From: Promethearchaeia archaeon
GTDB lineage: Archaea > Asgardarchaeota > Lokiarchaeia > Sigyniarchaeales > SOKP01
Direction: 5' to 3'
Assembly: GCA_029856125.1 (NCBI GenBank)
Contig: JAHQWJ010000136.1
Span: 21,514-85,513 of the forward strand
DNA: 64,000 nt
Shown here: piece after piece, positions 1-64,000 of the stretch
Numbering within the stretch: position 1 is the stretch's first letter
Layout: the number at the start of each line of letters is the position of its first letter
Made by a program: the position numbers and the translations under genes
Notes under the pieces: generated by a model
The model's input: only the letters and a program-made list of their open reading frames with translations
Told to the model about the DNA's origin: nothing
Database searches by the model: none

Positions 1-808
1 CAGGTTCTGGAGGCTTTGTTAGGTTACCAGAGATTTTTGTTCCAATTAAAGTAAAGTTATAATAGAATGAAGGGCTGAAGGTTTGAATTTGTTGCGTTAG
101 CGACAAATCATCGTTAGGGTTTTGTGTTAAATCCCATGTTTCTAATGTTAGAGAATACTCAAATATGAAGTAAAGCGAAAAATTGTGAAAAGTTGCTGAG
201 AAGAAATTCTGATAGTTGAACACAAAATAATTATTAGAATCAATCGTATAATCGGCTTCATTAAGTTCTTCGATAATAGGATCAGTATTATTTTTCACAA
301 GTACTTGATTAAGAACTCTCGGATATAAGAGGGGATTATAGATTAAATAACCCTCAGAATTTTCTATGGAGCTATTAAACTGAACACTAATAGATTCGTT
401 AATTAACACTGTTATCTTGTTCGATCTAGGGATAGAATCATCGAGATTATTGAATTGGGCGATTTCAGTAGTTTCGAGATATGTGGTTTCTAAATAGGAG
501 ATCTTTAACGCTCCAGAGCTTAAATCGTCTACGAGATTAGGGTATTTTTCTGATTGATTGAAAACACCTTCTTCGTCGAATGAAAATTGTGTAATAGTTA
601 TGTTCCCAAGTCCCTGTTCAGGAGTATTAATAATTGGAGAGTAGTCATCTTCCGAAAAGGAACTAAGTTCGGGAATTATAGGGTTATCATTATTTTCAAG
701 ATTTAATGAGCTGAAATTTGAAGATGGATCAATAAGAATCAACGAGATTATCGTGCTCATTAGTATTATAACAATTATAATAGATTTCCTATAATTACTG
801 CTCTTCAT
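1..808 (-). CDS. Secreted or membrane-anchored protein, partial at window edge (N-terminal part)
   Basis: Minus-strand frame opens at ATG 808-806 (MKSSNYRKSIIIVIILMSTIISLILIDPSSNFSS...) and stays open to base 1; N-terminal hydrophobic segment looks like a signal peptide or anchor. Not in the supplied ORF track, probably because it runs off the window. Confidence 0.7.
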   Translation of the reverse strand, partial: MKSSNYRKSIIIVIILMSTIISLILIDPSSNFSSLNLENNDNPIIPELSSFSEDDYSPIINTPEQGLGNITITQFSFDEEGVFNQSEKYPNLVDDLSSGALKISYLETTYLETTEIAQFNNLDDSIPRSNKITVLINESISVQFNSSIENSEGYLIYNPLLYPRVLNQVLVKNNTDPIIEELNEADYTIDSNNYFVFNYQNFFSATFHNFSLYFIFEYSLTLETWDLTQNPNDDLSLTQQIQTFSPSFYYNFTLIGTKISGNLTKPPEP

Positions 809-1086
809 CTTTATTTTAAATGTAAATTTTTTAATCAAAAAATTAAATAAAATTAATTAATTTTTCTTAGGATTTTAATTTTTACTTAAATTTCCGTGAA
901 TGTCTACTTATACGAATATTTATATTTATTGAATATATTTTTATATCATTCATAACGTCTTTAAAAGGCATATCTATTACCTTAAAACACATTATCAATA
1001 ATGAGGTAATTAAGAAGTTTAATACGACATATTAGTTTTTTCCAACTATAACAGATTAAACATATTATTGTCGAAAATCCTACTAA

Positions 1087-2487
1087 ATGATTTTTATGAG
1101 CCCAAAACCAGATCGTACTAAATTTTTAAAACACCTTAATACTGCTGTAGACTCTTTCGAGGATTATTCTCAAACTCATTATAATAATGCTATTGCAATT
1201 TCACATAATGATGCAGATGGGATTAGCAGCTTGCAAATTATTCAAAATTTGCTCCATAAAATGAAATTCAATTATGATTATTTCATCTATAATCGATCTG
1301 TTTCGTGGGGAAATTATTTAAATGGAATTTTACCAAAAACTCAAAACAGTAGAACCGCACTAATCTTTACTGATGTGGGTTCTAATCTAGCTGAATTAGT
1401 GCCTATTATTAAAAAGCGAAAAGAACATTTTTACATTCTTGATCACCATGAAGTCGATTGCGATTTAGCTTTAGAAGAACTTCCGGAAAATTTATTCTTT
1501 GTTAATCCTACGGTTTTTGGATTTGACGGTTTAGATCATGTATCGGGTGCTACTTTAGCTTATTTGTTCGCTAAAAAAATAAATGTATCGATTATAAAGC
1601 AAGGGTGGCTAGCCGTTATCGGAATTGCGGGAGACTCCTTACGATCCATGGAAAAACTCCAATCTTTTAACAAGGAAATTTATCAAGAAATATGCGATGA
1701 GGAACTTGTATTAGATAAGGAAGGTTTAATTCTCTTCGGAAGTATGCACGAATCTATAAAAAATGGTCTAAAGAATAGTATTTTGCCTTTTTTAATCGGA
1801 TATGGTGGTGAAGATGATCAAGCAATTAAAACCTTTTTAAGTAGCATAAGCATAAACCCCAATAAAAAAATTGTTGATTTAGAGAGGGATGAAATTCAAA
1901 AAATTCTTAAAAGTATAGATATAGATGTTGGCCATTATGCTTTATTACCTAAAAAGCAAGGTTTATTAAGATTCGCGTTTGAGCACGCGATACTGCTAAA
2001 CATCCTATCATTTAAAAATATTAGCGCTGCTATTTCGATCATAAACCAAAAATCTATTACGCGATACGCCAAAGAACTTTATAATGAATATATCAATACA
2101 CTGGTTAAAAATTTAAAAATATTAGCAAATGAATTACCTCGATACGAAACTAAAAGCTCTATTTTCATTGATGCCGGAAACGGTAAAATACCACCGAGCA
2201 ATTGGTCAGACACAGCAAGTTTTACTTCCGTTAACGGACTACTAAGACCCGATAAGATGTTATTTTTAGGTGGCCTCGAGAAGAAAACTCAAATGGTTAA
2301 ACTTAGTGTGAGGTGCTCTCGGCAATACTTAGAAAATGATCACATGGGTGTCAATGAAGTTATAAGTATGATTAAACAAAAACTTGGAGGAACGGGTGGT
2401 GGTCATAAATTAGCAGGAGGTATAAGATTATCTGTACCCTCATTTAAAATACTTAAGAAAAATGCTGACGATTTTATAGCATTTTAG
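1087..2487 (+). CDS. DHH/DHHA1 family phosphoesterase (RecJ-like exonuclease)
   Basis: SHNDADGISS and LDHHE motifs, C-terminal GGTGGGHKLAGGI DHHA1 glycine motif. Confidence 0.85.
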   Translation: MIFMSPKPDRTKFLKHLNTAVDSFEDYSQTHYNNAIAISHNDADGISSLQIIQNLLHKMKFNYDYFIYNRSVSWGNYLNGILPKTQNSRTALIFTDVGSNLAELVPIIKKRKEHFYILDHHEVDCDLALEELPENLFFVNPTVFGFDGLDHVSGATLAYLFAKKINVSIIKQGWLAVIGIAGDSLRSMEKLQSFNKEIYQEICDEELVLDKEGLILFGSMHESIKNGLKNSILPFLIGYGGEDDQAIKTFLSSISINPNKKIVDLERDEIQKILKSIDIDVGHYALLPKKQGLLRFAFEHAILLNILSFKNISAAISIINQKSITRYAKELYNEYINTLVKNLKILANELPRYETKSSIFIDAGNGKIPPSNWSDTASFTSVNGLLRPDKMLFLGGLEKKTQMVKLSVRCSRQYLENDHMGVNEVISMIKQKLGGTGGGHKLAGGIRLSVPSFKILKKNADDFIAF

Positions 2488-2505
2488 GTTTAATGAATCA
2501 TTATC

Positions 2506-2811
2506 ATGGTTTTTTTCGAAGATAGCCCAAACCGAACAATTAAATTAAAGATAAGAGTTAAAACAAACTCTAAAGTACAAAAAATATCATACAACCAATT
2601 TACAGATTCTTGGATTTCAATTAATTTAAAATCTAAGCCTGTAAAAAATAAGGCGAATAAAGAATTAATTAAATTACTAAGTAAAAAGCTAAGTATTGCG
2701 ACCAATCAGATTAAAATAATTGCGGGACCGAAAAATGCGAATAAAACGATTCAAATTAGATTTTATGAAGATATATCTAAACCAAAAATATTAGAAAAAT
2801 TAGCAAATTAA
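2506..2811 (+). CDS. DUF167 / YggU family protein
   Basis: Size and pattern LKIRVKTNSKVQKI...VNLKSKPVKNKANKELIKLLSKKLSI...IKIIAGPKNANKTIQI typical of DUF167. Confidence 0.8.
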   Translation: MVFFEDSPNRTIKLKIRVKTNSKVQKISYNQFTDSWISINLKSKPVKNKANKELIKLLSKKLSIATNQIKIIAGPKNANKTIQIRFYEDISKPKILEKLAN

Positions 2812-3162
2812 TTAAGATCCAATTTTTATCATCTTTCCACACCTTAAACAGGTAATAAAGTGAGTCATACCCTCGTCAGCACTTCGAGTTTGTCTCGTTT
2901 CTAAGTGTGCTTTGTCGTAACCACATCGTCTGCATTTAAAATTTTTAATAGAACTTCTTAAATTTTCTTCCTTCCATTTCATTACTTCAGCAAGATTTGA
3001 GACTTCTTCCCTAATGGGTTGTTCAATTTTGGTTTTTAAGATATATGAATCAACATTTTCCTCCAAAAGAGGTTTGATGTAACCACATTTACATTTAAAC
3101 ACTTTCTGACCATTTGCTGTTGAGGGTAACATCATAGAGCCACATTCATCGCAAAATTGCAT
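2812..3162 (-). CDS. tfs: Transcription factor S (TFIIS/RPB9-like)
   Basis: N-terminal CDECGSMM zinc ribbon and C-terminal CRRCGYDKAHLETRQTRSADEGMTHFITCLRCG with the RSADE acidic tip. Confidence 0.88.
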   Translation of the reverse strand: MQFCDECGSMMLPSTANGQKVFKCKCGYIKPLLEENVDSYILKTKIEQPIREEVSNLAEVMKWKEENLRSSIKNFKCRRCGYDKAHLETRQTRSADEGMTHFITCLRCGKMIKIGS

Positions 3163-3235
3163 TTTTCTGGTCGAGTTAAGAAATTTTATTATTTTTTAAA
3201 TAGTGTTTCAATAACAAAAATTTATCCTTCTAAAT

Positions 3236-4198
3236 CTAAAAATTCAAACCAAATAATAAAGCACAAAAAATTACACCCGCTAAAAGATCTGCGGTTGTAC
3301 CAGGATTTAGCTTTCCATTTCGTTTTTGAAGTTTTTTATCAAATTTAATTGTTGACTTTAATCCTTTTTTAGTAGAAATTCCTCCTTGTGAAATGATTTT
3401 TGAAGCCATTTCTGAAACTTCCACTGCTCCCGGTTTACCTACTTTGCGAATAATCAAGGTATCTAAATGACTAGATAGTAATTTCAGAAAAGTATTCACA
3501 ATTGTTTTATTTATGTTTCGATTGTCCTTAAAACTATCAAGAAAGTAAGGTAAACCCTCCTTTAAAACGATTTTAAACCCAGTAGCATACTCTCTGCTTA
3601 TTAAATCGTAATCTTGAGATTTTTTAAAAATTTCCTTAAGATTTATTTCATCTCGGATGATTTCTTTGTTAGCACTTGGATTATTAACATCATACTTATC
3701 AATTTGGCCTAATCCTCCTGGATTGCTAAGTTTAATAGCCTCATATAAATGCAATGTGTCATTAACTGTAGTATCTTCTATTATCTTGCTTAATATTGAC
3801 TCAAAATCTATAAGTCTATTTTTTTTTAACTTTATGCATATTGAAGCTGCAGACGAGAGGGGGGCTAAGATAAGAATATGCCCTAATATTACATTTCCTC
3901 CTGTTTGCCACTTCATCATTTCTATGACAGACTCTTTAAAAAATACACCTAATTCGATGTTACTAAACGATTGCTCATCATTATTAATAGAAGTATAAAC
4001 ATTTTTACAGAGTAATCTTAGATTAGGTTGAATGGCAGAAATTCCAGCTAAAAAGTGCTCAAAACTTGTGCCTTTAAAATTTTTCGTTCTGTGCACATTT
4101 CCTGGTTTTGGCCATCCAGAAAGTTCTAACAAACTCGAAAGGTTTATGCACCTTAGCAAATCATCGAGCGACTCGATAGCAATTTCTATACTAGACAC
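3236..4198 (-). CDS. CitG/MdcB-like triphosphoribosyl-dephospho-CoA synthase family protein
   Basis: ELSGWPKPGNVHR start motif, GGNVILGHILILAPLSSA, NPGGLGQIDKYDVN. Confidence 0.75.
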   Translation of the reverse strand: MSSIEIAIESLDDLLRCINLSSLLELSGWPKPGNVHRTKNFKGTSFEHFLAGISAIQPNLRLLCKNVYTSINNDEQSFSNIELGVFFKESVIEMMKWQTGGNVILGHILILAPLSSAASICIKLKKNRLIDFESILSKIIEDTTVNDTLHLYEAIKLSNPGGLGQIDKYDVNNPSANKEIIRDEINLKEIFKKSQDYDLISREYATGFKIVLKEGLPYFLDSFKDNRNINKTIVNTFLKLLSSHLDTLIIRKVGKPGAVEVSEMASKIISQGGISTKKGLKSTIKFDKKLQKRNGKLNPGTTADLLAGVIFCALLFGLNF

Positions 4199-4246
4199 GT
4201 TAGAAATATTTACTTTTAAAATTAATATAGGTTAGTTATAGATGAG

Positions 4247-4558
4247 TTAGTAATAGGTTAATTCTAAAGTTCTTTTCTCCTTAATTCGATAACCCTTAAT
4301 ATCAGAGCTATTATAAGAAATCGGTCTATATTTCTCTGTTAATTTTTTTCGATGCAGAAACTTCTTGATCCTTAATTTAATCACTCTATTTGACATTTTG
4401 CTTGGCACAGTCAATTCTATGCTGTTTCCACTTCGAGAAATTTCTATCTGTGGTAATTGTTCTTCGAGATACCTTAATAGATCCTCAATATATTGTTCCT
4501 TTTCGATTGATAAATCTTTTACGTCAATAGTTAATTCTTTAGTATTATCTTCACTCAA
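4247..4558 (-). CDS. Eukaryote-like ribosomal protein L22e homologue
   Basis: IEISRSGNSIELTVPSKMSNRVIKLRIKKFLHRKKLTEKYRPISYN...YRIKEKRTLELTYY lines up with the eukaryotic L22e core ([45 protein letters not shown]...YELRYFQI) as recalled. Confidence 0.75.
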   Translation of the reverse strand: MSEDNTKELTIDVKDLSIEKEQYIEDLLRYLEEQLPQIEISRSGNSIELTVPSKMSNRVIKLRIKKFLHRKKLTEKYRPISYNSSDIKGYRIKEKRTLELTYY

Positions 4559-4653
4559 ATTCTAATCACTCTATATTATAATTAAAGACATTATTAATCT
4601 TTTTCCAATAATAATATAACAAAAACAAGAGTGAATAGATAATGTCAAGAAAA

Positions 4654-5928
4654 TTATATCGGTGTTTCTGCTCCCCACAGATCTAATGCTTGTTTTAATT
4701 CAGCATGAGTTTTAGCGTATTCTTTTACGCTAATGTTATCCATATAAGCATCAATTGCTTGCCTTAAGGCCTTCGCACCGCTTCGTGTACCACCGGGGTG
4801 ACCAAGCACACCTCCTCCGACTTGAACCGCAATATCCATTGATAAAAGCTCTATTAAACGATGAATTATTCCTGGATGTACTCCTCCGGAGCATACGCTT
4901 AAAACATTTTTCATTCCGTACCAATTCTGCTCTAAGACCTCTAAATCGGCCTTGTTAGAATTTTGAGCAATCTTCTTATAATTATTCAACACTTCTGTTT
5001 TATCACCTGCTAATTTTCCTAAACCTCCAATGTGGAGCTGATCTACGCCTTGCATTCTCGCTATTTCAGCAAGTACTTTCATGCTCATCCCGTGATTTGG
5101 ATTTCTATCAAATGCAGCATGAAACGCTCTATGAGCATGTATCGCTAAACCTAATTTTTCACATTCCTTTCTAACTGTTTGAACAGCCGCCCAACCAATA
5201 GTCAATATATCGATCATAACATATTCGTTGTTAAAATCTTTTACTAACTTCGCGCGACGCTTCATTTCGTCAACTTCAGAGGTAATATTTATTAAATAAC
5301 TTTTTCTTTCTCCTGTTTCATTTTCTGCTTTATCTCTCATTTTCATACTAAGGTCGAGCCTTTTTTCGAATCTATTAAACCTCTGATTCGATAAGTTTTC
5401 GTCGTCTTTTAATAGATCTACTCCTCCTGTCCAGATTTCGTACCCGTGTTGAGCGTGCTCCTCTGCATAATACCCTACTTTTGGTTTCGGAACAGTAGCT
5501 GTAATTGGTCTCTTCTTAACTTTAAGTAAATCCCTAATTCCCTTTATCCCATACTGAGGGCCTTTAAAGGAATTTAATATGTTTTTAGGCCACTTCACAT
5601 CGACTAACCTTAGACCATCTAAAGCTTTCATACCAAAAATATTTCCGGCAATAGAACTTAAAATTTGAGGCATATTTCCTTCCTCAAATAAATCGTTGGG
5701 ATATGCGATTTTAACATAACTATCATTTATATCATAAACTTTAGCACTTAAAGCTCGAATATGTTCAGGAATTTTAAGTGTCGTCCAAGTACCGTTACTG
5801 CTTTCAGCAGCAACCCTAATAGCTACTTTTTCAATTGAAAAACCGCTGGCAGGTTTAATTTTAAACAAACAAATTAGGTCTTCCTCATTTGGTTCATACG
5901 CTAAATCTAAAAAATCTTCATATTTAAT
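4654..5928 (-). CDS. rbcL: Ribulose-bisphosphate carboxylase, form III-type large subunit
   Basis: GGVDLLKDDEN, HAHRAFHAAFDRNPNHGMS, TVPKPKVG, SGGVHPG, VQVGGGVLGHPGG. ORF track starts at TTG 5868; homology-like reading frame extends to about 5928 (see finding). Confidence 0.9.
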   Translation of the reverse strand: MKYEDFLDLAYEPNEEDLICLFKIKPASGFSIEKVAIRVAAESSNGTWTTLKIPEHIRALSAKVYDINDSYVKIAYPNDLFEEGNMPQILSSIAGNIFGMKALDGLRLVDVKWPKNILNSFKGPQYGIKGIRDLLKVKKRPITATVPKPKVGYYAEEHAQHGYEIWTGGVDLLKDDENLSNQRFNRFEKRLDLSMKMRDKAENETGERKSYLINITSEVDEMKRRAKLVKDFNNEYVMIDILTIGWAAVQTVRKECEKLGLAIHAHRAFHAAFDRNPNHGMSMKVLAEIARMQGVDQLHIGGLGKLAGDKTEVLNNYKKIAQNSNKADLEVLEQNWYGMKNVLSVCSGGVHPGIIHRLIELLSMDIAVQVGGGVLGHPGGTRSGAKALRQAIDAYMDNISVKEYAKTHAELKQALDLWGAETPI

Positions 5929-5950
5929 TTCTAAATCACCTTAAACTTAT

Positions 5951-6901
5951 TTAAATCATATCTGGATATAACTTTGTAAAGTAATTATGCACATGGCTAC
6001 TCGCAAAAATTCCCGCCTCTGTAATTAAACCGTCTATGTACCTCCTACTTACAGTTTCAAAGGCAGGATTTAAAATTTCTAGACCTGCTGGTGGATTTTC
6101 CCATATCTCTGAAGTTTCTCGCATTTCAATTTTTTCAATGACGCCAAATGAAGTTTGAGGATTATATTTCAAAAGGGGAGTAGCAACATAAAACGGAACG
6201 TGTTCTTCGTGGGCTACTAGAGCTAATAATCTTGATCCTATTTTGTTTAAAACGGTTCCCTCGCTTGTAACGCTATCTGCTCCGATAATAATAAGATTAA
6301 CCTCGTAGTGATTTACAGCCCACCGCATAGCACTATCCACGACATGATAAACCTTTATTCCGACGTCTAATAACTCTTTCGCTGTTTGTCTTCCTTGAAG
6401 GCGAGGTTGGGTTTCGGTATTTATCACATTAAAGTGTTTACCTTGCTTTTTTGCTTCTAATAGGATACCTGTTACCACAGATGAGTGACAATGTGTCATA
6501 ATGAGATAACTATCATCTGATTCTACAAAAGGAATTCTTCTAGCTCCAATTTCAGCAATTTTTTTTTTAGAATTATGAATCATAGCTTGATATTTATTTT
6601 TATAGCGATTGATTAACTCCAAAAAGTGATCTTCCTTGAATTCGTGTTTAGGTTTTTTCAATCTATTTATTATGAAATTAAGTCCATTTCTCAACGCCGG
6701 CTCAGTTGGGCGTGCTTTAAACAGTATTTCCTTTGCCTCTTCTAATTTGTTTAAAAACTCTTCAGCAGTATTGTAATCCGCTAGCCTTTGGGCGTAACTA
6801 TTCAAAAAATCGATAGCACTTAGAGCTACATTTGTCGCTCCTTGTATTTCTAGCGATTTAATCTTTTCAGCATCTATTAATAATTGTTTAATTTCAATCA
6901 C
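5951..6901 (-). CDS. Ribose-1,5-bisphosphate isomerase / eIF2B-alpha-like family
   Basis: NTETQPRLQGRQTAKELLDVGIKV, IIIGADSVTSEGTVLNKIGS; adjacent to RuBisCO as expected for the archaeal AMP pathway. Confidence 0.85.
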   Translation of the reverse strand: MIEIKQLLIDAEKIKSLEIQGATNVALSAIDFLNSYAQRLADYNTAEEFLNKLEEAKEILFKARPTEPALRNGLNFIINRLKKPKHEFKEDHFLELINRYKNKYQAMIHNSKKKIAEIGARRIPFVESDDSYLIMTHCHSSVVTGILLEAKKQGKHFNVINTETQPRLQGRQTAKELLDVGIKVYHVVDSAMRWAVNHYEVNLIIIGADSVTSEGTVLNKIGSRLLALVAHEEHVPFYVATPLLKYNPQTSFGVIEKIEMRETSEIWENPPAGLEILNPAFETVSRRYIDGLITEAGIFASSHVHNYFTKLYPDMI

Positions 6902-6949
6902 CTATTTTTTCTTAAGTAATATTAAAACAACCATGATTTTTCAGTGTAT

Positions 6950-7207
6950 TCATTCATTATTCGTATCACCTTCATGAGAATTATTATCTTCTTTATAATC
7001 TTCAGGATCGATTTCAATAAAAAGAGGACCAATATAATTACACGAGGGCGAAATACACTCAAACATATTTGGTGTTAACCAACCAGAAACATTTACGGCA
7101 TTTTTTAAGGTAGCATTCTTACATTTTGGACAAATTCTAATGCGTGCCATTTTACTAATATTAATTAATTTATTTTGATTGTTTTTAGCATGATAAGGAA
7201 TAAGCAA
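6950..7207 (-). CDS. Small zinc-ribbon protein
   Basis: MARIRICPKCKNATLKNAVNVSGWLTPNMFECISPSCNYIGP: CxxC...CxxxxC knuckles; true start probably the internal MARIR. Confidence 0.6.
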   Translation of the reverse strand: MLIPYHAKNNQNKLINISKMARIRICPKCKNATLKNAVNVSGWLTPNMFECISPSCNYIGPLFIEIDPEDYKEDNNSHEGDTNNE

Positions 7208-7373
7208 AAATTAATCTTCTGCTCTCTCTCACCTAAAAATTGGAAGGTATATTCCATAATCATAAATAACATTTAGTCTCTTTCATTATTAATATAATAA
7301 ATTACCATTTAGTAGAAACGATTTAAAACTAAAATTCCTAATCTATATTTGAAAAACTGAATATTTTAAAAAA

Positions 7374-9206
7374 ATGAGTAAAATTGACCTAGAGCGAAAA
7401 AGTTTACCCAACGAGCCAGGCGTATATTTTTTTCTCAATAATAAAAAAACGATTATTTACATCGGGAAAGCCATAAATTTAAAGAAAAGGGTAAATCAGT
7501 ATTTTCTCAAAACAATTTATAACGATCCATTTTACGAAGAGAAAATTAAGGAACTCGTTAAAAATATTCATTCTATCAATTATATAGTTACAGAAAACGA
7601 AAAAGAAGCAAAAATACTCGAAAATATACAAATTAAGAAGCATCTACCGCGTTTTAATGTGGTAATGCGCGACTCAAAGACATATCCTTGGGTTGGCATC
7701 TTTTATTCTGAAAAATTTCCCCGAATCAGAATTATAAGGGGACCAGAAAAATACTCAAAAGAAAACCTATTTTTGGGCCCTTTCACTGATAAAAAGGAAA
7801 TCACAAGAATATTACGTGATTTACGCAAGATATTCCCTTATTGTTCTTGTATAAAAAGAGTTAAAATAAAAAAAAGACCGTGTCTATATTACCAATTGAA
7901 ATTATGTCCGGGACCTTGTATCGAAGCCATAACAGAAGAAGATTACACGCAGAATGTGAAGCAAATAGAATTGTTTCTCAAAGGACAAACAGATGAATTA
8001 AAAGAGCAGATTAACGAAAAGATGAGGTCTGCGGCTCTGGCACAAAATTACGAAATAGCTGGTTTTTGGAGAGATAAACTTCAAGCTATTGATAATTCTA
8101 CAACCTCTCAGAATGTTTTATTAGATCGTAAAGAAAATAAGGACGTTATAGGCTATTTTAGAGACAAAGATCAGAAATATATTGCAATGGTAATAATTCA
8201 CATTCGCGAAGGTAAGATCGCTAAAAAAAGCTCTTTTCCTGTGAATATAGAAGATAAAATCGTTCAAAAGAAAGATATTTTCCCTTTGATATTGGAACAA
8301 TTTTACCAAGACCTTACGCACGATTTACCCGATATCATAATAATTCCCGAGTTTTATGAAGGAGTTAATTTGTTTAAGGAAATCCTTAACGAACATAAAA
8401 CAGACCTAAAAATAAGGCTTCCCCTTGAAGAGGAATATGGTTTGCTTAGAATAGCTAATAAAAACGCAAAAGTAATAGTAGATCAAGAAATCCTAATGAA
8501 AGAGATTAAAAGAAAAGAAGAAAACAAAATTCACGAAGCTCTGGAAGAAGCTAAAGAGATTTTAAATTTGCCTAAAATACCTAGGATTATTGAAGGATTT
8601 GATATTTCAAATATTGAAGGAACAGATGCAACCGGATCTATGGTTTATTTTCTTGAAGGGCACCCATATAATAAATACTACCGACACTTCAAAATTCGCA
8701 CAAAATCGACTCCCGACGATGTAGCAATGATGAAAGAAGTTATAAAACGAAGGTACACAATGTTAATTGAGAACAATTTATCATTACCAGATTTAATTCT
8801 TGTTGATGGGGGAAAGGGGCAACTTAACGCGGGATATTCTGTTTTAAAAGAACTTGGTATTGAAGGCATTCCAATCATTGGATTAGCTAAAAAATTTGAA
8901 GAGATTTTTGTCCCTAACGAGAAGAATCCTATAATATTACCTAAAAATTCAAATCTCCTTAAAATCTTTCAAAGAGTTAGAGATGAGGCTCACCGCTTCG
9001 CTGTTAAACTTCATAAAAAGCAACGGGAGAAACGTGTGAAAAGATCGGTTTTAGATGACATTAAAGGGATAGGACCTGCGACTAGAAATAAACTACTTAA
9101 ACATTTTGGAAGTGTAGAAAATATCAAAAAGGCAGTTCCTGAAGCTATAGCTCAGGTAGTAGGGAAAAAATTAGCTGATACCATATTAAAAGAGTTAAGT
9201 AATTAG
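7374..9206 (+). CDS. uvrC: UvrABC system protein C
   Basis: N-terminal GIY-YIG (PNEPGVYFFLNNKKTIIYIGKA), UVR motif, EGFDISNIEGTDATGSMV, C-terminal HhH (LDDIKGIGPATRNKLLKHFGS). Confidence 0.95.
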   Translation: MSKIDLERKSLPNEPGVYFFLNNKKTIIYIGKAINLKKRVNQYFLKTIYNDPFYEEKIKELVKNIHSINYIVTENEKEAKILENIQIKKHLPRFNVVMRDSKTYPWVGIFYSEKFPRIRIIRGPEKYSKENLFLGPFTDKKEITRILRDLRKIFPYCSCIKRVKIKKRPCLYYQLKLCPGPCIEAITEEDYTQNVKQIELFLKGQTDELKEQINEKMRSAALAQNYEIAGFWRDKLQAIDNSTTSQNVLLDRKENKDVIGYFRDKDQKYIAMVIIHIREGKIAKKSSFPVNIEDKIVQKKDIFPLILEQFYQDLTHDLPDIIIIPEFYEGVNLFKEILNEHKTDLKIRLPLEEEYGLLRIANKNAKVIVDQEILMKEIKRKEENKIHEALEEAKEILNLPKIPRIIEGFDISNIEGTDATGSMVYFLEGHPYNKYYRHFKIRTKSTPDDVAMMKEVIKRRYTMLIENNLSLPDLILVDGGKGQLNAGYSVLKELGIEGIPIIGLAKKFEEIFVPNEKNPIILPKNSNLLKIFQRVRDEAHRFAVKLHKKQREKRVKRSVLDDIKGIGPATRNKLLKHFGSVENIKKAVPEAIAQVVGKKLADTILKELSN

Positions 9207-9213
9207 ATTCACC

Positions 9214-10641
9214 TTACATACTGTCGATCACTAGTGTCACAAGTTCAGCTGTTGCTTCGCAATAAACTCTAGCTAAAGAATCTCTTTTTGCTTCACTTAT
9301 AACCCTGATTACTGCCTCTGTATTTGACGGGTGGATTAGCACAAACCAATCTTTTCCTTTACCAAACCGTAGATCATTACCATATTGATTAACTTCTTCA
9401 CCTTCGCTAATCAATTCTTGTTTAACTTTAGATATAATTATTCTGACATCTTTAGAGTTTATTTTAATTCTTCTTCGATGGGAAAAGAACTTTGGAAGCC
9501 GAGCGACAAGTTTCGATAAAATTTCTCCTGTTTCAACCATGATTTCAATAATTTTAGCTGCTGCAAAAAGACCGTCCCTAGTATTGTTAAAATCGGGAAA
9601 TATAACTCCTCCACATGAACCTTCTCCGCCAAATATCGAAGATTTTGGTTGATCATGTAAGAGCTTATGCATTTTTTCAACCAAAAAAACCTCTCCGATT
9701 TGGGTTCTTATTACTTGTGCGTTATACTTCTCAGCTATAACTTCAAACATTAGCGAAGAAGCTAAATTTGTAACAAATATGAATTCTTTAGCTTCGCTAA
9801 GGTTATTCTTCAATAAATGTTCTGTTATAAGAGCTAATCCAATATCTTCAGGATAACAAACCCCATTTTCACCAATAATTGCTAATCGATCCGCATCAGA
9901 ATCGTGGGCGAAACCCACATCAAATTTACCTTGCCAGACTTCCATTATTATATCTTTAAGGTTTTTAGATACAGGTTCAATCTCTCTAGGAAAAGTATCG
10001 TTTACAAGTAGCTCGTTGTTGATAACTTTAACTTCACACCCCAGACCAGCAAGAATTTGGGGTGTAGCACATTTTCCTGCTCCTGCCCCCGTATCAAGGA
10101 CTACCCTAAGATTATTTTCTTTTTTTATTTTTTTTACATTTATATGGTTATAAAGTGCTTTGATGTAATTTGGAATAGGGTTAATGAATCTAACATTTTT
10201 CTTTATTGTCTTGTTATTCACGTTATAATTTCTGAAATTATCACTCTGTAAAGAAAGAGAAATTTTATCTAGATCATGATTATGCAAATAAGATATTGAA
10301 GATAATAGTTTTAGACCGTTCCATTCCGGTGAATTATGAGATCCTGTAATTATAATCCCGGTGGGTATGTTTAGTAGATTTTTTGTATGAATAATAATTG
10401 GCGTGGGACATATTCCTACATTGATTACTTCAAATCCCGTTGCAACTAATCCTTCAATTATTCCCCTTTCAATAACCTTACCACTTGGTCTTGTGTCCCG
10501 TCCTACGATAACTTCTCTATTTTCACTATCAGCCAGATTACCAAACGAAATAGCAATTTTCTTTGCGATTTCAAAGTTAAGATCTTTTCCATATATCCCT
10601 CGGATTCCGCTAAAAGTGAAAATTAAGTTGGACCCTCCCAT
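9214..10641 (-). CDS. Phosphoglucomutase/phosphomannomutase family
   Basis: FSGIRGIYGKDL, TGSHNSPEWNG, HDSDADRLAIIGENG, GGEGSCGGVIFPDFNNTRDGL. Confidence 0.9.
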   Translation of the reverse strand: MGGSNLIFTFSGIRGIYGKDLNFEIAKKIAISFGNLADSENREVIVGRDTRPSGKVIERGIIEGLVATGFEVINVGICPTPIIIHTKNLLNIPTGIIITGSHNSPEWNGLKLLSSISYLHNHDLDKISLSLQSDNFRNYNVNNKTIKKNVRFINPIPNYIKALYNHINVKKIKKENNLRVVLDTGAGAGKCATPQILAGLGCEVKVINNELLVNDTFPREIEPVSKNLKDIIMEVWQGKFDVGFAHDSDADRLAIIGENGVCYPEDIGLALITEHLLKNNLSEAKEFIFVTNLASSLMFEVIAEKYNAQVIRTQIGEVFLVEKMHKLLHDQPKSSIFGGEGSCGGVIFPDFNNTRDGLFAAAKIIEIMVETGEILSKLVARLPKFFSHRRRIKINSKDVRIIISKVKQELISEGEEVNQYGNDLRFGKGKDWFVLIHPSNTEAVIRVISEAKRDSLARVYCEATAELVTLVIDSM

Positions 10642-10664
10642 GATTTATCGTGGATTGAAAACTT

Positions 10665-11705
10665 TTATAAGATTAATGGATTCCCTTCCAGTTTATATTT
10701 AACCAGCGTTAAAGCCCCCATTACTCCTATTTCGTCTATATTTTTGGTTACTTTAAGTTGAGGTGGGGTATTAATAGTATATAAGATAGGTTCTGTTTTG
10801 AATTGTTCAATCACGGGTGGTAGAATTAAATCACTATCTTTCATCATTGCTCCTCCAAAATATATAGAGGCACAATCATAAAAGTTGTTCACTAAACCAA
10901 CCCCTACCTTAGTATAAAAGACGCATTGATTGACTATACTCTTGGAAAATTTATCTCCTCCTCTTGCTGCTTGGAACAGTTCTTTTGCAGTGATCTTTGT
11001 TTCGTCGTTATCAACCATGAACATTAAAATTTTCGAACTGAAATTGGATGTTTTAATTGCTTCTAAAGCCCTGTTTCTAACTCCCGTACCGGAACTATAT
11101 ACTTCCCAACAACCAAACGCACCACAATTACATTGGAAGCTGCTCTGATGATTTACGATTCCATGTCCTATTTCTGCAGCATTACCATTCTTGCCGAGAA
11201 GCAGGTGACCGTTACAAATAGCTCCACCCCCAATTCCTGTTGACATCGTGATATAAACAATATTATCTTTTTCATCGTCGCTTGCTTCAAAATAATGAAT
11301 TGCTAAAACTGAAGCGTTACAATCGTTAATAAGATAAACAGGAACGCCCATAAATCTTTCTTGGATTGGATTTTTTAGTGGGATTTCCTTAAAACCCAAG
11401 TTCGCATTATTGAAAACTTCTCCGCTTTCGATATTTATCGGCCCAGCGGAAGCTAAACCAATTCCTAAGATTTGTTCCTTCTCAATATTATTATCAATCA
11501 GTAGTTCAGTTATTAAAGAGATTATTGCATTACTGATCGAATATTCATTTATCTTTGGAGTCTGAGTCGTCTTAATTATAAGTGTCTCTTTTTTTAAATC
11601 AATAGAACTTATACCGACTCGAATCCAAGTACCTCCAATATCCACACCAATAATAAATTCTTCTTTATTCATCGTCACTTTCCTTAGAAATATGAATATA
11701 ATCAA
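10665..11705 (-). CDS. ROK family sugar kinase
   Basis: GVDIGGTWIRVGI, STGIGGGAICNG, CNCGAFGCWEVYSSGTG. Confidence 0.9.
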   Translation of the reverse strand: MIIFIFLRKVTMNKEEFIIGVDIGGTWIRVGISSIDLKKETLIIKTTQTPKINEYSISNAIISLITELLIDNNIEKEQILGIGLASAGPINIESGEVFNNANLGFKEIPLKNPIQERFMGVPVYLINDCNASVLAIHYFEASDDEKDNIVYITMSTGIGGGAICNGHLLLGKNGNAAEIGHGIVNHQSSFQCNCGAFGCWEVYSSGTGVRNRALEAIKTSNFSSKILMFMVDNDETKITAKELFQAARGGDKFSKSIVNQCVFYTKVGVGLVNNFYDCASIYFGGAMMKDSDLILPPVIEQFKTEPILYTINTPPQLKVTKNIDEIGVMGALTLVKYKLEGNPLIL

Positions 11706-11708
11706 AAA

Positions 11709-12500
11709 CTAGTAATAATTAATCTCAATATTATCGTTATTAATTAGTTCTCTTAAAATTTTTACGATCTCCCTTTTTCTATTTTCATCAATTGCGTAAA
11801 CAAAGTATTCAGATGGTATTCTTGCGATTGAATAGAGTTGGACAATATTCGGATTAATTTTTTTTATTAGATAAGCTAATTGTTCAATATTTTCCTTGTT
11901 ATTATTAGAGGAAAAATTATCCCGATGAGATTTACTAATCAAGCTTTGAATAGCTAATTTCTTATTTGGCATTTCTTTTCTCAGTTTAACAAGAGAATTA
12001 GTTATAGTGTCGATATCTGGACAATTTTTGTGTGGTCTATTAGTTCTTCTTAAATCTTTATCAGTAGCAGCGTCTAATTTTGCCAACACAAAATCAAAAT
12101 GTTTCACTCTTTCCCTAACCTCTTCTAAATAAAGTGTACTTGAATTGGTAAAAAGGGTTATCAATGGTGGGTCTTTATCCCATTTCAATTCATTTCTAAC
12201 ATCAAAAGCTACTTTGTAGAAATCTAATAAACTATCGTTTAAGGTGGGTTCTCCATTATAGCCAAAAGTTATTGAGTCTAAATGAGGAACATATTTTAAG
12301 ATATCTTTAAGTTCTCTTCTAAACTTCAAAGACGGTGGAGCTTTAATTCTATCCTCTGGAGAGACTACTTGATAAGTTGGCCCTATTTCGCAATACACGC
12401 AATTATAAGTACATAACTTATAATTGGGTAAAATATCTACCCCTAAAGAGAGCCCTAATCTTCTTGAATTAAATGGACCATAAGTATATTCTCTTGTCAT
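11709..12500 (-). CDS. Radical SAM protein (COG0731-like)
   Basis: GPFNSRRLGLSLGVDILPNYKLCTYNCVYCEIGPT: CxxxCxxC cluster motif and GEPTL. Confidence 0.85.
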   Translation of the reverse strand: MTREYTYGPFNSRRLGLSLGVDILPNYKLCTYNCVYCEIGPTYQVVSPEDRIKAPPSLKFRRELKDILKYVPHLDSITFGYNGEPTLNDSLLDFYKVAFDVRNELKWDKDPPLITLFTNSSTLYLEEVRERVKHFDFVLAKLDAATDKDLRRTNRPHKNCPDIDTITNSLVKLRKEMPNKKLAIQSLISKSHRDNFSSNNNKENIEQLAYLIKKINPNIVQLYSIARIPSEYFVYAIDENRKREIVKILRELINNDNIEINYY

Positions 12501-12513
12501 ATTATCTTTATCG

Positions 12514-13287
12514 CTAAAAATGAGTAGAGATAAAATTCTCTATAGCTTGATTAACTTCGTTTGGTTTTTCTAGCATTACCATATGCCCAGCTTTGTTAAT
12601 TATGTGGAGTTCTGAATTTTTGATTTTATTGCGAAAAAATTCTGAGTATTTAACAGGAGTTAATTGGTCTTGCTTCCCTACGATAATTAAACATGGGACT
12701 TCGATTGAGTTTAGCTTGTTTAGAATGTCGAAACCATCGCAAATCTTAAAATCTTTGTAGGTGACATCAGCACTAATTTTAGATATTTCTTGAATATAGT
12801 GTTTTATCGTTTCTTTTGGAGTCGCTCTATAAAACGCTCCAGCTGGTAGAGAATCCATGAATTCTTGATAATTATTTTTTAAAGAATTAAGGATGAAAGG
12901 AGCTACCCTTAATTTTCCACCTGTGTTGCATAAAATCAGACCTGAAACTTCATTAGGATATGTGAAGTAGTATTGTTGAATAATTGCACCTCCTAAAGAA
13001 TGACCACATAAAATTACACCCTCATATTTTAATGCCTTAATTAGCTGGCGAACTACATCCACGTACAAATTGAGAGATAGATCTGAAAAACTATCTGATT
13101 TATCGTGAGAAGGTAAATCGAGAGCGATTAAATCATAATCAACATCTAACTTCACTTGATTTTTCCAAGTATATGAACTTCCTCCAGAACCATGTACAAA
13201 AATAATTGCTCTATTGCTTCCAGATTTTTTAATATTATAATAGATCTTCTTATCTTCAATTTTAAAATACATCTTTACCAATCGCAA
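12514..13287 (-). CDS. Alpha/beta hydrolase
   Basis: FVHGSGGSSYTW, nucleophile elbow GHSLGG, C-terminal HMVMLEKP. Confidence 0.88.
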   Translation of the reverse strand: MRLVKMYFKIEDKKIYYNIKKSGSNRAIIFVHGSGGSSYTWKNQVKLDVDYDLIALDLPSHDKSDSFSDLSLNLYVDVVRQLIKALKYEGVILCGHSLGGAIIQQYYFTYPNEVSGLILCNTGGKLRVAPFILNSLKNNYQEFMDSLPAGAFYRATPKETIKHYIQEISKISADVTYKDFKICDGFDILNKLNSIEVPCLIIVGKQDQLTPVKYSEFFRNKIKNSELHIINKAGHMVMLEKPNEVNQAIENFISTHF

Positions 13288-13395
13288 TTAATAATATAAA
13301 TTTATTATAGAGAAAGAAGGAAACAATTTAGATTTATCAAATTAGTTATCTGTAATAAAAAAATGAGTATGAAAAAATGTTATGTAGAATTATTT

Positions 13396-15945
13396 TTAGA
13401 GCTCAATATCTCGATGCTGCATTTCAAGCAACCGTTTGTATTTTCCGTTCAATGCAAGTAAAGATTCGTGTGTTCCTTGTTCTATTATACCCTTTTTATC
13501 TGTGCCTAATACTATAATATTGTCCGCATTTTTGATAGTTGATAATCTATGAGCGATAATGATAGTAGTTCTTCCTTTTCGTGCTTTGTCTAGAGCGTCT
13601 TGGATGAGTGTTTCGGTGTATGGATCTACAGATGATGTTGCTTCATCTAAAATTAAAATTTTTGGGTCAGTAATTAACGCTCGAGCAAAAGCAATTAATT
13701 GACGTTGTCCAATCGAGATATTTGATGCGTTTTCTTTAAGTTTAGTATTATATTTCTTGTGTAAAGCTTCAATGAAATTATGCAAACCGAGAAATTTAGA
13801 AACTTCTATCATTTTTTTTTCTATCTCTGGAGTAGGGTTATCGAAAGAATAAAGTAAATTCTCACGAATAGTTCCGGAAAAAAGAAAAGCATCTTGAGGT
13901 ACCAAACCTATTATATTTCGAAGATCTTTCTTTGTGATTTCACGAATATCTACATCATCAATCAACACTTCTCCTTCGTTTATATCATAAAACCGGGAAA
14001 TTAATTTTGTGATTGTTGTTTTACCAGATCCTGTTTCACCAACAATGGCCATGGTTTTTCCTGAGGGAATTGTTAAATCTACATTTTCAAGGACGAAACC
14101 CGTAGATTGTTCATGTTGAATTATTTTCTTTTCTTCATCTATTGCATCTCTAACAATTTTGGGAATTTGTTCATATACTTCTTTACTAATTTTGGCGGTT
14201 GTTAGCATCCTAAGCATGGATTGAGGTGACATTTTTGGCATACCTCCCCCCATCATTCCACCACCTTCACCCATTCCGGCACCTGAAGATTGAATTGTAG
14301 CTTTGCTTCTCAAACTTTTTTCTAGAAATTTAGTCATTTGTAAGATTTCTTCAGGAGGTAGAGTAGGTAATATCGAATTATCTCCTTGATTAACTTTTAA
14401 ATCTGCTCGCTTAAAAGAAGTCTGCAAATCTGGATGATCATTTGCAAAATCCGTGCCTGGTACAGCGTATTTAAACTCAGCTAATATAGTATCAATTAGT
14501 TTTGGAGCATCAGAAGGTTTTTGGCTCATAAGACTCATAAATAATTTTTGTCTAATATTTTGAGGCATGAGTATGACATTTTTCATCATAAAAGAAGAAT
14601 AAGGCTCCGGAAGTGTCTTCATAAAATCCATAGCTCGTTTCATCATTTGTTGCATCATAGGATTATCTGGCATACCTGTCGGTATGGACATTTCAATTGA
14701 TCTCATTATTTTTGGATCTTTTTGAGGTGAGTCTGATCTTAAATTGTTTTCTTTACCATTTTCTAAGATATAACCAAAATTTACGGCATTAAACTCGATT
14801 TCTCCAATAACGTTTTCAATTCGTTTTGGATTTTCATTATCCGGAATTTCAGATTTCTCCTCCAATAAGGTGTATATTCTGTCACTTGCTGCTAAAGATG
14901 ATGCTATCATTTCTTGAATTTGCATTAACATCATAAAAGGTTTAAAAAATTGAGCTAGAATAGATATATAAGCGCTAAGCACTCCAACAGTAACAACTGT
15001 ACCAAATATCGTGACATTTCCTAGGATTACAAATCCTCCTGCAAACAAAATTCCAGCGGTAAGTATGCTGGTTACAAGGCCAATTAAAGGAAAGATCGTT
15101 GCCATGAACTTCCTAATTTTCAACATTGCATCGTAATTCTCAGTATTAGCTTCGTCAAACTCAGAGGATGCCTTTTTTTCCTGCCCGTATGCTTGGACCA
15201 CTTTAGCTCCCGCAATATTTTCTTGAATTGATGAAGTTACTTTGCCAATTGTTTTTCTGGATTCTTTAAAAAGCCCCATCGCTACCGTTCTAAATATATA
15301 AGTAAATATAAAAAAAACAGGGAATATAATTAGTGAGAGTAAAGCTAAGAATATATTGAGTAAAAACATAATACTCACAGTAAGGATTAAACTAATTACG
15401 CTCGTAATTACCATAACAAATTGGCCCCCAACCAATTGATTTAATAGAGTGACATCATTGGTTGTAATAGACATGATATCTCCTGATGATTTTTTGTCAA
15501 AATAACTTAGAGACATATCTTGAAGTTTATAGAAAAGGTCGTTCCTAATCTCGAATGTAATAGTTTGTGATATTTTTCCCATTCCGTAATTTGCAAAATA
15601 CGTCGTTATAGCCATAGCTACAAGAAGTGATAAGTAAAATGTTGACATAAAAACAATATAGATACTATCTTTAGCTACTATACCGTTGTCTATTATGTTT
15701 GCTGAAATAATAGGACTTATTGAAGTAACTAAAGTTCCGACTAATGATAAAACTATAAGAGTAATAAACTTCCATTTATAATTACCTAAATATGAAAATA
15801 ACCATTTCCATAATTCTCGTCGAGGATGTTCTAATTTAGAGTCGCCACTATCCATCATAAAACCTTTATGCATGCCACCACCGACCCTTGGTAGAATAAT
15901 TTCCTTCTCTTCTTCTTTTTTTTCCTTCTGATTGTTGTTATTCAT
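13396..15945 (-). CDS. ABC exporter half-transporter (TMD-NBD) with large insertion in the NBD
   Basis: ABC TMD, Walker A GETGSGKTT, SIGQRQL signature, LILDEATSSVD. ORF track begins at 15990; MNNNNQKEK (15945) overlaps the upstream gene by 8 nt and is the likely start. Confidence 0.9.
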   Translation of the reverse strand: MNNNNQKEKKEEEKEIILPRVGGGMHKGFMMDSGDSKLEHPRRELWKWLFSYLGNYKWKFITLIVLSLVGTLVTSISPIISANIIDNGIVAKDSIYIVFMSTFYLSLLVAMAITTYFANYGMGKISQTITFEIRNDLFYKLQDMSLSYFDKKSSGDIMSITTNDVTLLNQLVGGQFVMVITSVISLILTVSIMFLLNIFLALLSLIIFPVFFIFTYIFRTVAMGLFKESRKTIGKVTSSIQENIAGAKVVQAYGQEKKASSEFDEANTENYDAMLKIRKFMATIFPLIGLVTSILTAGILFAGGFVILGNVTIFGTVVTVGVLSAYISILAQFFKPFMMLMQIQEMIASSLAASDRIYTLLEEKSEIPDNENPKRIENVIGEIEFNAVNFGYILENGKENNLRSDSPQKDPKIMRSIEMSIPTGMPDNPMMQQMMKRAMDFMKTLPEPYSSFMMKNVILMPQNIRQKLFMSLMSQKPSDAPKLIDTILAEFKYAVPGTDFANDHPDLQTSFKRADLKVNQGDNSILPTLPPEEILQMTKFLEKSLRSKATIQSSGAGMGEGGGMMGGGMPKMSPQSMLRMLTTAKISKEVYEQIPKIVRDAIDEEKKIIQHEQSTGFVLENVDLTIPSGKTMAIVGETGSGKTTITKLISRFYDINEGEVLIDDVDIREITKKDLRNIIGLVPQDAFLFSGTIRENLLYSFDNPTPEIEKKMIEVSKFLGLHNFIEALHKKYNTKLKENASNISIGQRQLIAFARALITDPKILILDEATSSVDPYTETLIQDALDKARKGRTTIIIAHRLSTIKNADNIIVLGTDKKGIIEQGTHESLLALNGKYKRLLEMQHRDIEL

Positions 15946-17680
15946 TAATGATACCTCTTTTCGATTTTTGTTTTTGAAATAGAGTTTCATATATTTGCTT
16001 GTATAAAACGTTAGAATTAATTAATTCTTCGTGATTCCCTAAACCTACTACACGGCCTCTATCTAAAATTAATATCAAATCCGCATTACGAATTGTGGAT
16101 ATACGTTGTGTTATTATAATAGTTGTTGTATTTTTCATTATTTTTGAAAGAGCTTCTTGGATTTTAAATTCAGTTTCAACATCAACTGAACTTGTAGAAT
16201 CGTCAAAAATCAATATCTTAGGTTTTACAATTAAGGCTCTTGCAATGGATAGGCGTTGTTTCTGTCCCCCTGATAACCGTGTCCCTCTTTCTCCTACAAT
16301 TGAGTCATATTGCTTCGGTAAAGTCATAATAAAATCATGGAGTTCAGCAATTTTAGCTGCTTCAACTATTTCTTCCTTTTTAGCATTCTCTCTACCATAA
16401 GCTATATTTTTTGCTATGCTCTTATTAAAAAGATAAGTCTCTTGGGAAACTATTCCAATACATCTTCTTAAATCCTTCAAAATATAATTACGGATATCAA
16501 TGCCATCAATTTTGATACTACCCTTGTTAATCTCGTAAAATCTTGGAATTAAATTTATGATTGTTGATTTTCCAGATCCTGTTGTCCCTAAAATGGCTAA
16601 TTTCTTACCCTCGGCTATTTTAAATGCAACATCTTTCAAAATTCTATGCTCAGATGTATAACCAAACGATACATTATCAAAAATTATTTCTCCCTTTACG
16701 GATTCTAGGGGGAGCGCATCTGGAAGATCTTCGATTTCAGGAGCAGAATCAAGTATCTCCCTAACCCGCGTTAAAGCAGCATCAGCTTGAACATAAGTTA
16801 ACATAATTTGCCCTAGCATCATTAAGGGAAAACCTAGAACTGCTATGTAAGATATTAAGGTTACAATTTCTTCTAATTGCATTCTTCCCTCAATATACCA
16901 CATTCCCCCTAAGAAAAATGTGATAACTGTCATAAATCCCATTACAACGTATATAACTGGCAAATAGAGTGAATTGTATTTTACAGATTGGACACTCGCG
17001 TTGTAGAATCTTCTATTGTTTGCTTGAAATTTCTTGTGTTCTTTATCTTGAGTACTAAACATTCTAACAACTTCAGCTCCTACAATGTTCTCTCTAATCG
17101 TATTAGTTAATTCACCAAAGCTACTACGAGTTTCTAAAAAAATAGGTTTTAATTTTTTCGCAATATAGTAAGATGTGACTAAAGATCCAAAAAAAGCTAT
17201 TATCAATATAATTGAAAGCTCTAAACTAAAAAGTAAAAATCCCACAACAACACCTACCATTTGTAGAATCGATTGTAAACCTAATGTCAAGCCCATCCCA
17301 AAAATCATTTGAGTTTCTTCAATGTCGCTTGTAGCTCTTGATATCAATTGACCCGTTTCAGTCTTATCAAAAAATGAAAATGATTGTCTATAGATTGCAT
17401 TACTAATATCTGTTCGTAAATAGTAAATAGCTCGAGCAGATACTTCTGCACCTCTAAGTCTGGCAGCACGATTGGAAAAGTACACACATATTGCGAATAA
17501 GATAACTATCAAAAAATTCAGTAATAAATCAGTAGCGTTCGTTAACGCTCCAACCATTCTCCCTATAAATACGGGCGTAAAAGTGTAAAAAATCGTAGTT
17601 AGTATAAGATATACAAATTGAAAAATGAAATTTTTTCTCGATTTTGCCCAATATTTTATTATCATACGAAATGAATTCAT
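15938..17680 (-). CDS. ABC exporter half-transporter (TMD-NBD)
   Basis: Walker A GTTGSGKST, LSGGQKQR, ILIFDDSTSSVD (degenerate catalytic Glu to Asp), partner of the downstream gene. Confidence 0.92.
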   Translation of the reverse strand: MNSFRMIIKYWAKSRKNFIFQFVYLILTTIFYTFTPVFIGRMVGALTNATDLLLNFLIVILFAICVYFSNRAARLRGAEVSARAIYYLRTDISNAIYRQSFSFFDKTETGQLISRATSDIEETQMIFGMGLTLGLQSILQMVGVVVGFLLFSLELSIILIIAFFGSLVTSYYIAKKLKPIFLETRSSFGELTNTIRENIVGAEVVRMFSTQDKEHKKFQANNRRFYNASVQSVKYNSLYLPVIYVVMGFMTVITFFLGGMWYIEGRMQLEEIVTLISYIAVLGFPLMMLGQIMLTYVQADAALTRVREILDSAPEIEDLPDALPLESVKGEIIFDNVSFGYTSEHRILKDVAFKIAEGKKLAILGTTGSGKSTIINLIPRFYEINKGSIKIDGIDIRNYILKDLRRCIGIVSQETYLFNKSIAKNIAYGRENAKKEEIVEAAKIAELHDFIMTLPKQYDSIVGERGTRLSGGQKQRLSIARALIVKPKILIFDDSTSSVDVETEFKIQEALSKIMKNTTTIIITQRISTIRNADLILILDRGRVVGLGNHEELINSNVLYKQIYETLFQKQKSKRGIINE

Positions 17681-17687
17681 AATTTCA

Positions 17688-18227
17688 CTAAACCTCTGAT
17701 TTCAGATCTTTTAATTTTTGTAATTTTGCTTTTTCCTTTCTTATTTTTCCCAATATACCGTTCACATCCTTTTCCATAGAGCTTAGAATATATAATTTTT
17801 CTTCTATAGGAATATTTTTTTGCATTACATACTCCACTGGACTAGACCATATACAAAAAGTCGCTTCTTTTAGAAATTTCTCATGATCAATTTCTATACC
17901 CCTTTCTGGAAATCTATGCTTAATAAATTCAAAAATCTTTCCAGTTTTTTGACGAAGTTCTATTAATTTGCTTTCACCTTTATCGGTCAGAAAATATAGG
18001 TGTTTAGGTCTTCCAGTATCTTTACTTACATCATCTTTTATTGATAAAAAACCTTCTTCTGCTAATATCTTCATCATTCGGTAAACCTTCGAATGTGGTA
18101 TATTTCCAAATTTCTTCAAATCGTAGTAAGTTAAACCTTCTTGAAAATCTTTGACTGTATTGAATAGAAAAACCGTTTTTAAGTCCTCTGAGAATTCTAT
18201 GAAAAATTTAAATTCTTTTGGCCACAT
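17688..18227 (-). CDS. PadR-like / winged-helix transcriptional regulator
   Basis: LTYYDLKKFGNIPHSKVYRMMKILAEEGFLSIKDD...GRPKHLYFLTDKGESKL winged-helix pattern; directly upstream of the ABC pair. Confidence 0.75.
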   Translation of the reverse strand: MWPKEFKFFIEFSEDLKTVFLFNTVKDFQEGLTYYDLKKFGNIPHSKVYRMMKILAEEGFLSIKDDVSKDTGRPKHLYFLTDKGESKLIELRQKTGKIFEFIKHRFPERGIEIDHEKFLKEATFCIWSSPVEYVMQKNIPIEEKLYILSSMEKDVNGILGKIRKEKAKLQKLKDLKSEV

Positions 18228-18259
18228 TTTTGTAGAAAAGTAATTAATGAGAAAGTTTT

Positions 18260-18276
18260 TTTCAAAATGAAATATT
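18260..18276. promoter_or_regulatory. Candidate operator copy 1 (TTTCAAAATGAAATATT)
   Basis: Perfect TTTCA-N3-TGAAA dyad, repeated 51 bp away, in the divergent intergenic region upstream of the regulator. Confidence 0.5.
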
Positions 18277-18310
18277 ATGAAAACTGAAATATTCTTTAAT
18301 ATATAATTTT

Positions 18311-18327
18311 TTTCATTTTGAAATATT
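18311..18327. promoter_or_regulatory. Candidate operator copy 2 (TTTCATTTTGAAATATT)
   Basis: Perfect TTTCA-N3-TGAAA dyad with the same ATATT tail as copy 1. Confidence 0.5.
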
Positions 18328-18397
18328 ACTATTTTTATGAAATCCTTTTATAATTAATCTCGATTATTTATATTAAAATTATAATTAAACGATTAAA

Positions 18398-19726
18398 ATG
18401 ACCGAAGTTTTTATATCAGATACAAAAATGGGTGTTAGTAAGGCTGTAAATGAAATCTTTTCAAACTTAATGCGAACTGGACCAATCTTAAAAAGCTCAA
18501 AAGAAGTCTATATTAAGGTAAATGGAATTGATTCTAAGAAACACGCATACACATCGCCCGAAGTACTTAAAGAGGTAATAAAATATCTTGGAGATAAAGG
18601 TGCCAAGATTTATGTAATGGAGAATTCTACTCAAGCTAACATGACTCGAATTGTATTCGCAATCACTGGCTTTAAAGATGTATGTGATGAAACTGGCGCA
18701 AATATAATATACTTAGACGAAGAGGATACGGAAATTTTTGAATTTAAAGGGAAACCTTCTGTAAAAGATAAATCGAAGGGATATAACCTAAAAACTTTTA
18801 GATTGCCTAAAACCATCATTAAAATCATGAAAAATAGGGATTCAATCACTTATATAAATCTTCCTAAACTTAAAACTCATTCAATGGCAGGAGTAACGCT
18901 TGGAATAAAAAATCAATGGGGATTTCCCCAGCATGCTGATCGTGGAAAAGATCATAACTATAACCTACATTCAAAATTAGTAGATGTGTATGAATATATT
19001 AAACCAGACATAACGATTATTGATGGAATTGAGGGCACAATTCATGGGCATTACCCTCCTACAGCGTGGGAGGATCGACTAGTTAAACATTTTAACATTT
19101 TAATAGGTGGAAGAGACACCTTAGCTGTAGATGTCGTTGGAGCAAGGATCTTTGGTTTAACCTTAGACGATGTCCCTCACCTTAAAATAGCTAACAAGAG
19201 AGGATTGGGAGAAGGGGATTTAAGTAAAATTCAAGTAATTGGTAAAAATTTAGAAGAATTTACAGAGAAATACCAATGGGATTTACTACAAGAGTTCCCT
19301 GAGAATGTTATGATTGTGAAGGGCACTGAATTATTATGTAGAGAGGGTTGCCAAAACAATCCCTTAGCTACTTTACAAGTATTTGCTTATGATCATAAAA
19401 AGAAATTCAAAGGAGGATGGTTTTTAGTCATGGGCAAAGGACACGACGAAAATCTTGTAGAAATTTTGAAGGAAAAAGGTTTTGTCAAAGGTTTAGTAGC
19501 AGGATATTGTGCTATTGATGAGGTGGGTGAACAACTTCGGAACGAATTCGGGAAACGTAAAGTTTTTTTTTCTGGTGATTGCAATAATTTAGCTGACACA
19601 GTAAAAGCAATTCTCAAATTATCAAAAATGACCGTTTTTGATTTAGTATCACTTTCCACCGAAGAATTAATGTCCCTTATTGATAGTGCTAAGGAACACG
19701 GCAGTACCGCTTTAGTTCCATTGTAA
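18398..19726 (+). CDS. DUF362 domain-containing protein
   Basis: VYIKVNGIDSKKHAYTSPEVLKEVIKYLGDKGAKIYVMENST, NLPKLKTHSMAGVTLGIKNQWG typical DUF362. Confidence 0.85.
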   Translation: MTEVFISDTKMGVSKAVNEIFSNLMRTGPILKSSKEVYIKVNGIDSKKHAYTSPEVLKEVIKYLGDKGAKIYVMENSTQANMTRIVFAITGFKDVCDETGANIIYLDEEDTEIFEFKGKPSVKDKSKGYNLKTFRLPKTIIKIMKNRDSITYINLPKLKTHSMAGVTLGIKNQWGFPQHADRGKDHNYNLHSKLVDVYEYIKPDITIIDGIEGTIHGHYPPTAWEDRLVKHFNILIGGRDTLAVDVVGARIFGLTLDDVPHLKIANKRGLGEGDLSKIQVIGKNLEEFTEKYQWDLLQEFPENVMIVKGTELLCREGCQNNPLATLQVFAYDHKKKFKGGWFLVMGKGHDENLVEILKEKGFVKGLVAGYCAIDEVGEQLRNEFGKRKVFFSGDCNNLADTVKAILKLSKMTVFDLVSLSTEELMSLIDSAKEHGSTALVPL

Positions 19727-19829
19727 TAATAAAATTAAAACATTTTTTTATTTCTTCTTCTTAAAAAATTTACATTTTTGTAAAAGAAAAATAATGTTTT
19801 ATTAATAAGATGGTTCAATAAATTTAATA

Positions 19830-20573
19830 ATGGATTTTGAATCAAAATATTTTGATATAAGACAATTCCTCTCTATTTCTGAGCTAGAATTTAACTTGGA
19901 TAAAAAGATTGATGAATATTTTAATTCAGATAGTCTTAAGATGGAAATTTTAAGTAAGATAACCCAATTTATCTATTATTTTTCAATTTTTAAGAATATC
20001 AAACCTTTTATGAATTCTGTATATTATTGCATAGAAACTACTTTAGATCTTGGAGTTGAATCCGTAAGTGATTTTAAAGAGCTTCTAGTAAAAAATGCCT
20101 TGATGAAATTTGTTCAGGAATATATTGATTACGCTCAATTAACACAAAAAAGACAAGTATTAAATCTTTTATCAGATTCATTTGAGAAACTTCAAATTCA
20201 GCCTTTAATTATTAATTTAGGGTTACTTCTTAAGCCTATGTATCAAGATAAGGATTATCTTGATAGAGCAAATAAGAATAAGGATGTAAAAATCTCTTAT
20301 TCCCTTCTTAATGAGATTGAAATTAAAATTAAAACCATTATTGATGATTGGTTGAAGGCTCAAGCTATTGCATTAAACAATCAGGATGAAATTAAAAAAG
20401 AATTGGGAAAAAAATATGAGGATTTAGCGAGTAATTTTAAAATTATTAAAGGCTCTGATATATACAAAAAACTTTTCAGGGAAATAATGGAAATGCTCTC
20501 AATGAGACTTACTATGATTAGTTTAACGGAATCGATATCGGACGATTCATTTGAACCTATCCCAATAAAATAA
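19830..20573 (+). CDS. Unknown, predicted mostly alpha-helical protein
   Basis: Long ORF with coding-like composition; no motif recognised. Confidence 0.6.
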   Translation: MDFESKYFDIRQFLSISELEFNLDKKIDEYFNSDSLKMEILSKITQFIYYFSIFKNIKPFMNSVYYCIETTLDLGVESVSDFKELLVKNALMKFVQEYIDYAQLTQKRQVLNLLSDSFEKLQIQPLIINLGLLLKPMYQDKDYLDRANKNKDVKISYSLLNEIEIKIKTIIDDWLKAQAIALNNQDEIKKELGKKYEDLASNFKIIKGSDIYKKLFREIMEMLSMRLTMISLTESISDDSFEPIPIK

Positions 20574-20742
20574 ATACCTAACTTAAAGTTCTGATTGTTG
20601 TTCCATTCCATAATTCTATGTTTTTAAAAATTGGAATAATTTGAACATTTAAGATATTGAAATCTATTAAATCGTAGATAAGTAAATTATTAAATACAAA
20701 TTTTGATATTATATTTAAAAAAAACAATAATTTACTCCTAGT

Positions 20743-22224
20743 GTGAGAAAATTGGAAGAAAACGATAAACCTTTAACCCCCGAAGAAATAGAGAAACAGA
20801 AAAAGATTGTAGATGACCTATACAGAAAAGAAAAAGAAGATAGAGAAGATTACTTCAAGAGCTTCGAGGAAGAACGAAAAATTGCTTTTGAAGAGAGCAA
20901 AAATCTTATATCCTCATTAATATCAGAGAAAAGCTTCATGAGAGAAAAAAAAAGAGAACAAGATTTAATAAGAATGGAGATCAAACCTGAAATCGAAAAA
21001 GCAAGTGAAGCGATTGAAAAATCCATAAGTGAAAAAGCTTTTTTGAGAGAGAAACACAGAGAAGAAGATCATATAAGGATCGATCTAAAACTGGATATTA
21101 GAGGGGTAGGTGAAGCAATAAGTAAGACTGTTGACGATAAAGCTTTTTTAATTGAAAAAAGGAGAGAATCTGATGAACACAGAATGAAGATCAAACCTAA
21201 CATTGAACATACAGGAGAGGTAATCAGTAAAAATATTGACGAAAAAGCTTTTTTAATAGAAAAAAAGAAAGAGAGCGCTTCGGTATTGCTAGATTTAAAA
21301 CCGGACACGCAAACTGCAAGCAATGCAATTAGTAAATCCATAGAGGAGAAGTCTTTTTTAAGAGAAAAACAAAGAGAAAGCGATTTCAGTAGGATGCAGA
21401 TCAAACCAGATTTTCTGAAAACGGGTGAAGCAATAAGCAAAACCATTGCTGAAAAAGCTTTTAGAATTGAGAAAAGAAAAGAGATCGAACAGAAAAAAAT
21501 AGAAATACATCCAGATATTGAAGGCAAAGGAGAGGCAATAAAGGCAACTATTAACGAAAAAGCATTTCGGATTGATATGGAAAAAGATAAAGAACGAAAA
21601 ATAAAAGATATGAAACCAGACACAACCAAAGCCGGAGAATCTATAGCCCAATCTATTGGAACAAAAGCTTTTCTACGCGAAACGCATAGAGAAAAGGATT
21701 TTGAGAGAATAGATTTGAAACCAGATTTCTTAAAAACTGGAAATGCAATTAGCACTACAGTAGCTGAAAAAGCTTTTAGAATGGAAAAAAGTCGCGAAAT
21801 TGACGAAAAAAAAAGTGAACTAAAACCTGATATAAAAAAAACCGCAGAATTAATTAGCAAATCTATAGAAGAAAAAGCTTTTTTAAGAGAAAAGCACAGA
21901 ATTGAGGATTCTAAACGAATGGAAATAAAACCAGACATAACAAAAGCGAGCCAAGCTATTAAATCTTCAATTGACGATAAGGCGTTTAGAATTGAGAAGC
22001 AAAAAGAGATGAACCAGAAAAGAATGGAATTAAAACCAGACTTTGAGAAATCTAGCGACGCTATTCAAAAAACAATTGGGGAGAAAGCATTTATTATCGA
22101 AAAACAAAAAACACGCGATTCAGAACTAATAGAACTTAACCCAGATATTAAAGGTATTGGTTCATTAATCGAAGGAAAGATTGAAAAAATTGAACAGAAG
22201 AAAAAAGACGAGAATACTACTTAA
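20743..22224 (+). CDS. Highly charged 35-residue repeat protein of unknown function
   Basis: 493 aa = 80 + 11x35 + 28; consensus KPDxxKxxEAIxKxIxEKAFxxEKxRExDxxRMEI without indels. GTG start. Confidence 0.8.
   Translation: MRKLEENDKPLTPEEIEKQKKIVDDLYRKEKEDREDYFKSFEEERKIAFEESKNLISSLISEKSFMREKKREQDLIRMEIKPEIEKASEAIEKSISEKAFLREKHREEDHIRIDLKLDIRGVGEAISKTVDDKAFLIEKRRESDEHRMKIKPNIEHTGEVISKNIDEKAFLIEKKKESASVLLDLKPDTQTASNAISKSIEEKSFLREKQRESDFSRMQIKPDFLKTGEAISKTIAEKAFRIEKRKEIEQKKIEIHPDIEGKGEAIKATINEKAFRIDMEKDKERKIKDMKPDTTKAGESIAQSIGTKAFLRETHREKDFERIDLKPDFLKTGNAISTTVAEKAFRMEKSREIDEKKSELKPDIKKTAELISKSIEEKAFLREKHRIEDSKRMEIKPDITKASQAIKSSIDDKAFRIEKQKEMNQKRMELKPDFEKSSDAIQKTIGEKAFIIEKQKTRDSELIELNPDIKGIGSLIEGKIEKIEQKKKDENTT
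20983..22137 (+). repeat. 11 tandem in-frame 105-bp repeats (35 aa)
   Basis: Exact 35-aa register from KPEIEKAS to the residue before NPDIKGIG; AAGCTTTT recurs in many units. Confidence 0.9.
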
Positions 22225-22255
22225 AGGTTGAAATCTTCTTTACTCTTATCTAAAG

Positions 22256-22759
22256 CTATAATTGGACATCAAATTTGAATAAAGTATTTAAATTCATATT
22301 TTCTAATCTTTTTTTATATTGTAGAATTGAAGGGTCTACATTTCCATTAAAGTTCCTTATTGCAGATTCGAACCTATAGTAAAAATCTTCCATAATTTGA
22401 TGTAAAATTACTCTCTCTACTTGTAAATTGGTTTTTTTCGAAATCGCAATCACTGATAATCTCCCTCTCCTCTCGTATAAAATTCGACTCTCTTTAAAAT
22501 TCACTTCTTGAATCTCATCGTTCATTGATTCAGGTTTAATCTCACTTATAAAAAGATTAAGAGCGTTAAGAAACCCACTTATCAAATCTTCATGAGAAGA
22601 AAATTTAGCGTTGCGCGTATATTTTTTGCTAAGCAGTAATGAACCACTTATATTGTCTAAGAAGTAAATCGCGTGAAAACGATTATCGTCTGAATTAAAT
22701 CTATCGATATTAAATCCATACGTTTTTTCTGAATTTCTGTTAATCCATTTGTACGACAT
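22256..22759 (-). CDS. Longin/roadblock-like small protein
   Basis: AIYFLDNISGSLLLSKKYT...EDLISGFLNALNLFISEI...ESRILYERRGRLSVIAISKKTN...ILHQIMEDFYYRFESAI pattern resembles longin-fold proteins. Confidence 0.5.
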   Translation of the reverse strand: MSYKWINRNSEKTYGFNIDRFNSDDNRFHAIYFLDNISGSLLLSKKYTRNAKFSSHEDLISGFLNALNLFISEIKPESMNDEIQEVNFKESRILYERRGRLSVIAISKKTNLQVERVILHQIMEDFYYRFESAIRNFNGNVDPSILQYKKRLENMNLNTLFKFDVQL

Positions 22760-22932
22760 CTTTCCACTACTTTCTAACCTAAAACTATTCCTACTAAAAA
22801 ATGAAAACGATTACGATTTAAAATGTAAATATTATCTTAGTGACATCTATATACTTTTCAAAAAAAAACTAAAAATTTAAAATAAAATCATTTTATTATT
22901 AGACATATACTCTTCTTATCACATTTTAAATT

Positions 22933-23406
22933 TTGATGAACATGGGTGTAAATAACAACTACGGAAAACAAAAAAATAAAATTTCTATTGGAAAAATCTT
23001 ATCAAGAGAAGATTTCAAATCCACTATCTTTCCAGAAGAAGTTAAAGTGGAAGTAAACGAAGCTCCTTATTACTTGTTAATTTTCATTTCTCGCGAAGAT
23101 TCAATAAAAATTAGCTGCTTTCCTACTAATACATATGATATAAAAAAAATTCTAATTAAGTTGATTGAGTTCTCACCTGATCTAGTGAAGGGAATATCGA
23201 CCATACTTAATGATCTTCACTTAAGTAAAGACATCCTCCATACTACGGGAATTTGTTATGAGCTAGAAAATTGCTTCTATGAAACCTATCTGTTAGGAGA
23301 TACTCTAAAATCGGGGACCATATCTGTAGACGCTATAAAGGAAAAATTCCTCGCAATTGAGAAAATTGTCAATGTCTCAATAGAAGATATTCCGATCCAT
23401 AATTAA
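22933..23406 (+). CDS. Unknown small protein, possible ACT-like domain
   Basis: IKLIEFSPDLVKGISTILNDLHLSKDILHTTGICYELENCFYETYL has ACT-like beta-alpha-beta character; weak. Confidence 0.45.
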   Translation: MMNMGVNNNYGKQKNKISIGKILSREDFKSTIFPEEVKVEVNEAPYYLLIFISREDSIKISCFPTNTYDIKKILIKLIEFSPDLVKGISTILNDLHLSKDILHTTGICYELENCFYETYLLGDTLKSGTISVDAIKEKFLAIEKIVNVSIEDIPIHN

Positions 23407-23409
23407 TAA

Positions 23410-23628
23410 ATGTCTCATAAAATGAGCGATAAAAAAATACCCCCTCCCCCAACACTACCGCCCTCTTTTACCGTATCAGATAATTTATGTCTGTTTCATA
23501 AAGGCGATTTGTCAGAAGAAATTTATACTTGTCCTAAGTGTAAAACTAAATATTGCCTAGAATGCGCAAAAAAAGCTCAGGCTGATAGGAAATCGTGTAT
23601 TAAATGTAAACAGATTGTTTTATTATAG
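23410..23628 (+). CDS. Small zinc-binding protein (B-box/FYVE/RING-like knuckles) with N-terminal proline-rich segment
   Basis: KKIPPPPTLPPSF followed by CLFHKGDLSEEIYTCPKCKTKYCLECAKKAQADRKSCIKCKQ. Confidence 0.65.
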   Translation: MSHKMSDKKIPPPPTLPPSFTVSDNLCLFHKGDLSEEIYTCPKCKTKYCLECAKKAQADRKSCIKCKQIVLL

Positions 23629-24057
23629 TTTTTTTATATGCCCCTCCTCAAGTGAACCAGCTCTTATTGAACTTAAACTACGCCACGTCTTCCAAAAAAT
23701 TAACCATAATATTATAAAAATAAATACAGTTGTAGCGAAAGTGTAACCTCCAATAAATAGGTCCACAATAAGTAAAAAGGGAATCCCCGCAATCGCAAAT
23801 CCTATCAAATAACCATACCCCCAATACCTGTTAACTAAGGCTATTATTATACCAGGAATCATCGTCGTGAATATGATTGAAAGAAACGCTAAAACTTCAA
23901 TTGAGCGAGGAGCATCTTGTATATACGTCATATTTACCCAAGATGCTACAAAACCAATTATTACGAACAATAAAGTCCAAATATTTATCCTTAAATCTTT
24001 CTCGGCCTTATCTCGATCGTTTTGATTTGACTCTGCTTTTTTCTGCAACAATGTCAC
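23623..24057 (-). CDS. Predicted membrane protein (several TM segments)
   Basis: Four hydrophobic stretches, e.g. IWTLLFVIIGFVASWVNM and TFATTVFIFIILWLIFW. Confidence 0.6.
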   Translation of the reverse strand: MTLLQKKAESNQNDRDKAEKDLRINIWTLLFVIIGFVASWVNMTYIQDAPRSIEVLAFLSIIFTTMIPGIIIALVNRYWGYGYLIGFAIAGIPFLLIVDLFIGGYTFATTVFIFIILWLIFWKTWRSLSSIRAGSLEEGHIKKL

Positions 24058-24363
24058 TTCTTACCGAACAATTAAAAAAAAATAAATTCTTTTAAGTTGC
24101 TAAAGATAATTCTCATTATAAAAAATAATTGACGATTAACTAATAGGAAATTAGGAAAATTTTGTTTAGAAAAGTGTAGAGTTCATTACATTCCGACAAA
24201 AGTTTCAAAATATTGACAATTCTTTTAAATAAGACGAAAGATATTAGTATAATAAGATAAAAATTTATATGTGTAAAACATATAATTATCGTTGAAGATA
24301 GAAGTTTATACATAACACAAAACAAATCTAAAAAAAATAAAATAGGGATTTACATAAAACCAT

Positions 24364-24479
24364 GACTCCTGCCCCGCCCTGGATTTTTGTCTTTTGGTAG
24401 TGTGGTAATACACACTCATTTCGCCCTCCTCCCCCTATTTTATTTCTGACCTTATTATTAGGTCTTGGTGGCAGGAGTC
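24364..24479. ncRNA. Candidate structured RNA in strongly C-rich (plus) / G-rich (minus) island; strand undetermined
   Basis: Perfect 10-bp inverted repeat GACTCCTGCC (24364-24373) / GGCAGGAGTC (24470-24479) enclosing hairpins AGTGTG-GTAATA-CACACT and GACCT-TATTATT-AGGTC, in ~850 nt of otherwise AT-rich noncoding DNA. Confidence 0.5.
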
Positions 24480-24913
24480 TCCCTTTATTATATTAGAAAA
24501 AAGAAAAAAATGATATAATTATTAATTTATTTTTCTATTGTTGAAAATGAAATATAAAGTTTACACTGAAATTAACCGGTAAATTCTTATTATTACCAGT
24601 AGTTCCCAAATAAAAACCTATTTCATAACAAGTTGTAGAAATAATTGGGTCGGGAGAACCATTATTCCGTTTCGTTTTCCAAAATTTCTCTTTACATTTG
24701 AATTTAGATTTTGTTTTTTTTATGTGTTGCTAAACTAGAAAATTTTGAGTTGGAAAAAGTAGAAGAAACTTATTGGCTTTTAGTTGTAAAGCAATCCTTT
24801 TTTATTAGATAATACTTAAAATACTATTAATTTTCTTATAAAATTAAAATAGAATGTTGTTTTAATTAAACAAATTGTTAATTAAACAAAATGATTCTTA
24901 AAAATTAACGAAA

Positions 24914-26623
24914 TTGATACTTATGACAGAAGAAATTATAAGACGGACAACGAGTATTTGCCCAGAATGCTTACAAACCATTCCAGCGGAGATCTATGTT
25001 GATCCAAAAACTAACTGGGTCATGATGAGAAAAGATTGTAAAGAACACGGACATTTTAAAGACAAGCTTTCCATCGATCCAGATGAATACAAATGGGGCG
25101 AAACGTTCACAGACGACATAGGATCTACAGTTGATAACTCTACTAAACCTGAATATGTTAGTTCAGGATTAAAGGAGTGTGATGAAGGCTGTCCATACGA
25201 TTGTGGCCTCTGTGAAAATCATAAAAGCGCACCTAATATATGCCTAATCGACATTACAAATCGCTGTAATTTAACCTGCCCAATTTGTTTTGCTAACGCA
25301 AGCGCAAAAGGGTATGTTGTAGAGCCTACAATCGAACAAATTTTCCAAATAATGGAACACTTCAGGTCTATGAAACCTGTTGCAGCAGTTATGCTCCAAA
25401 TATCTGGGGGAGAACCTACAATTAGAGATGATCTTCCAGACATCATCCGGGAAGGAAAAAGACTCGGTTTCTCTGAAGTTATGGTTACAACTAACGGTAT
25501 AAGGTTCGCCAAATCTATTGACTTTTTACAAAAGTGCAAAGACGCGGGAATGGACGCCATCTACTTACAATTTGATGCAACGGACGATCCTGAAGCCTGG
25601 AAAAAGGTTCGTGGCGTAAATCTATGGCCTTTAAAGAAACGCGTTATTGAAAACTGTCGAAAAATTGGATATTTTGGTTTAATGTTAGTTCCTGTAATCG
25701 CCAGAGGTGTTAACGACCACGAAATCGGAAACATTTTAGACTTTGCTAAGGATAATAGCGATGTGATTTCTGGAGTAGTTTTCCAACCTGTCTCACTTTG
25801 TGGGAGGATAAGTTTTGAAGAATTGATGGATTTGAGGTACACTACTTCAGATCTCAAGGTGGCAATAAATAAACACACAAATAATGCTATTAGAAAATTC
25901 TATCCCATCGCAACTACAGCAAAAATGACCCGCTTATTAGCTTGGTTCGATAATATGCCCGAATTTGGTATGACGAGCCATAAAGATTGTGGATTTGCTA
26001 CAATTATTATCGTTAACGATAAAGACGAATGGGAATCCCTCGATGATTATTTTGATTCAGAAGGACTAATTAAATGGTCAAATAAAGTTTATGACATGGT
26101 TCAAAAAAAAGAAATCCCGAAACCCACTGGGTTCTTAAAAGGTATAAACTTGGAAGATTTCGGAGCCGTAGCTAGTACTATTGGGAAATTTATAGACGAG
26201 ATGACTGATTTAGGATATCGGCAAATGATGAAAGCTTATTATTTTGCCGGAGGAATTAAGTTCGTAAAACATCCAGAAAAAGTCTTAACAAGTAAAACCT
26301 ACCAAAGCTTTGCTAGAATTATAGCATCTCCTAACTTAGCAAGCGCCGCGAACTTCTTGCACAACAAGAACCTTATGATTTCGGCGATGCATTTTCAAGA
26401 CGCATACAACTTCGATTTAGACAGAGTTTGTAGATGTTTAGTTCATTACGGCGTAGTAGATCCTGATGACAACTCAAAGACACTCGAAATACCATTCTGT
26501 GCTATGAATACGCTACATCGGGAAAGAATTGAGCTTGCAAACGCCATTAAAGGCGAGGAAGCTAAAAAAGCTGAAGTTATCCAAGCTGAAATTAAAGAGC
26601 TTTTAGAAACCGTAAAAGAATAA
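24914..26623 (+). CDS. Radical SAM protein, tetraether lipid synthase (Tes)-like
   Basis: N-terminal CPECLQTIPAEIY, CNLTCPICFANAS radical SAM motif, extra Cys motifs CDEGCPYDCGLC and C-terminal CRCLVHYGVVDPD...PFCAMN. Confidence 0.7.
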   Translation: MILMTEEIIRRTTSICPECLQTIPAEIYVDPKTNWVMMRKDCKEHGHFKDKLSIDPDEYKWGETFTDDIGSTVDNSTKPEYVSSGLKECDEGCPYDCGLCENHKSAPNICLIDITNRCNLTCPICFANASAKGYVVEPTIEQIFQIMEHFRSMKPVAAVMLQISGGEPTIRDDLPDIIREGKRLGFSEVMVTTNGIRFAKSIDFLQKCKDAGMDAIYLQFDATDDPEAWKKVRGVNLWPLKKRVIENCRKIGYFGLMLVPVIARGVNDHEIGNILDFAKDNSDVISGVVFQPVSLCGRISFEELMDLRYTTSDLKVAINKHTNNAIRKFYPIATTAKMTRLLAWFDNMPEFGMTSHKDCGFATIIIVNDKDEWESLDDYFDSEGLIKWSNKVYDMVQKKEIPKPTGFLKGINLEDFGAVASTIGKFIDEMTDLGYRQMMKAYYFAGGIKFVKHPEKVLTSKTYQSFARIIASPNLASAANFLHNKNLMISAMHFQDAYNFDLDRVCRCLVHYGVVDPDDNSKTLEIPFCAMNTLHRERIELANAIKGEEAKKAEVIQAEIKELLETVKE

Positions 26624-26768
26624 TCATTTTTTAAAATTTTAATATTGTTTTATTACTTATTTTTTCTTCATTTTTAAGAAATTAAAGATTGCTTACTAAC
26701 AAATAATATATAAATTTAGACTCTTATTTATTAGATATATATAAAGTAGTAGTTATTATTCGGAATTT

Positions 26769-27356
26769 ATGGAACGCAATACGGATATAATAGGAGAATA
26801 TCGGGGAACAGTCAAAAACAGAGTGTTAACTGCGTTATTGCAGTCCTATATGGATAACTTAGATTACGATGGGATGAAATCGATTTTAAAAGAAGCAGGG
26901 CTGTTAGAATTAAAAGATATACGAGAAGTAGATCCCGAGGGAGAAATCGACTTTTTTTCGTTTAAAAAGATAATTTCTGCTCAAAATTGTTTGCTGTACG
27001 ATTCAACTGATTTATTATCGGAAATTGGGAGAAAATTCTCATTTTATTTGTTCCCTTTTGGAAAAGTTTTTGAAGAGATTGTCGAAGAGATAAATAAAAT
27101 GGTTGTTGCTGATTGGCATGTTAAGATTGTGGAAAATAGAGCTGAATCCGTCATTATTCGGGTTGACAAATGCATTTTTTGTTCGGAAATCGGAGTTTCC
27201 TGCGAGCTTTTTAAGAGTTTTTTAATTCATTCGTTAGAAAAAAGTTTACCCTCTGATTATCGTGTCGTTTCATACGAAACGAAAGAAAATATTAATAATC
27301 CTAATCATAATTCTTTCATTTTGAAATTACGAATTGAGAAAACATTTATATCTTAA
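26769..27356 (+). CDS. V4R / heme-NO-binding-like / Bet3-like domain protein
   Basis: DKCIFCSEIGVSCELFKSFLIHSLEKSLPSDYRVVSYETKEN...SFILKLRI pattern; adjacent to a small GTPase. Confidence 0.5.
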   Translation: MERNTDIIGEYRGTVKNRVLTALLQSYMDNLDYDGMKSILKEAGLLELKDIREVDPEGEIDFFSFKKIISAQNCLLYDSTDLLSEIGRKFSFYLFPFGKVFEEIVEEINKMVVADWHVKIVENRAESVIIRVDKCIFCSEIGVSCELFKSFLIHSLEKSLPSDYRVVSYETKENINNPNHNSFILKLRIEKTFIS

Positions 27357-27446
27357 AATAACGAAAGCTTAAATATATCAAAAATCAAAATACTTTTTGT
27401 TATTATTAATTCAATTCTAAAAATCATAACTTAATTAGTATTAAAA

Positions 27447-28010
27447 TTGCCAGCAGAAGAATTTTCCAACGAAGCTAAGGAATATGTATTCAAGATTACA
27501 ATTCTCGGACAAAGTGCCGTGGGTAAAACTTCATTAATTAATCAATTTGTGGAAGGTTCGTTTCAAGAAGACTATAAACCAACACTTGGCGCAAATATAA
27601 TCCGTAAGGATGTGAACATAGATGAAGTCAACGCTAAAGTTCGATTAATAATGTGGGACTTAGCGGGTCAAGAGAAGTACAATGTAATCCGAAGCATGTA
27701 CTTCCAAGGGTGTGTTGGGAGTTTACTCGTGTATGATGTCACTCGTCACGAGAGCTTTGCTGCGATTGAATCTAAATGGCTTAAAGATTTCAAAAACTAT
27801 GTGAAAAAAGAGGGCGCTTACATTTTAATCGGCAATAAAATCGATCTAAACGAACAGCGAGTAGTTAGTAAAGAAGAGGGAGAAAAATTAGCTAAACAAA
27901 TCGGTGCAAGTGTTTTTATTGAAACCAGTGCTAAATTAGGAAAAAATGTTGAAGAAGCCTTTAAAAGTTTAGTATACCAAATTTTACGAAATTATGGAGA
28001 AAAAATATAA
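27447..28010 (+). CDS. Ras/Rab-like small GTPase
   Basis: GQSAVGKTSL (G1), TLG, WDLAGQE (G3), GNKIDL (G4), ETSAK (G5); TTG start. Confidence 0.95.
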   Translation: MPAEEFSNEAKEYVFKITILGQSAVGKTSLINQFVEGSFQEDYKPTLGANIIRKDVNIDEVNAKVRLIMWDLAGQEKYNVIRSMYFQGCVGSLLVYDVTRHESFAAIESKWLKDFKNYVKKEGAYILIGNKIDLNEQRVVSKEEGEKLAKQIGASVFIETSAKLGKNVEEAFKSLVYQILRNYGEKI

Positions 28011-28094
28011 AGAAGCCTAATTAAATAAGAAATCTCCAATTCAATCTCTTTTAAATTACTAATCATTATTATAATTATAAATTATTTTTATTAA

Positions 28095-29255
28095 ATGGTA
28101 AAAATGAAAGAATTATCAAACATAATAAGAAATGCCCCAAAATCAAAAATCCGTGAACTTTTTGACCTTGCCGCTGGACGATCTGATGTAATAAGCTTAG
28201 GAATCGGGCAACCGGATTTTTCCACTCCTCAAGCTGCAATAAAAGGAAATATCAATGCACTAAATGAGAATATCACATATTATGCTCCTACGAAAGGTAT
28301 TCCCGAATTATTGCAGCGACTTGAAAGCAAATTAAAATCCGTAAATAACATTAAAACAGCATGGAAAGATAATCTTATTGTTACAAACGGAGGCTCTCAA
28401 GCTCTTAGTCTTGCTTTTGCCTCTATTTTTAATTCTGGAGATGAAATTATAATTTCCTCTCCAAATTTTATTTCTTATTTCTATTTAAGTGCATTTTTTG
28501 GTTTACGAGTGATTGAAATCGAGAGGAAAAACGACTTTAGTCCTGATATTACCAAAATAAAAAATTCAATTACTGCTAAAACTAAAGCGATTTTAATTAA
28601 CTCACCTAATAATCCAACTGGATATTCATTAACTACAAATGAATTACAGGAAATCGTTGAAATCGTTAAAACTCATGACTTATATTTAATTTCTGATGAA
28701 GTGTACGAAAATTACCTCTATGACAATTCCAAACATACGAGTCCAGCTTCGTTAAAAGATATGTTTGAACGGACTATCACTATAAACGCGATGTCAAAAC
28801 TGTATTCTGCTACGGGATTTAGATTAGGGTATGTAGCTGCTAATAAGGATATAATAGATACTATGGAAAAATATCACCAATATACCGTAGCAGGCACAAA
28901 CCATGCAGCTCAATATGGTTTTTTAGAGGCTTTAAAGATAGATATTAGTTTTTTTGACGAAATTTTAAAGAGTTTTGATGAAAGACGTTTATTAGCTTTT
29001 AATCGATTGAGCGAAATGGGATTCGAAGTCGTTAAACCAAAAGGAGCCTTTTATGTTATGCCGAAAATCAACGAGTTTGGCTTAACTGGCGCTGAATTTT
29101 CGAGAAGAATAATGAAAGAACAAGCAGTCGCAATAGTTCCAGGTAATATTTTTGGATCTTACTCAGAATATATGTTAAGAATGTCTTATGCAACGAAATT
29201 AGAAAAGCTCGAAGAAGCGATGGATAGAATCGAAAAATTTGTTAAAACTTTATAA
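28095..29255 (+). CDS. Class I/II pyridoxal-phosphate aminotransferase
   Basis: LGIGQPDFSTP, NSPNNPTGYS, SDEVYENYLYD, AMSKLYSATGFRLGY. Confidence 0.92.
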   Translation: MVKMKELSNIIRNAPKSKIRELFDLAAGRSDVISLGIGQPDFSTPQAAIKGNINALNENITYYAPTKGIPELLQRLESKLKSVNNIKTAWKDNLIVTNGGSQALSLAFASIFNSGDEIIISSPNFISYFYLSAFFGLRVIEIERKNDFSPDITKIKNSITAKTKAILINSPNNPTGYSLTTNELQEIVEIVKTHDLYLISDEVYENYLYDNSKHTSPASLKDMFERTITINAMSKLYSATGFRLGYVAANKDIIDTMEKYHQYTVAGTNHAAQYGFLEALKIDISFFDEILKSFDERRLLAFNRLSEMGFEVVKPKGAFYVMPKINEFGLTGAEFSRRIMKEQAVAIVPGNIFGSYSEYMLRMSYATKLEKLEEAMDRIEKFVKTL

Positions 29256-29266
29256 TTATTAAATTT

Positions 29267-30403
29267 CTAAGCCGTTTCTTTGTTGTATGTTTGTAGGAGA
29301 GCGTTTGTTAAATACTCCGTTGCTTGAAATACTTGTTTTAATTCAACAAATTCGTCTATTTTATGAATATTGCTTGGATCTCCGGGGCCAAATATTACAA
29401 AAGGGACTGGCTTTTTGGGTTGAACAAGGACTGCAGTATCAGAAGCATAAGGTAATCCTATTATTTTAGACTTATTAATTTTCAATAAATTTTGAATAAA
29501 GGTGTGATTTAAATCAGTTTGAAGCGCTGGCAAACTGTGAGATACTTTTGTCTCCAGGGTGCATGGAGAAATCTGTATATTTTTCAAATTTCTCCTTAGT
29601 TTTTCTACATCTTGCTCAGGTATTAATCTATAATCAGCTGTTAGAGTAGTCTTATCAGGAACAATATTGATAGCATTACCCCCTTTAATTTTCCCTATAT
29701 TCAATGTAGATTTACCTAAGACCTTGTTTTCTTTTTCATCTAAGCAACTATAAAGAAGTGGAATTAATTTTAATGCGCCTTCAATGGAATTTATCCCTAA
29801 ATTTGGTGTAGATGAATGAGCAGATTTCCCCTGAATCTCTAAATTTATCCATAATAATCCCTTTTCAGCTATTCCTACATTCATATTTGTGGGTTCGCCA
29901 ACAATTAACAATATCGCATTTTTCATTATTCCTTTTCTGAAACATGTATAAGCACCAGTCATACCAGCTTCTTCATCAGCACTTCCAAGAAATACGAAAG
30001 TGTATTCATCCAACAACTGAAATTCTTCTTTTAGATTCAACATCGTTCCAATTAACATTGTTAAACCTGCTTTCATATCACTTGAACCTCGACCATACAA
30101 CTTTCCATCAACGATTTCTGCAGAAAACGGTGGATATTTCCATTTATTATGATCTCCAGCGGGTACAACATCAAAATGTCCTGATAAGATAATCTTTTTC
30201 TCTCCTGAGCCAATTGTGCTAATAAGGTTTTTAAGTTCAACGTTTTTTTTCTTAAATGGGATAATTTCGTTATGAAATCCCTCTTCTTCTTTGAACACTT
30301 CGGAAATTAAGTATTTAATAATGTGATCTGTTTTTCCAGGGGGATTTTCCGTTGGTATTTGGACTAAATTTTTTAGGATGGTTGTTAGATCGAGTTTTGA
30401 CAT
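29267..30403 (-). CDS. M20 family peptidase / ArgE-DapE-like deacylase
   Basis: LSGHFDVVPAGD, YGRGSSDMKAGL, SADEEAGMTGAY. Confidence 0.9.
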   Translation of the reverse strand: MSKLDLTTILKNLVQIPTENPPGKTDHIIKYLISEVFKEEEGFHNEIIPFKKKNVELKNLISTIGSGEKKIILSGHFDVVPAGDHNKWKYPPFSAEIVDGKLYGRGSSDMKAGLTMLIGTMLNLKEEFQLLDEYTFVFLGSADEEAGMTGAYTCFRKGIMKNAILLIVGEPTNMNVGIAEKGLLWINLEIQGKSAHSSTPNLGINSIEGALKLIPLLYSCLDEKENKVLGKSTLNIGKIKGGNAINIVPDKTTLTADYRLIPEQDVEKLRRNLKNIQISPCTLETKVSHSLPALQTDLNHTFIQNLLKINKSKIIGLPYASDTAVLVQPKKPVPFVIFGPGDPSNIHKIDEFVELKQVFQATEYLTNALLQTYNKETA

Positions 30404-30697
30404 GGTTTTTTCATGCGATGATTTTCTTATATCATAACCTACACATAATCCACTTCAAATGGAGTTTTCGGCAACACTTCCGCCCCTCCCAATTAATCCT
30501 AATTTCATTCATTTTTAACTCCACAAAAATAGTATTTTCTTTTTAGTTTTCTGCTTATTATTTAATTTCATTATTTTAAAATTGTTATGATTTAGTTTAA
30601 ATACTAATATAAGTATAAAAAAAGAATTGCTTGTAGCTTATAAAAAATAAAAAGTACAATTGAAAAATAGAAATTGCTAGAAATTCTTTCTACTTTC

Positions 30698-32986
30698 TTA
30701 TTGATACAAGTTGGAATCGCTATCTTTTACTTTTTGGTCCTGAGCGAGTTGTTTTGCTAAATTTTCGTACTTATCAATAGTTTCTTTTTGTAGTGTTGAT
30801 CCTACTTTTGTAAGCGCTTCCTCAAAATGATGTAATTCAACAAAGTCAAAATCTTCCATCTTTTCTCTTATTGCTTGCATGCCTGCTTCTCTGCACAAAT
30901 TTTCTAGATCTGCTCCACTGTAGTCTTCTGTCATTAATGCTATGTTTTTCAAAGAAATACCTTCTTTAAGTGGCATATTTTTTGTATGAACTTCTAAAAT
31001 CTTAATTCTTCCTTCATAATCTGGAGCAACTACATATAGTAGTTTATCGATTCTTCCGGGTCGTAGTAGCGCAGGATCAACCAAATCAGGACGGTTAGTA
31101 CTAGCTATAATGACGATCCCGCTATTACTCTCGATCCCATCCATTTCAGTTAATAATTGGGTTATTACGGTGTCATAAACAGCTGATCCTTTCCATCCTC
31201 CTCGGCTGGTGGTAAGTGCTTCAATTTCATCAAAATATATAATGGAAGGGGCTAGTTCTCTGGCTTTTGCGAATATGCTCCTTATATTTTTTTCAGATTC
31301 ACCAACCCATTTTGACATTAGTTCTGGACCTTTAACAGTTATAACATTCGATTGCGTTTCGCTCGCTACAGCTTCTGCTAATAGTGTTTTTCCACAACCA
31401 GGAGGACCAAAAAGAAGAATACCCCCAACAGAACGAATTCCCGCCTTCTTGAACAGCTTTGGATGTTTTAACGGCCATTCAACAGCTTCCTTTAACTCTT
31501 GTTTTATTTCATCCAATCCACCAACATCATCCCATGAAACCTCGGGAATTTCTGTAAGATACTCTCTTAAGGCAGATGGTTTTATTTCTTTTAATGCTTT
31601 TAGAAAATTGTCATCTTTAACAAATAATTTTTGAATAGTCTCATTCGGTACCGGTTCGTCAATATTAATTTCAGGTAAAATATCTCTAATAGCATCCATA
31701 GCGGCTTCTCGAACGAAAGCCATAATATCTGCTCCAACAAAACCGTGAGTAATTTCAGAATAGTAATCAATATCCACATCAGCTTCCATTGGCATTCCCC
31801 GCGTGTGAATTTTAAAAATTTCATTCCTCCCTTTTTTATCCGGAATTCTAAATCTTATTTCAGTATCAAACCGTCCTGGCCTTCGTAAGGCAGGATCAAT
31901 CGCATCAATTCGATTTGTAGCACCGATAACTATTACACCTTCTCTACCCTTCATCCCGTCAAGCAGAGTAAGTAGCTGAGATACAACCCGTCTTTCAACT
32001 TCTCCTGTAACTTCACTTCTTTTAGGGGCGATCGCATCGAGCTCATCTATAAATATTATTGCAGGTGCGTTACTTTCAGCTCGATCAAAAAAACCTTTTA
32101 AATTCCTCTCGCTATCTCCGTAGAATTTACTCATAATTTCAGGTCCATTTATTATGAAAAAATAAGCGTCCGCCTCTTGAGAAACAGCTTTAGCCATTAA
32201 AGTTTTTCCCGTACCAGGAGGACCATAAAAGAGAACTCCTTTTGGAGGTTCAATATTCAATCTCTGAAATAATTCAGGATGTCTGATAGGTAATTCCACC
32301 ACTTCTCTGATCCTTTGAATTTGGTCAGTTAAACCTCCAACATCGTCATATGTAATAATTTCACCCGAAATATTAAGTAATGCTATCTTTTTATTTATTT
32401 TTATCCTTGTGTCTCGTGTAAATCTAACAACCTCATTATTAGGTTTGGTATTTAAGACAATTAATCTTAATGGTCCTAAGGTTGGTCTTTTTGTACTCCC
32501 TCCCATATTAAACATTTTCATAAATCCATTCATAGGGTTATTGTTTTGATCAGTTCTAATTATAGCTCCAGGAACATCAATAATATCTCCAGCCACAAGA
32601 GGTTTATCAATCAATTTCCCTTTTATTAAGTCAGCTTGTTTTTTAATATCGTAAATTGCCTTAGTTGGGGCAAGTTCTATTTCTCTAGCTGGTGAAGCAA
32701 GTGTGGGTTGTATTGTTATGAATTCTCCAATAGTAGATCCTAAATTTTTTCTTTGAATTCCATCTATTCTAATAATTCCTTCTCCTTTGTCAGCAAAACT
32801 CGCTACAACAATACCCGCAGTTTTCTTCTTGCCAATTAATTCTACAATATCACCAGTAGATAATCCCAGATTATCCAATACAGTCTGATCTATATAGCAT
32901 AAACTTCTTCCACTACGGCTTGGTTCTAATCTTTCTACTCTTAATTTTGCTGTTCTTTTTACGCTTTCTTTACTCATTTTTTTCAA
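30698..32986 (-). CDS. cdc48: CDC48/VCP AAA+ ATPase
   Basis: N-domain plus two AAA modules: GPPGTGKTLMAKAV, IIFIDELDAIAPKR and GPPGCGKTLLAEAV, IIYFDEIEALTTSR. Confidence 0.96.
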   Translation of the reverse strand: MKKMSKESVKRTAKLRVERLEPSRSGRSLCYIDQTVLDNLGLSTGDIVELIGKKKTAGIVVASFADKGEGIIRIDGIQRKNLGSTIGEFITIQPTLASPAREIELAPTKAIYDIKKQADLIKGKLIDKPLVAGDIIDVPGAIIRTDQNNNPMNGFMKMFNMGGSTKRPTLGPLRLIVLNTKPNNEVVRFTRDTRIKINKKIALLNISGEIITYDDVGGLTDQIQRIREVVELPIRHPELFQRLNIEPPKGVLFYGPPGTGKTLMAKAVSQEADAYFFIINGPEIMSKFYGDSERNLKGFFDRAESNAPAIIFIDELDAIAPKRSEVTGEVERRVVSQLLTLLDGMKGREGVIVIGATNRIDAIDPALRRPGRFDTEIRFRIPDKKGRNEIFKIHTRGMPMEADVDIDYYSEITHGFVGADIMAFVREAAMDAIRDILPEINIDEPVPNETIQKLFVKDDNFLKALKEIKPSALREYLTEIPEVSWDDVGGLDEIKQELKEAVEWPLKHPKLFKKAGIRSVGGILLFGPPGCGKTLLAEAVASETQSNVITVKGPELMSKWVGESEKNIRSIFAKARELAPSIIYFDEIEALTTSRGGWKGSAVYDTVITQLLTEMDGIESNSGIVIIASTNRPDLVDPALLRPGRIDKLLYVVAPDYEGRIKILEVHTKNMPLKEGISLKNIALMTEDYSGADLENLCREAGMQAIREKMEDFDFVELHHFEEALTKVGSTLQKETIDKYENLAKQLAQDQKVKDSDSNLYQ

Positions 32987-33158
32987 ATTCTTTTTCTTTT
33001 CTACTCTAAAAGAAATAATGATACTTTATTTTCTTTTGCTTTATTTATTATAATGAGTCAGATTATCTCATTTTATGGATTCTAAGAGTTGTAGCTCATT
33101 AAATATTGTTTAAAAACCATATTTGAAGGTTTCAATGCTTTTACGGAAATTAAAAACT

Positions 33159-33944
33159 TTAGCCTTTTAGCTTCTTGTCTAAAAATAATTTAAAATCTAC
33201 TAATATTTTTTTAATATCAAACTCTTCATCTGATCTACTTTTTATAAATGCTTTCCTATATTCCAAAATTGCTTTTTTTGAAACATGATATTTTGGATTT
33301 TTTAATAGTTCGCCAACAAATTTACGCGTAATTAAATCTAACTCTTCCCGAATTGAAGTGGAATGTTTATATTGTAATGGTTCTTTAATTTCTTTTCGCT
33401 CTTGAAGATTTAAAGCTATTTTGTTGCTTAATATCTTTATAAATTGAATTTCATCCTTAGTTTGGGTAATATCGAAAGTTTCGAATGGTGTATCCCATTT
33501 ATATTTATCAAAGTTGTCGAATTTATTGTAAATATTTTTAATAACTTTGTTAGGTATAGATTTTCCTCTTTCTTTATTCCTTTTAATACAAAGTTTAAGT
33601 GGTGTTGAGATATGTATAATATAGAATTTAATGTTTAAACTATCGGCAATTAATTTTAAATCGTGACGCATGCTTGAATAGTAATTTAAGTCGTCATTGA
33701 TAACAATATATCCCTTTTTAAGGTGCATTCTTACTGACTGTATGTTTTTTTCTCGTATTTGGGGCTCATTTTTAAAATCAAAACTGGTTGGAAAAGCCTC
33801 GTCTCTTATTATGTCGGGATCGATAATTTCTACTTTATTTTGAAAATCTGACTCCAATTTTTCCTTTAGTTTAAATGCAAAAGTAGTTTTTCCCGATGCT
33901 GGTAATCCTACTAGAATAATTAGAAAGTTTGATTTACTGTTCAA
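33159..33944 (-). CDS. pstK: O-phosphoseryl-tRNA(Sec) kinase (PSTK)-like
   Basis: GLPASGKTTF P-loop, VINDDLNYYSSMRHDLKLIA, CIKRNKERGKSIPNKVIKNIYNKFDN..KYKWDTPFETFDIT closely resembles the archaeal PSTK pattern as recalled. Confidence 0.8.
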   Translation of the reverse strand: MNSKSNFLIILVGLPASGKTTFAFKLKEKLESDFQNKVEIIDPDIIRDEAFPTSFDFKNEPQIREKNIQSVRMHLKKGYIVINDDLNYYSSMRHDLKLIADSLNIKFYIIHISTPLKLCIKRNKERGKSIPNKVIKNIYNKFDNFDKYKWDTPFETFDITQTKDEIQFIKILSNKIALNLQERKEIKEPLQYKHSTSIREELDLITRKFVGELLKNPKYHVSKKAILEYRKAFIKSRSDEEFDIKKILVDFKLFLDKKLKG

Positions 33945-34251
33945 CTAGATCATCTTCATTAAAAGTTCTTATAAGCTGAAATTTTTGTTTTCTCGTAAAA
34001 GTTTTGATTTCTAATTCTCTTTTCATAGCCATTCCTCTTTCTCCAAAAGTTTCAAAATACTTAAGTCTTATACTCTTTTTACCTCGACAAAATTTAGCGC
34101 CGGTCCCCTTTTTGTGTTCTTCTAATCTTCTTTGCAGATTATTAGTATACCCCGTGTAGAATCTCTTTTTATTATTCTTCGCAATCGTTTCTAAAATATA
34201 CACATAATAAAGGGACATAGCAGAATCACTATTTGTAAGATAATTTTTCAA
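33934..34251 (-). CDS. GIY-YIG nuclease superfamily protein
   Basis: YYVYILET...RFYTGYTNNLQRRLEEHKKGTGAKFCRG; likely start is the internal MSLYYVY. Confidence 0.88.
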   Translation of the reverse strand: MKNYLTNSDSAMSLYYVYILETIAKNNKKRFYTGYTNNLQRRLEEHKKGTGAKFCRGKKSIRLKYFETFGERGMAMKRELEIKTFTRKQKFQLIRTFNEDDLVEQ

Positions 34252-34439
34252 CTATTTATTTTTTTTGGCAAAACTATCGCATTTTTTCCATATTAAAAGA
34301 AAATCTAAATATCCACATTGCATATTTTGTTATTACCAAATTAATCTACTAAAAATTAAATTTATTAATAAGAACTTTTATAATTTTTAATGGAAGTGTT
34401 AAGTTTTTTAGGTGAGTTACTTTTCCTCTAGGTATTTGT

Positions 34440-35057
34440 TTGATTAAGTGGGATGTTGTTCTTGGTGGAAATATATACATGAAGTTTCCGGAACATTTAG
34501 AGATTCTGGATAATGTAGTGCAACAAATCCAAATTTCACACAATTTTATTGAATCCTACATTACTATTGAAGAAAAAAATTGGAACTCAATTTCCTACTA
34601 TAACGAAAATAGGGAAATAATCATCGTATTAGTATTAGATAAGTACGATGACGGTTCAGATTACACTGTTATATTAGATGAATTTAAAAGAGAGCTCGAG
34701 TTAGAACTAAGCGAAACTGAGCTTAAAAACCACTTGGAAAGAATCTATAACTTATCTTTAAATGTGTTTAGAACTCGAGATGAAGTAATAGGGAAATTAA
34801 GCAATCAAGTCGCTCAACTAAAAACTATGGAATACGACTTGAAAAAACGGTTTGAGAAGATCGCTAGAGCAGACCATCTTAAAGTAAAAAGCAAAATCCA
34901 ATTCTTGTTAGCTGTAAATAACGAAATGAAGCATAAAGACCTATATAAAGTGATTGACACTAGCAAAAATTGGTTAGATAAGGTCTTAGAAACTCTTAAA
35001 AAGAACAAGATAATTGGATATAATGAAACAAAGGATACATATTACCTTATTATTTGA
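34440..35057 (+). CDS. Unknown; N-terminal longin/roadblock-like segment and C-terminal winged-helix-like segment
   Basis: IKWDVVLGGNIYMKFPE start pattern; C-terminal KSKIQFLLAVNNEMKHKDLYKVIDTSKNWLDKVLETLKKNKIIGYNETKDTYYLI resembles a wHTH. Confidence 0.5.
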   Translation: MIKWDVVLGGNIYMKFPEHLEILDNVVQQIQISHNFIESYITIEEKNWNSISYYNENREIIIVLVLDKYDDGSDYTVILDEFKRELELELSETELKNHLERIYNLSLNVFRTRDEVIGKLSNQVAQLKTMEYDLKKRFEKIARADHLKVKSKIQFLLAVNNEMKHKDLYKVIDTSKNWLDKVLETLKKNKIIGYNETKDTYYLII

Positions 35058-35155
35058 ATATCTTGAATGGCAGTTTTATAAAGAATTACATTATTAAAAT
35101 TGTTATTATTTTTAGTATTATTAATTTATAATTATAATTTTTAATAGTAGCTGAA

Positions 35156-36295
35156 TTGATAATGAACATTTCAGAAGAAGAACAGCAAGAAGTTCTAAAA
35201 GTAATGAAATCTCAGATGCTAACACTATTACATGGTGAGTTTGTCAGGAAATTCGAAGAGGAATTCGCTCGTTATATTGGTGTAAAGCATGCTATAGCAG
35301 TCAATACTGGTACAGCAGCACTTCACATGTCTATTGCAGCGTTAAATATTGGTCCAGGAGATGAGGTTATTGTCCCTCCTTTTACATTTATCGCGAGTGC
35401 AAGTTCAATACTACACAATAATGCCATACCTATTTTTGCAGATATTGACGATAAATCTTATACCTTAGATCCCAATTCTGTAAGGAATAAAATTACTGAG
35501 AAAACCAAAGCAATTATACCAGTTCATTTAGCCGGAATTAGTGCTGATATGAGCGAACTTATGGATATTGCAGGCGATAGTGGAATACATGTAATTGAGG
35601 ATGCCGCACAATCTATTGGAACGCGATGTAATAATAAAAAAGTTGGTTCTATAGGGCATCTCGGTTGTTTTAGCTTCTACCCCTCTAAGAATATAACTAC
35701 GGGAGAAGGTGGGATGGTCACTACTAATGATGACGAATTAGCTGAACAATGTCGATTACTCAGACATCACGGCGAACCAGAATGGTATGTGTACAATAGA
35801 TTAGGATATAACTATAGGATGACGGAAATTCAAGCCGCGATTGGGAGAGTCCAACTAAAGAAAATAGAATCTTTTATCAGTGTTAGGAACAAGAATGCCA
35901 AATATCTCTCAAAAGCAACTTCCAATTTGAAAGGTATTACTCCTCCTTTTGTTCCTGAATATTGTGAACCCGCGTTTAATTATTGGATTGGAAGGTTAGA
36001 TCCTGATGTCTTAGGAATTACAAAAACTCAATTCCTAGAAAGAGTTCCAAGGAGTAAAGTTCTATATCCAAAACCTCTTTATAAAACAAAGTTATTCCAA
36101 AAAAAAAAAGCGTACTCAAAAGGATGTCCTTGGTCGTGCCCTTTCTATGATAAAGAAATAAATTATAATGATATTTATTTACCAATAGTAGAGAAAGCAA
36201 CTCAAGAAATATTTGCTTTAGATATCCATCCAGAAATATCTAAGGAATCCCTTGATGAAAACATCAAAATTATGAAAAAAATTTCAGAAAATTAA
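35156..36295 (+). CDS. DegT/DnrJ/EryC1/StrS family PLP aminotransferase
   Basis: KHAIAVNTGTAALHMSIAAL, IEDAAQSIGT, CFSFYPSKNITTGEGGMV. Confidence 0.93.
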   Translation: MIMNISEEEQQEVLKVMKSQMLTLLHGEFVRKFEEEFARYIGVKHAIAVNTGTAALHMSIAALNIGPGDEVIVPPFTFIASASSILHNNAIPIFADIDDKSYTLDPNSVRNKITEKTKAIIPVHLAGISADMSELMDIAGDSGIHVIEDAAQSIGTRCNNKKVGSIGHLGCFSFYPSKNITTGEGGMVTTNDDELAEQCRLLRHHGEPEWYVYNRLGYNYRMTEIQAAIGRVQLKKIESFISVRNKNAKYLSKATSNLKGITPPFVPEYCEPAFNYWIGRLDPDVLGITKTQFLERVPRSKVLYPKPLYKTKLFQKKKAYSKGCPWSCPFYDKEINYNDIYLPIVEKATQEIFALDIHPEISKESLDENIKIMKKISEN

Positions 36296-36374
36296 CAATA
36301 AAATTCTTTTTTTTTATGAAGATATTACAGGGATATTATTACAGATGATAAATAATATTTCGATATTATAGATT

Positions 36375-36728
36375 ATGTCATTGTTTTTAAAGAGGAATAA
36401 ATTTCTCCAAATATTCCACAATATCAGCAATAGTAAGATTAGACACAGAGGACCATTAATTTTAAGATTGTACGGACTGTTAAATGAGTTAGACTTCTCA
36501 AACGAAAATCGGTTCATTCTTTGTAACTTTATCGACCAAAATAGTGAGCTTTTCAGTTTAAGTAGAGATATTTACGAGATTAATAATGATGTATCTTTAA
36601 AACAATTGTTTCTATTCGCTTATAGTAAAGCTAGGATCAACAACCTTATACCAAATCTTTATTCTGAATATATTAATTCCATAAATGCTATATCTCAAAA
36701 AATAGATACTCAATCAGATCTATCTTAA
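36375..36728 (+). CDS. Unknown small protein upstream of small GTPase
   Basis: 117-aa ORF immediately 5' of a GTPase gene, same strand; no motif recognised. Confidence 0.5.
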   Translation: MSLFLKRNKFLQIFHNISNSKIRHRGPLILRLYGLLNELDFSNENRFILCNFIDQNSELFSLSRDIYEINNDVSLKQLFLFAYSKARINNLIPNLYSEYINSINAISQKIDTQSDLS

Positions 36729-36854
36729 ATCTCATTTATAGATTTAAAAATATCAATTAAATATAATTATAGGTCCTAAAATTAAGACACAATTATTAAA
36801 AATGATAATTATTATTATGAATGTAATACAAGTTAATTGTTAAACTGAACAATC

Positions 36855-37379
36855 ATGAGTATCGAAGCGAATTATATTGTGAAGATATGTTTACTCGGAG
36901 AAGCTAATGTTGGTAAAACTTCATTAGTGTATAGATTTATCGAAAATAAATTTAGAGGAAATTACAAATCTACCCTTGGGGTAAACCTTTTAAAGAAAGA
37001 TATGAAAATTGAAGGATATGGGGATGTCTCTGCACAAATCTGGGATTTGGGAGGTCAAGAAAGTTTCAAAAGTCTTCGCAAGTTGTATTTAGAAGGTGCT
37101 AATGGGGCATTAATTATATACGACTGCAATAAAAGAAGTTCTTTTGAAAAACTTTACGACTGGATTCAAGATTTCAAGGATGCTAGGGGAGACGAACCTC
37201 TGCTTTTAATTGGAAATAAAAATGATTTAACTGATAATATTAAAATAGAAGAAAGTGAAGCTTTGGAACTAGCGAAAAGCTTTAACATGGAATTTATATC
37301 CACATCTGCAAAAACAGGTGCTAATGTCGAAGAAGCCTTTTTAAAGGTTTTAAAGACAATTCTTGATAAGAGTTTATAG
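36855..37379 (+). CDS. Ras/Rab-like small GTPase
   Basis: GEANVGKTSL, TLG, WDLGGQE, GNKNDL, STSAK. Confidence 0.94.
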   Translation: MSIEANYIVKICLLGEANVGKTSLVYRFIENKFRGNYKSTLGVNLLKKDMKIEGYGDVSAQIWDLGGQESFKSLRKLYLEGANGALIIYDCNKRSSFEKLYDWIQDFKDARGDEPLLLIGNKNDLTDNIKIEESEALELAKSFNMEFISTSAKTGANVEEAFLKVLKTILDKSL

Positions 37380-37453
37380 CATACGCCTTTTAGTTTATGT
37401 ATCAATAAATTTCGTCATTATTTTTAATAAAAAATCGCTAAATTCTATAGCTA

Positions 37454-37491
37454 TTTATAAATGCCTTTATAAATAAAAAATCATTTATAAA
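37454..37491 (+). promoter_or_regulatory. Triple TTTATAAA (TATA-like) array upstream of TBP copy 1
   Basis: Perfect TTTATAAA at 37454, 37466 and 37484. Confidence 0.5.
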
Positions 37492-37560
37492 GAAATACCC
37501 TTTTTTAAGAATTTAATTTTCTTAATTAGTCAATATCATATTTATTAAGTTTGATGTAAG

Positions 37561-38232
37561 ATGGCAAAAAAAGTTAAACGAGTTGAGGAAGAAGTCGAGG
37601 AAGAAAAAACCCATGACGAGGCAAGCGAAATCGAAAAAAGGGAAGGTTTAGATTATAAAATTGAGAATGTAGTTGCAACTGTCGTCGTTGAAATCACAGA
37701 AAAGATCGATTTAAATATAATTGCCCGCAAACACGCAGATGTTGAATATAACCCCGAAAGATTTCCTGGTTTAGTTATGAGAATTGAGAAACCGAAGGCA
37801 ACTATCTTAATTTTTTCGACTGGCAAAATGGTGGTTACGGGTTTAAGAAAAGCAACTGAAGCCGGACGAGTAGTAGAGAAAGTAGTAAAAAATATTCGAA
37901 AAGCAGGGATAATAGTATCTAATCCCGAAATTACGATTCAAAATATTGTAGCTAGTGGAGATTTACACACTAATATAGATTTAAATATGGCAGCTATCGT
38001 TATGGAATACGCTATGTATGAGCCAGAAGTATTTCCCGGTTTGATCTATAGAATGCAAGAACCTAAAACGGTTTTCTTAATTTTCAGCACGGGTAGGATA
38101 GTTTGTACAGGAGCAAAGAAGAAAGAAATAGTTAAAGAAGCAGTGAAGAAATTAAATAAGGAAGTACGCGATTTAGGCGTAGCGAAAAAGGACTTAGGAA
38201 ATCCCGATTACCAAGATATTACTTTTATTTAA
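37561..38232 (+). CDS. tbp: TATA-box-binding protein, copy 1
   Basis: Two direct TBP repeats: IENVVATVVV...FPGLVMRIEKPKATILIFSTGKMVVTG and IQNIVASGDL...FPGLIYRMQEPKTVFLIFSTGRIVCTG. Confidence 0.96.
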   Translation: MAKKVKRVEEEVEEEKTHDEASEIEKREGLDYKIENVVATVVVEITEKIDLNIIARKHADVEYNPERFPGLVMRIEKPKATILIFSTGKMVVTGLRKATEAGRVVEKVVKNIRKAGIIVSNPEITIQNIVASGDLHTNIDLNMAAIVMEYAMYEPEVFPGLIYRMQEPKTVFLIFSTGRIVCTGAKKKEIVKEAVKKLNKEVRDLGVAKKDLGNPDYQDITFI

Positions 38233-38316
38233 CCACATATATAAAAAAAACCCATTCTAAAAAGAAATTAAATTTCATAATTAGCATAAAATTTTATTTA
38301 CTAAGTTTGATGTAGC

Positions 38317-38973
38317 ATGACAGAAGAAAAGGAAGAAGTAATCGAAGAAGAAGAAATCGAAGAAGATGAAATCAAAGCCGAGGAAGGTTTAGATTACAAA
38401 ATTGAGAATGTAGTTGCGACTGTCGTCGTTGAAATCACAGAAAAAATCGATTTAAATATAATTGCCCGCAAACACACAGATGTTGAATATAATCCCGAAA
38501 GATTTCCAGGATTAGTTATGAGAATTCTAAAACCAAAAGCAACTATCTTAATTTTCTCGACGGGAAAGATGGTAGTTACCGGTATGCGTAAAGCTTCAGA
38601 AGCTGATAGGGTTGTGGAGAAAGTGTTAAAGAATATTCGAAAAGCAGGGATAAAAGTATCCAATCCCGAGATTACGATTCAAAATATTGTAGCTAGTGGA
38701 GATTTACACACTAATATTGATTTAAATATGGCAGCTATCGTTATGGAATACGCTATGTATGAGCCAGAAGTATTTCCCGGTTTGATCTATAGAATGCAAG
38801 AACCTAAAACGGTTTTCTTAATTTTCAGCACGGGTAGGATAGTTTGTACAGGAGCAAAGAAGAAAGAAATAGTTAAAGAAGCAGTTAAGAAATTGAATAA
38901 GGAAGTACGCGATTTAGGTGTAGCGAAAAAGGACTTAGGAAATCCCGACTACCAAGATATTACTTTTATTTAA
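38317..38973 (+). CDS. tbp: TATA-box-binding protein, copy 2
   Basis: Near-identical tandem copy; C-terminal half identical at protein level, different acidic N-terminal tail. Confidence 0.96.
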   Translation: MTEEKEEVIEEEEIEEDEIKAEEGLDYKIENVVATVVVEITEKIDLNIIARKHTDVEYNPERFPGLVMRILKPKATILIFSTGKMVVTGMRKASEADRVVEKVLKNIRKAGIKVSNPEITIQNIVASGDLHTNIDLNMAAIVMEYAMYEPEVFPGLIYRMQEPKTVFLIFSTGRIVCTGAKKKEIVKEAVKKLNKEVRDLGVAKKDLGNPDYQDITFI

Positions 38974-39157
38974 TAACTTTTATTTTTTTTAAGGATACTC
39001 GCTTTTTTTAAAGTTGTAATGGATATAATTCTAATTCTATCAATATTTTAATCCAGATAAAGATTATAAATACTCTTATTACTTAATTGCTAAGCCTATC
39101 TATTTTTTAAAACACCTAATTCGGATTGGAAATTATTGAAAGATAAGGGCCTGAAAA

Positions 39158-39637
39158 TTAGTCTTTTTGAAACACAATCATAAATTCACAATGATCTTTA
39201 CCTGATTGTAAGCTACAATCTACCTCTTGTGCAAAACAATGATTATTTGTCATTTTTTCAACGAGTCCAGCTAATAAGCCTGCTTCGAATGAACAAAAGC
39301 TTCCTTCTGTTCTTATACCTTTATTAATGAGATCCTTTATTGAAGAATGCCCTTTAAGTTTTAATTGCACAATTTCTTCGGTACTTTCTGTAATCTCGAC
39401 ATCGCCTAGGTTAAATTCAAAGATTTTTTCTTTTAAGGCATTAGGGATATTTTTTACATCATCAATTTGTTTAACTTTTAGAATTGTTCCTAATTCGTGG
39501 CCTAAATAGTAGAAAATAGCTTCTAACTGATGACCTAGAGCTAACAAAGCTCCTACTTTCATATCTCCAATCTCTTTTCCACCTTTCAAATGTTTCCTCA
39601 TTTGGACTAAAATTTTTGAAAGCAATTGTCTATCCAT
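39158..39637 (-). CDS. V4R (4-vinyl reductase / Bet3-like) domain protein
   Basis: GSFCSFEAGLLAGLVEKMTNNHCFAQEVDCSLQSGKDHCEFMIVF matches the V4R C-terminal pattern. Confidence 0.7.
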   Translation of the reverse strand: MDRQLLSKILVQMRKHLKGGKEIGDMKVGALLALGHQLEAIFYYLGHELGTILKVKQIDDVKNIPNALKEKIFEFNLGDVEITESTEEIVQLKLKGHSSIKDLINKGIRTEGSFCSFEAGLLAGLVEKMTNNHCFAQEVDCSLQSGKDHCEFMIVFQKD

Positions 39638-39670
39638 TTTTTTATTCTCACTCTCTTTCTTTAATTTGTA

Positions 39671-39967
39671 TTATTCAATTTTTACGGAGCTTATAAATCC
39701 ATAGAGTATAGCGTCAATAATATCTTCCTCTTGGATATTTACAGATAACCTCCTATCTGCCACAATAATTGTTGGTAACGAAGTAATCTTATATTCATTG
39801 GTTAATTGGTAATTTTTTCCTACATCAATTTTTTCTATATACAATTTTTTTCCAAACATAGAAATATTTATTCTCTTTAACATCTGCTCAATTGGGAGGC
39901 ACGGGCCGCAATGGGAAGAAGAAAAAAATAAAATTTTCGGATAACCTTGCTGAAACTCTTCTAACAT
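39671..39967 (-). CDS. Thioredoxin-like protein
   Basis: ILFFSSSHCGPCLPIEQML CxxC, later SLPTIIV with cis-Pro. Confidence 0.85.
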   Translation of the reverse strand: MLEEFQQGYPKILFFSSSHCGPCLPIEQMLKRINISMFGKKLYIEKIDVGKNYQLTNEYKITSLPTIIVADRRLSVNIQEEDIIDAILYGFISSVKIE

Positions 39968-40004
39968 ACATCACCTATATGTGCCTAAAAATCCTTTTTC
40001 TAAT

Positions 40005-40550
40005 TTATTGATCCTTGTATTTTTCATAAAGGTCTTTAATTATCGCTTGAAACGCTTCATATACACCGTTCCCCGTTTTTGCGCTGGTATTGTAGTATCC
40101 AAGAAAATCTCTTTTATCAACAATCTCTTCTACTTTACTCTTATTTAGTTCGTCATTAACTAAATCGATTTTATTTCCAAATAATACGATTGGAATATTT
40201 CCACAATATTTCTTAATATCTTCATGCCATTCTGAAATATGCTTAAAACTGTTATCAATTTCTTTTGGAGCATGAGAAAAAACTATAATTGCGGCTTTGC
40301 TACCCTTGTAAAAAGTAGGTCTCATGAATGAGAACTCAGCTTGACCAGCAATGTCCCAAAAAAATAATTTCACTGCGCTATTTCCTATTTTTTCATCATA
40401 TTTAGAGAATTGTGCTCCTAATGTCTTGATGTACTCTTTCTTAAAACTCCCTTTAGTATATTTTTTTATTAAGGATGTTTTACCTACACCACCATCTCCA
40501 ATTACAGTTATTTTGAAAACGAAATCTTTCCTCTCATCCCTTTCACTCAT
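40005..40550 (-). CDS. Ras/Rab-like small GTPase
   Basis: GDGGVGKTSL, TLG, WDIAGQA, GNKIDL, NTSAK. Confidence 0.94.
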   Translation of the reverse strand: MSERDERKDFVFKITVIGDGGVGKTSLIKKYTKGSFKKEYIKTLGAQFSKYDEKIGNSAVKLFFWDIAGQAEFSFMRPTFYKGSKAAIIVFSHAPKEIDNSFKHISEWHEDIKKYCGNIPIVLFGNKIDLVNDELNKSKVEEIVDKRDFLGYYNTSAKTGNGVYEAFQAIIKDLYEKYKDQ

Positions 40551-40732
40551 AAAATCACATTATAGTTCTAACTTGAATGTCTTTGTAATTTCTTTTACTT
40601 CTTAAGAATATAAATTATAAATAGTCTTTTTTATTTATATTGCTTTTTATTATTAAATGAATTCCTATAAATTGTCCAAAATTTTAAAATATTAACCAGA
40701 TAAAATATTAATTAAAATGTGATAGATTACTA

Positions 40733-41209
40733 ATGGATTTCTTAGAAAAAATCAAAGACATTATTACTAAATTTACAACTAGAGAAATTACCTTAGCTAT
40801 TGCTGAATCTTGTACAGGAGGGTATATTTCGAATATGTTTACCAATATATCTGGCGCTTCTAAAGTTTTTGAGAGGGGAATAATATGTTATAGTAATGCA
40901 TCTAAAGTTGCACTATTGAATATTGATCCTGAAAGCATAAATCAGCATGGAGCCGTATCGGAAACGGTAGCAAAGCAATTGGCGAATAATATTAGAGTCC
41001 TCTCCAATGTCGACATAGGAATTGGGATTACTGGTATCGCAGGACCTACGGGTGGCACGCCTGAGAAACCTGTGGGGATAGCCTATATAGGGATTTCAAC
41101 TATCGATGAAATCTTCGTGGAGAAACATCATTTTGATGTAGATCGGGTAACTTTTAAGGTTAAAATATTAGAAAAAATCCTTTTACTTTTACAGAATTTC
41201 ATGAAATAA
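40733..41209 (+). CDS. CinA C-terminal domain / nicotinamide-nucleotide amidase
   Basis: LAIAESCTGGYISNMFTNISGASKVFERGIICYSNASK, GITGIAGPTGGTPEKPVG. Confidence 0.93.
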   Translation: MDFLEKIKDIITKFTTREITLAIAESCTGGYISNMFTNISGASKVFERGIICYSNASKVALLNIDPESINQHGAVSETVAKQLANNIRVLSNVDIGIGITGIAGPTGGTPEKPVGIAYIGISTIDEIFVEKHHFDVDRVTFKVKILEKILLLLQNFMK

Positions 41210-41335
41210 CTCATCGATACTCGTTCTATCTTCTTATTATTGTATAAAATGAAGTATTTTTCGTGAACAAAACCTTTTTCTTTAAATATCGAAAACCTAA
41301 AAATAATGTATGTCTATTCTGGTTAGAAACAAAGT

Positions 41336-42589
41336 GTGAAGGTCCTTTCGATGAATGTGAAAAAGACTTATGGAATATTTTTCTTAGTATATTTTACTTG
41401 GGGAGTATTTGAAGCGTATTTTGGTTTATACCTTCCGTTGTATTATTACGAGATTTTAGCTGTTAATCGAAACAATTTAGCATTCACCCAATTTTTTGGG
41501 TATCTTTCGTTAATAATAACGCCCCTTATTGCCTATGTTTTTGATGCACATATAGAATCTGAACGAAATCATAAAATCTTTGTATATCTCTTCGCTATTT
41601 TGCTATGTTCGTGCTTCTCAATTTTTCTTATAAATAAAAACATCCTATTATTGTATGGAATTTTTTTGGCAGTATATTTTCTTTGCAGGATGTTTATTGG
41701 CACAATTATGAGTAAGATTTACCTCACACTTAGCGTGGAATCGCCAAAAATTAAACACCCTATGATATTAATTATAAACGGAGCAAAAGGCGTTAGTTTT
41801 CTTATAATATCTTTATTTTTCGATTCTATTATTAAAAACGTCTACTCTTTACCGCAATGGGAATTGTTCTTCATGATCGGTTGGATATTGACGCTACCAT
41901 TGCTCTCTGTAGTTCTGTTTTTGAGAAATTACACCATATTCAGCGATCAAAGTTCACCAAATAGAAATAACGATATTGAAAGTAAAAATAGTAAAAAAAA
42001 GAACCAGAAAAGGGTTTTTTGTTTTGCAATTTTCTTATACATCGCTTTCTTTTTAGCGTCCTCAGATTTATTCTTTTTATCGTTAATTAGTTCGTGGGTT
42101 TTAACAAGATATAATGAGTTTTCGTTACGAATTTTCTTTAACTTCTATTATGTGATAACGATATGTTCTCTTCTTGGGTATTACTTTGCTTCAAAAATCG
42201 CTAAAAGGATAAGCAATATGCTACTTTTCTTTGTTTCTTGTTGCTTCTATTTATTTTTCATTATTCTCTTACCGCTCTCAAATTTCCCAATTTTTTTAGT
42301 GATTCAATGTGGTCTTGCATTTACAGGTTATATTGCTAATTATTTTTACATATCTATCGCTCAAACGATTTCAGTGAACGCGCGATATAAAACTGTTGTG
42401 TATCAGCTATTATTAATGTCCCAATCAATCGCAAGAATTGTTTTCACTCCCATAGGAACATCGTTATCTGCTTTTATCAGCGTGGAAAGCTTAATTTTTT
42501 TCTCTTCAATCTTATTTGCCCTTTCTTGCGGAATTCAGTTAATTCTCGTGTTGGTAAATAAAATCAAGCACTTTAAAGAATTTAGGTAA
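41336..42589 (+). CDS. Major facilitator superfamily-like membrane transporter
   Basis: About 12 hydrophobic segments in 417 aa with a central hydrophilic loop. Confidence 0.65.
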   Translation: MKVLSMNVKKTYGIFFLVYFTWGVFEAYFGLYLPLYYYEILAVNRNNLAFTQFFGYLSLIITPLIAYVFDAHIESERNHKIFVYLFAILLCSCFSIFLINKNILLLYGIFLAVYFLCRMFIGTIMSKIYLTLSVESPKIKHPMILIINGAKGVSFLIISLFFDSIIKNVYSLPQWELFFMIGWILTLPLLSVVLFLRNYTIFSDQSSPNRNNDIESKNSKKKNQKRVFCFAIFLYIAFFLASSDLFFLSLISSWVLTRYNEFSLRIFFNFYYVITICSLLGYYFASKIAKRISNMLLFFVSCCFYLFFIILLPLSNFPIFLVIQCGLAFTGYIANYFYISIAQTISVNARYKTVVYQLLLMSQSIARIVFTPIGTSLSAFISVESLIFFSSILFALSCGIQLILVLVNKIKHFKEFR

Positions 42590-42693
42590 TCGTTTTTTTC
42601 TTTTACTGAATATATGATGTGCATTACTTGGTTTCATTAAGCCAAACACAATGTCCTTTAATACTAGAAAACTTGATCAAAGACTAAATGTTT

Positions 42694-42774
42694 GCATCCT
42701 TCTTACAAAAAAAAGAAAAATAAGGTTTTCCCTATTAGAGTTATGCGATAACTCCAAATACGGGAGAACAATTT
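42694..42774. repeat. Tandem structured repeat, copy 1
   Basis: GCATCCTTCTTACAAAAAAAAGAAAAATAAGGTTTTCCCTATTAGAGTTATGCGATAACTCCAAATACGGGAGAACAATTT; long hairpin. Confidence 0.8.
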
Positions 42775-42801
42775 TCGATATAACTATTCCAGTAAACATT
42801 C

Positions 42802-42881
42802 GCATCCTCCTTACAAAAAAAGAAAAATGCGGTTTTCCCGTTTAGAGTTATGAAATAACTCCAAAAACGGGAGAACAATTT
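42802..42881. repeat. Tandem structured repeat, copy 2
   Basis: GCATCCTCCTTACAAAAAAAGAAAAATGCGGTTTTCCCGTTTAGAGTTATGAAATAACTCCAAAAACGGGAGAACAATTT; start-to-start period 108 bp. Confidence 0.8.
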
Positions 42882-42933
42882 AGGGAATTGTATCACAATT
42901 TGCTGGCATTTTAGCATTACCTCAACAAAAATA

Positions 42934-43008
42934 TTGTTATAGTAAACTTGCGACGAATAAAATCGTTCTTAATACTAATAACGATTCTATAAACCTTTTC
43001 TATAACAA
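42934..43008. repeat. Nested inverted repeat (TTGTTATAG/CTATAACAA enclosing AATCGTT/AACGATT)
   Basis: Perfect 9-bp outer arms 42934-42942 and 43000-43008; perfect 7-bp inner arms 42961-42967 and 42980-42986. Confidence 0.7.
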
Positions 43009-43157
43009 CTCTATTTCAGAAACTTTATATTTAAACGCAAAGAAAAGAAAATGAGATATATGAGTAGTTTAAATAGTTAAAAAAAAAAGGAAGCAAGTAT
43101 AAAACTTGAAAATTAACAACATTACAAAAATTTATTCTAAATTTTCAAAGATGTTAA

Positions 43158-43292
43158 ATGAGAAAGCTAAATGTTGATTTTTTACTCGATAATCCAGTAG
43201 AAAGATTGGTAGAAAACATCGATTCTTTTTTTAATGAATTACTTCAAGAAATTAAATCGTATCTCAATTTAGAACAAATTAATTTGAATTGA
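43158..43292 (+). CDS. Possible 44-aa small ORF
   Basis: ATG...TGA encoding MRKLNVDFLLDNPVERLVENIDSFFNELLQEIKSYLNLEQINLN; amphipathic helical composition; below the ORF track length cut-off. Confidence 0.25.
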   Translation: MRKLNVDFLLDNPVERLVENIDSFFNELLQEIKSYLNLEQINLN

Positions 43293-43322
43293 TATATCCA
43301 TTAAGGACGAACAGAAGATTGA

Positions 43323-44561
43323 TTATAAAACTAATTTGCCTTTTTCCATTATTTGTTTTTTTGTTCCATTTTTGTATTCTACCGTAATATTAGCCTGCGG
43401 AGCCGTAACAAAATCCCAATGCAGTTGAGAAACTGAAGTGCCTCCCATCATTTTATTTGAACCAAACGCTAAATGTACGCTTCCATTGATCTTCTCGTCC
43501 GTTAATATATAGCCTATTGCTCTTGTTATTTCCGGATTGCACCCGATTCCTAATTCAGCAACATTATATGTCCGTATTTCAGGCAAATCGTTGTCCCTGT
43601 CTATCTTTTCACTATGTTTAAAAGTGTTAATTAAATCATTCAGGTTCTCATCAGCAGTAACCTCATCAATTAATAATTGTCCATTCTTAAATTTCAGATG
43701 TACATTTTTAATAATTTTATTACTAAGTCTATCTCTAGTTAAGGGACAAAAAAGAGTTCCTTCTCCCATTTTTTCGTGTGGAGGAAAGAACACCTCACCG
43801 GCGGGTAGGTTTCCCCCCAATAAACCTAAAGCGATCTGATCGTCTGTTAATAAACCGTCATCTTGAATTCCAGCACGATCTTGGATATTTACCCAAAATT
43901 CAGTTCCTAAATCATCTCTAACATAAACATTTTTTGCATTTTTAAAATTCTCACTTAATTTCACCGTAATTTCATTCATCGTCTCTTGAGGGATGCTTAT
44001 TCCACTAACAATGAATTTTTCTAATAATTCATACTCAATACCATAATATTTGGCAGCTTTCTTTGATGGCCACCCAGCATAGCACCATTTTTTACCAGGT
44101 GCGTATTCTTTTTTCATACCATAAAGAACATCCTTTATGGGTGCGAGGTATTTTATTTTTGCATTCAATTTATTTCTCGGTGCTCTGCTACGAACTCCAG
44201 GATCTTCATCTGTTTCAATTACTATATATGCATCAATATTCTCAATCAATTTTAAATAATGAAGAGGTGTAACCTCCAAAATTTCACTACTAATGCTGGA
44301 GTCTTGGAAAACAGCTTCCTTGTAGTCATCGCTAGTGGATGTGATTACAGGAATCCCATCATTTCTATAGACCTCTAATGCAATTTCTTCTAATAAGTCT
44401 TGAGCGTAAACTCCTCCTCTTATTAATACATTTTCGCCCTTCTTCTGAATATTTATAGCATTAACGATGTTTTTAGCGCACAATTTAATTTTCTCTTTAT
44501 CAACCATATTTGAATATATTTTCGTTCTAATATTAATTTTAAACTTCCTAAAAAATACCAA
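43323..44561 (-). CDS. M29-type aminopeptidase
   Basis: AGWPSKKAAKYYGI, NLPAGEVFFPPHE, ELGIGCNPE, HLAFGSNKMMGGTSVSQLHWDFV. Confidence 0.9.
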   Translation of the reverse strand: MVFFRKFKINIRTKIYSNMVDKEKIKLCAKNIVNAINIQKKGENVLIRGGVYAQDLLEEIALEVYRNDGIPVITSTSDDYKEAVFQDSSISSEILEVTPLHYLKLIENIDAYIVIETDEDPGVRSRAPRNKLNAKIKYLAPIKDVLYGMKKEYAPGKKWCYAGWPSKKAAKYYGIEYELLEKFIVSGISIPQETMNEITVKLSENFKNAKNVYVRDDLGTEFWVNIQDRAGIQDDGLLTDDQIALGLLGGNLPAGEVFFPPHEKMGEGTLFCPLTRDRLSNKIIKNVHLKFKNGQLLIDEVTADENLNDLINTFKHSEKIDRDNDLPEIRTYNVAELGIGCNPEITRAIGYILTDEKINGSVHLAFGSNKMMGGTSVSQLHWDFVTAPQANITVEYKNGTKKQIMEKGKLVL

Positions 44562-44714
44562 AATAATATTTTTAGTTTTCTTCTTTATTCTCTATCATTA
44601 CTAATGATAAGCTTAAAACAAGAAAAAATATCTATAACAGCATTAGATTTATTACAAAGAATTGTTTTAAATAAAATATCTAGAGGTGTATATTCTTAAT
44701 GACACCAAAACCCA

Positions 44715-45209
44715 TTGCGCATTAACAAAATTTATTGTAGAATTATGGTAATTCGAGAAGTAGGTTTATTATTTAGGGGTTTTACTTTAGTAAAGAAAAG
44801 TTACCATAAAACTACCTTAGGAAAAATAGATTCTGATTTAAGAAGTGGTTTGCTCACCGCTCTCTTAAATTTTGCTGAAACCGCATTTTCTACGGGGTCT
44901 GTTGAATACTTTCAAGGCAATAGATTTACAATCGCTTTCATAAACGCAAAGATCTTAGCAGATGACAGCGTTGAACCTGAATTATTAATCTCTTATGCTA
45001 TTATAGATAAACAAAAAAGGATTGATAAATATGTGAATAAATTAGTCAATCCGCTATTAATTAAGGTTGTGGAGAATTTTAAAGCACAGTACGAAGGTAA
45101 AAATCTATCTGAAGTATCTCAGTTCAAAATTTTTAAAAAAACCCTAGATATTATTTTCGGATCGAATACCAAAAAAGTTGATCAGAAGCTAGATGGTTTG
45201 TTTTATTAG
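44715..45209 (+). CDS. Longin/roadblock-like small protein
   Basis: IREVGLLFRGFTLVKKSYHKT...DLRSGLLTALLNFAETAF...VEYFQGNRFTIAFINAKI...ELLISYAIIDKQKRIDKYV; probable start at MVIREVG. Confidence 0.55.
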   Translation: MRINKIYCRIMVIREVGLLFRGFTLVKKSYHKTTLGKIDSDLRSGLLTALLNFAETAFSTGSVEYFQGNRFTIAFINAKILADDSVEPELLISYAIIDKQKRIDKYVNKLVNPLLIKVVENFKAQYEGKNLSEVSQFKIFKKTLDIIFGSNTKKVDQKLDGLFY

Positions 45210-45243
45210 ATGTAATCGATATTTTTGAAGTAAAGAATCAATT

Positions 45244-46197
45244 TTATAATAAGCTTTTCTTTAAAAACCATAACATTATAGGTAGAGCGATAGTTGCGTC
45301 TGAAATAATCGTAGAAAATTTTGCGTTTTGATTTATCTTTCCCCAAGAAATTGCTTCATGTAAAGTCGCTCCACTAAGACCACCCTGTTCTGGTCGATCC
45401 ATTGTTATCTGAATCGCATATTGAGCAGAGTTTGGGCAGAATTGAAGCGATTGCAGAATAAAATTTTTAGGCACCCCCCCGCCAACAATGCAAACGCCTG
45501 CATGTTTTGCATCCCAAGCCAAGTTAACCATAGTAAGCATGTCTTTAAAGTGATTAAGGTTTAAATTTTGATGGTGGAAACCTAGTTGAAGTGCTAAACC
45601 GGAGTCAGTAAATGCAGGACAAAAAATTGGAACGTTTTTTTCTGCACAAATTTTTAAAATGGAGTTATTATCTGGGGGTAGATTATCGCCAAGGTACTTT
45701 AAAAAAGAACTAACCGACATATCATTATTAGGAATTTTCAGCTGGGATAGAAAATCTTCGATACCCTCGTAAACTTTATTTGGTAAGTATACGTCGTAGA
45801 TTCTATTAAGAGCTTGGTCGTGCAACTCAGAATCACTAACATCTTTAACGTTTAGTTCTCCTTGCAAATGGTGAAAACCAAGAGTTTCAGCTATATCGTG
45901 AGTCAAGGAAGCACCTGTAGTAACAAGTATATCAATGTAACCCGCTTCTATAAAATCGTGAATAACTTTCTGCATCCCTGCTGGTACTATTGCCCCAGCA
46001 AGTCCAAAGAATTTAACGCAATCTTCATTTCTAATCATTTCCTTATAAATTTCGCACGCAACAGCTAATCTCTTTGCGTTAAATCCGGTGTTTCCTAAAG
46101 ATTGAATAAATGTAGTGATGTCTACATTCTCGTCTACATTAATTTGCTCTACTTCTTTCAGTTTCTTTTTCAATTCATCAGCTGGCATTTTCTTCAA
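45244..46197 (-). CDS. dhs: Deoxyhypusine synthase family protein
   Basis: VTTGASLTHDI, FCPAFTDSGL, VGGGVPKNFILQ (catalytic Lys), SGATLHEAISWGKI. Confidence 0.9.
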   Translation of the reverse strand: MKKMPADELKKKLKEVEQINVDENVDITTFIQSLGNTGFNAKRLAVACEIYKEMIRNEDCVKFFGLAGAIVPAGMQKVIHDFIEAGYIDILVTTGASLTHDIAETLGFHHLQGELNVKDVSDSELHDQALNRIYDVYLPNKVYEGIEDFLSQLKIPNNDMSVSSFLKYLGDNLPPDNNSILKICAEKNVPIFCPAFTDSGLALQLGFHHQNLNLNHFKDMLTMVNLAWDAKHAGVCIVGGGVPKNFILQSLQFCPNSAQYAIQITMDRPEQGGLSGATLHEAISWGKINQNAKFSTIISDATIALPIMLWFLKKSLL

Positions 46198-47101
46198 CTC
46201 CTTTGTTGCTTAAAATAAAATACATTAATTCTATTATTATTTTTGCTGCCACATTTAATGTTATATTGTTGGGTAAATCTAAGCAAGGTGAAACTTCAAC
46301 GATATCAAAACCAATTATATTGATATTTTTTGCGACTTTTCTGAGGATTTTCCATACTTCACGATAAGTAAAACCTCCAGGAATAGCATAACCTGTTCCC
46401 GGTGCAATAGATGGATCAAATGCATCTATATCAATCGAAATATATAAGTCCTTTATATCAGATTTTTCAAAAAATTCAATAATCTTCTCTGTGAATAAAT
46501 TTACACCTATATCATGAAGCACATAAGCGTTAAAATAGGTAATTTCGTTAGTTTTTGCGATTTTTAATTCAGGAATATCAATATCCCTTGTTCCTATAAT
46601 TAATAAGTTTTTATTTGAGATAAACTTTAGACTATGGATGAGGTGGGAAACAGTTGCATGAGAATAGGCGCTTTCCTGATATGTTCCGTACAAATCGAGA
46701 TGAGCATCTAAGATAAGGACTCCTAACTTCTTGGGATTTCTAATAGAGTCTCCTATTGCCTTTATAACGGGATAAGTACAAAAATGATCACCTCCAATCA
46801 TTACTGGAATTATATCCCTTTTTTTATCAAATAATGATTTAACAAAATCATTAATTTTTAGGATATTCGTTTCAATATTATTGGTATCAATCAAAACATT
46901 TCCAGCGTCTACAAACTTTAACTTTGGTATTTCAAATCCCAATTCTGTTGTTAAAGCTAAGTTTTCTGAAATTCTCCGTATTTTTTGAGGTGATTTGGAA
47001 GAATTTGTGCTTTCAATTGAAGTTAAATCGTCCCAAGGAATTCCAAAAAATACAAAGTTCGTATCATTTTCAATGATCTCACCAGAATCAAAAAAATTCA
47101 C
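46178..47101 (-). CDS. speB: Agmatinase / arginase family
   Basis: GGDHFCTYPV, DAHLDLYGTY, SIDIDAFDPSIAPGTG. Confidence 0.92.
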   Translation of the reverse strand: MNFFDSGEIIENDTNFVFFGIPWDDLTSIESTNSSKSPQKIRRISENLALTTELGFEIPKLKFVDAGNVLIDTNNIETNILKINDFVKSLFDKKRDIIPVMIGGDHFCTYPVIKAIGDSIRNPKKLGVLILDAHLDLYGTYQESAYSHATVSHLIHSLKFISNKNLLIIGTRDIDIPELKIAKTNEITYFNAYVLHDIGVNLFTEKIIEFFEKSDIKDLYISIDIDAFDPSIAPGTGYAIPGGFTYREVWKILRKVAKNINIIGFDIVEVSPCLDLPNNITLNVAAKIIIELMYFILSNKGVEENAS

Positions 47102-47125
47102 TGTTTATACCTCTTTCTTAATAAA

Positions 47126-48841
47126 TTACATTTGGTCCAAAACTTCTATACCCAAGATTTGTAAACCAATCTTGATTACGATTTGAACGCATTTAATTAA
47201 TAATAATCTCGCTTTTTCTAATTCCTCATCACTTGATAATACCTGACAGGAAGAATAAAACGAATTGAACGCCTGGCACAAGGTTAAAAGATATTGAGGA
47301 ATTTGGTGAATAGAATAATTTTTTCTAACCGAGTTCAATATTTCGGGGAAGTAGTTAAGTTGCTTAACCAAAGTTAGCTCCTTTTCGTGGTTAATTAAAT
47401 CCCATTTTATGTTTAAATTGATTGCTTTTTTCGATTTAGTTATGATCGATTCAATTCTAGCATAACAATACTGAATGTAAGGACCAGTCTCGCCTTCAAA
47501 TGAGATGCTCTCTTTAGGGTTGAAAACAAAATCAGATTTAGGATTAAATTTAAGAATAAAAAAAGCCAATGCGGCCATTCCGATTGCGGTAGCTCTTTTC
47601 TTTTTTAATTTTTCTGAAAGTTCAGGATATCTTTTATTTACTTCCTTATAAGCTAAAGATTGCATTTTCTCGATGATATTATCGGCATCAACTATAGTTC
47701 CTTCCCTACTTTTCATTTTTCCTTCAGGTAAATAAACCATACCATACGATAAATGAAATTTATCTTCTTTAAAACCTATCATGTCTAAAACAGTAAATAA
47801 CTGCTTGAAATAGAGGTCCTGTTCGTTTGCAACTACATATATAGATTTGTCATAATCGAAGTCTTCCTTTTTTTGATAAGCTAAGTAGATATCCTGGGTT
47901 ATATATAGTGAAGTTCCGTCTTTCCTCATAAGGACCTTATCTGGCAAATTAAATTTTTCTTTCAGATGAGCAATAATCGCTCCGTTATCAGTCTTATGAA
48001 AAATACCACTCTCCAAACCCTCTAAAACCTTTTCTTTACCCATCCAATATATCTCAGACTCAAAATATTCTTTATCGAACGATATTTTTAGTGATTTGTA
48101 AGTTTCTTTAAACCCCTCGAGTGCCCAAAAATTCATTTTCTTCCAGAGCTCTCGAGTTTCAGCATCGTCTTCTTCCCATAATCTTAAAAGATCGTATACT
48201 TCTTCTATTATTTTAGTATTTTTCTTTTCCATTTCATTATATTTAACGTAGAACGCCCCAACGAAGTGATCGGATTTGATATCCGGTTCCTTGTTATTAC
48301 CCCAGTTTTTGTAAGCATACATAGACTTACATATATGGATGCCTCTATCGTTGTTTAAGTTGACATCGAAAACAATATCACCTTTATATTTTAAAAATTT
48401 CGAAAGAGTCCTGCCCAACAACATATTTCGAATGTGTCCGAAATGGAGTGGTTTATTTGTATTTGGTGCGGGGTATTCTATTACTATTTTTGATGATTTT
48501 CTCTGATCTATACCAATCTCTTCATAAATTCTCCCATATTTTTCTTTTAGTGTAAAAATCTGCTCAAGAAGTGGTTGAGGTTTTATTTTAAAATTGAGGT
48601 AAGGACCATTTGCTTCTATGACTTCTAAATATTCTGGTAATTCTAACTTTTCTTCTAGTTCCTTGGAAATTAAGTTTGGTGATTTTTTCTTAACTTTAGC
48701 AAGTTGGAAACATGGAAATGCGTAACTATAATTTAAATCTTGAGGGGGTATTTCAATGAGATCTTTGATCTCTTGCTGCGTAAAGTTGGGGAGATAATTG
48801 CTTAAATACTCGGCAATTGTATTCTTATCGATTATAATCAT
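47126..48841 (-). CDS. argS: Arginyl-tRNA synthetase
   Basis: PAPNTNKPLHFGHIRNMLLG, GKMKSREGTIVDAD, long C-terminal DALR-like domain. Confidence 0.96.
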   Translation of the reverse strand: MIIIDKNTIAEYLSNYLPNFTQQEIKDLIEIPPQDLNYSYAFPCFQLAKVKKKSPNLISKELEEKLELPEYLEVIEANGPYLNFKIKPQPLLEQIFTLKEKYGRIYEEIGIDQRKSSKIVIEYPAPNTNKPLHFGHIRNMLLGRTLSKFLKYKGDIVFDVNLNNDRGIHICKSMYAYKNWGNNKEPDIKSDHFVGAFYVKYNEMEKKNTKIIEEVYDLLRLWEEDDAETRELWKKMNFWALEGFKETYKSLKISFDKEYFESEIYWMGKEKVLEGLESGIFHKTDNGAIIAHLKEKFNLPDKVLMRKDGTSLYITQDIYLAYQKKEDFDYDKSIYVVANEQDLYFKQLFTVLDMIGFKEDKFHLSYGMVYLPEGKMKSREGTIVDADNIIEKMQSLAYKEVNKRYPELSEKLKKKRATAIGMAALAFFILKFNPKSDFVFNPKESISFEGETGPYIQYCYARIESIITKSKKAINLNIKWDLINHEKELTLVKQLNYFPEILNSVRKNYSIHQIPQYLLTLCQAFNSFYSSCQVLSSDEELEKARLLLIKCVQIVIKIGLQILGIEVLDQM

Positions 48842-48970
48842 TTTTTTTGGTTTAAGAGTATCATAAAATTCTAATTATTGCTGATTGTAACTTTTATCTG
48901 TTTTGTTAAATATATTTAGTTTAACTCATAAAATTTATGATAGTGAATTATTAAGACGGTTGATTTATTC

Positions 48971-50197
48971 ATGTCATTCAAACAAGAAGCTAGAAAATTT
49001 TATCCTAAATGGCCTATCTACAATGAAAAAGAGATAAACGCATTGACTGAAGTTATTAAATCTGGAGAATGGTGGTGTGGTGCTCCTGGTGCTCACCAAG
49101 GTAATAATGTTTGGGCTTTTCAAGAAGAATTTGCTCAGCTTCAAGGATCAAAATATTGCGTTGCAGTGTGTAATGGAACTGTTGCAATAGAAGCAGCTCT
49201 CATGGCATTAGATGTAGGATTAGGTGATGAGATAATTGTTTCTGATTACACTTTTGTAGCATCTGCATCTGCAGTTATAGCAACAAACGCCGTTCCCATA
49301 TTTTGTGACATAAATCCCAATACTCTCGTAATGGATGTGTATAAAGTTGAAGAACTTATAACTGAAAGAACTAAAGCAATTGTTCCAGTACATTTAGGGG
49401 GTAACCCGGTTAAGATGGACCACCTTATGGAGTTGGCATTGAAATATGATTTAAAGGTTGTCGAAGATTGTGCCCACGCTCATGGTTCAGATTTTAAAGA
49501 AAAAAAAGTAGGAAATTGGGGCGATGCCGGTACATTTAGCTTTCAAGCTTCAAAAGTTATAACAAGTGGAGAAGGGGGTGCTATCATATGTAATAATGGT
49601 GATCTAGCTAATGAAATTTATTCTTACATTGATTGTGGTAGGAAGAAAAACGAGTATTTCTATAAACACTTCTCTTATGGTACTAATTATAGGATGACAG
49701 AATATCAAGCAGCAATATTAAGAACTCAAATAAAAAAGTTCCCAGAGCAGCATAAACTTAGAAATCGGAATGCAAAATATCTTATGAGCGAACTCAATAA
49801 AATAGATGGGATAAAAACTATGGAACCTACGCTGGGTACGACTAACCTTGGTTGGTATGTTTTCCCCATAGTTTTTGATCCTGAGAAGTTCGGGGATCTC
49901 ACTAAATCAAAGTTTTATAATTTATTGAATGACACAGGCATACCTACTGACGATTGCTACCCTCCATTACATAGTTTAAATTGTTTTAAACATACTAATT
50001 TAAAAAAAGGTATTGATTATTCTAAAGCTAATTGGGGAGGAGAAAAAAGCAATGATGTACATTTTCCAATTGTTTCTGATGTTTATTCAAGAAGTATTGA
50101 ATTCCCTCAAGAAATGCTATTAGCTTCTAAGGAAAAACTGGATGATGTTATAGAATTTATAAAGTCTTTAAAGAATACTAACCTTAGTCAAGATTAA
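48971..50197 (+). CDS. DegT/DnrJ/EryC1/StrS family PLP aminotransferase
   Basis: YCVAVCNGTVAIEAALMAL, VEDCAHAHGS, TFSFQASKVITSGEGGAI. Confidence 0.93.
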   Translation: MSFKQEARKFYPKWPIYNEKEINALTEVIKSGEWWCGAPGAHQGNNVWAFQEEFAQLQGSKYCVAVCNGTVAIEAALMALDVGLGDEIIVSDYTFVASASAVIATNAVPIFCDINPNTLVMDVYKVEELITERTKAIVPVHLGGNPVKMDHLMELALKYDLKVVEDCAHAHGSDFKEKKVGNWGDAGTFSFQASKVITSGEGGAIICNNGDLANEIYSYIDCGRKKNEYFYKHFSYGTNYRMTEYQAAILRTQIKKFPEQHKLRNRNAKYLMSELNKIDGIKTMEPTLGTTNLGWYVFPIVFDPEKFGDLTKSKFYNLLNDTGIPTDDCYPPLHSLNCFKHTNLKKGIDYSKANWGGEKSNDVHFPIVSDVYSRSIEFPQEMLLASKEKLDDVIEFIKSLKNTNLSQD

Positions 50198-51237
50198 ACT
50201 ACTTCTTCTATTTTCTTAGTCTTAGCACTTTTGTACATCGCCTCAACGATATTCAATATTTTATAACCATAAACGCTATCAGTAAGTGGTTTCTTATTAC
50301 TTAGAATGCAGTCAATAAAGTGAGTTATCTCTTGAGGATAACCAAAAGACCAAGCCTCAGTAGGAACGGGAAACGTCCATCCTTTCGTAGTTTCAGCTTT
50401 TTCTACAGCATATCCATACCCGTTTTTACTATACACGCTCACTAAATCAGAAAAAGTTGGAGCGACTTTAATTTGACCTTCGGTGCCAAATAGTTCAAAG
50501 CGCATGTCATAACCTCCTGGTGCTGTCCAAGATTCTTCGATTACTATTTGCGCATCGTTTTCAAAATAAAGAATTCCTACAGCGTTGTCTTCTACTTCAC
50601 AAGTTCCAAAAATCCCTCGATCGCTTTGTATTGTCCTGGTTTGGCAATACACTTCGCTAACTTCACATCCAAGATACCAAACTAAACAAGCAATATCGTG
50701 AATTCCTAAGTCTAATAACGCACCACCTCCGGATTCCTCCAACTTATAAAACCATCGAGAATGTGGTCCCGAATGTTGTTCTTTACCACGACCCATATAT
50801 ATTGTTCCTAAAGCGCCTTCCTTTATAATTTCTTTAACCTTACTAAATGAAGGAGCGTACATGTTGTTTTCACAATAAAAAATCTTCCGGTTTGAAGCTT
50901 TTTCTACATCTAACATTTCGCCTGCTTCTTTAATGTTTCTAGCCAATGGTTTTTCTACGAGTGCATGCTTTCCTGAGCGCAAGATATTACAGGTTACTTC
51001 TTTATGCAAATTATTTGGGACGCAGACAGAAACAGCGTCGCATTCTAATTTTAATAGGTCTTTATAATCAGTAAAGTAGCTATTGATAATATTATATTTT
51101 TTCATTAAATTATTGGCTTCATCTTTATTATTTGACGCTATTCCCACAATTTCTACATTTGGTAATGAGGAATACGAATAGCAATGATGGTCAGCAATAA
51201 AACCCGACCCAATAATGCCTACTTTAATCTTATTCAT
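50194..51237 (-). CDS. Gfo/Idh/MocA family oxidoreductase
   Basis: VGIIGSGFIADHH Rossmann motif, HALVEKPLARN, GGGALLDLGIHDIACLVW. Confidence 0.93.
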   Translation of the reverse strand: MNKIKVGIIGSGFIADHHCYSYSSLPNVEIVGIASNNKDEANNLMKKYNIINSYFTDYKDLLKLECDAVSVCVPNNLHKEVTCNILRSGKHALVEKPLARNIKEAGEMLDVEKASNRKIFYCENNMYAPSFSKVKEIIKEGALGTIYMGRGKEQHSGPHSRWFYKLEESGGGALLDLGIHDIACLVWYLGCEVSEVYCQTRTIQSDRGIFGTCEVEDNAVGILYFENDAQIVIEESWTAPGGYDMRFELFGTEGQIKVAPTFSDLVSVYSKNGYGYAVEKAETTKGWTFPVPTEAWSFGYPQEITHFIDCILSNKKPLTDSVYGYKILNIVEAMYKSAKTKKIEEVV

Positions 51238-51306
51238 TTTAATCCTCGCTTAATAATTCTAATTAATAATAATTTAGGTTTTTAACTTTATAATTGTAGT
51301 TGGATT

Positions 51307-52434
51307 TTATTTCCAGAAGTCCGAAGAAGAACTAAACCTTTTAATTTTGGAGAAAGGACAAGCAGCAATACAATTCCCACAATCACCTGAATTTTCGATC
51401 CAAAATTCGAAGCATTTTTCTACATCGACGTAGTATTTTTTAACACATGAATTGTTAGAAATCGTAGCTGGTTCAAAAGTGGGATCTTTTTCTTTGGTAA
51501 TTGCGTCGTTTTCGCAAGCTTCAGCGCATTTGTAGCAAGTTTTACAGAAATTCTGAACTTTTTTAATAAAATCTAAGTTCAGTTCATCAGCTATTAATGG
51601 CATATCCGTAAAAACTTTACAAATTCTAACTCTTGGACCATATTCTGGTGTGAGCAACAATCCATTTCTACCTAATGCTCCTAAACCTGCGTCAATTGCT
51701 AGAGGTATACTGAGTGCAGTGTCGTTACCACACTGGATCGCTCGATATCCTAAATTTCTGATAAATTCTCCTAAACAGGCGATCGTAAAAGCCATTTTTG
51801 AATAACCTACAGCTGAAGCAGCTGAAGCTGGTTGGGCAGGGGCAGTAGAAATTGCAATTTGGTCCATTTCGATAGCCATAACAATGACTTTATTTATCCC
51901 CTCTGGCAAGTTAATGGGACTTTCTAATATAGAATTAGACGCTTCACCCTTTCTGATCCTTTCTTTTGAATCTGCTTCGCTGGTTAATGTAGGTCTTACA
52001 AAACCGGTTTTATATATCCATCTCTCGTTAACATCTGCAATACCCACTAGTGATGCTCCATAAAATTTTGCCGCTTTTTTAGTCTTTTCAGTAAAAATTT
52101 TTAAGTCTTTAACAGGATATTTTTCTCTCATCCAGTCTACTCCGTATCCTATATCAGTTAATTCTTCTCTATGCCAACTAAAAGCTAAAGGAAAATTTTC
52201 GTAAACAGTCCATCCTGCTGCAACTAGCGCAAAATCAATCCGAGAATATCCATCCTTTCCCGAATTAATATGACTGTCTATATTATACTCGAACATTTTC
52301 CCATAAGTAGGTAGCGATTTATCCCATAATCTTCTATAAAGCACGTTATACTTCTGCTCGAAGCGACTGTAAGAATTTTCGTCAATTTCGTAGGGAAAGA
52401 TTTTTTTGGTTTGCATCTCAATCCTTTTTCTCAA
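51307..52434 (-). CDS. Reductive dehalogenase / QueG-like superfamily iron-sulfur protein, apparently cytoplasmic
   Basis: CKTCYKCAEACENDAI and CGNCIAACPFSK ferredoxin motifs, KAAKFYGASLVGIADV; no Tat signal at the N-terminus. Confidence 0.8.
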   Translation of the reverse strand: MRKRIEMQTKKIFPYEIDENSYSRFEQKYNVLYRRLWDKSLPTYGKMFEYNIDSHINSGKDGYSRIDFALVAAGWTVYENFPLAFSWHREELTDIGYGVDWMREKYPVKDLKIFTEKTKKAAKFYGASLVGIADVNERWIYKTGFVRPTLTSEADSKERIRKGEASNSILESPINLPEGINKVIVMAIEMDQIAISTAPAQPASAASAVGYSKMAFTIACLGEFIRNLGYRAIQCGNDTALSIPLAIDAGLGALGRNGLLLTPEYGPRVRICKVFTDMPLIADELNLDFIKKVQNFCKTCYKCAEACENDAITKEKDPTFEPATISNNSCVKKYYVDVEKCFEFWIENSGDCGNCIAACPFSKIKRFSSSSDFWK

Positions 52435-52551
52435 TTAAATTCTTTTTTTACTACTCTTTTAAAAGAGTTCAGCCTATTAAATATTATTTTAGGGCATGAA
52501 ATATAAAACTTTAAGAAGAAATTTATAAGGAAAAGTTTCATCATTTCCACT

Positions 52552-52845
52552 ATGCCAATATTTATTCTTGCAACTAAACTTCAAAACCCTAATTTAGTAA
52601 TAGATCGTAAAGAACACGGTGAAAAATTCTTAAAATTAGTTAAAGAAAAAGTTCCGAATGTTAAATGGATTGCACATTACGCAATATTGGGACCATATGA
52701 TTTTATAGATATTTTCGAAGCTGATAACGAACACGAAGCGGCGAAAGTTTCTTTACTTTCCCGAACTGTAGGGGCTGATTTTGCTGAAAGCTGGACTGCT
52801 ATTAAATACACAGAATTTCTTAAATTAGTGGAAGATTTAGAGTAA
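52552..52845 (+). CDS. GYD domain protein
   Basis: Small protein with KWIAHYAILGPYDFIDIFEADNEHEAAKVSLLSRTVGADFAESWTAIKYTEF. Confidence 0.85.
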   Translation: MPIFILATKLQNPNLVIDRKEHGEKFLKLVKEKVPNVKWIAHYAILGPYDFIDIFEADNEHEAAKVSLLSRTVGADFAESWTAIKYTEFLKLVEDLE

Positions 52846-52863
52846 AAGAAGTGTTGTTCACTA

Positions 52864-53232
52864 ATGAAGAGGTTTATAGTGCAAATAGGATCAGGAGTAG
52901 ATCAACACGGACATAATGATGATTGCACTAATGCCGCAATAAAGGCGGTTAAAAACGCAATCTCAACTAACTGTCTTACTGGTTTATTGGAGATTTGTGG
53001 TTTAAAAGAACCAAATGATCTTCAAAAAATGGTCGTACATGTGAAGATTGGAGCACCTTATCCCGAAAATGTTAAAAGAGAAAAAGTTTTAGAAGCTATT
53101 CCATTTGGTTCCAAATCAATTGAGATAGAAAAAGGAGGATTAGTTGCGGCAGGGATAATGATTAAAGAATTAGGAGATACAACTAATAAAATAATTGTCT
53201 GTAATGCGGCTGTAACTGTATCGATCTTATAA
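52864..53232 (+). CDS. Lin0512 family protein
   Basis: KRFIVQIGSGVDQHGHNDDCTNAAIKAVKNAI...GGLVAAGIMIKELGDT...IIVCNAAVTVSI. Confidence 0.85.
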   Translation: MKRFIVQIGSGVDQHGHNDDCTNAAIKAVKNAISTNCLTGLLEICGLKEPNDLQKMVVHVKIGAPYPENVKREKVLEAIPFGSKSIEIEKGGLVAAGIMIKELGDTTNKIIVCNAAVTVSIL

Positions 53233-53269
53233 AAAGAGAAATAAGGACAATATATGGGGAAACAATATT

Positions 53270-53842
53270 ATGGTGAAGAGATGTAAATGGGCAGATTACA
53301 ATGACTTAATGAAGGCATATCACGATAAAGAATGGGGGACACCTGAGCATGATGAGAAAAATCTCTACGAACTCTTGATTTTGGAAGGAATGCAAGCTGG
53401 TTTAAGCTGGAACACAGTGCTTCAAAAACGAAACAATTTTAGAAAAGCTTTTGATAATTTTGACTACACTAAAATTGTAAGATACAAAGAAAATAAAATC
53501 AAGGAATTGATGCAAAACAAGGGAATAATTCGAAATCGATTAAAAATTCAATCCGTAATCACAAACGCTAAATCTTTTATTAACGTTCAAGAAGAATTTG
53601 GTTCATTTAATAAATATATATGGAATTTTGTGGATAATATACCAGTTCATAATTCTTGGAAAAATTTAGAAGATTTACCTCCAAACACTGAACTTTCTAA
53701 TAGAATTAGCAAAGATATGAAAAAAAGAGGATTTAAATTTATTGGAACGACTATTATATACTCCTTTTTACAAGCCATTGGAGTTATAAACGATCACACG
53801 ATTGATTGTTTTCGATATAAAGAATTATTTAATTCGCTTTAG
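53270..53842 (+). CDS. tag: DNA-3-methyladenine glycosylase I
   Basis: RCKWADYNDLMKAYHDKEWGTPEHDEKNLYELLILEGMQAGLSWNTVLQKR; GFKFIGTTIIYSFLQAIGVINDH. Confidence 0.95.
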   Translation: MVKRCKWADYNDLMKAYHDKEWGTPEHDEKNLYELLILEGMQAGLSWNTVLQKRNNFRKAFDNFDYTKIVRYKENKIKELMQNKGIIRNRLKIQSVITNAKSFINVQEEFGSFNKYIWNFVDNIPVHNSWKNLEDLPPNTELSNRISKDMKKRGFKFIGTTIIYSFLQAIGVINDHTIDCFRYKELFNSL

Positions 53843-53844
53843 AT

Positions 53845-55146
53845 TTAAGTTAAATTCTCTAAGCCAATCTCTTCTTCTGCATATTTTTTTAAGGCAAGCC
53901 ACTGGTCATCGGTAGTTCCAAAATATTTAAAAACGGAAATACCTAAACCAAAATCAAAACCTCTCATTTGTTTCAGCATTTCAATAGCGTTACATTCAAC
54001 AGAATTTGTAACCGCTAATATTGGACTTTTAAATTCGTGTATTCGTTTTTTCATGTTCCTTATAAAATACCAATAGAAAAAATTGCCGAGCTTACCCCAA
54101 TACCACCCATCATCCCGAGTTCCCATCAAATAAGGATATTCCATAGGTGAGGAGACGTCTAAAATTGAAGAGAGTTTCGTCCAATCTTGACCTAAGCGTT
54201 TCCGAGTAAACATCTTTTTAGGCCCGGGAAGACAAAACCATCCAGAAGTACAATCTTTAGTGGTCTTTTTTATGACTGATTGAAGCTTTTGGGCGTATTC
54301 TGCTATCGTGTCTGACTTAAAATCGTACCATTCAGAGCTTTTAATAATTTTAGCCTTAGTTCCATGGTTTTTTCTAAACTTATCTAAACAACGATCACAA
54401 CAGCACAAATCCTTGAATGCGCCGTCATATCTAATATAATCAGCAAAAAATCCGCTTATAGAATATTGGTTTACTACTTCTCTTACTAGTTTTAAAAGAT
54501 AATCAACATGTTTGCTATTAGGGCACATAAAACTAGTAGTAGGAATAAAACCTTTTCCTCTAGCTCCCCTTACTTTTCCCCTTTTTTCATCAATCTTTTC
54601 AGTGAGAAAGGGTACTTTCTTTTTATAATCTTTAAATGACACACCCTCAGGCAAATCAATTCTCATCTCGCCCTCGTTGTGGGTCGATATTTCCCCTTTC
54701 TTGTAGTAAATTCCGGATTTTTTGCCCGTTGTCCCATGGATACTAACACGCTCAGGGTGGATAACACCTTGGTAAGCATCATTCATACTTGTGAACGAAA
54801 CCATTATTCTTATATTTCTATCTTTACCCACATCACAGAATTCCCCTAAAATATCTCTATTGATGGGATTCCATCCAATTTTCGTATCCCACATGCACGC
54901 TCCATCGGTGTCTTTAATAACAAGTCCAAAGACATTAAAATGGCTCTCCTCTAATTTATCCATAACTTCCTTTACATTCAATTCTTTCTCAGTATATTCG
55001 TAATCTAACTTTCTAAATCCTTGTGAACCTCTTACCGGCATTAATGCCATTGCATAAATTTTATTTGCCTTAAAAGCAGATTTTAATGCTGTTATTTTTT
55101 CTGGATCGGTTTTATAATAATCTGACCAATTAATTGCGCCTTTCAT
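53845..55146 (-). CDS. Putative glycoside-hydrolase-like TIM-barrel protein
   Basis: SHFNVFGLVIKDTDG, SISGFFADYIRYDG, CCCDRCLDKFRKNHG, VSSPMEYPYLMG resemble GHL-type barrel proteins. Confidence 0.6.
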   Translation of the reverse strand: MKGAINWSDYYKTDPEKITALKSAFKANKIYAMALMPVRGSQGFRKLDYEYTEKELNVKEVMDKLEESHFNVFGLVIKDTDGACMWDTKIGWNPINRDILGEFCDVGKDRNIRIMVSFTSMNDAYQGVIHPERVSIHGTTGKKSGIYYKKGEISTHNEGEMRIDLPEGVSFKDYKKKVPFLTEKIDEKRGKVRGARGKGFIPTTSFMCPNSKHVDYLLKLVREVVNQYSISGFFADYIRYDGAFKDLCCCDRCLDKFRKNHGTKAKIIKSSEWYDFKSDTIAEYAQKLQSVIKKTTKDCTSGWFCLPGPKKMFTRKRLGQDWTKLSSILDVSSPMEYPYLMGTRDDGWYWGKLGNFFYWYFIRNMKKRIHEFKSPILAVTNSVECNAIEMLKQMRGFDFGLGISVFKYFGTTDDQWLALKKYAEEEIGLENLT

Positions 55147-55432
55147 CTTATCTCAATACTAATTAACTCTCTATTTTTCCAATTAATATCTTGAAGAACT
55201 ACAAAAAATAGATAATTTTACTCTTCAATTTCGATAATTATTTAAAACAATTCTTTTAGTAAATTTTTAAGGTTATTAGAATTTTTAATAATACAATCAT
55301 TTAAACATTTATATATACTAGAACGATTATTTATAATTGAAATCAAATTAAAATATATACTTGTCACATTAATTTAATATAGAAGACAAAACAATCAAGA
55401 ATGATACTTTATTAGGAGAAAAATGAACAAAA

Positions 55433-55963
55433 ATGTACGACGCTACCTTTAAAATAATAATTTTCGGAGACGCAGGTTGTGGGAAAACAACACTAACTCA
55501 AAGATTTTTAACGAATTTATTTGTATCAGATCAAACGATGACGATCGGAGTAGACTTTGAAGTAAAAAGCCTAGAAGTTGACGAACAAAAAGTAAAGTTA
55601 CAAATTTGGGATTTTGGAGGGGAGGAAAGATTTAGGTTTTTACTCCCTACGTACGTGAGAGGTGCTCGTGGCGGTCTGTTCTTATATGATATAACTAATT
55701 TTTCCTCAATTGCTCACATTGATGATTGGCTTAGCGTTATAAGAAAAGAAATAAGAGTTGAAGATATATTTCCCATTATAGCTGTTGGAGGAAAGGCAGA
55801 TTTAGTAGAAAGCAGAGAAGTCTCATCTGCAGAAGGTATTAAAATTGCGAAATCAAGAAAAGTGAACGGCTTTATTGAAACAAGCTCTAAAACGGGAGAA
55901 AATGTAGAAAAAACCTTTGAAGCATTAACGAGTTTAATGCTTAAAGATGTAAATAGAGTTTAA
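55433..55963 (+). CDS. Ras/Rab-like small GTPase with divergent G3/G4
   Basis: GDAGCGKTTL, TIGVDF, WDFGGEE, VGGKADL, ETSSK. Confidence 0.92.
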   Translation: MYDATFKIIIFGDAGCGKTTLTQRFLTNLFVSDQTMTIGVDFEVKSLEVDEQKVKLQIWDFGGEERFRFLLPTYVRGARGGLFLYDITNFSSIAHIDDWLSVIRKEIRVEDIFPIIAVGGKADLVESREVSSAEGIKIAKSRKVNGFIETSSKTGENVEKTFEALTSLMLKDVNRV

Positions 55964-56027
55964 ATAATCAAACTCTATTATATTAAATCATTTGTTTTCA
56001 AAAGAAGCACTGTTTCTTAAAAAAATG

Positions 56028-56894
56028 TTATCTATTTATGATTTCAGTAATTTTTTCAGGTACTCTTGTAGTAATCCTCCGATTCAACACCATCGTTTGG
56101 TACTCCATGTCCTTTCTATATTGGTTCGCATACGAAATTAACTGCTCGATTATATCAATTTCTTTCTCAGCATCACTAATAAAATACCCTCCAAAACTGT
56201 GTATTTCAGCATAGTTCTTCTTAAGAATTTCCTGAAGCTCACCGGGTAACACATCGGTTCTATCTTTTAATGCTGAATTTATGGCATCAAGCAAACTTTT
56301 ATATCTTTCTTGTTTGCCGAACTGACATACTACGCATTTCGAGCTTCTATTTTTAAGAATATAAAGTATTATAATGCCAATTAGGTATCTAAAAGATTCG
56401 ACTACTTCATTAAATATACCTTTTTTCATGTATTTCTTCACGATAATTTCTGCAATTGAATATAAACTTGAGAAATATATGGCTCTGGAAAAATAAGCAG
56501 GGTCAACACAGAACAATCGTGTAAACCAAAATGGGCTAATTTCGTGAGGTGGATCTTCGTGAAAGATATAGTATACTAATCTTCCGTCTCGTTCTTTGTA
56601 TAGCGTCGTTTCTCTTTTGAGGATGTTTAAATAGGTTGAAATAGTGGAACGAGCGATATCTTTAAAAAATTTCTTATATTCTAATTCTACCTCATGTGTA
56701 GTGACTTTTTTTTTACCCTCGAGAAAAAATTTAAGCATGATACCTAAAATTCGATTCTCGTGAAGTCTCCCCGTTTTTATCTGTTGTTGCTCGTTCTCGT
56801 CTTCCCTAATGTTATAAATATCAATTAATTCAGGAGCGATTTCGTGAATTATTTTTTCTAATATGTAAACATTTAATTCAGTAATTTCTAACAA
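56028..56894 (-). CDS. Putative winged-helix/HTH regulatory protein
   Basis: KVTTHEVELEYKKFFKDIARSTISTYLNILKRETTLYKERDGRLVYYIF wHTH-like segment; long helical C-terminus. Confidence 0.5.
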   Translation of the reverse strand: MLEITELNVYILEKIIHEIAPELIDIYNIREDENEQQQIKTGRLHENRILGIMLKFFLEGKKKVTTHEVELEYKKFFKDIARSTISTYLNILKRETTLYKERDGRLVYYIFHEDPPHEISPFWFTRLFCVDPAYFSRAIYFSSLYSIAEIIVKKYMKKGIFNEVVESFRYLIGIIILYILKNRSSKCVVCQFGKQERYKSLLDAINSALKDRTDVLPGELQEILKKNYAEIHSFGGYFISDAEKEIDIIEQLISYANQYRKDMEYQTMVLNRRITTRVPEKITEIINR

Positions 56895-57101
56895 TCCTCA
56901 AAATTGATTTTTTTTCTAAATTATTAAAAAAAATGTAAACTTTTAATAATATTTATTCTAGTTAACTAGAATATTGTATGCAACATATAAAACTCCTATA
57001 AAAATGGAAAATTTAGTAATTTTTACATAATCATATTAAAAAATTAAAAAATATAAAAAAAATAAAAGAATTCTAGTTTTTTACGACTTCTATCTTGACG
57101 G

Positions 57102-58799
57102 TTATTGACCGTATTTTTCTTTCCAGATTGGATCGTTGATTTGTAATATCCTACGCTGAACTTTACCAAGGATATTTTTAGGAACTTCCGTGATAAACTC
57201 GATTTTTGCTGGACACTTCCATTTCGTTAAGTTTTCTTGCGTCCAAGTAATCAATTCCTCTTCAGTAATCTTACCGATGTATTCAGGTTTCAATTCAACC
57301 CAAGCTTTTGTGATTTCGCCGACTTTTCCTGCGGGATCAGGTAGACCAGAAACTGCTGCTTCAGACACTGCTTCGTGCTTCATTAACATCGATTCCACCT
57401 CTTTTGGAAAAACCGAATGTCCTGCTACTTTAATCAGTTGCTTTTTTCTGTCTCTGATCTCAATAGTTCCATCTTCATTCATAAAACCAATGTCTCCAGT
57501 TAAGAGCCATAATTTTCCTTTATATGTTTTAATAGTGTCGCTGGTTTCTTCAGGTTGATTGAGGTATTCGTACATAATTTGAGGACCGTGTACACAAATT
57601 TCACCAGTGTGTTCTTCTCCAAATTTAGTATCGTCCGGATTGCCTAAACAAATAGGTCCATCGTCAAAATTATCCGTTGGCCATATTCCCCATTCAGTGC
57701 CTGGGACGGGTAATCCTATAACTCCTATTGGACTTTCACTAAAAAGATTGCCTGCGCTAACAAGAGGCGAAGTTTCTGTTAATCCGTAACCTTCAACTAT
57801 ATTACCTCCTGTGTTATTTACAAAAGCATCTCGTACCGGTCGGTGTAGAGGTCCAGCTCCTGACGCACATAATTTTAATTTACCCATCACTCCCGGATAT
57901 TTCCCTTTGACATTTGGAAAATCGGCTAATCGCTTAAACAAAATTTCAGCACCGGCATACACTAATCCTTCTGGGGCTGGTAATTTTTCAATGTGTTCTA
58001 ATAGTTCTTCTGTGGGTGGAGGGGTTGGGAACATCATTATCCATCCTCCAAATGCGATAGTTGCGTTCATAACTATTGTATGAGCAAAACTGTGAAAAAA
58101 TGGAAGTACCCCAATATTTCCTATTCCTGGTTTTTCACCACCAAGCCAATATTTGGACTGATCCGCATTAGAAACTGCATTAAAATGAGTCAATACAGCC
58201 GCTTTTGGTACTCCTGTTGTTCCACCGGTCATTATATATGTAACTGGGTGCGTTTTGACATCGAATTTAACTTCCGGAACGTTTGGTTTAGTGTTTAATA
58301 AATCCATAAATTTAACTGCGCCGGGGACATTTACTTTTCCCTTAGGAATGATTCCTAGTTTCTTTCCTAATGCACGTTTAATACCTAAACCGTGTGCTAA
58401 ATCAGCAAGATTAGTATAGATGACTTTTTCAACGGTACTTTTTCCCAGAATCCCTCCAATATAAGGTAAATTTTTCTTTATTCTAGATTTGCTTTTCTCG
58501 TCAAAGAAGGCATCGTAAGCAATTAAGTATTTAGCGTTAGTTACATCTAATTGGTGCAATATCTCTAGTGGTTTATATGTTGGATTAATTCCCGAAGCGA
58601 TTGCTCCTATTCTTGTTATTGCAAAATAAGAAACTACATATTGAATACAATTTCCCATAAGTATAGCTACAACCTCGCCTTTTTTAACGCCTAGGTCGTG
58701 AAGCGCTGTTGCAAGGCTTAAAACATAATCGTGGAATTGACGATATGTAACCCATGTCTCCAAAAACCAGATAAAATTCTGCTCGCTATATTTTTCCAC
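57102..58799 (-). CDS. AMP-dependent acyl-CoA synthetase/ligase, copy 1 (N-terminus extends upstream)
   Basis: TYIMTGGTTGVPKAA, GYGLTETSPLVSAG, LLTGDIGFMNEDGTIEIRDRKKQLIK; GTG start in the track, conserved frame continues to 58937. Confidence 0.92.
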   Translation of the reverse strand: MEKYSEQNFIWFLETWVTYRQFHDYVLSLATALHDLGVKKGEVVAILMGNCIQYVVSYFAITRIGAIASGINPTYKPLEILHQLDVTNAKYLIAYDAFFDEKSKSRIKKNLPYIGGILGKSTVEKVIYTNLADLAHGLGIKRALGKKLGIIPKGKVNVPGAVKFMDLLNTKPNVPEVKFDVKTHPVTYIMTGGTTGVPKAAVLTHFNAVSNADQSKYWLGGEKPGIGNIGVLPFFHSFAHTIVMNATIAFGGWIMMFPTPPPTEELLEHIEKLPAPEGLVYAGAEILFKRLADFPNVKGKYPGVMGKLKLCASGAGPLHRPVRDAFVNNTGGNIVEGYGLTETSPLVSAGNLFSESPIGVIGLPVPGTEWGIWPTDNFDDGPICLGNPDDTKFGEEHTGEICVHGPQIMYEYLNQPEETSDTIKTYKGKLWLLTGDIGFMNEDGTIEIRDRKKQLIKVAGHSVFPKEVESMLMKHEAVSEAAVSGLPDPAGKVGEITKAWVELKPEYIGKITEEELITWTQENLTKWKCPAKIEFITEVPKNILGKVQRRILQINDPIWKEKYGQ

Positions 58800-59126
58800 T
58801 TGAGCGTCTAAAAATTGATTTATCGTTTTTTCTTCGAATGTAACATTCTTTGGAACGTTATCCGGCCACCACTTTTTGAACCATATTTTATTTTCATTTA
58901 CTTGATAAGTATCTTCTTTTATAATAGGTATTTTTACTCACTCTCGTTGTTATCTAAATTGGTTTAAATATATGAATGCATCATTGTATATTATTTTCGT
59001 TGTTATAGAAATTAAAAAATATTTTACCTACTACACTAAAAAGCAAGAATTTTCTTACTAAAGTAGTTCAGAAACATATTTTAAAATGAAAAGGTTCAAA
59101 CTGTAACGAAGTTGAGAAAGTTGTTT

Positions 59127-60917
59127 TTATTCTCCATATTTTTCTTTCCAGATAGGATCGTTGATTTGAAGCTCTCTTCGTTGTATTTTCCCAATAATAT
59201 TTTTTGGTAACTCTCCAATTATTGCTATGTGGTGAGGAACTTTATAATGAGCCATATTTTCTAAAGCCCATTCTTTAATTGATCGTGGAGATAAATCAGA
59301 ATCATCCCTTATCGAAACCCATGCTTTTATAATTTCTCCGTATTCATCGTTTGGCAAACCCGAAACCGCCACTTCTAAGATATCGGGGTGTTTCATTAGA
59401 AGTTCTTCTACTTCTATTGGAAAAACCGAAAATCCCTTAAACTTTATGATTTGTTTTTTACGATCTCTTATTTCAATTGTCCCATCCTCGTTCATAAAGC
59501 CGATATCTCCTGTTAAAAGCCAAATTTTCCCTTCATATTGAAGTAAGGTATTAGCAGTCTCTTCAGGATGATCTAAATAACATTTCATTATTTGAGGACC
59601 GTAAACACATATTTCTCCCGTATTTTCAACTCCAAAATTAGAATCACCGGGATTTCCCAAACAAATCGGTCCTTTCGAGAAATCTTCCGCATGGAAAATA
59701 CCCCATTCAGTTCCCGGAAAAGGCATACCTATTACTCCTACCGGGCTTTCACCAAATAAATTACCTGCACTTACTGCGGGACTTGCTTCACTTAATCCAT
59801 ATCCTTCTACAATTCGTCCTCCCGTGTTTTTAACGAAGGCGACCCGTACTTGTTTATGTAAAGGGCCCGCACTAGAAATGCACAATTTTAATTTTCCCAT
59901 TACTCCTGGATATCTTCTATTCAAATGTTTTAATTCAGCAAGCTTTATAAACAGAATTTCTGCTCCCGCGTATATCAAACCTTCTGAACATGGTAGCTTC
60001 TCTATTAGTTCACATAGCTCGTCTTGAGATGGTGGTGATGGGAAAAGCATCATCCACCCTCCTACTACAATAGAAGTGTTCATGATAATAGTGTGAGCGA
60101 AACTATGGAATAATGGGAGAATGCCTATATTTCCTATACCTGGCATCTCCCCTCCTAACCACAGCTTGCATTGTTCTGCATTCGATACGACATTGAAATG
60201 GGTTAATACTGCAGCTTTCGGTAAACCTGTAGATCCTCCCGTCATAATATATGTAGCAGCATCATTTTTTACGTCAATACTTTCATTTATATCGGCATCT
60301 CTTGGTTCAGTTTTCATCAGATCTTTGAATTTAATCGCCCCTTCGCAATTACATTTTCCGGTTGGAATTTTTTTTAAGAACTTTCCAAGAAGTTTCTTAG
60401 TTCCAAACATCTGAACTAAATCAACGAGGTTAGTGTAAACTACAATTTCAATATCGGTATTTCCAATTATGGGACTGATGTAAGGTTCATATAATGCGTC
60501 TAACACGATTAACATTTTAGGTTTTACAATATCTATTTGATGTAGTATTTCCATAGGCTGATATGTTGGATTCACACCACTAGCAATTGCTCCGATCCGC
60601 GTAATAGCATAATAAGACACGATATATTGAATGCAATTTGGTAGATGGATCGCAACAACATCCCCCTTTTTGATTCCCAAATCAACTAAGGCTGTAGCAA
60701 ACCTTTTTACGTAATTTTGAAATTGCTTATAAGTTACCCAAGTATCGAGAAACCAGATTAGATTGTGATCTGGATACTTCTCAACTTGGGCATCTAACAT
60801 CTCATTTAAAGATTTTTCTTCAAACTCTACATTGTATGGCACATTTTTTGGCCACCACGTTTGAAACCAGCGCTTATTCTCGTCAATTTGGTATGATTTA
60901 TTTGTGCTAGTACACAT
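59127..60917 (-). CDS. AMP-dependent acyl-CoA synthetase/ligase, copy 2
   Basis: TYIMTGGSTGLPKAA, GYGLSEASPAVSAG, LLTGDIGFMNEDGTIEIRDRKKQIIK. Confidence 0.93.
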   Translation of the reverse strand: MCTSTNKSYQIDENKRWFQTWWPKNVPYNVEFEEKSLNEMLDAQVEKYPDHNLIWFLDTWVTYKQFQNYVKRFATALVDLGIKKGDVVAIHLPNCIQYIVSYYAITRIGAIASGVNPTYQPMEILHQIDIVKPKMLIVLDALYEPYISPIIGNTDIEIVVYTNLVDLVQMFGTKKLLGKFLKKIPTGKCNCEGAIKFKDLMKTEPRDADINESIDVKNDAATYIMTGGSTGLPKAAVLTHFNVVSNAEQCKLWLGGEMPGIGNIGILPLFHSFAHTIIMNTSIVVGGWMMLFPSPPSQDELCELIEKLPCSEGLIYAGAEILFIKLAELKHLNRRYPGVMGKLKLCISSAGPLHKQVRVAFVKNTGGRIVEGYGLSEASPAVSAGNLFGESPVGVIGMPFPGTEWGIFHAEDFSKGPICLGNPGDSNFGVENTGEICVYGPQIMKCYLDHPEETANTLLQYEGKIWLLTGDIGFMNEDGTIEIRDRKKQIIKFKGFSVFPIEVEELLMKHPDILEVAVSGLPNDEYGEIIKAWVSIRDDSDLSPRSIKEWALENMAHYKVPHHIAIIGELPKNIIGKIQRRELQINDPIWKEKYGE

Positions 60918-61064
60918 ATCGTATCTTACCCTTTTTTTTTCTAATAATAATTTGATAAGATCAGTTTGATAACTCTGAATTTAAAACTATCCTTCACGAT
61001 ATTAAAGCCAGAAAAATAAAAAGATAAAAATAAAAAAAAGAGTGTTATTTAATTTGATTGAGAC

Positions 61065-63215
61065 CTAAAATCTCGAATCTTTACGCCTTTTAATTAAAAT
61101 GGTAGCAACACCAAGCAAACCTACACCAGCAACCAAGAGAATTAACGCCCAGAATCCTGTGGCTTCGAATACCATGAACACGCTGAATACAGGATCGTGC
61201 CAAATTCCATTTCCATCTTCGAATTCTGGGAAACAGACAGCGTAGACCATCACGCTGAAAGTTACATTTAAGCCAATATCAGCAGCAAAAGTATCTACTT
61301 CACCTGGGGTCCCTTCATATGTTTGATGTGCGTCTTTTTCAGCTTCGAACAAAGCAACTGGAAGTGTACTCGTAGATGCTGGTGCGTAATTATCTCCCTC
61401 ATTTAGTCCATACGAATAATCAGGTCCCGCAATGTCTACAAAATCGAGTTTATCTCTTATGTTACGAGGTAAGTAATTACCAATCTTAAGTGAGCGAGTA
61501 GTCTCGTCGTAATCGTCTGCGGGATCTAATCTTGCGCTTGGGTCGTCTCCAATTGTTGCGATTTTAAGGTGGAAGTGTAACACCGTTGATACGTAAATTA
61601 TAGCGAGATCTAATCCAGCAATAGGACTAGTTGCACCCAGAAGACCATTCCAAGGAGCAAAAAACTGATCTAACTTAACAGCACCGTGCAAAACAGGCAC
61701 AGTACCACCGTCAGTTGTTGCTAAACTTATCTCTTTTGGTTCGAAAGTAAATCCAAAGTGAACATAGGCAAGTGATTCTTCAGTAGCTCCTAAGTAAGAG
61801 TCTAAATCAACTCCTACTGGGACTGGGGTCAAGGTAGCTTGGTCTAAAGTTAATCCCCAAGAAACTTTACCGCCATCTCGAGCAGGTAAGCCATAGTCGA
61901 AATCATCTACATTACCCAAGATTAATCGATGGGTAAGTTCTGATCCACGGGGAACTTCAATTGGTCTGCCATCTACCAAAACTGGCGTGTCAGTTCCAGA
62001 TTCGTTAACTTGTACGTAATTAGCTGAAAGTTTACCATCTGGGGGTGTAATTCCACCATCAGGACTGGTATCATTGTATAAGAAAGCTCCGGTTAAGTGA
62101 TGAGTGAATAAGAAAAATTCTATATCCAATCCTTGAAAAATTGAGGCAATATTAACAGGCGCTCCCCCCGTACCACCGAGTAGACTTAAAATTTCACCAA
62201 CATCTATATGAATTTCAAAATTCTTTATCCATAGTTGGAATAGATCAAAAGTAAAGGAAGTGAACGCTTTCTCGAGAAGAGAAACATCGTCAGTTTCCGT
62301 TAATAACCATTCCATATAACTGTCTTTCTTTACTTTAGCAGATTCATTCCATTGAGCAAGTACAGCTGGTCCACCCGGTATATTTTCAATCAATTCATCG
62401 CCGAGTCCAATAAGCCAATCACTTCCAGTAACTTTCCAGGTCTTTGTTATGGAATAACCTAGGCTCGTACTAATTTCTAATTTTTGCCATGTAATTGGAT
62501 TTAATACAAATAATTCTTCACCAGTAAAAATGTCGTTAATATGTATCAAGAACCAAGTAATAAGTTCGACCCCTTTTTGAATAAGCTCTTCTGGAATACC
62601 ACCAATACTCGATGTGACAGGAGTTTCGGTGCTTGAAGTTGAAGGACTCATCATGTAAGGTTCAAGTTCAGTAAAGAAATTGATGATTCGTTTCACTGCA
62701 TTTACAAAAGACCCATCTTTATCCCAAATAATTAAAGTGACTCCGGCCCCTACGGTTAAATTGAAATCGTACATTCCTTGCGTTTCAACTTCACAGTAAG
62801 CATAACCATACGTACTATGATTTTCTAAGCCTTCATAATATTCGTATGGGACCATATAATAATCTGTCCTTGGGAACATATTAAAATCTTTAGTGTCATT
62901 AAAAGTTCTTTCTTGAGTTGCGCTTATGGCATAAACTCCGGGTAATATCTCTTTACCGCTAAAGTTAGTTAAAGTTTGCATAAACAACATTTCAAAAACG
63001 GTTGCTAAAACATTGCCCCCGGCACCTAACCCCCTAAACATCATTCCAAATATGCTTCCAAAACCCCCGATAAGAGCGGTTGGGTCTGTTACTCCAATTT
63101 GGTCGTAAGTATAATCGTTGTCGTAATCGTAGCCAGCTACCATCATAGGTGTGGCCGTAAAAGAAGCTACTACTAATGCTATAACCATTAAGCCTTTAGT
63201 GCTTACTTTTTTCAT
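61065..63215 (-). CDS. Large secreted, C-terminally membrane-anchored surface protein
   Basis: MKKVSTKGLMVIALVVASFTATPMMVAGY signal peptide; C-terminal ALILLVAGVGLLGVATILIKRRKDSRF anchor. Confidence 0.75.
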   Translation of the reverse strand: MKKVSTKGLMVIALVVASFTATPMMVAGYDYDNDYTYDQIGVTDPTALIGGFGSIFGMMFRGLGAGGNVLATVFEMLFMQTLTNFSGKEILPGVYAISATQERTFNDTKDFNMFPRTDYYMVPYEYYEGLENHSTYGYAYCEVETQGMYDFNLTVGAGVTLIIWDKDGSFVNAVKRIINFFTELEPYMMSPSTSSTETPVTSSIGGIPEELIQKGVELITWFLIHINDIFTGEELFVLNPITWQKLEISTSLGYSITKTWKVTGSDWLIGLGDELIENIPGGPAVLAQWNESAKVKKDSYMEWLLTETDDVSLLEKAFTSFTFDLFQLWIKNFEIHIDVGEILSLLGGTGGAPVNIASIFQGLDIEFFLFTHHLTGAFLYNDTSPDGGITPPDGKLSANYVQVNESGTDTPVLVDGRPIEVPRGSELTHRLILGNVDDFDYGLPARDGGKVSWGLTLDQATLTPVPVGVDLDSYLGATEESLAYVHFGFTFEPKEISLATTDGGTVPVLHGAVKLDQFFAPWNGLLGATSPIAGLDLAIIYVSTVLHFHLKIATIGDDPSARLDPADDYDETTRSLKIGNYLPRNIRDKLDFVDIAGPDYSYGLNEGDNYAPASTSTLPVALFEAEKDAHQTYEGTPGEVDTFAADIGLNVTFSVMVYAVCFPEFEDGNGIWHDPVFSVFMVFEATGFWALILLVAGVGLLGVATILIKRRKDSRF

Positions 63216-63527
63216 TATTTATAATCACATTTTTTTTTTTTAAATTTTGGTACTTAGAATAAGAATATACTTTTTGTTTTTAATTGTTTATATTCTAATT
63301 CAATAGAAAATTTAAAATTAAGAATTTGAGTATTACTAGCTATTCTTTTTACGGCATCATAGAATATTTCGGTTAAATTAATTCTTAATTTTTATATTTT
63401 CTTTAATTAAATACATGGTTAATTTAAGCAGATACTCAAATTTATTGTCCTTAATAATTTCTCTACAATCAATAATTAAACGGAGTAAAAAGCAAGATAA
63501 ATTGAAAGTAGATGTTATTTTTAAAAT

Positions 63528-64000
63528 TTAATCTTCTAATGTAATGAATGTGTAAAATAACACGAATATGTATAATATCGCTGAAATCACTAAACTCCAT
63601 ACCCTCAAAAATTCTGAGATTTCGTCACTTGTTAAAATCACATTTGAACCAATAAACACCGCTGCGATTAAATAACCTAAAAAGTAGCTTTTAAAGCTTC
63701 CGTATTTTGACCTACCCCTTATAAGATTAATGAGGTAAGTAAAGATTACGATTACTAAACCCGCAGTGTAGATCAATTCAACAATGGGATAGTTATTTAG
63801 ATCCAAAAACAAAAAAAATCCGAAAAGAAATACCACTAAAACCTTCACATTTGCAAAACTCTTTTTTTGAGTGGTATCTGTAAACAATTGCTCGTATTCG
63901 CTAATACCTGAATTGGAAAACAAAATAATAAGGGAGCCGATTGATAAGGCTGTGAATAAGGAATAAGATATTTTAAATAGATAATCAATAAGGTAGAGCC
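63528..64000 (-). CDS. Membrane protein, partial at window edge
   Basis: ORF track starts at TTG 63923, but the same frame is open to base 64000 (LYLIDYLFKISYSLFTALSIGSLIILFSNSGISEYEQ...); several TM segments. Confidence 0.65.
   Translation of the reverse strand, partial: LYLIDYLFKISYSLFTALSIGSLIILFSNSGISEYEQLFTDTTQKKSFANVKVLVVFLFGFFLFLDLNNYPIVELIYTAGLVIVIFTYLINLIRGRSKYGSFKSYFLGYLIAAVFIGSNVILTSDEISEFLRVWSLVISAILYIFVLFYTFITLED

Follow-up and report, generated by a model that had tools for sequence, protein, structure and literature searches.

The window, by which we mean the whole 64,000-nucleotide stretch of DNA analysed here, holds a gene, called REP below, which on sequence evidence is a real gene encoding a conserved protein of Lokiarchaea, built of 35-residue units in strict register that each repeat one short motif. 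We read REP as an elongated cytosolic multivalent scaffold that would present one docking motif about every 5 nm, and we give this reading a probability of roughly 45%; its docking, multivalency and polymer partner are what we infer, and its single helix per unit is a low-confidence prediction.

As the initial annotation had proposed, the translation of 493 residues parses exactly as 80 + 11 × 35 + 28 with an in-register extra unit: a stretch of 45 residues precedes a degenerate unit (46-80), after which come 11 exact units of 35 residues (81-465) and, at the end, a partial unit of 28. When we compared the protein with itself using BLOSUM62, similarity peaked only at lags of 35, 70, 105, 140 and 175 residues (1.45-1.81 per residue), the next best lag reaching -0.11 and the maximum of 200 shuffles 0.07. 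At the protein level the identity between units is about 45%, and Tandem Repeats Finder reported no DNA repeat over them, so the 35-residue period is not a DNA microrepeat. REP is single-copy in the genome to which the window belongs, 46% of its residues are charged, and its GTG start is retained in nearly all orthologues examined. The initial annotation was also right that neither a signal peptide nor a TM segment is visible in the translation; the envelope role that it had considered is unlikely, since no export signal is seen.

Table 1. Coordinates (window numbering) of REP, its parts, its upstream element and its conserved neighbours, with the stand-alone relatives of its N-terminal region
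Feature	Position	Strand	Remarks
REP, gene of the 35-residue repeat protein	20743..22224	+	493 aa, GTG start
N-terminal region, residues 1-45	20743..20877	+	beginning of the long helix (13-80); AF2 and stand-alone Asgard relatives
Degenerate unit 0, residues 46-80	20878..20982	+	its EKS/EKA motif marks the end of the shared N-domain
11 units of 35 residues, residues 81-465	20983..22137	+	start of unit n = 20983 + 105(n-1)
Partial C-terminal unit and charged tail, residues 466-493	22138..22221	+	
39-nt conserved upstream element	20684..20722	+	AAATTATTAAATACAAATTTTGATATTATATTTAAAAAA, 20 nt before GTG
DUF362 protein	18398..19726	+	conserved left flank
h247	19830..20573	+	helical protein without assigned function; upstream neighbour, syntenic, not obligatory
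h167	22256..22759	-	conserved right flank
h157	22933..23406	+	conserved right flank
Radical-SAM protein resembling tetraether lipid synthase Tes	24914..26623	+	synteny conserved
Stand-alone relatives of ~65 residues	L120, L121, L122 (f17); L116, L117, L123 (f10)		found with the N-terminal helix profile

That the frame was kept open by chance or is an assembly artefact, with no protein made from it, has a negligible probability. An antisense open frame of 289 aa does also cover the repeats, but a dN/dS of 0.14-0.18 against four close species, homologues in about 50 MAGs and the conservation of both the start and the upstream element speak for a protein, and purifying selection contradicts a non-protein reading. 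Nor is the repeat array an artefact of assembly, the objection raised in the initial annotation: the unit structure recurs in 30 homologues, and two of the MAGs that contain homologues were submitted as single chromosomes (CP070805 and CP070831). The long antisense open frames across the repeats (21069-21938 and 21358-21651, minus strand), the 289-aa frame among them, are not genes but a by-product of the 105-nt codon pattern. A phage origin was rejected, with no match in phage records, PHROGs or viral contigs.

Each unit carries the motif I11-x3-[IV]15-x-E17-K18-A19-F20, and the conserved positions of the unit are I/F/L4, I11, I/V15, E17, K18, A19, F20 and L/I35, together with P2 in 80% of units. 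Isoleucine 11 is found in 318 of 322 units, K18 in 308 and F/Y20 in 311; across 72 orthologous unit comparisons, positions 11, 18 and 20 show no substitution at all, and positions 9, 25, 30 and 33 are substituted in 31-39%. Since the same motif recurs in each unit, the chain would offer identical docking sites, putatively one about every 5 nm, to each of which a copy of a single partner could bind, the copies plausibly being arranged along a polymer or lattice. The N-terminal helix would be used to self-associate or to anchor the chain.

The spacing between units is 35 residues in 288 of 292 cases and 32 in the remaining 4 (30 homologues). A polymer partner would explain such exact spacing, but spacing alone is no proof of one, since neighbour genes at similar divergence show almost no indels either; for the same reason, duplication of units may by itself have passed the exact spacing on, and we rejected indel-free spacing as proof of a lattice because it is not diagnostic. 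The number of units does vary between species, a point that the initial annotation had proposed to check: the 30 homologues have 6, 8-12 or 14. Closely related species within the genus retain unit-by-unit orthology, and more distant genera have homogenised arrays with a mean inter-unit identity of up to 72% (L018), which indicates that units turn over by duplication. The higher-order duplication of three units suspected from the sequence is visible in the REP unit pair 5/8 (71% identity) and is clearer in sister species, where units 4-6 and 7-9 are 69/94-100/71% identical (L008/L009).

AF2 gave a confident long helix for residues 13-80 (pLDDT ~83-95 for residues 11-70), after which both models show, at low confidence, a single helix of ~31 residues in each unit, with breaks at K/H-P-D and no packing. 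Mean pLDDT over the units was 62 and 71, and the pTM values of 0.19 and 0.23 mean that there is no confident tertiary packing. The elongated helical protein foreseen in the initial annotation is thus what AF2 predicts, with low confidence in the units, and in the scaffold that we propose the long N-terminal helix would lead into tandem single helices hinged at K/H-P-D. The description of the units as five heptads, however, is not supported, because the 3.5-residue harmonic is weak (0.100, vs 0.233 at 3.89 residues per turn); 3.5-residue periodicity is not dominant, as it would be in a heptad coiled coil of the spectrin or tropomyosin type. Hydrophobic residues lie mainly at unit positions 4-22, and positions 23-34 are charged, not amphipathic and without a core. 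F20 points ~141 degrees away from the hydrophobic face of residues 3-22, and a single coiled-coil core would therefore not account for its conservation.

A passive rod or spacer, whose charged helices set a length or self-associate and whose motif is kept for helix geometry or weak self-association, is an explanation that we hold to be rather unlikely. The high charge, the single helices predicted by AF2 and a copy number that varies freely by whole units would all suit it, as would the N-domain, whose best periodicity of 98 degrees is of the 11-residue coiled-coil-like kind and which gives weak PDB profile matches to designed helical bundles. Conservation of K18 and F20 goes far beyond the need of a spacer, however, and the weak heptad harmonic tells against it as well.

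In Pfam, NCBIfam and PHROGs we found no family above curated cut-off that was reproducible among REP members, and a fold search of the model of L026, a six-unit homologue (the better of the two AF2 models), against the PDB gave no match at E<=10, so that the initial impression that no named repeat family matches was borne out in these searches. Scattered weak families, for example SIK3 UBA and entericidin, match subsets of the members, which we read as repeat and composition noise. The sole PDB profile matches are charged-helix proteins, the best being apolipoprotein A-IV (E=2e-4) and the others designed coiled coils, geminin and RAP1B; the A-IV match is probably compositional. PPR and TPR gave no match to REP at E<=1 and lie outside the top 25 families for 29 members. 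One match, in G113, proved to be a TPR protein and was discarded; a TPR array gave a weak match (E=3e-4).

PPR and TPR solenoids have units of 34-35 residues with a PD-type loop, and REP resembles them in its unit length and in the PD-type loop between units, although they pack two helices per unit whereas REP is predicted, at low confidence, to have one. REP might then be an alpha-solenoid of two-helix units, in which the chain turns at position 16 and the PD loop joins one unit to the next, a reading that we regard as improbable. In 227 of 322 units (70%) the residue at position 16 is G, S, D or N, as in a helix N-cap, and it could be a turn, which counts against a scaffold of single helices; the unit length falls within the TPR/PPR range, a diverged relative in family f2 apparently has units of ~37 residues, and a TPR array gave the weak match mentioned above. 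Against this, a unit has only ~8 hydrophobic positions per 35, Pfam returned neither TPR nor PPR, and AF2 predicts, at low confidence, one unpacked helix per unit.

Nebulin, one of the closest known systems, consists of actin-binding helical repeats of ~35 residues with a small motif, SDxxYK, in each unit (PMC4126377). REP is like it in having a ~35-residue unit, one predicted helix per unit, many tandem copies and a variable length, yet the per-unit motif is [GSD]-E-K-A-F and both the WLKGIGW motif and the seven-unit super-repeat are missing. The Nebulin family (PF00880) had no match at REP at E<=10 in six genomes, and the weak PF00880 matches elsewhere in the genomes also occur in control genomes. 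A further conceivable reading is that REP is a lokiactin ruler, nebulin-like and evolved independently, in which each unit would dock one lokiactin subunit along a strand and the unit number would set the length. This idea, which we treat as a long shot, comes from arithmetic, from the four actin homologues encoded in the window's genome and from the nebulin analogy: 35 × 1.5 Å gives 52.5 Å per unit (slightly more with an extended hinge), against 2 × 27.9 Å = 55.8 Å along the lokiactin strand (PMC9834061). GvpC, whose helical repeats of 33 residues are wound around gas vesicles (PMC10185304), is likewise a protein in which several tandem single amphipathic-helix repeats decorate a protein lattice. 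Its unit is 33 rather than 35 residues, however, there is no GvpC match in Pfam, and GvpA (PF00741) is absent from the five genomes searched, the window's own included.

When we searched with a profile of the N-terminal ~74 residues, two further families of the order, f2 and f4, yielded diverged repeat proteins, and families f10 and f17 yielded stand-alone Asgard proteins of ~65 residues. The f2 relative (L049, 7527-8414), read from its sequence, has units of ~37 residues and no KPD proline, from which it appears that in this lineage the length of all units changed together. The stand-alone proteins reach no further than the first I-x3-[IV]-x-E-K-A-like motif, and since they carry the N-terminal helix and one motif-like segment, the REP array probably came about when the C-terminal end of such a protein was amplified in tandem, the number of units changing later by whole units. 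G075 (f4) also has a short frame of this kind, which sits among f17-like neighbours on a 4.4-kb contig; the MAG is 9% contaminated, and the frame may be a contaminant.

The short gene of f17 sits immediately upstream of the gene for a bona fide tetraether synthase, Tes, with an inositol-phosphate synthase on its other side in G108 and G115; the neighbours of the f10 short gene are unrelated, so a lipid association is only a lead. Exchangeable apolipoproteins such as A-IV have an 11/22-residue periodicity and share with REP a proline-punctuated chain of charged helices, besides the profile similarity given above. REP could accordingly be imagined as a binder of lipid surfaces, its proline-punctuated amphipathic helices coating membranes or lipid particles, but we think the chance of this slim. 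The A-IV match, the Tes-like lipid enzyme in the conserved block and the position of the f17 relative are in its favour, whereas the amphipathicity of REP is weak (hydrophobic moment 0.214 over residues 3-34, vs 0.181 in shuffles; mean hydrophobicity -0.35) and F20 sits opposite the hydrophobic face. The company of the A-IV match (designed coiled coils, geminin, RAP1B) suggests a compositional origin, and the Tes-like gene is 2.7 kb from REP with opposite-strand genes between.

The 39-nt element upstream of REP varies little or not at all within the genus (31/39 identical in the most diverged, L011) and is 36-38/39 identical in four of five genomes compared from another genus, g8, the fifth (G060) being without it (28/39). 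Upstream regions of eight neighbouring genes in the g8 genomes are at a background level of 23-31/39, and among the nine genes tested the element is specific to REP. It is probably both promoter and regulatory site, comprising the BRE/TATA of a leaderless promoter and, ahead of these, a further site; TATATTTAAAA, ~25 nt ahead of the start, would fit a leaderless archaeal promoter. As the element remains where h247 is missing, REP is probably transcribed on its own. A regulon sharing the element was rejected: the first half has 36 genome sites, which is at chance level (34 in the control); the second half has 12 sites vs 5 in the control, a mild excess, and all other sites have 2-3 mismatches.

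Whole-genome searches placed REP in 50 of 65 genomes of the window's GTDB family, a Lokiarchaeota family, and all named relatives are Candidatus Lokiarchaeota/Lokiarchaeia MAGs, in keeping with the Asgard origin expected for this DNA. The order DUF362 - h247 - REP - h167 (reverse) - h157 - small membrane protein (reverse) - Tes-like radical SAM is kept across genera. The last of these scores 440 bits against a Tes cut-off of 450 and has a diverged C-terminal third, and its function may differ from that of Tes. The gene h247 is absent in G006, G011, G016 and G019, and in G017 it is only 61% identical, vs ~90% for the flanks, which suggests that it was replaced or is evolving fast. Since h247 and REP each occur without the other, h247 was dismissed as an obligate partner. 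Genera g2 and g7 show a clean absence of REP between intact flanks (a gap of ~47 bp separates h247 and h167 in G038), so REP is dispensable in some lineages. We assign clean absence to these two genera, and not to the g1 genomes G004, G012, G021 and G023. Some other apparent absences are contig breaks: in G018 the contig stops just past the upstream element and start codon, and in G063 inside h167, beside the REP site.

Among the papers searched, we found none that describes the REP family. Helical tandem-repeat scaffolds are a known kind of protein; what appears undescribed is this family, together with its strict geometry and the source from which it evolved. Lokiarchaea are relatives of the ancestor of complex cells, and Asgard archaea form actin filaments and have cells of elaborate shape; to our knowledge few proteins that organise either the filaments or the shapes have been identified. 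In REP, a lineage-restricted family, the spacing is unusually strict and every unit has one invariant motif; its probable origin, a small single-motif protein that was amplified, can be traced across Asgard lineages, and the family lends itself to simple binding and structural tests.
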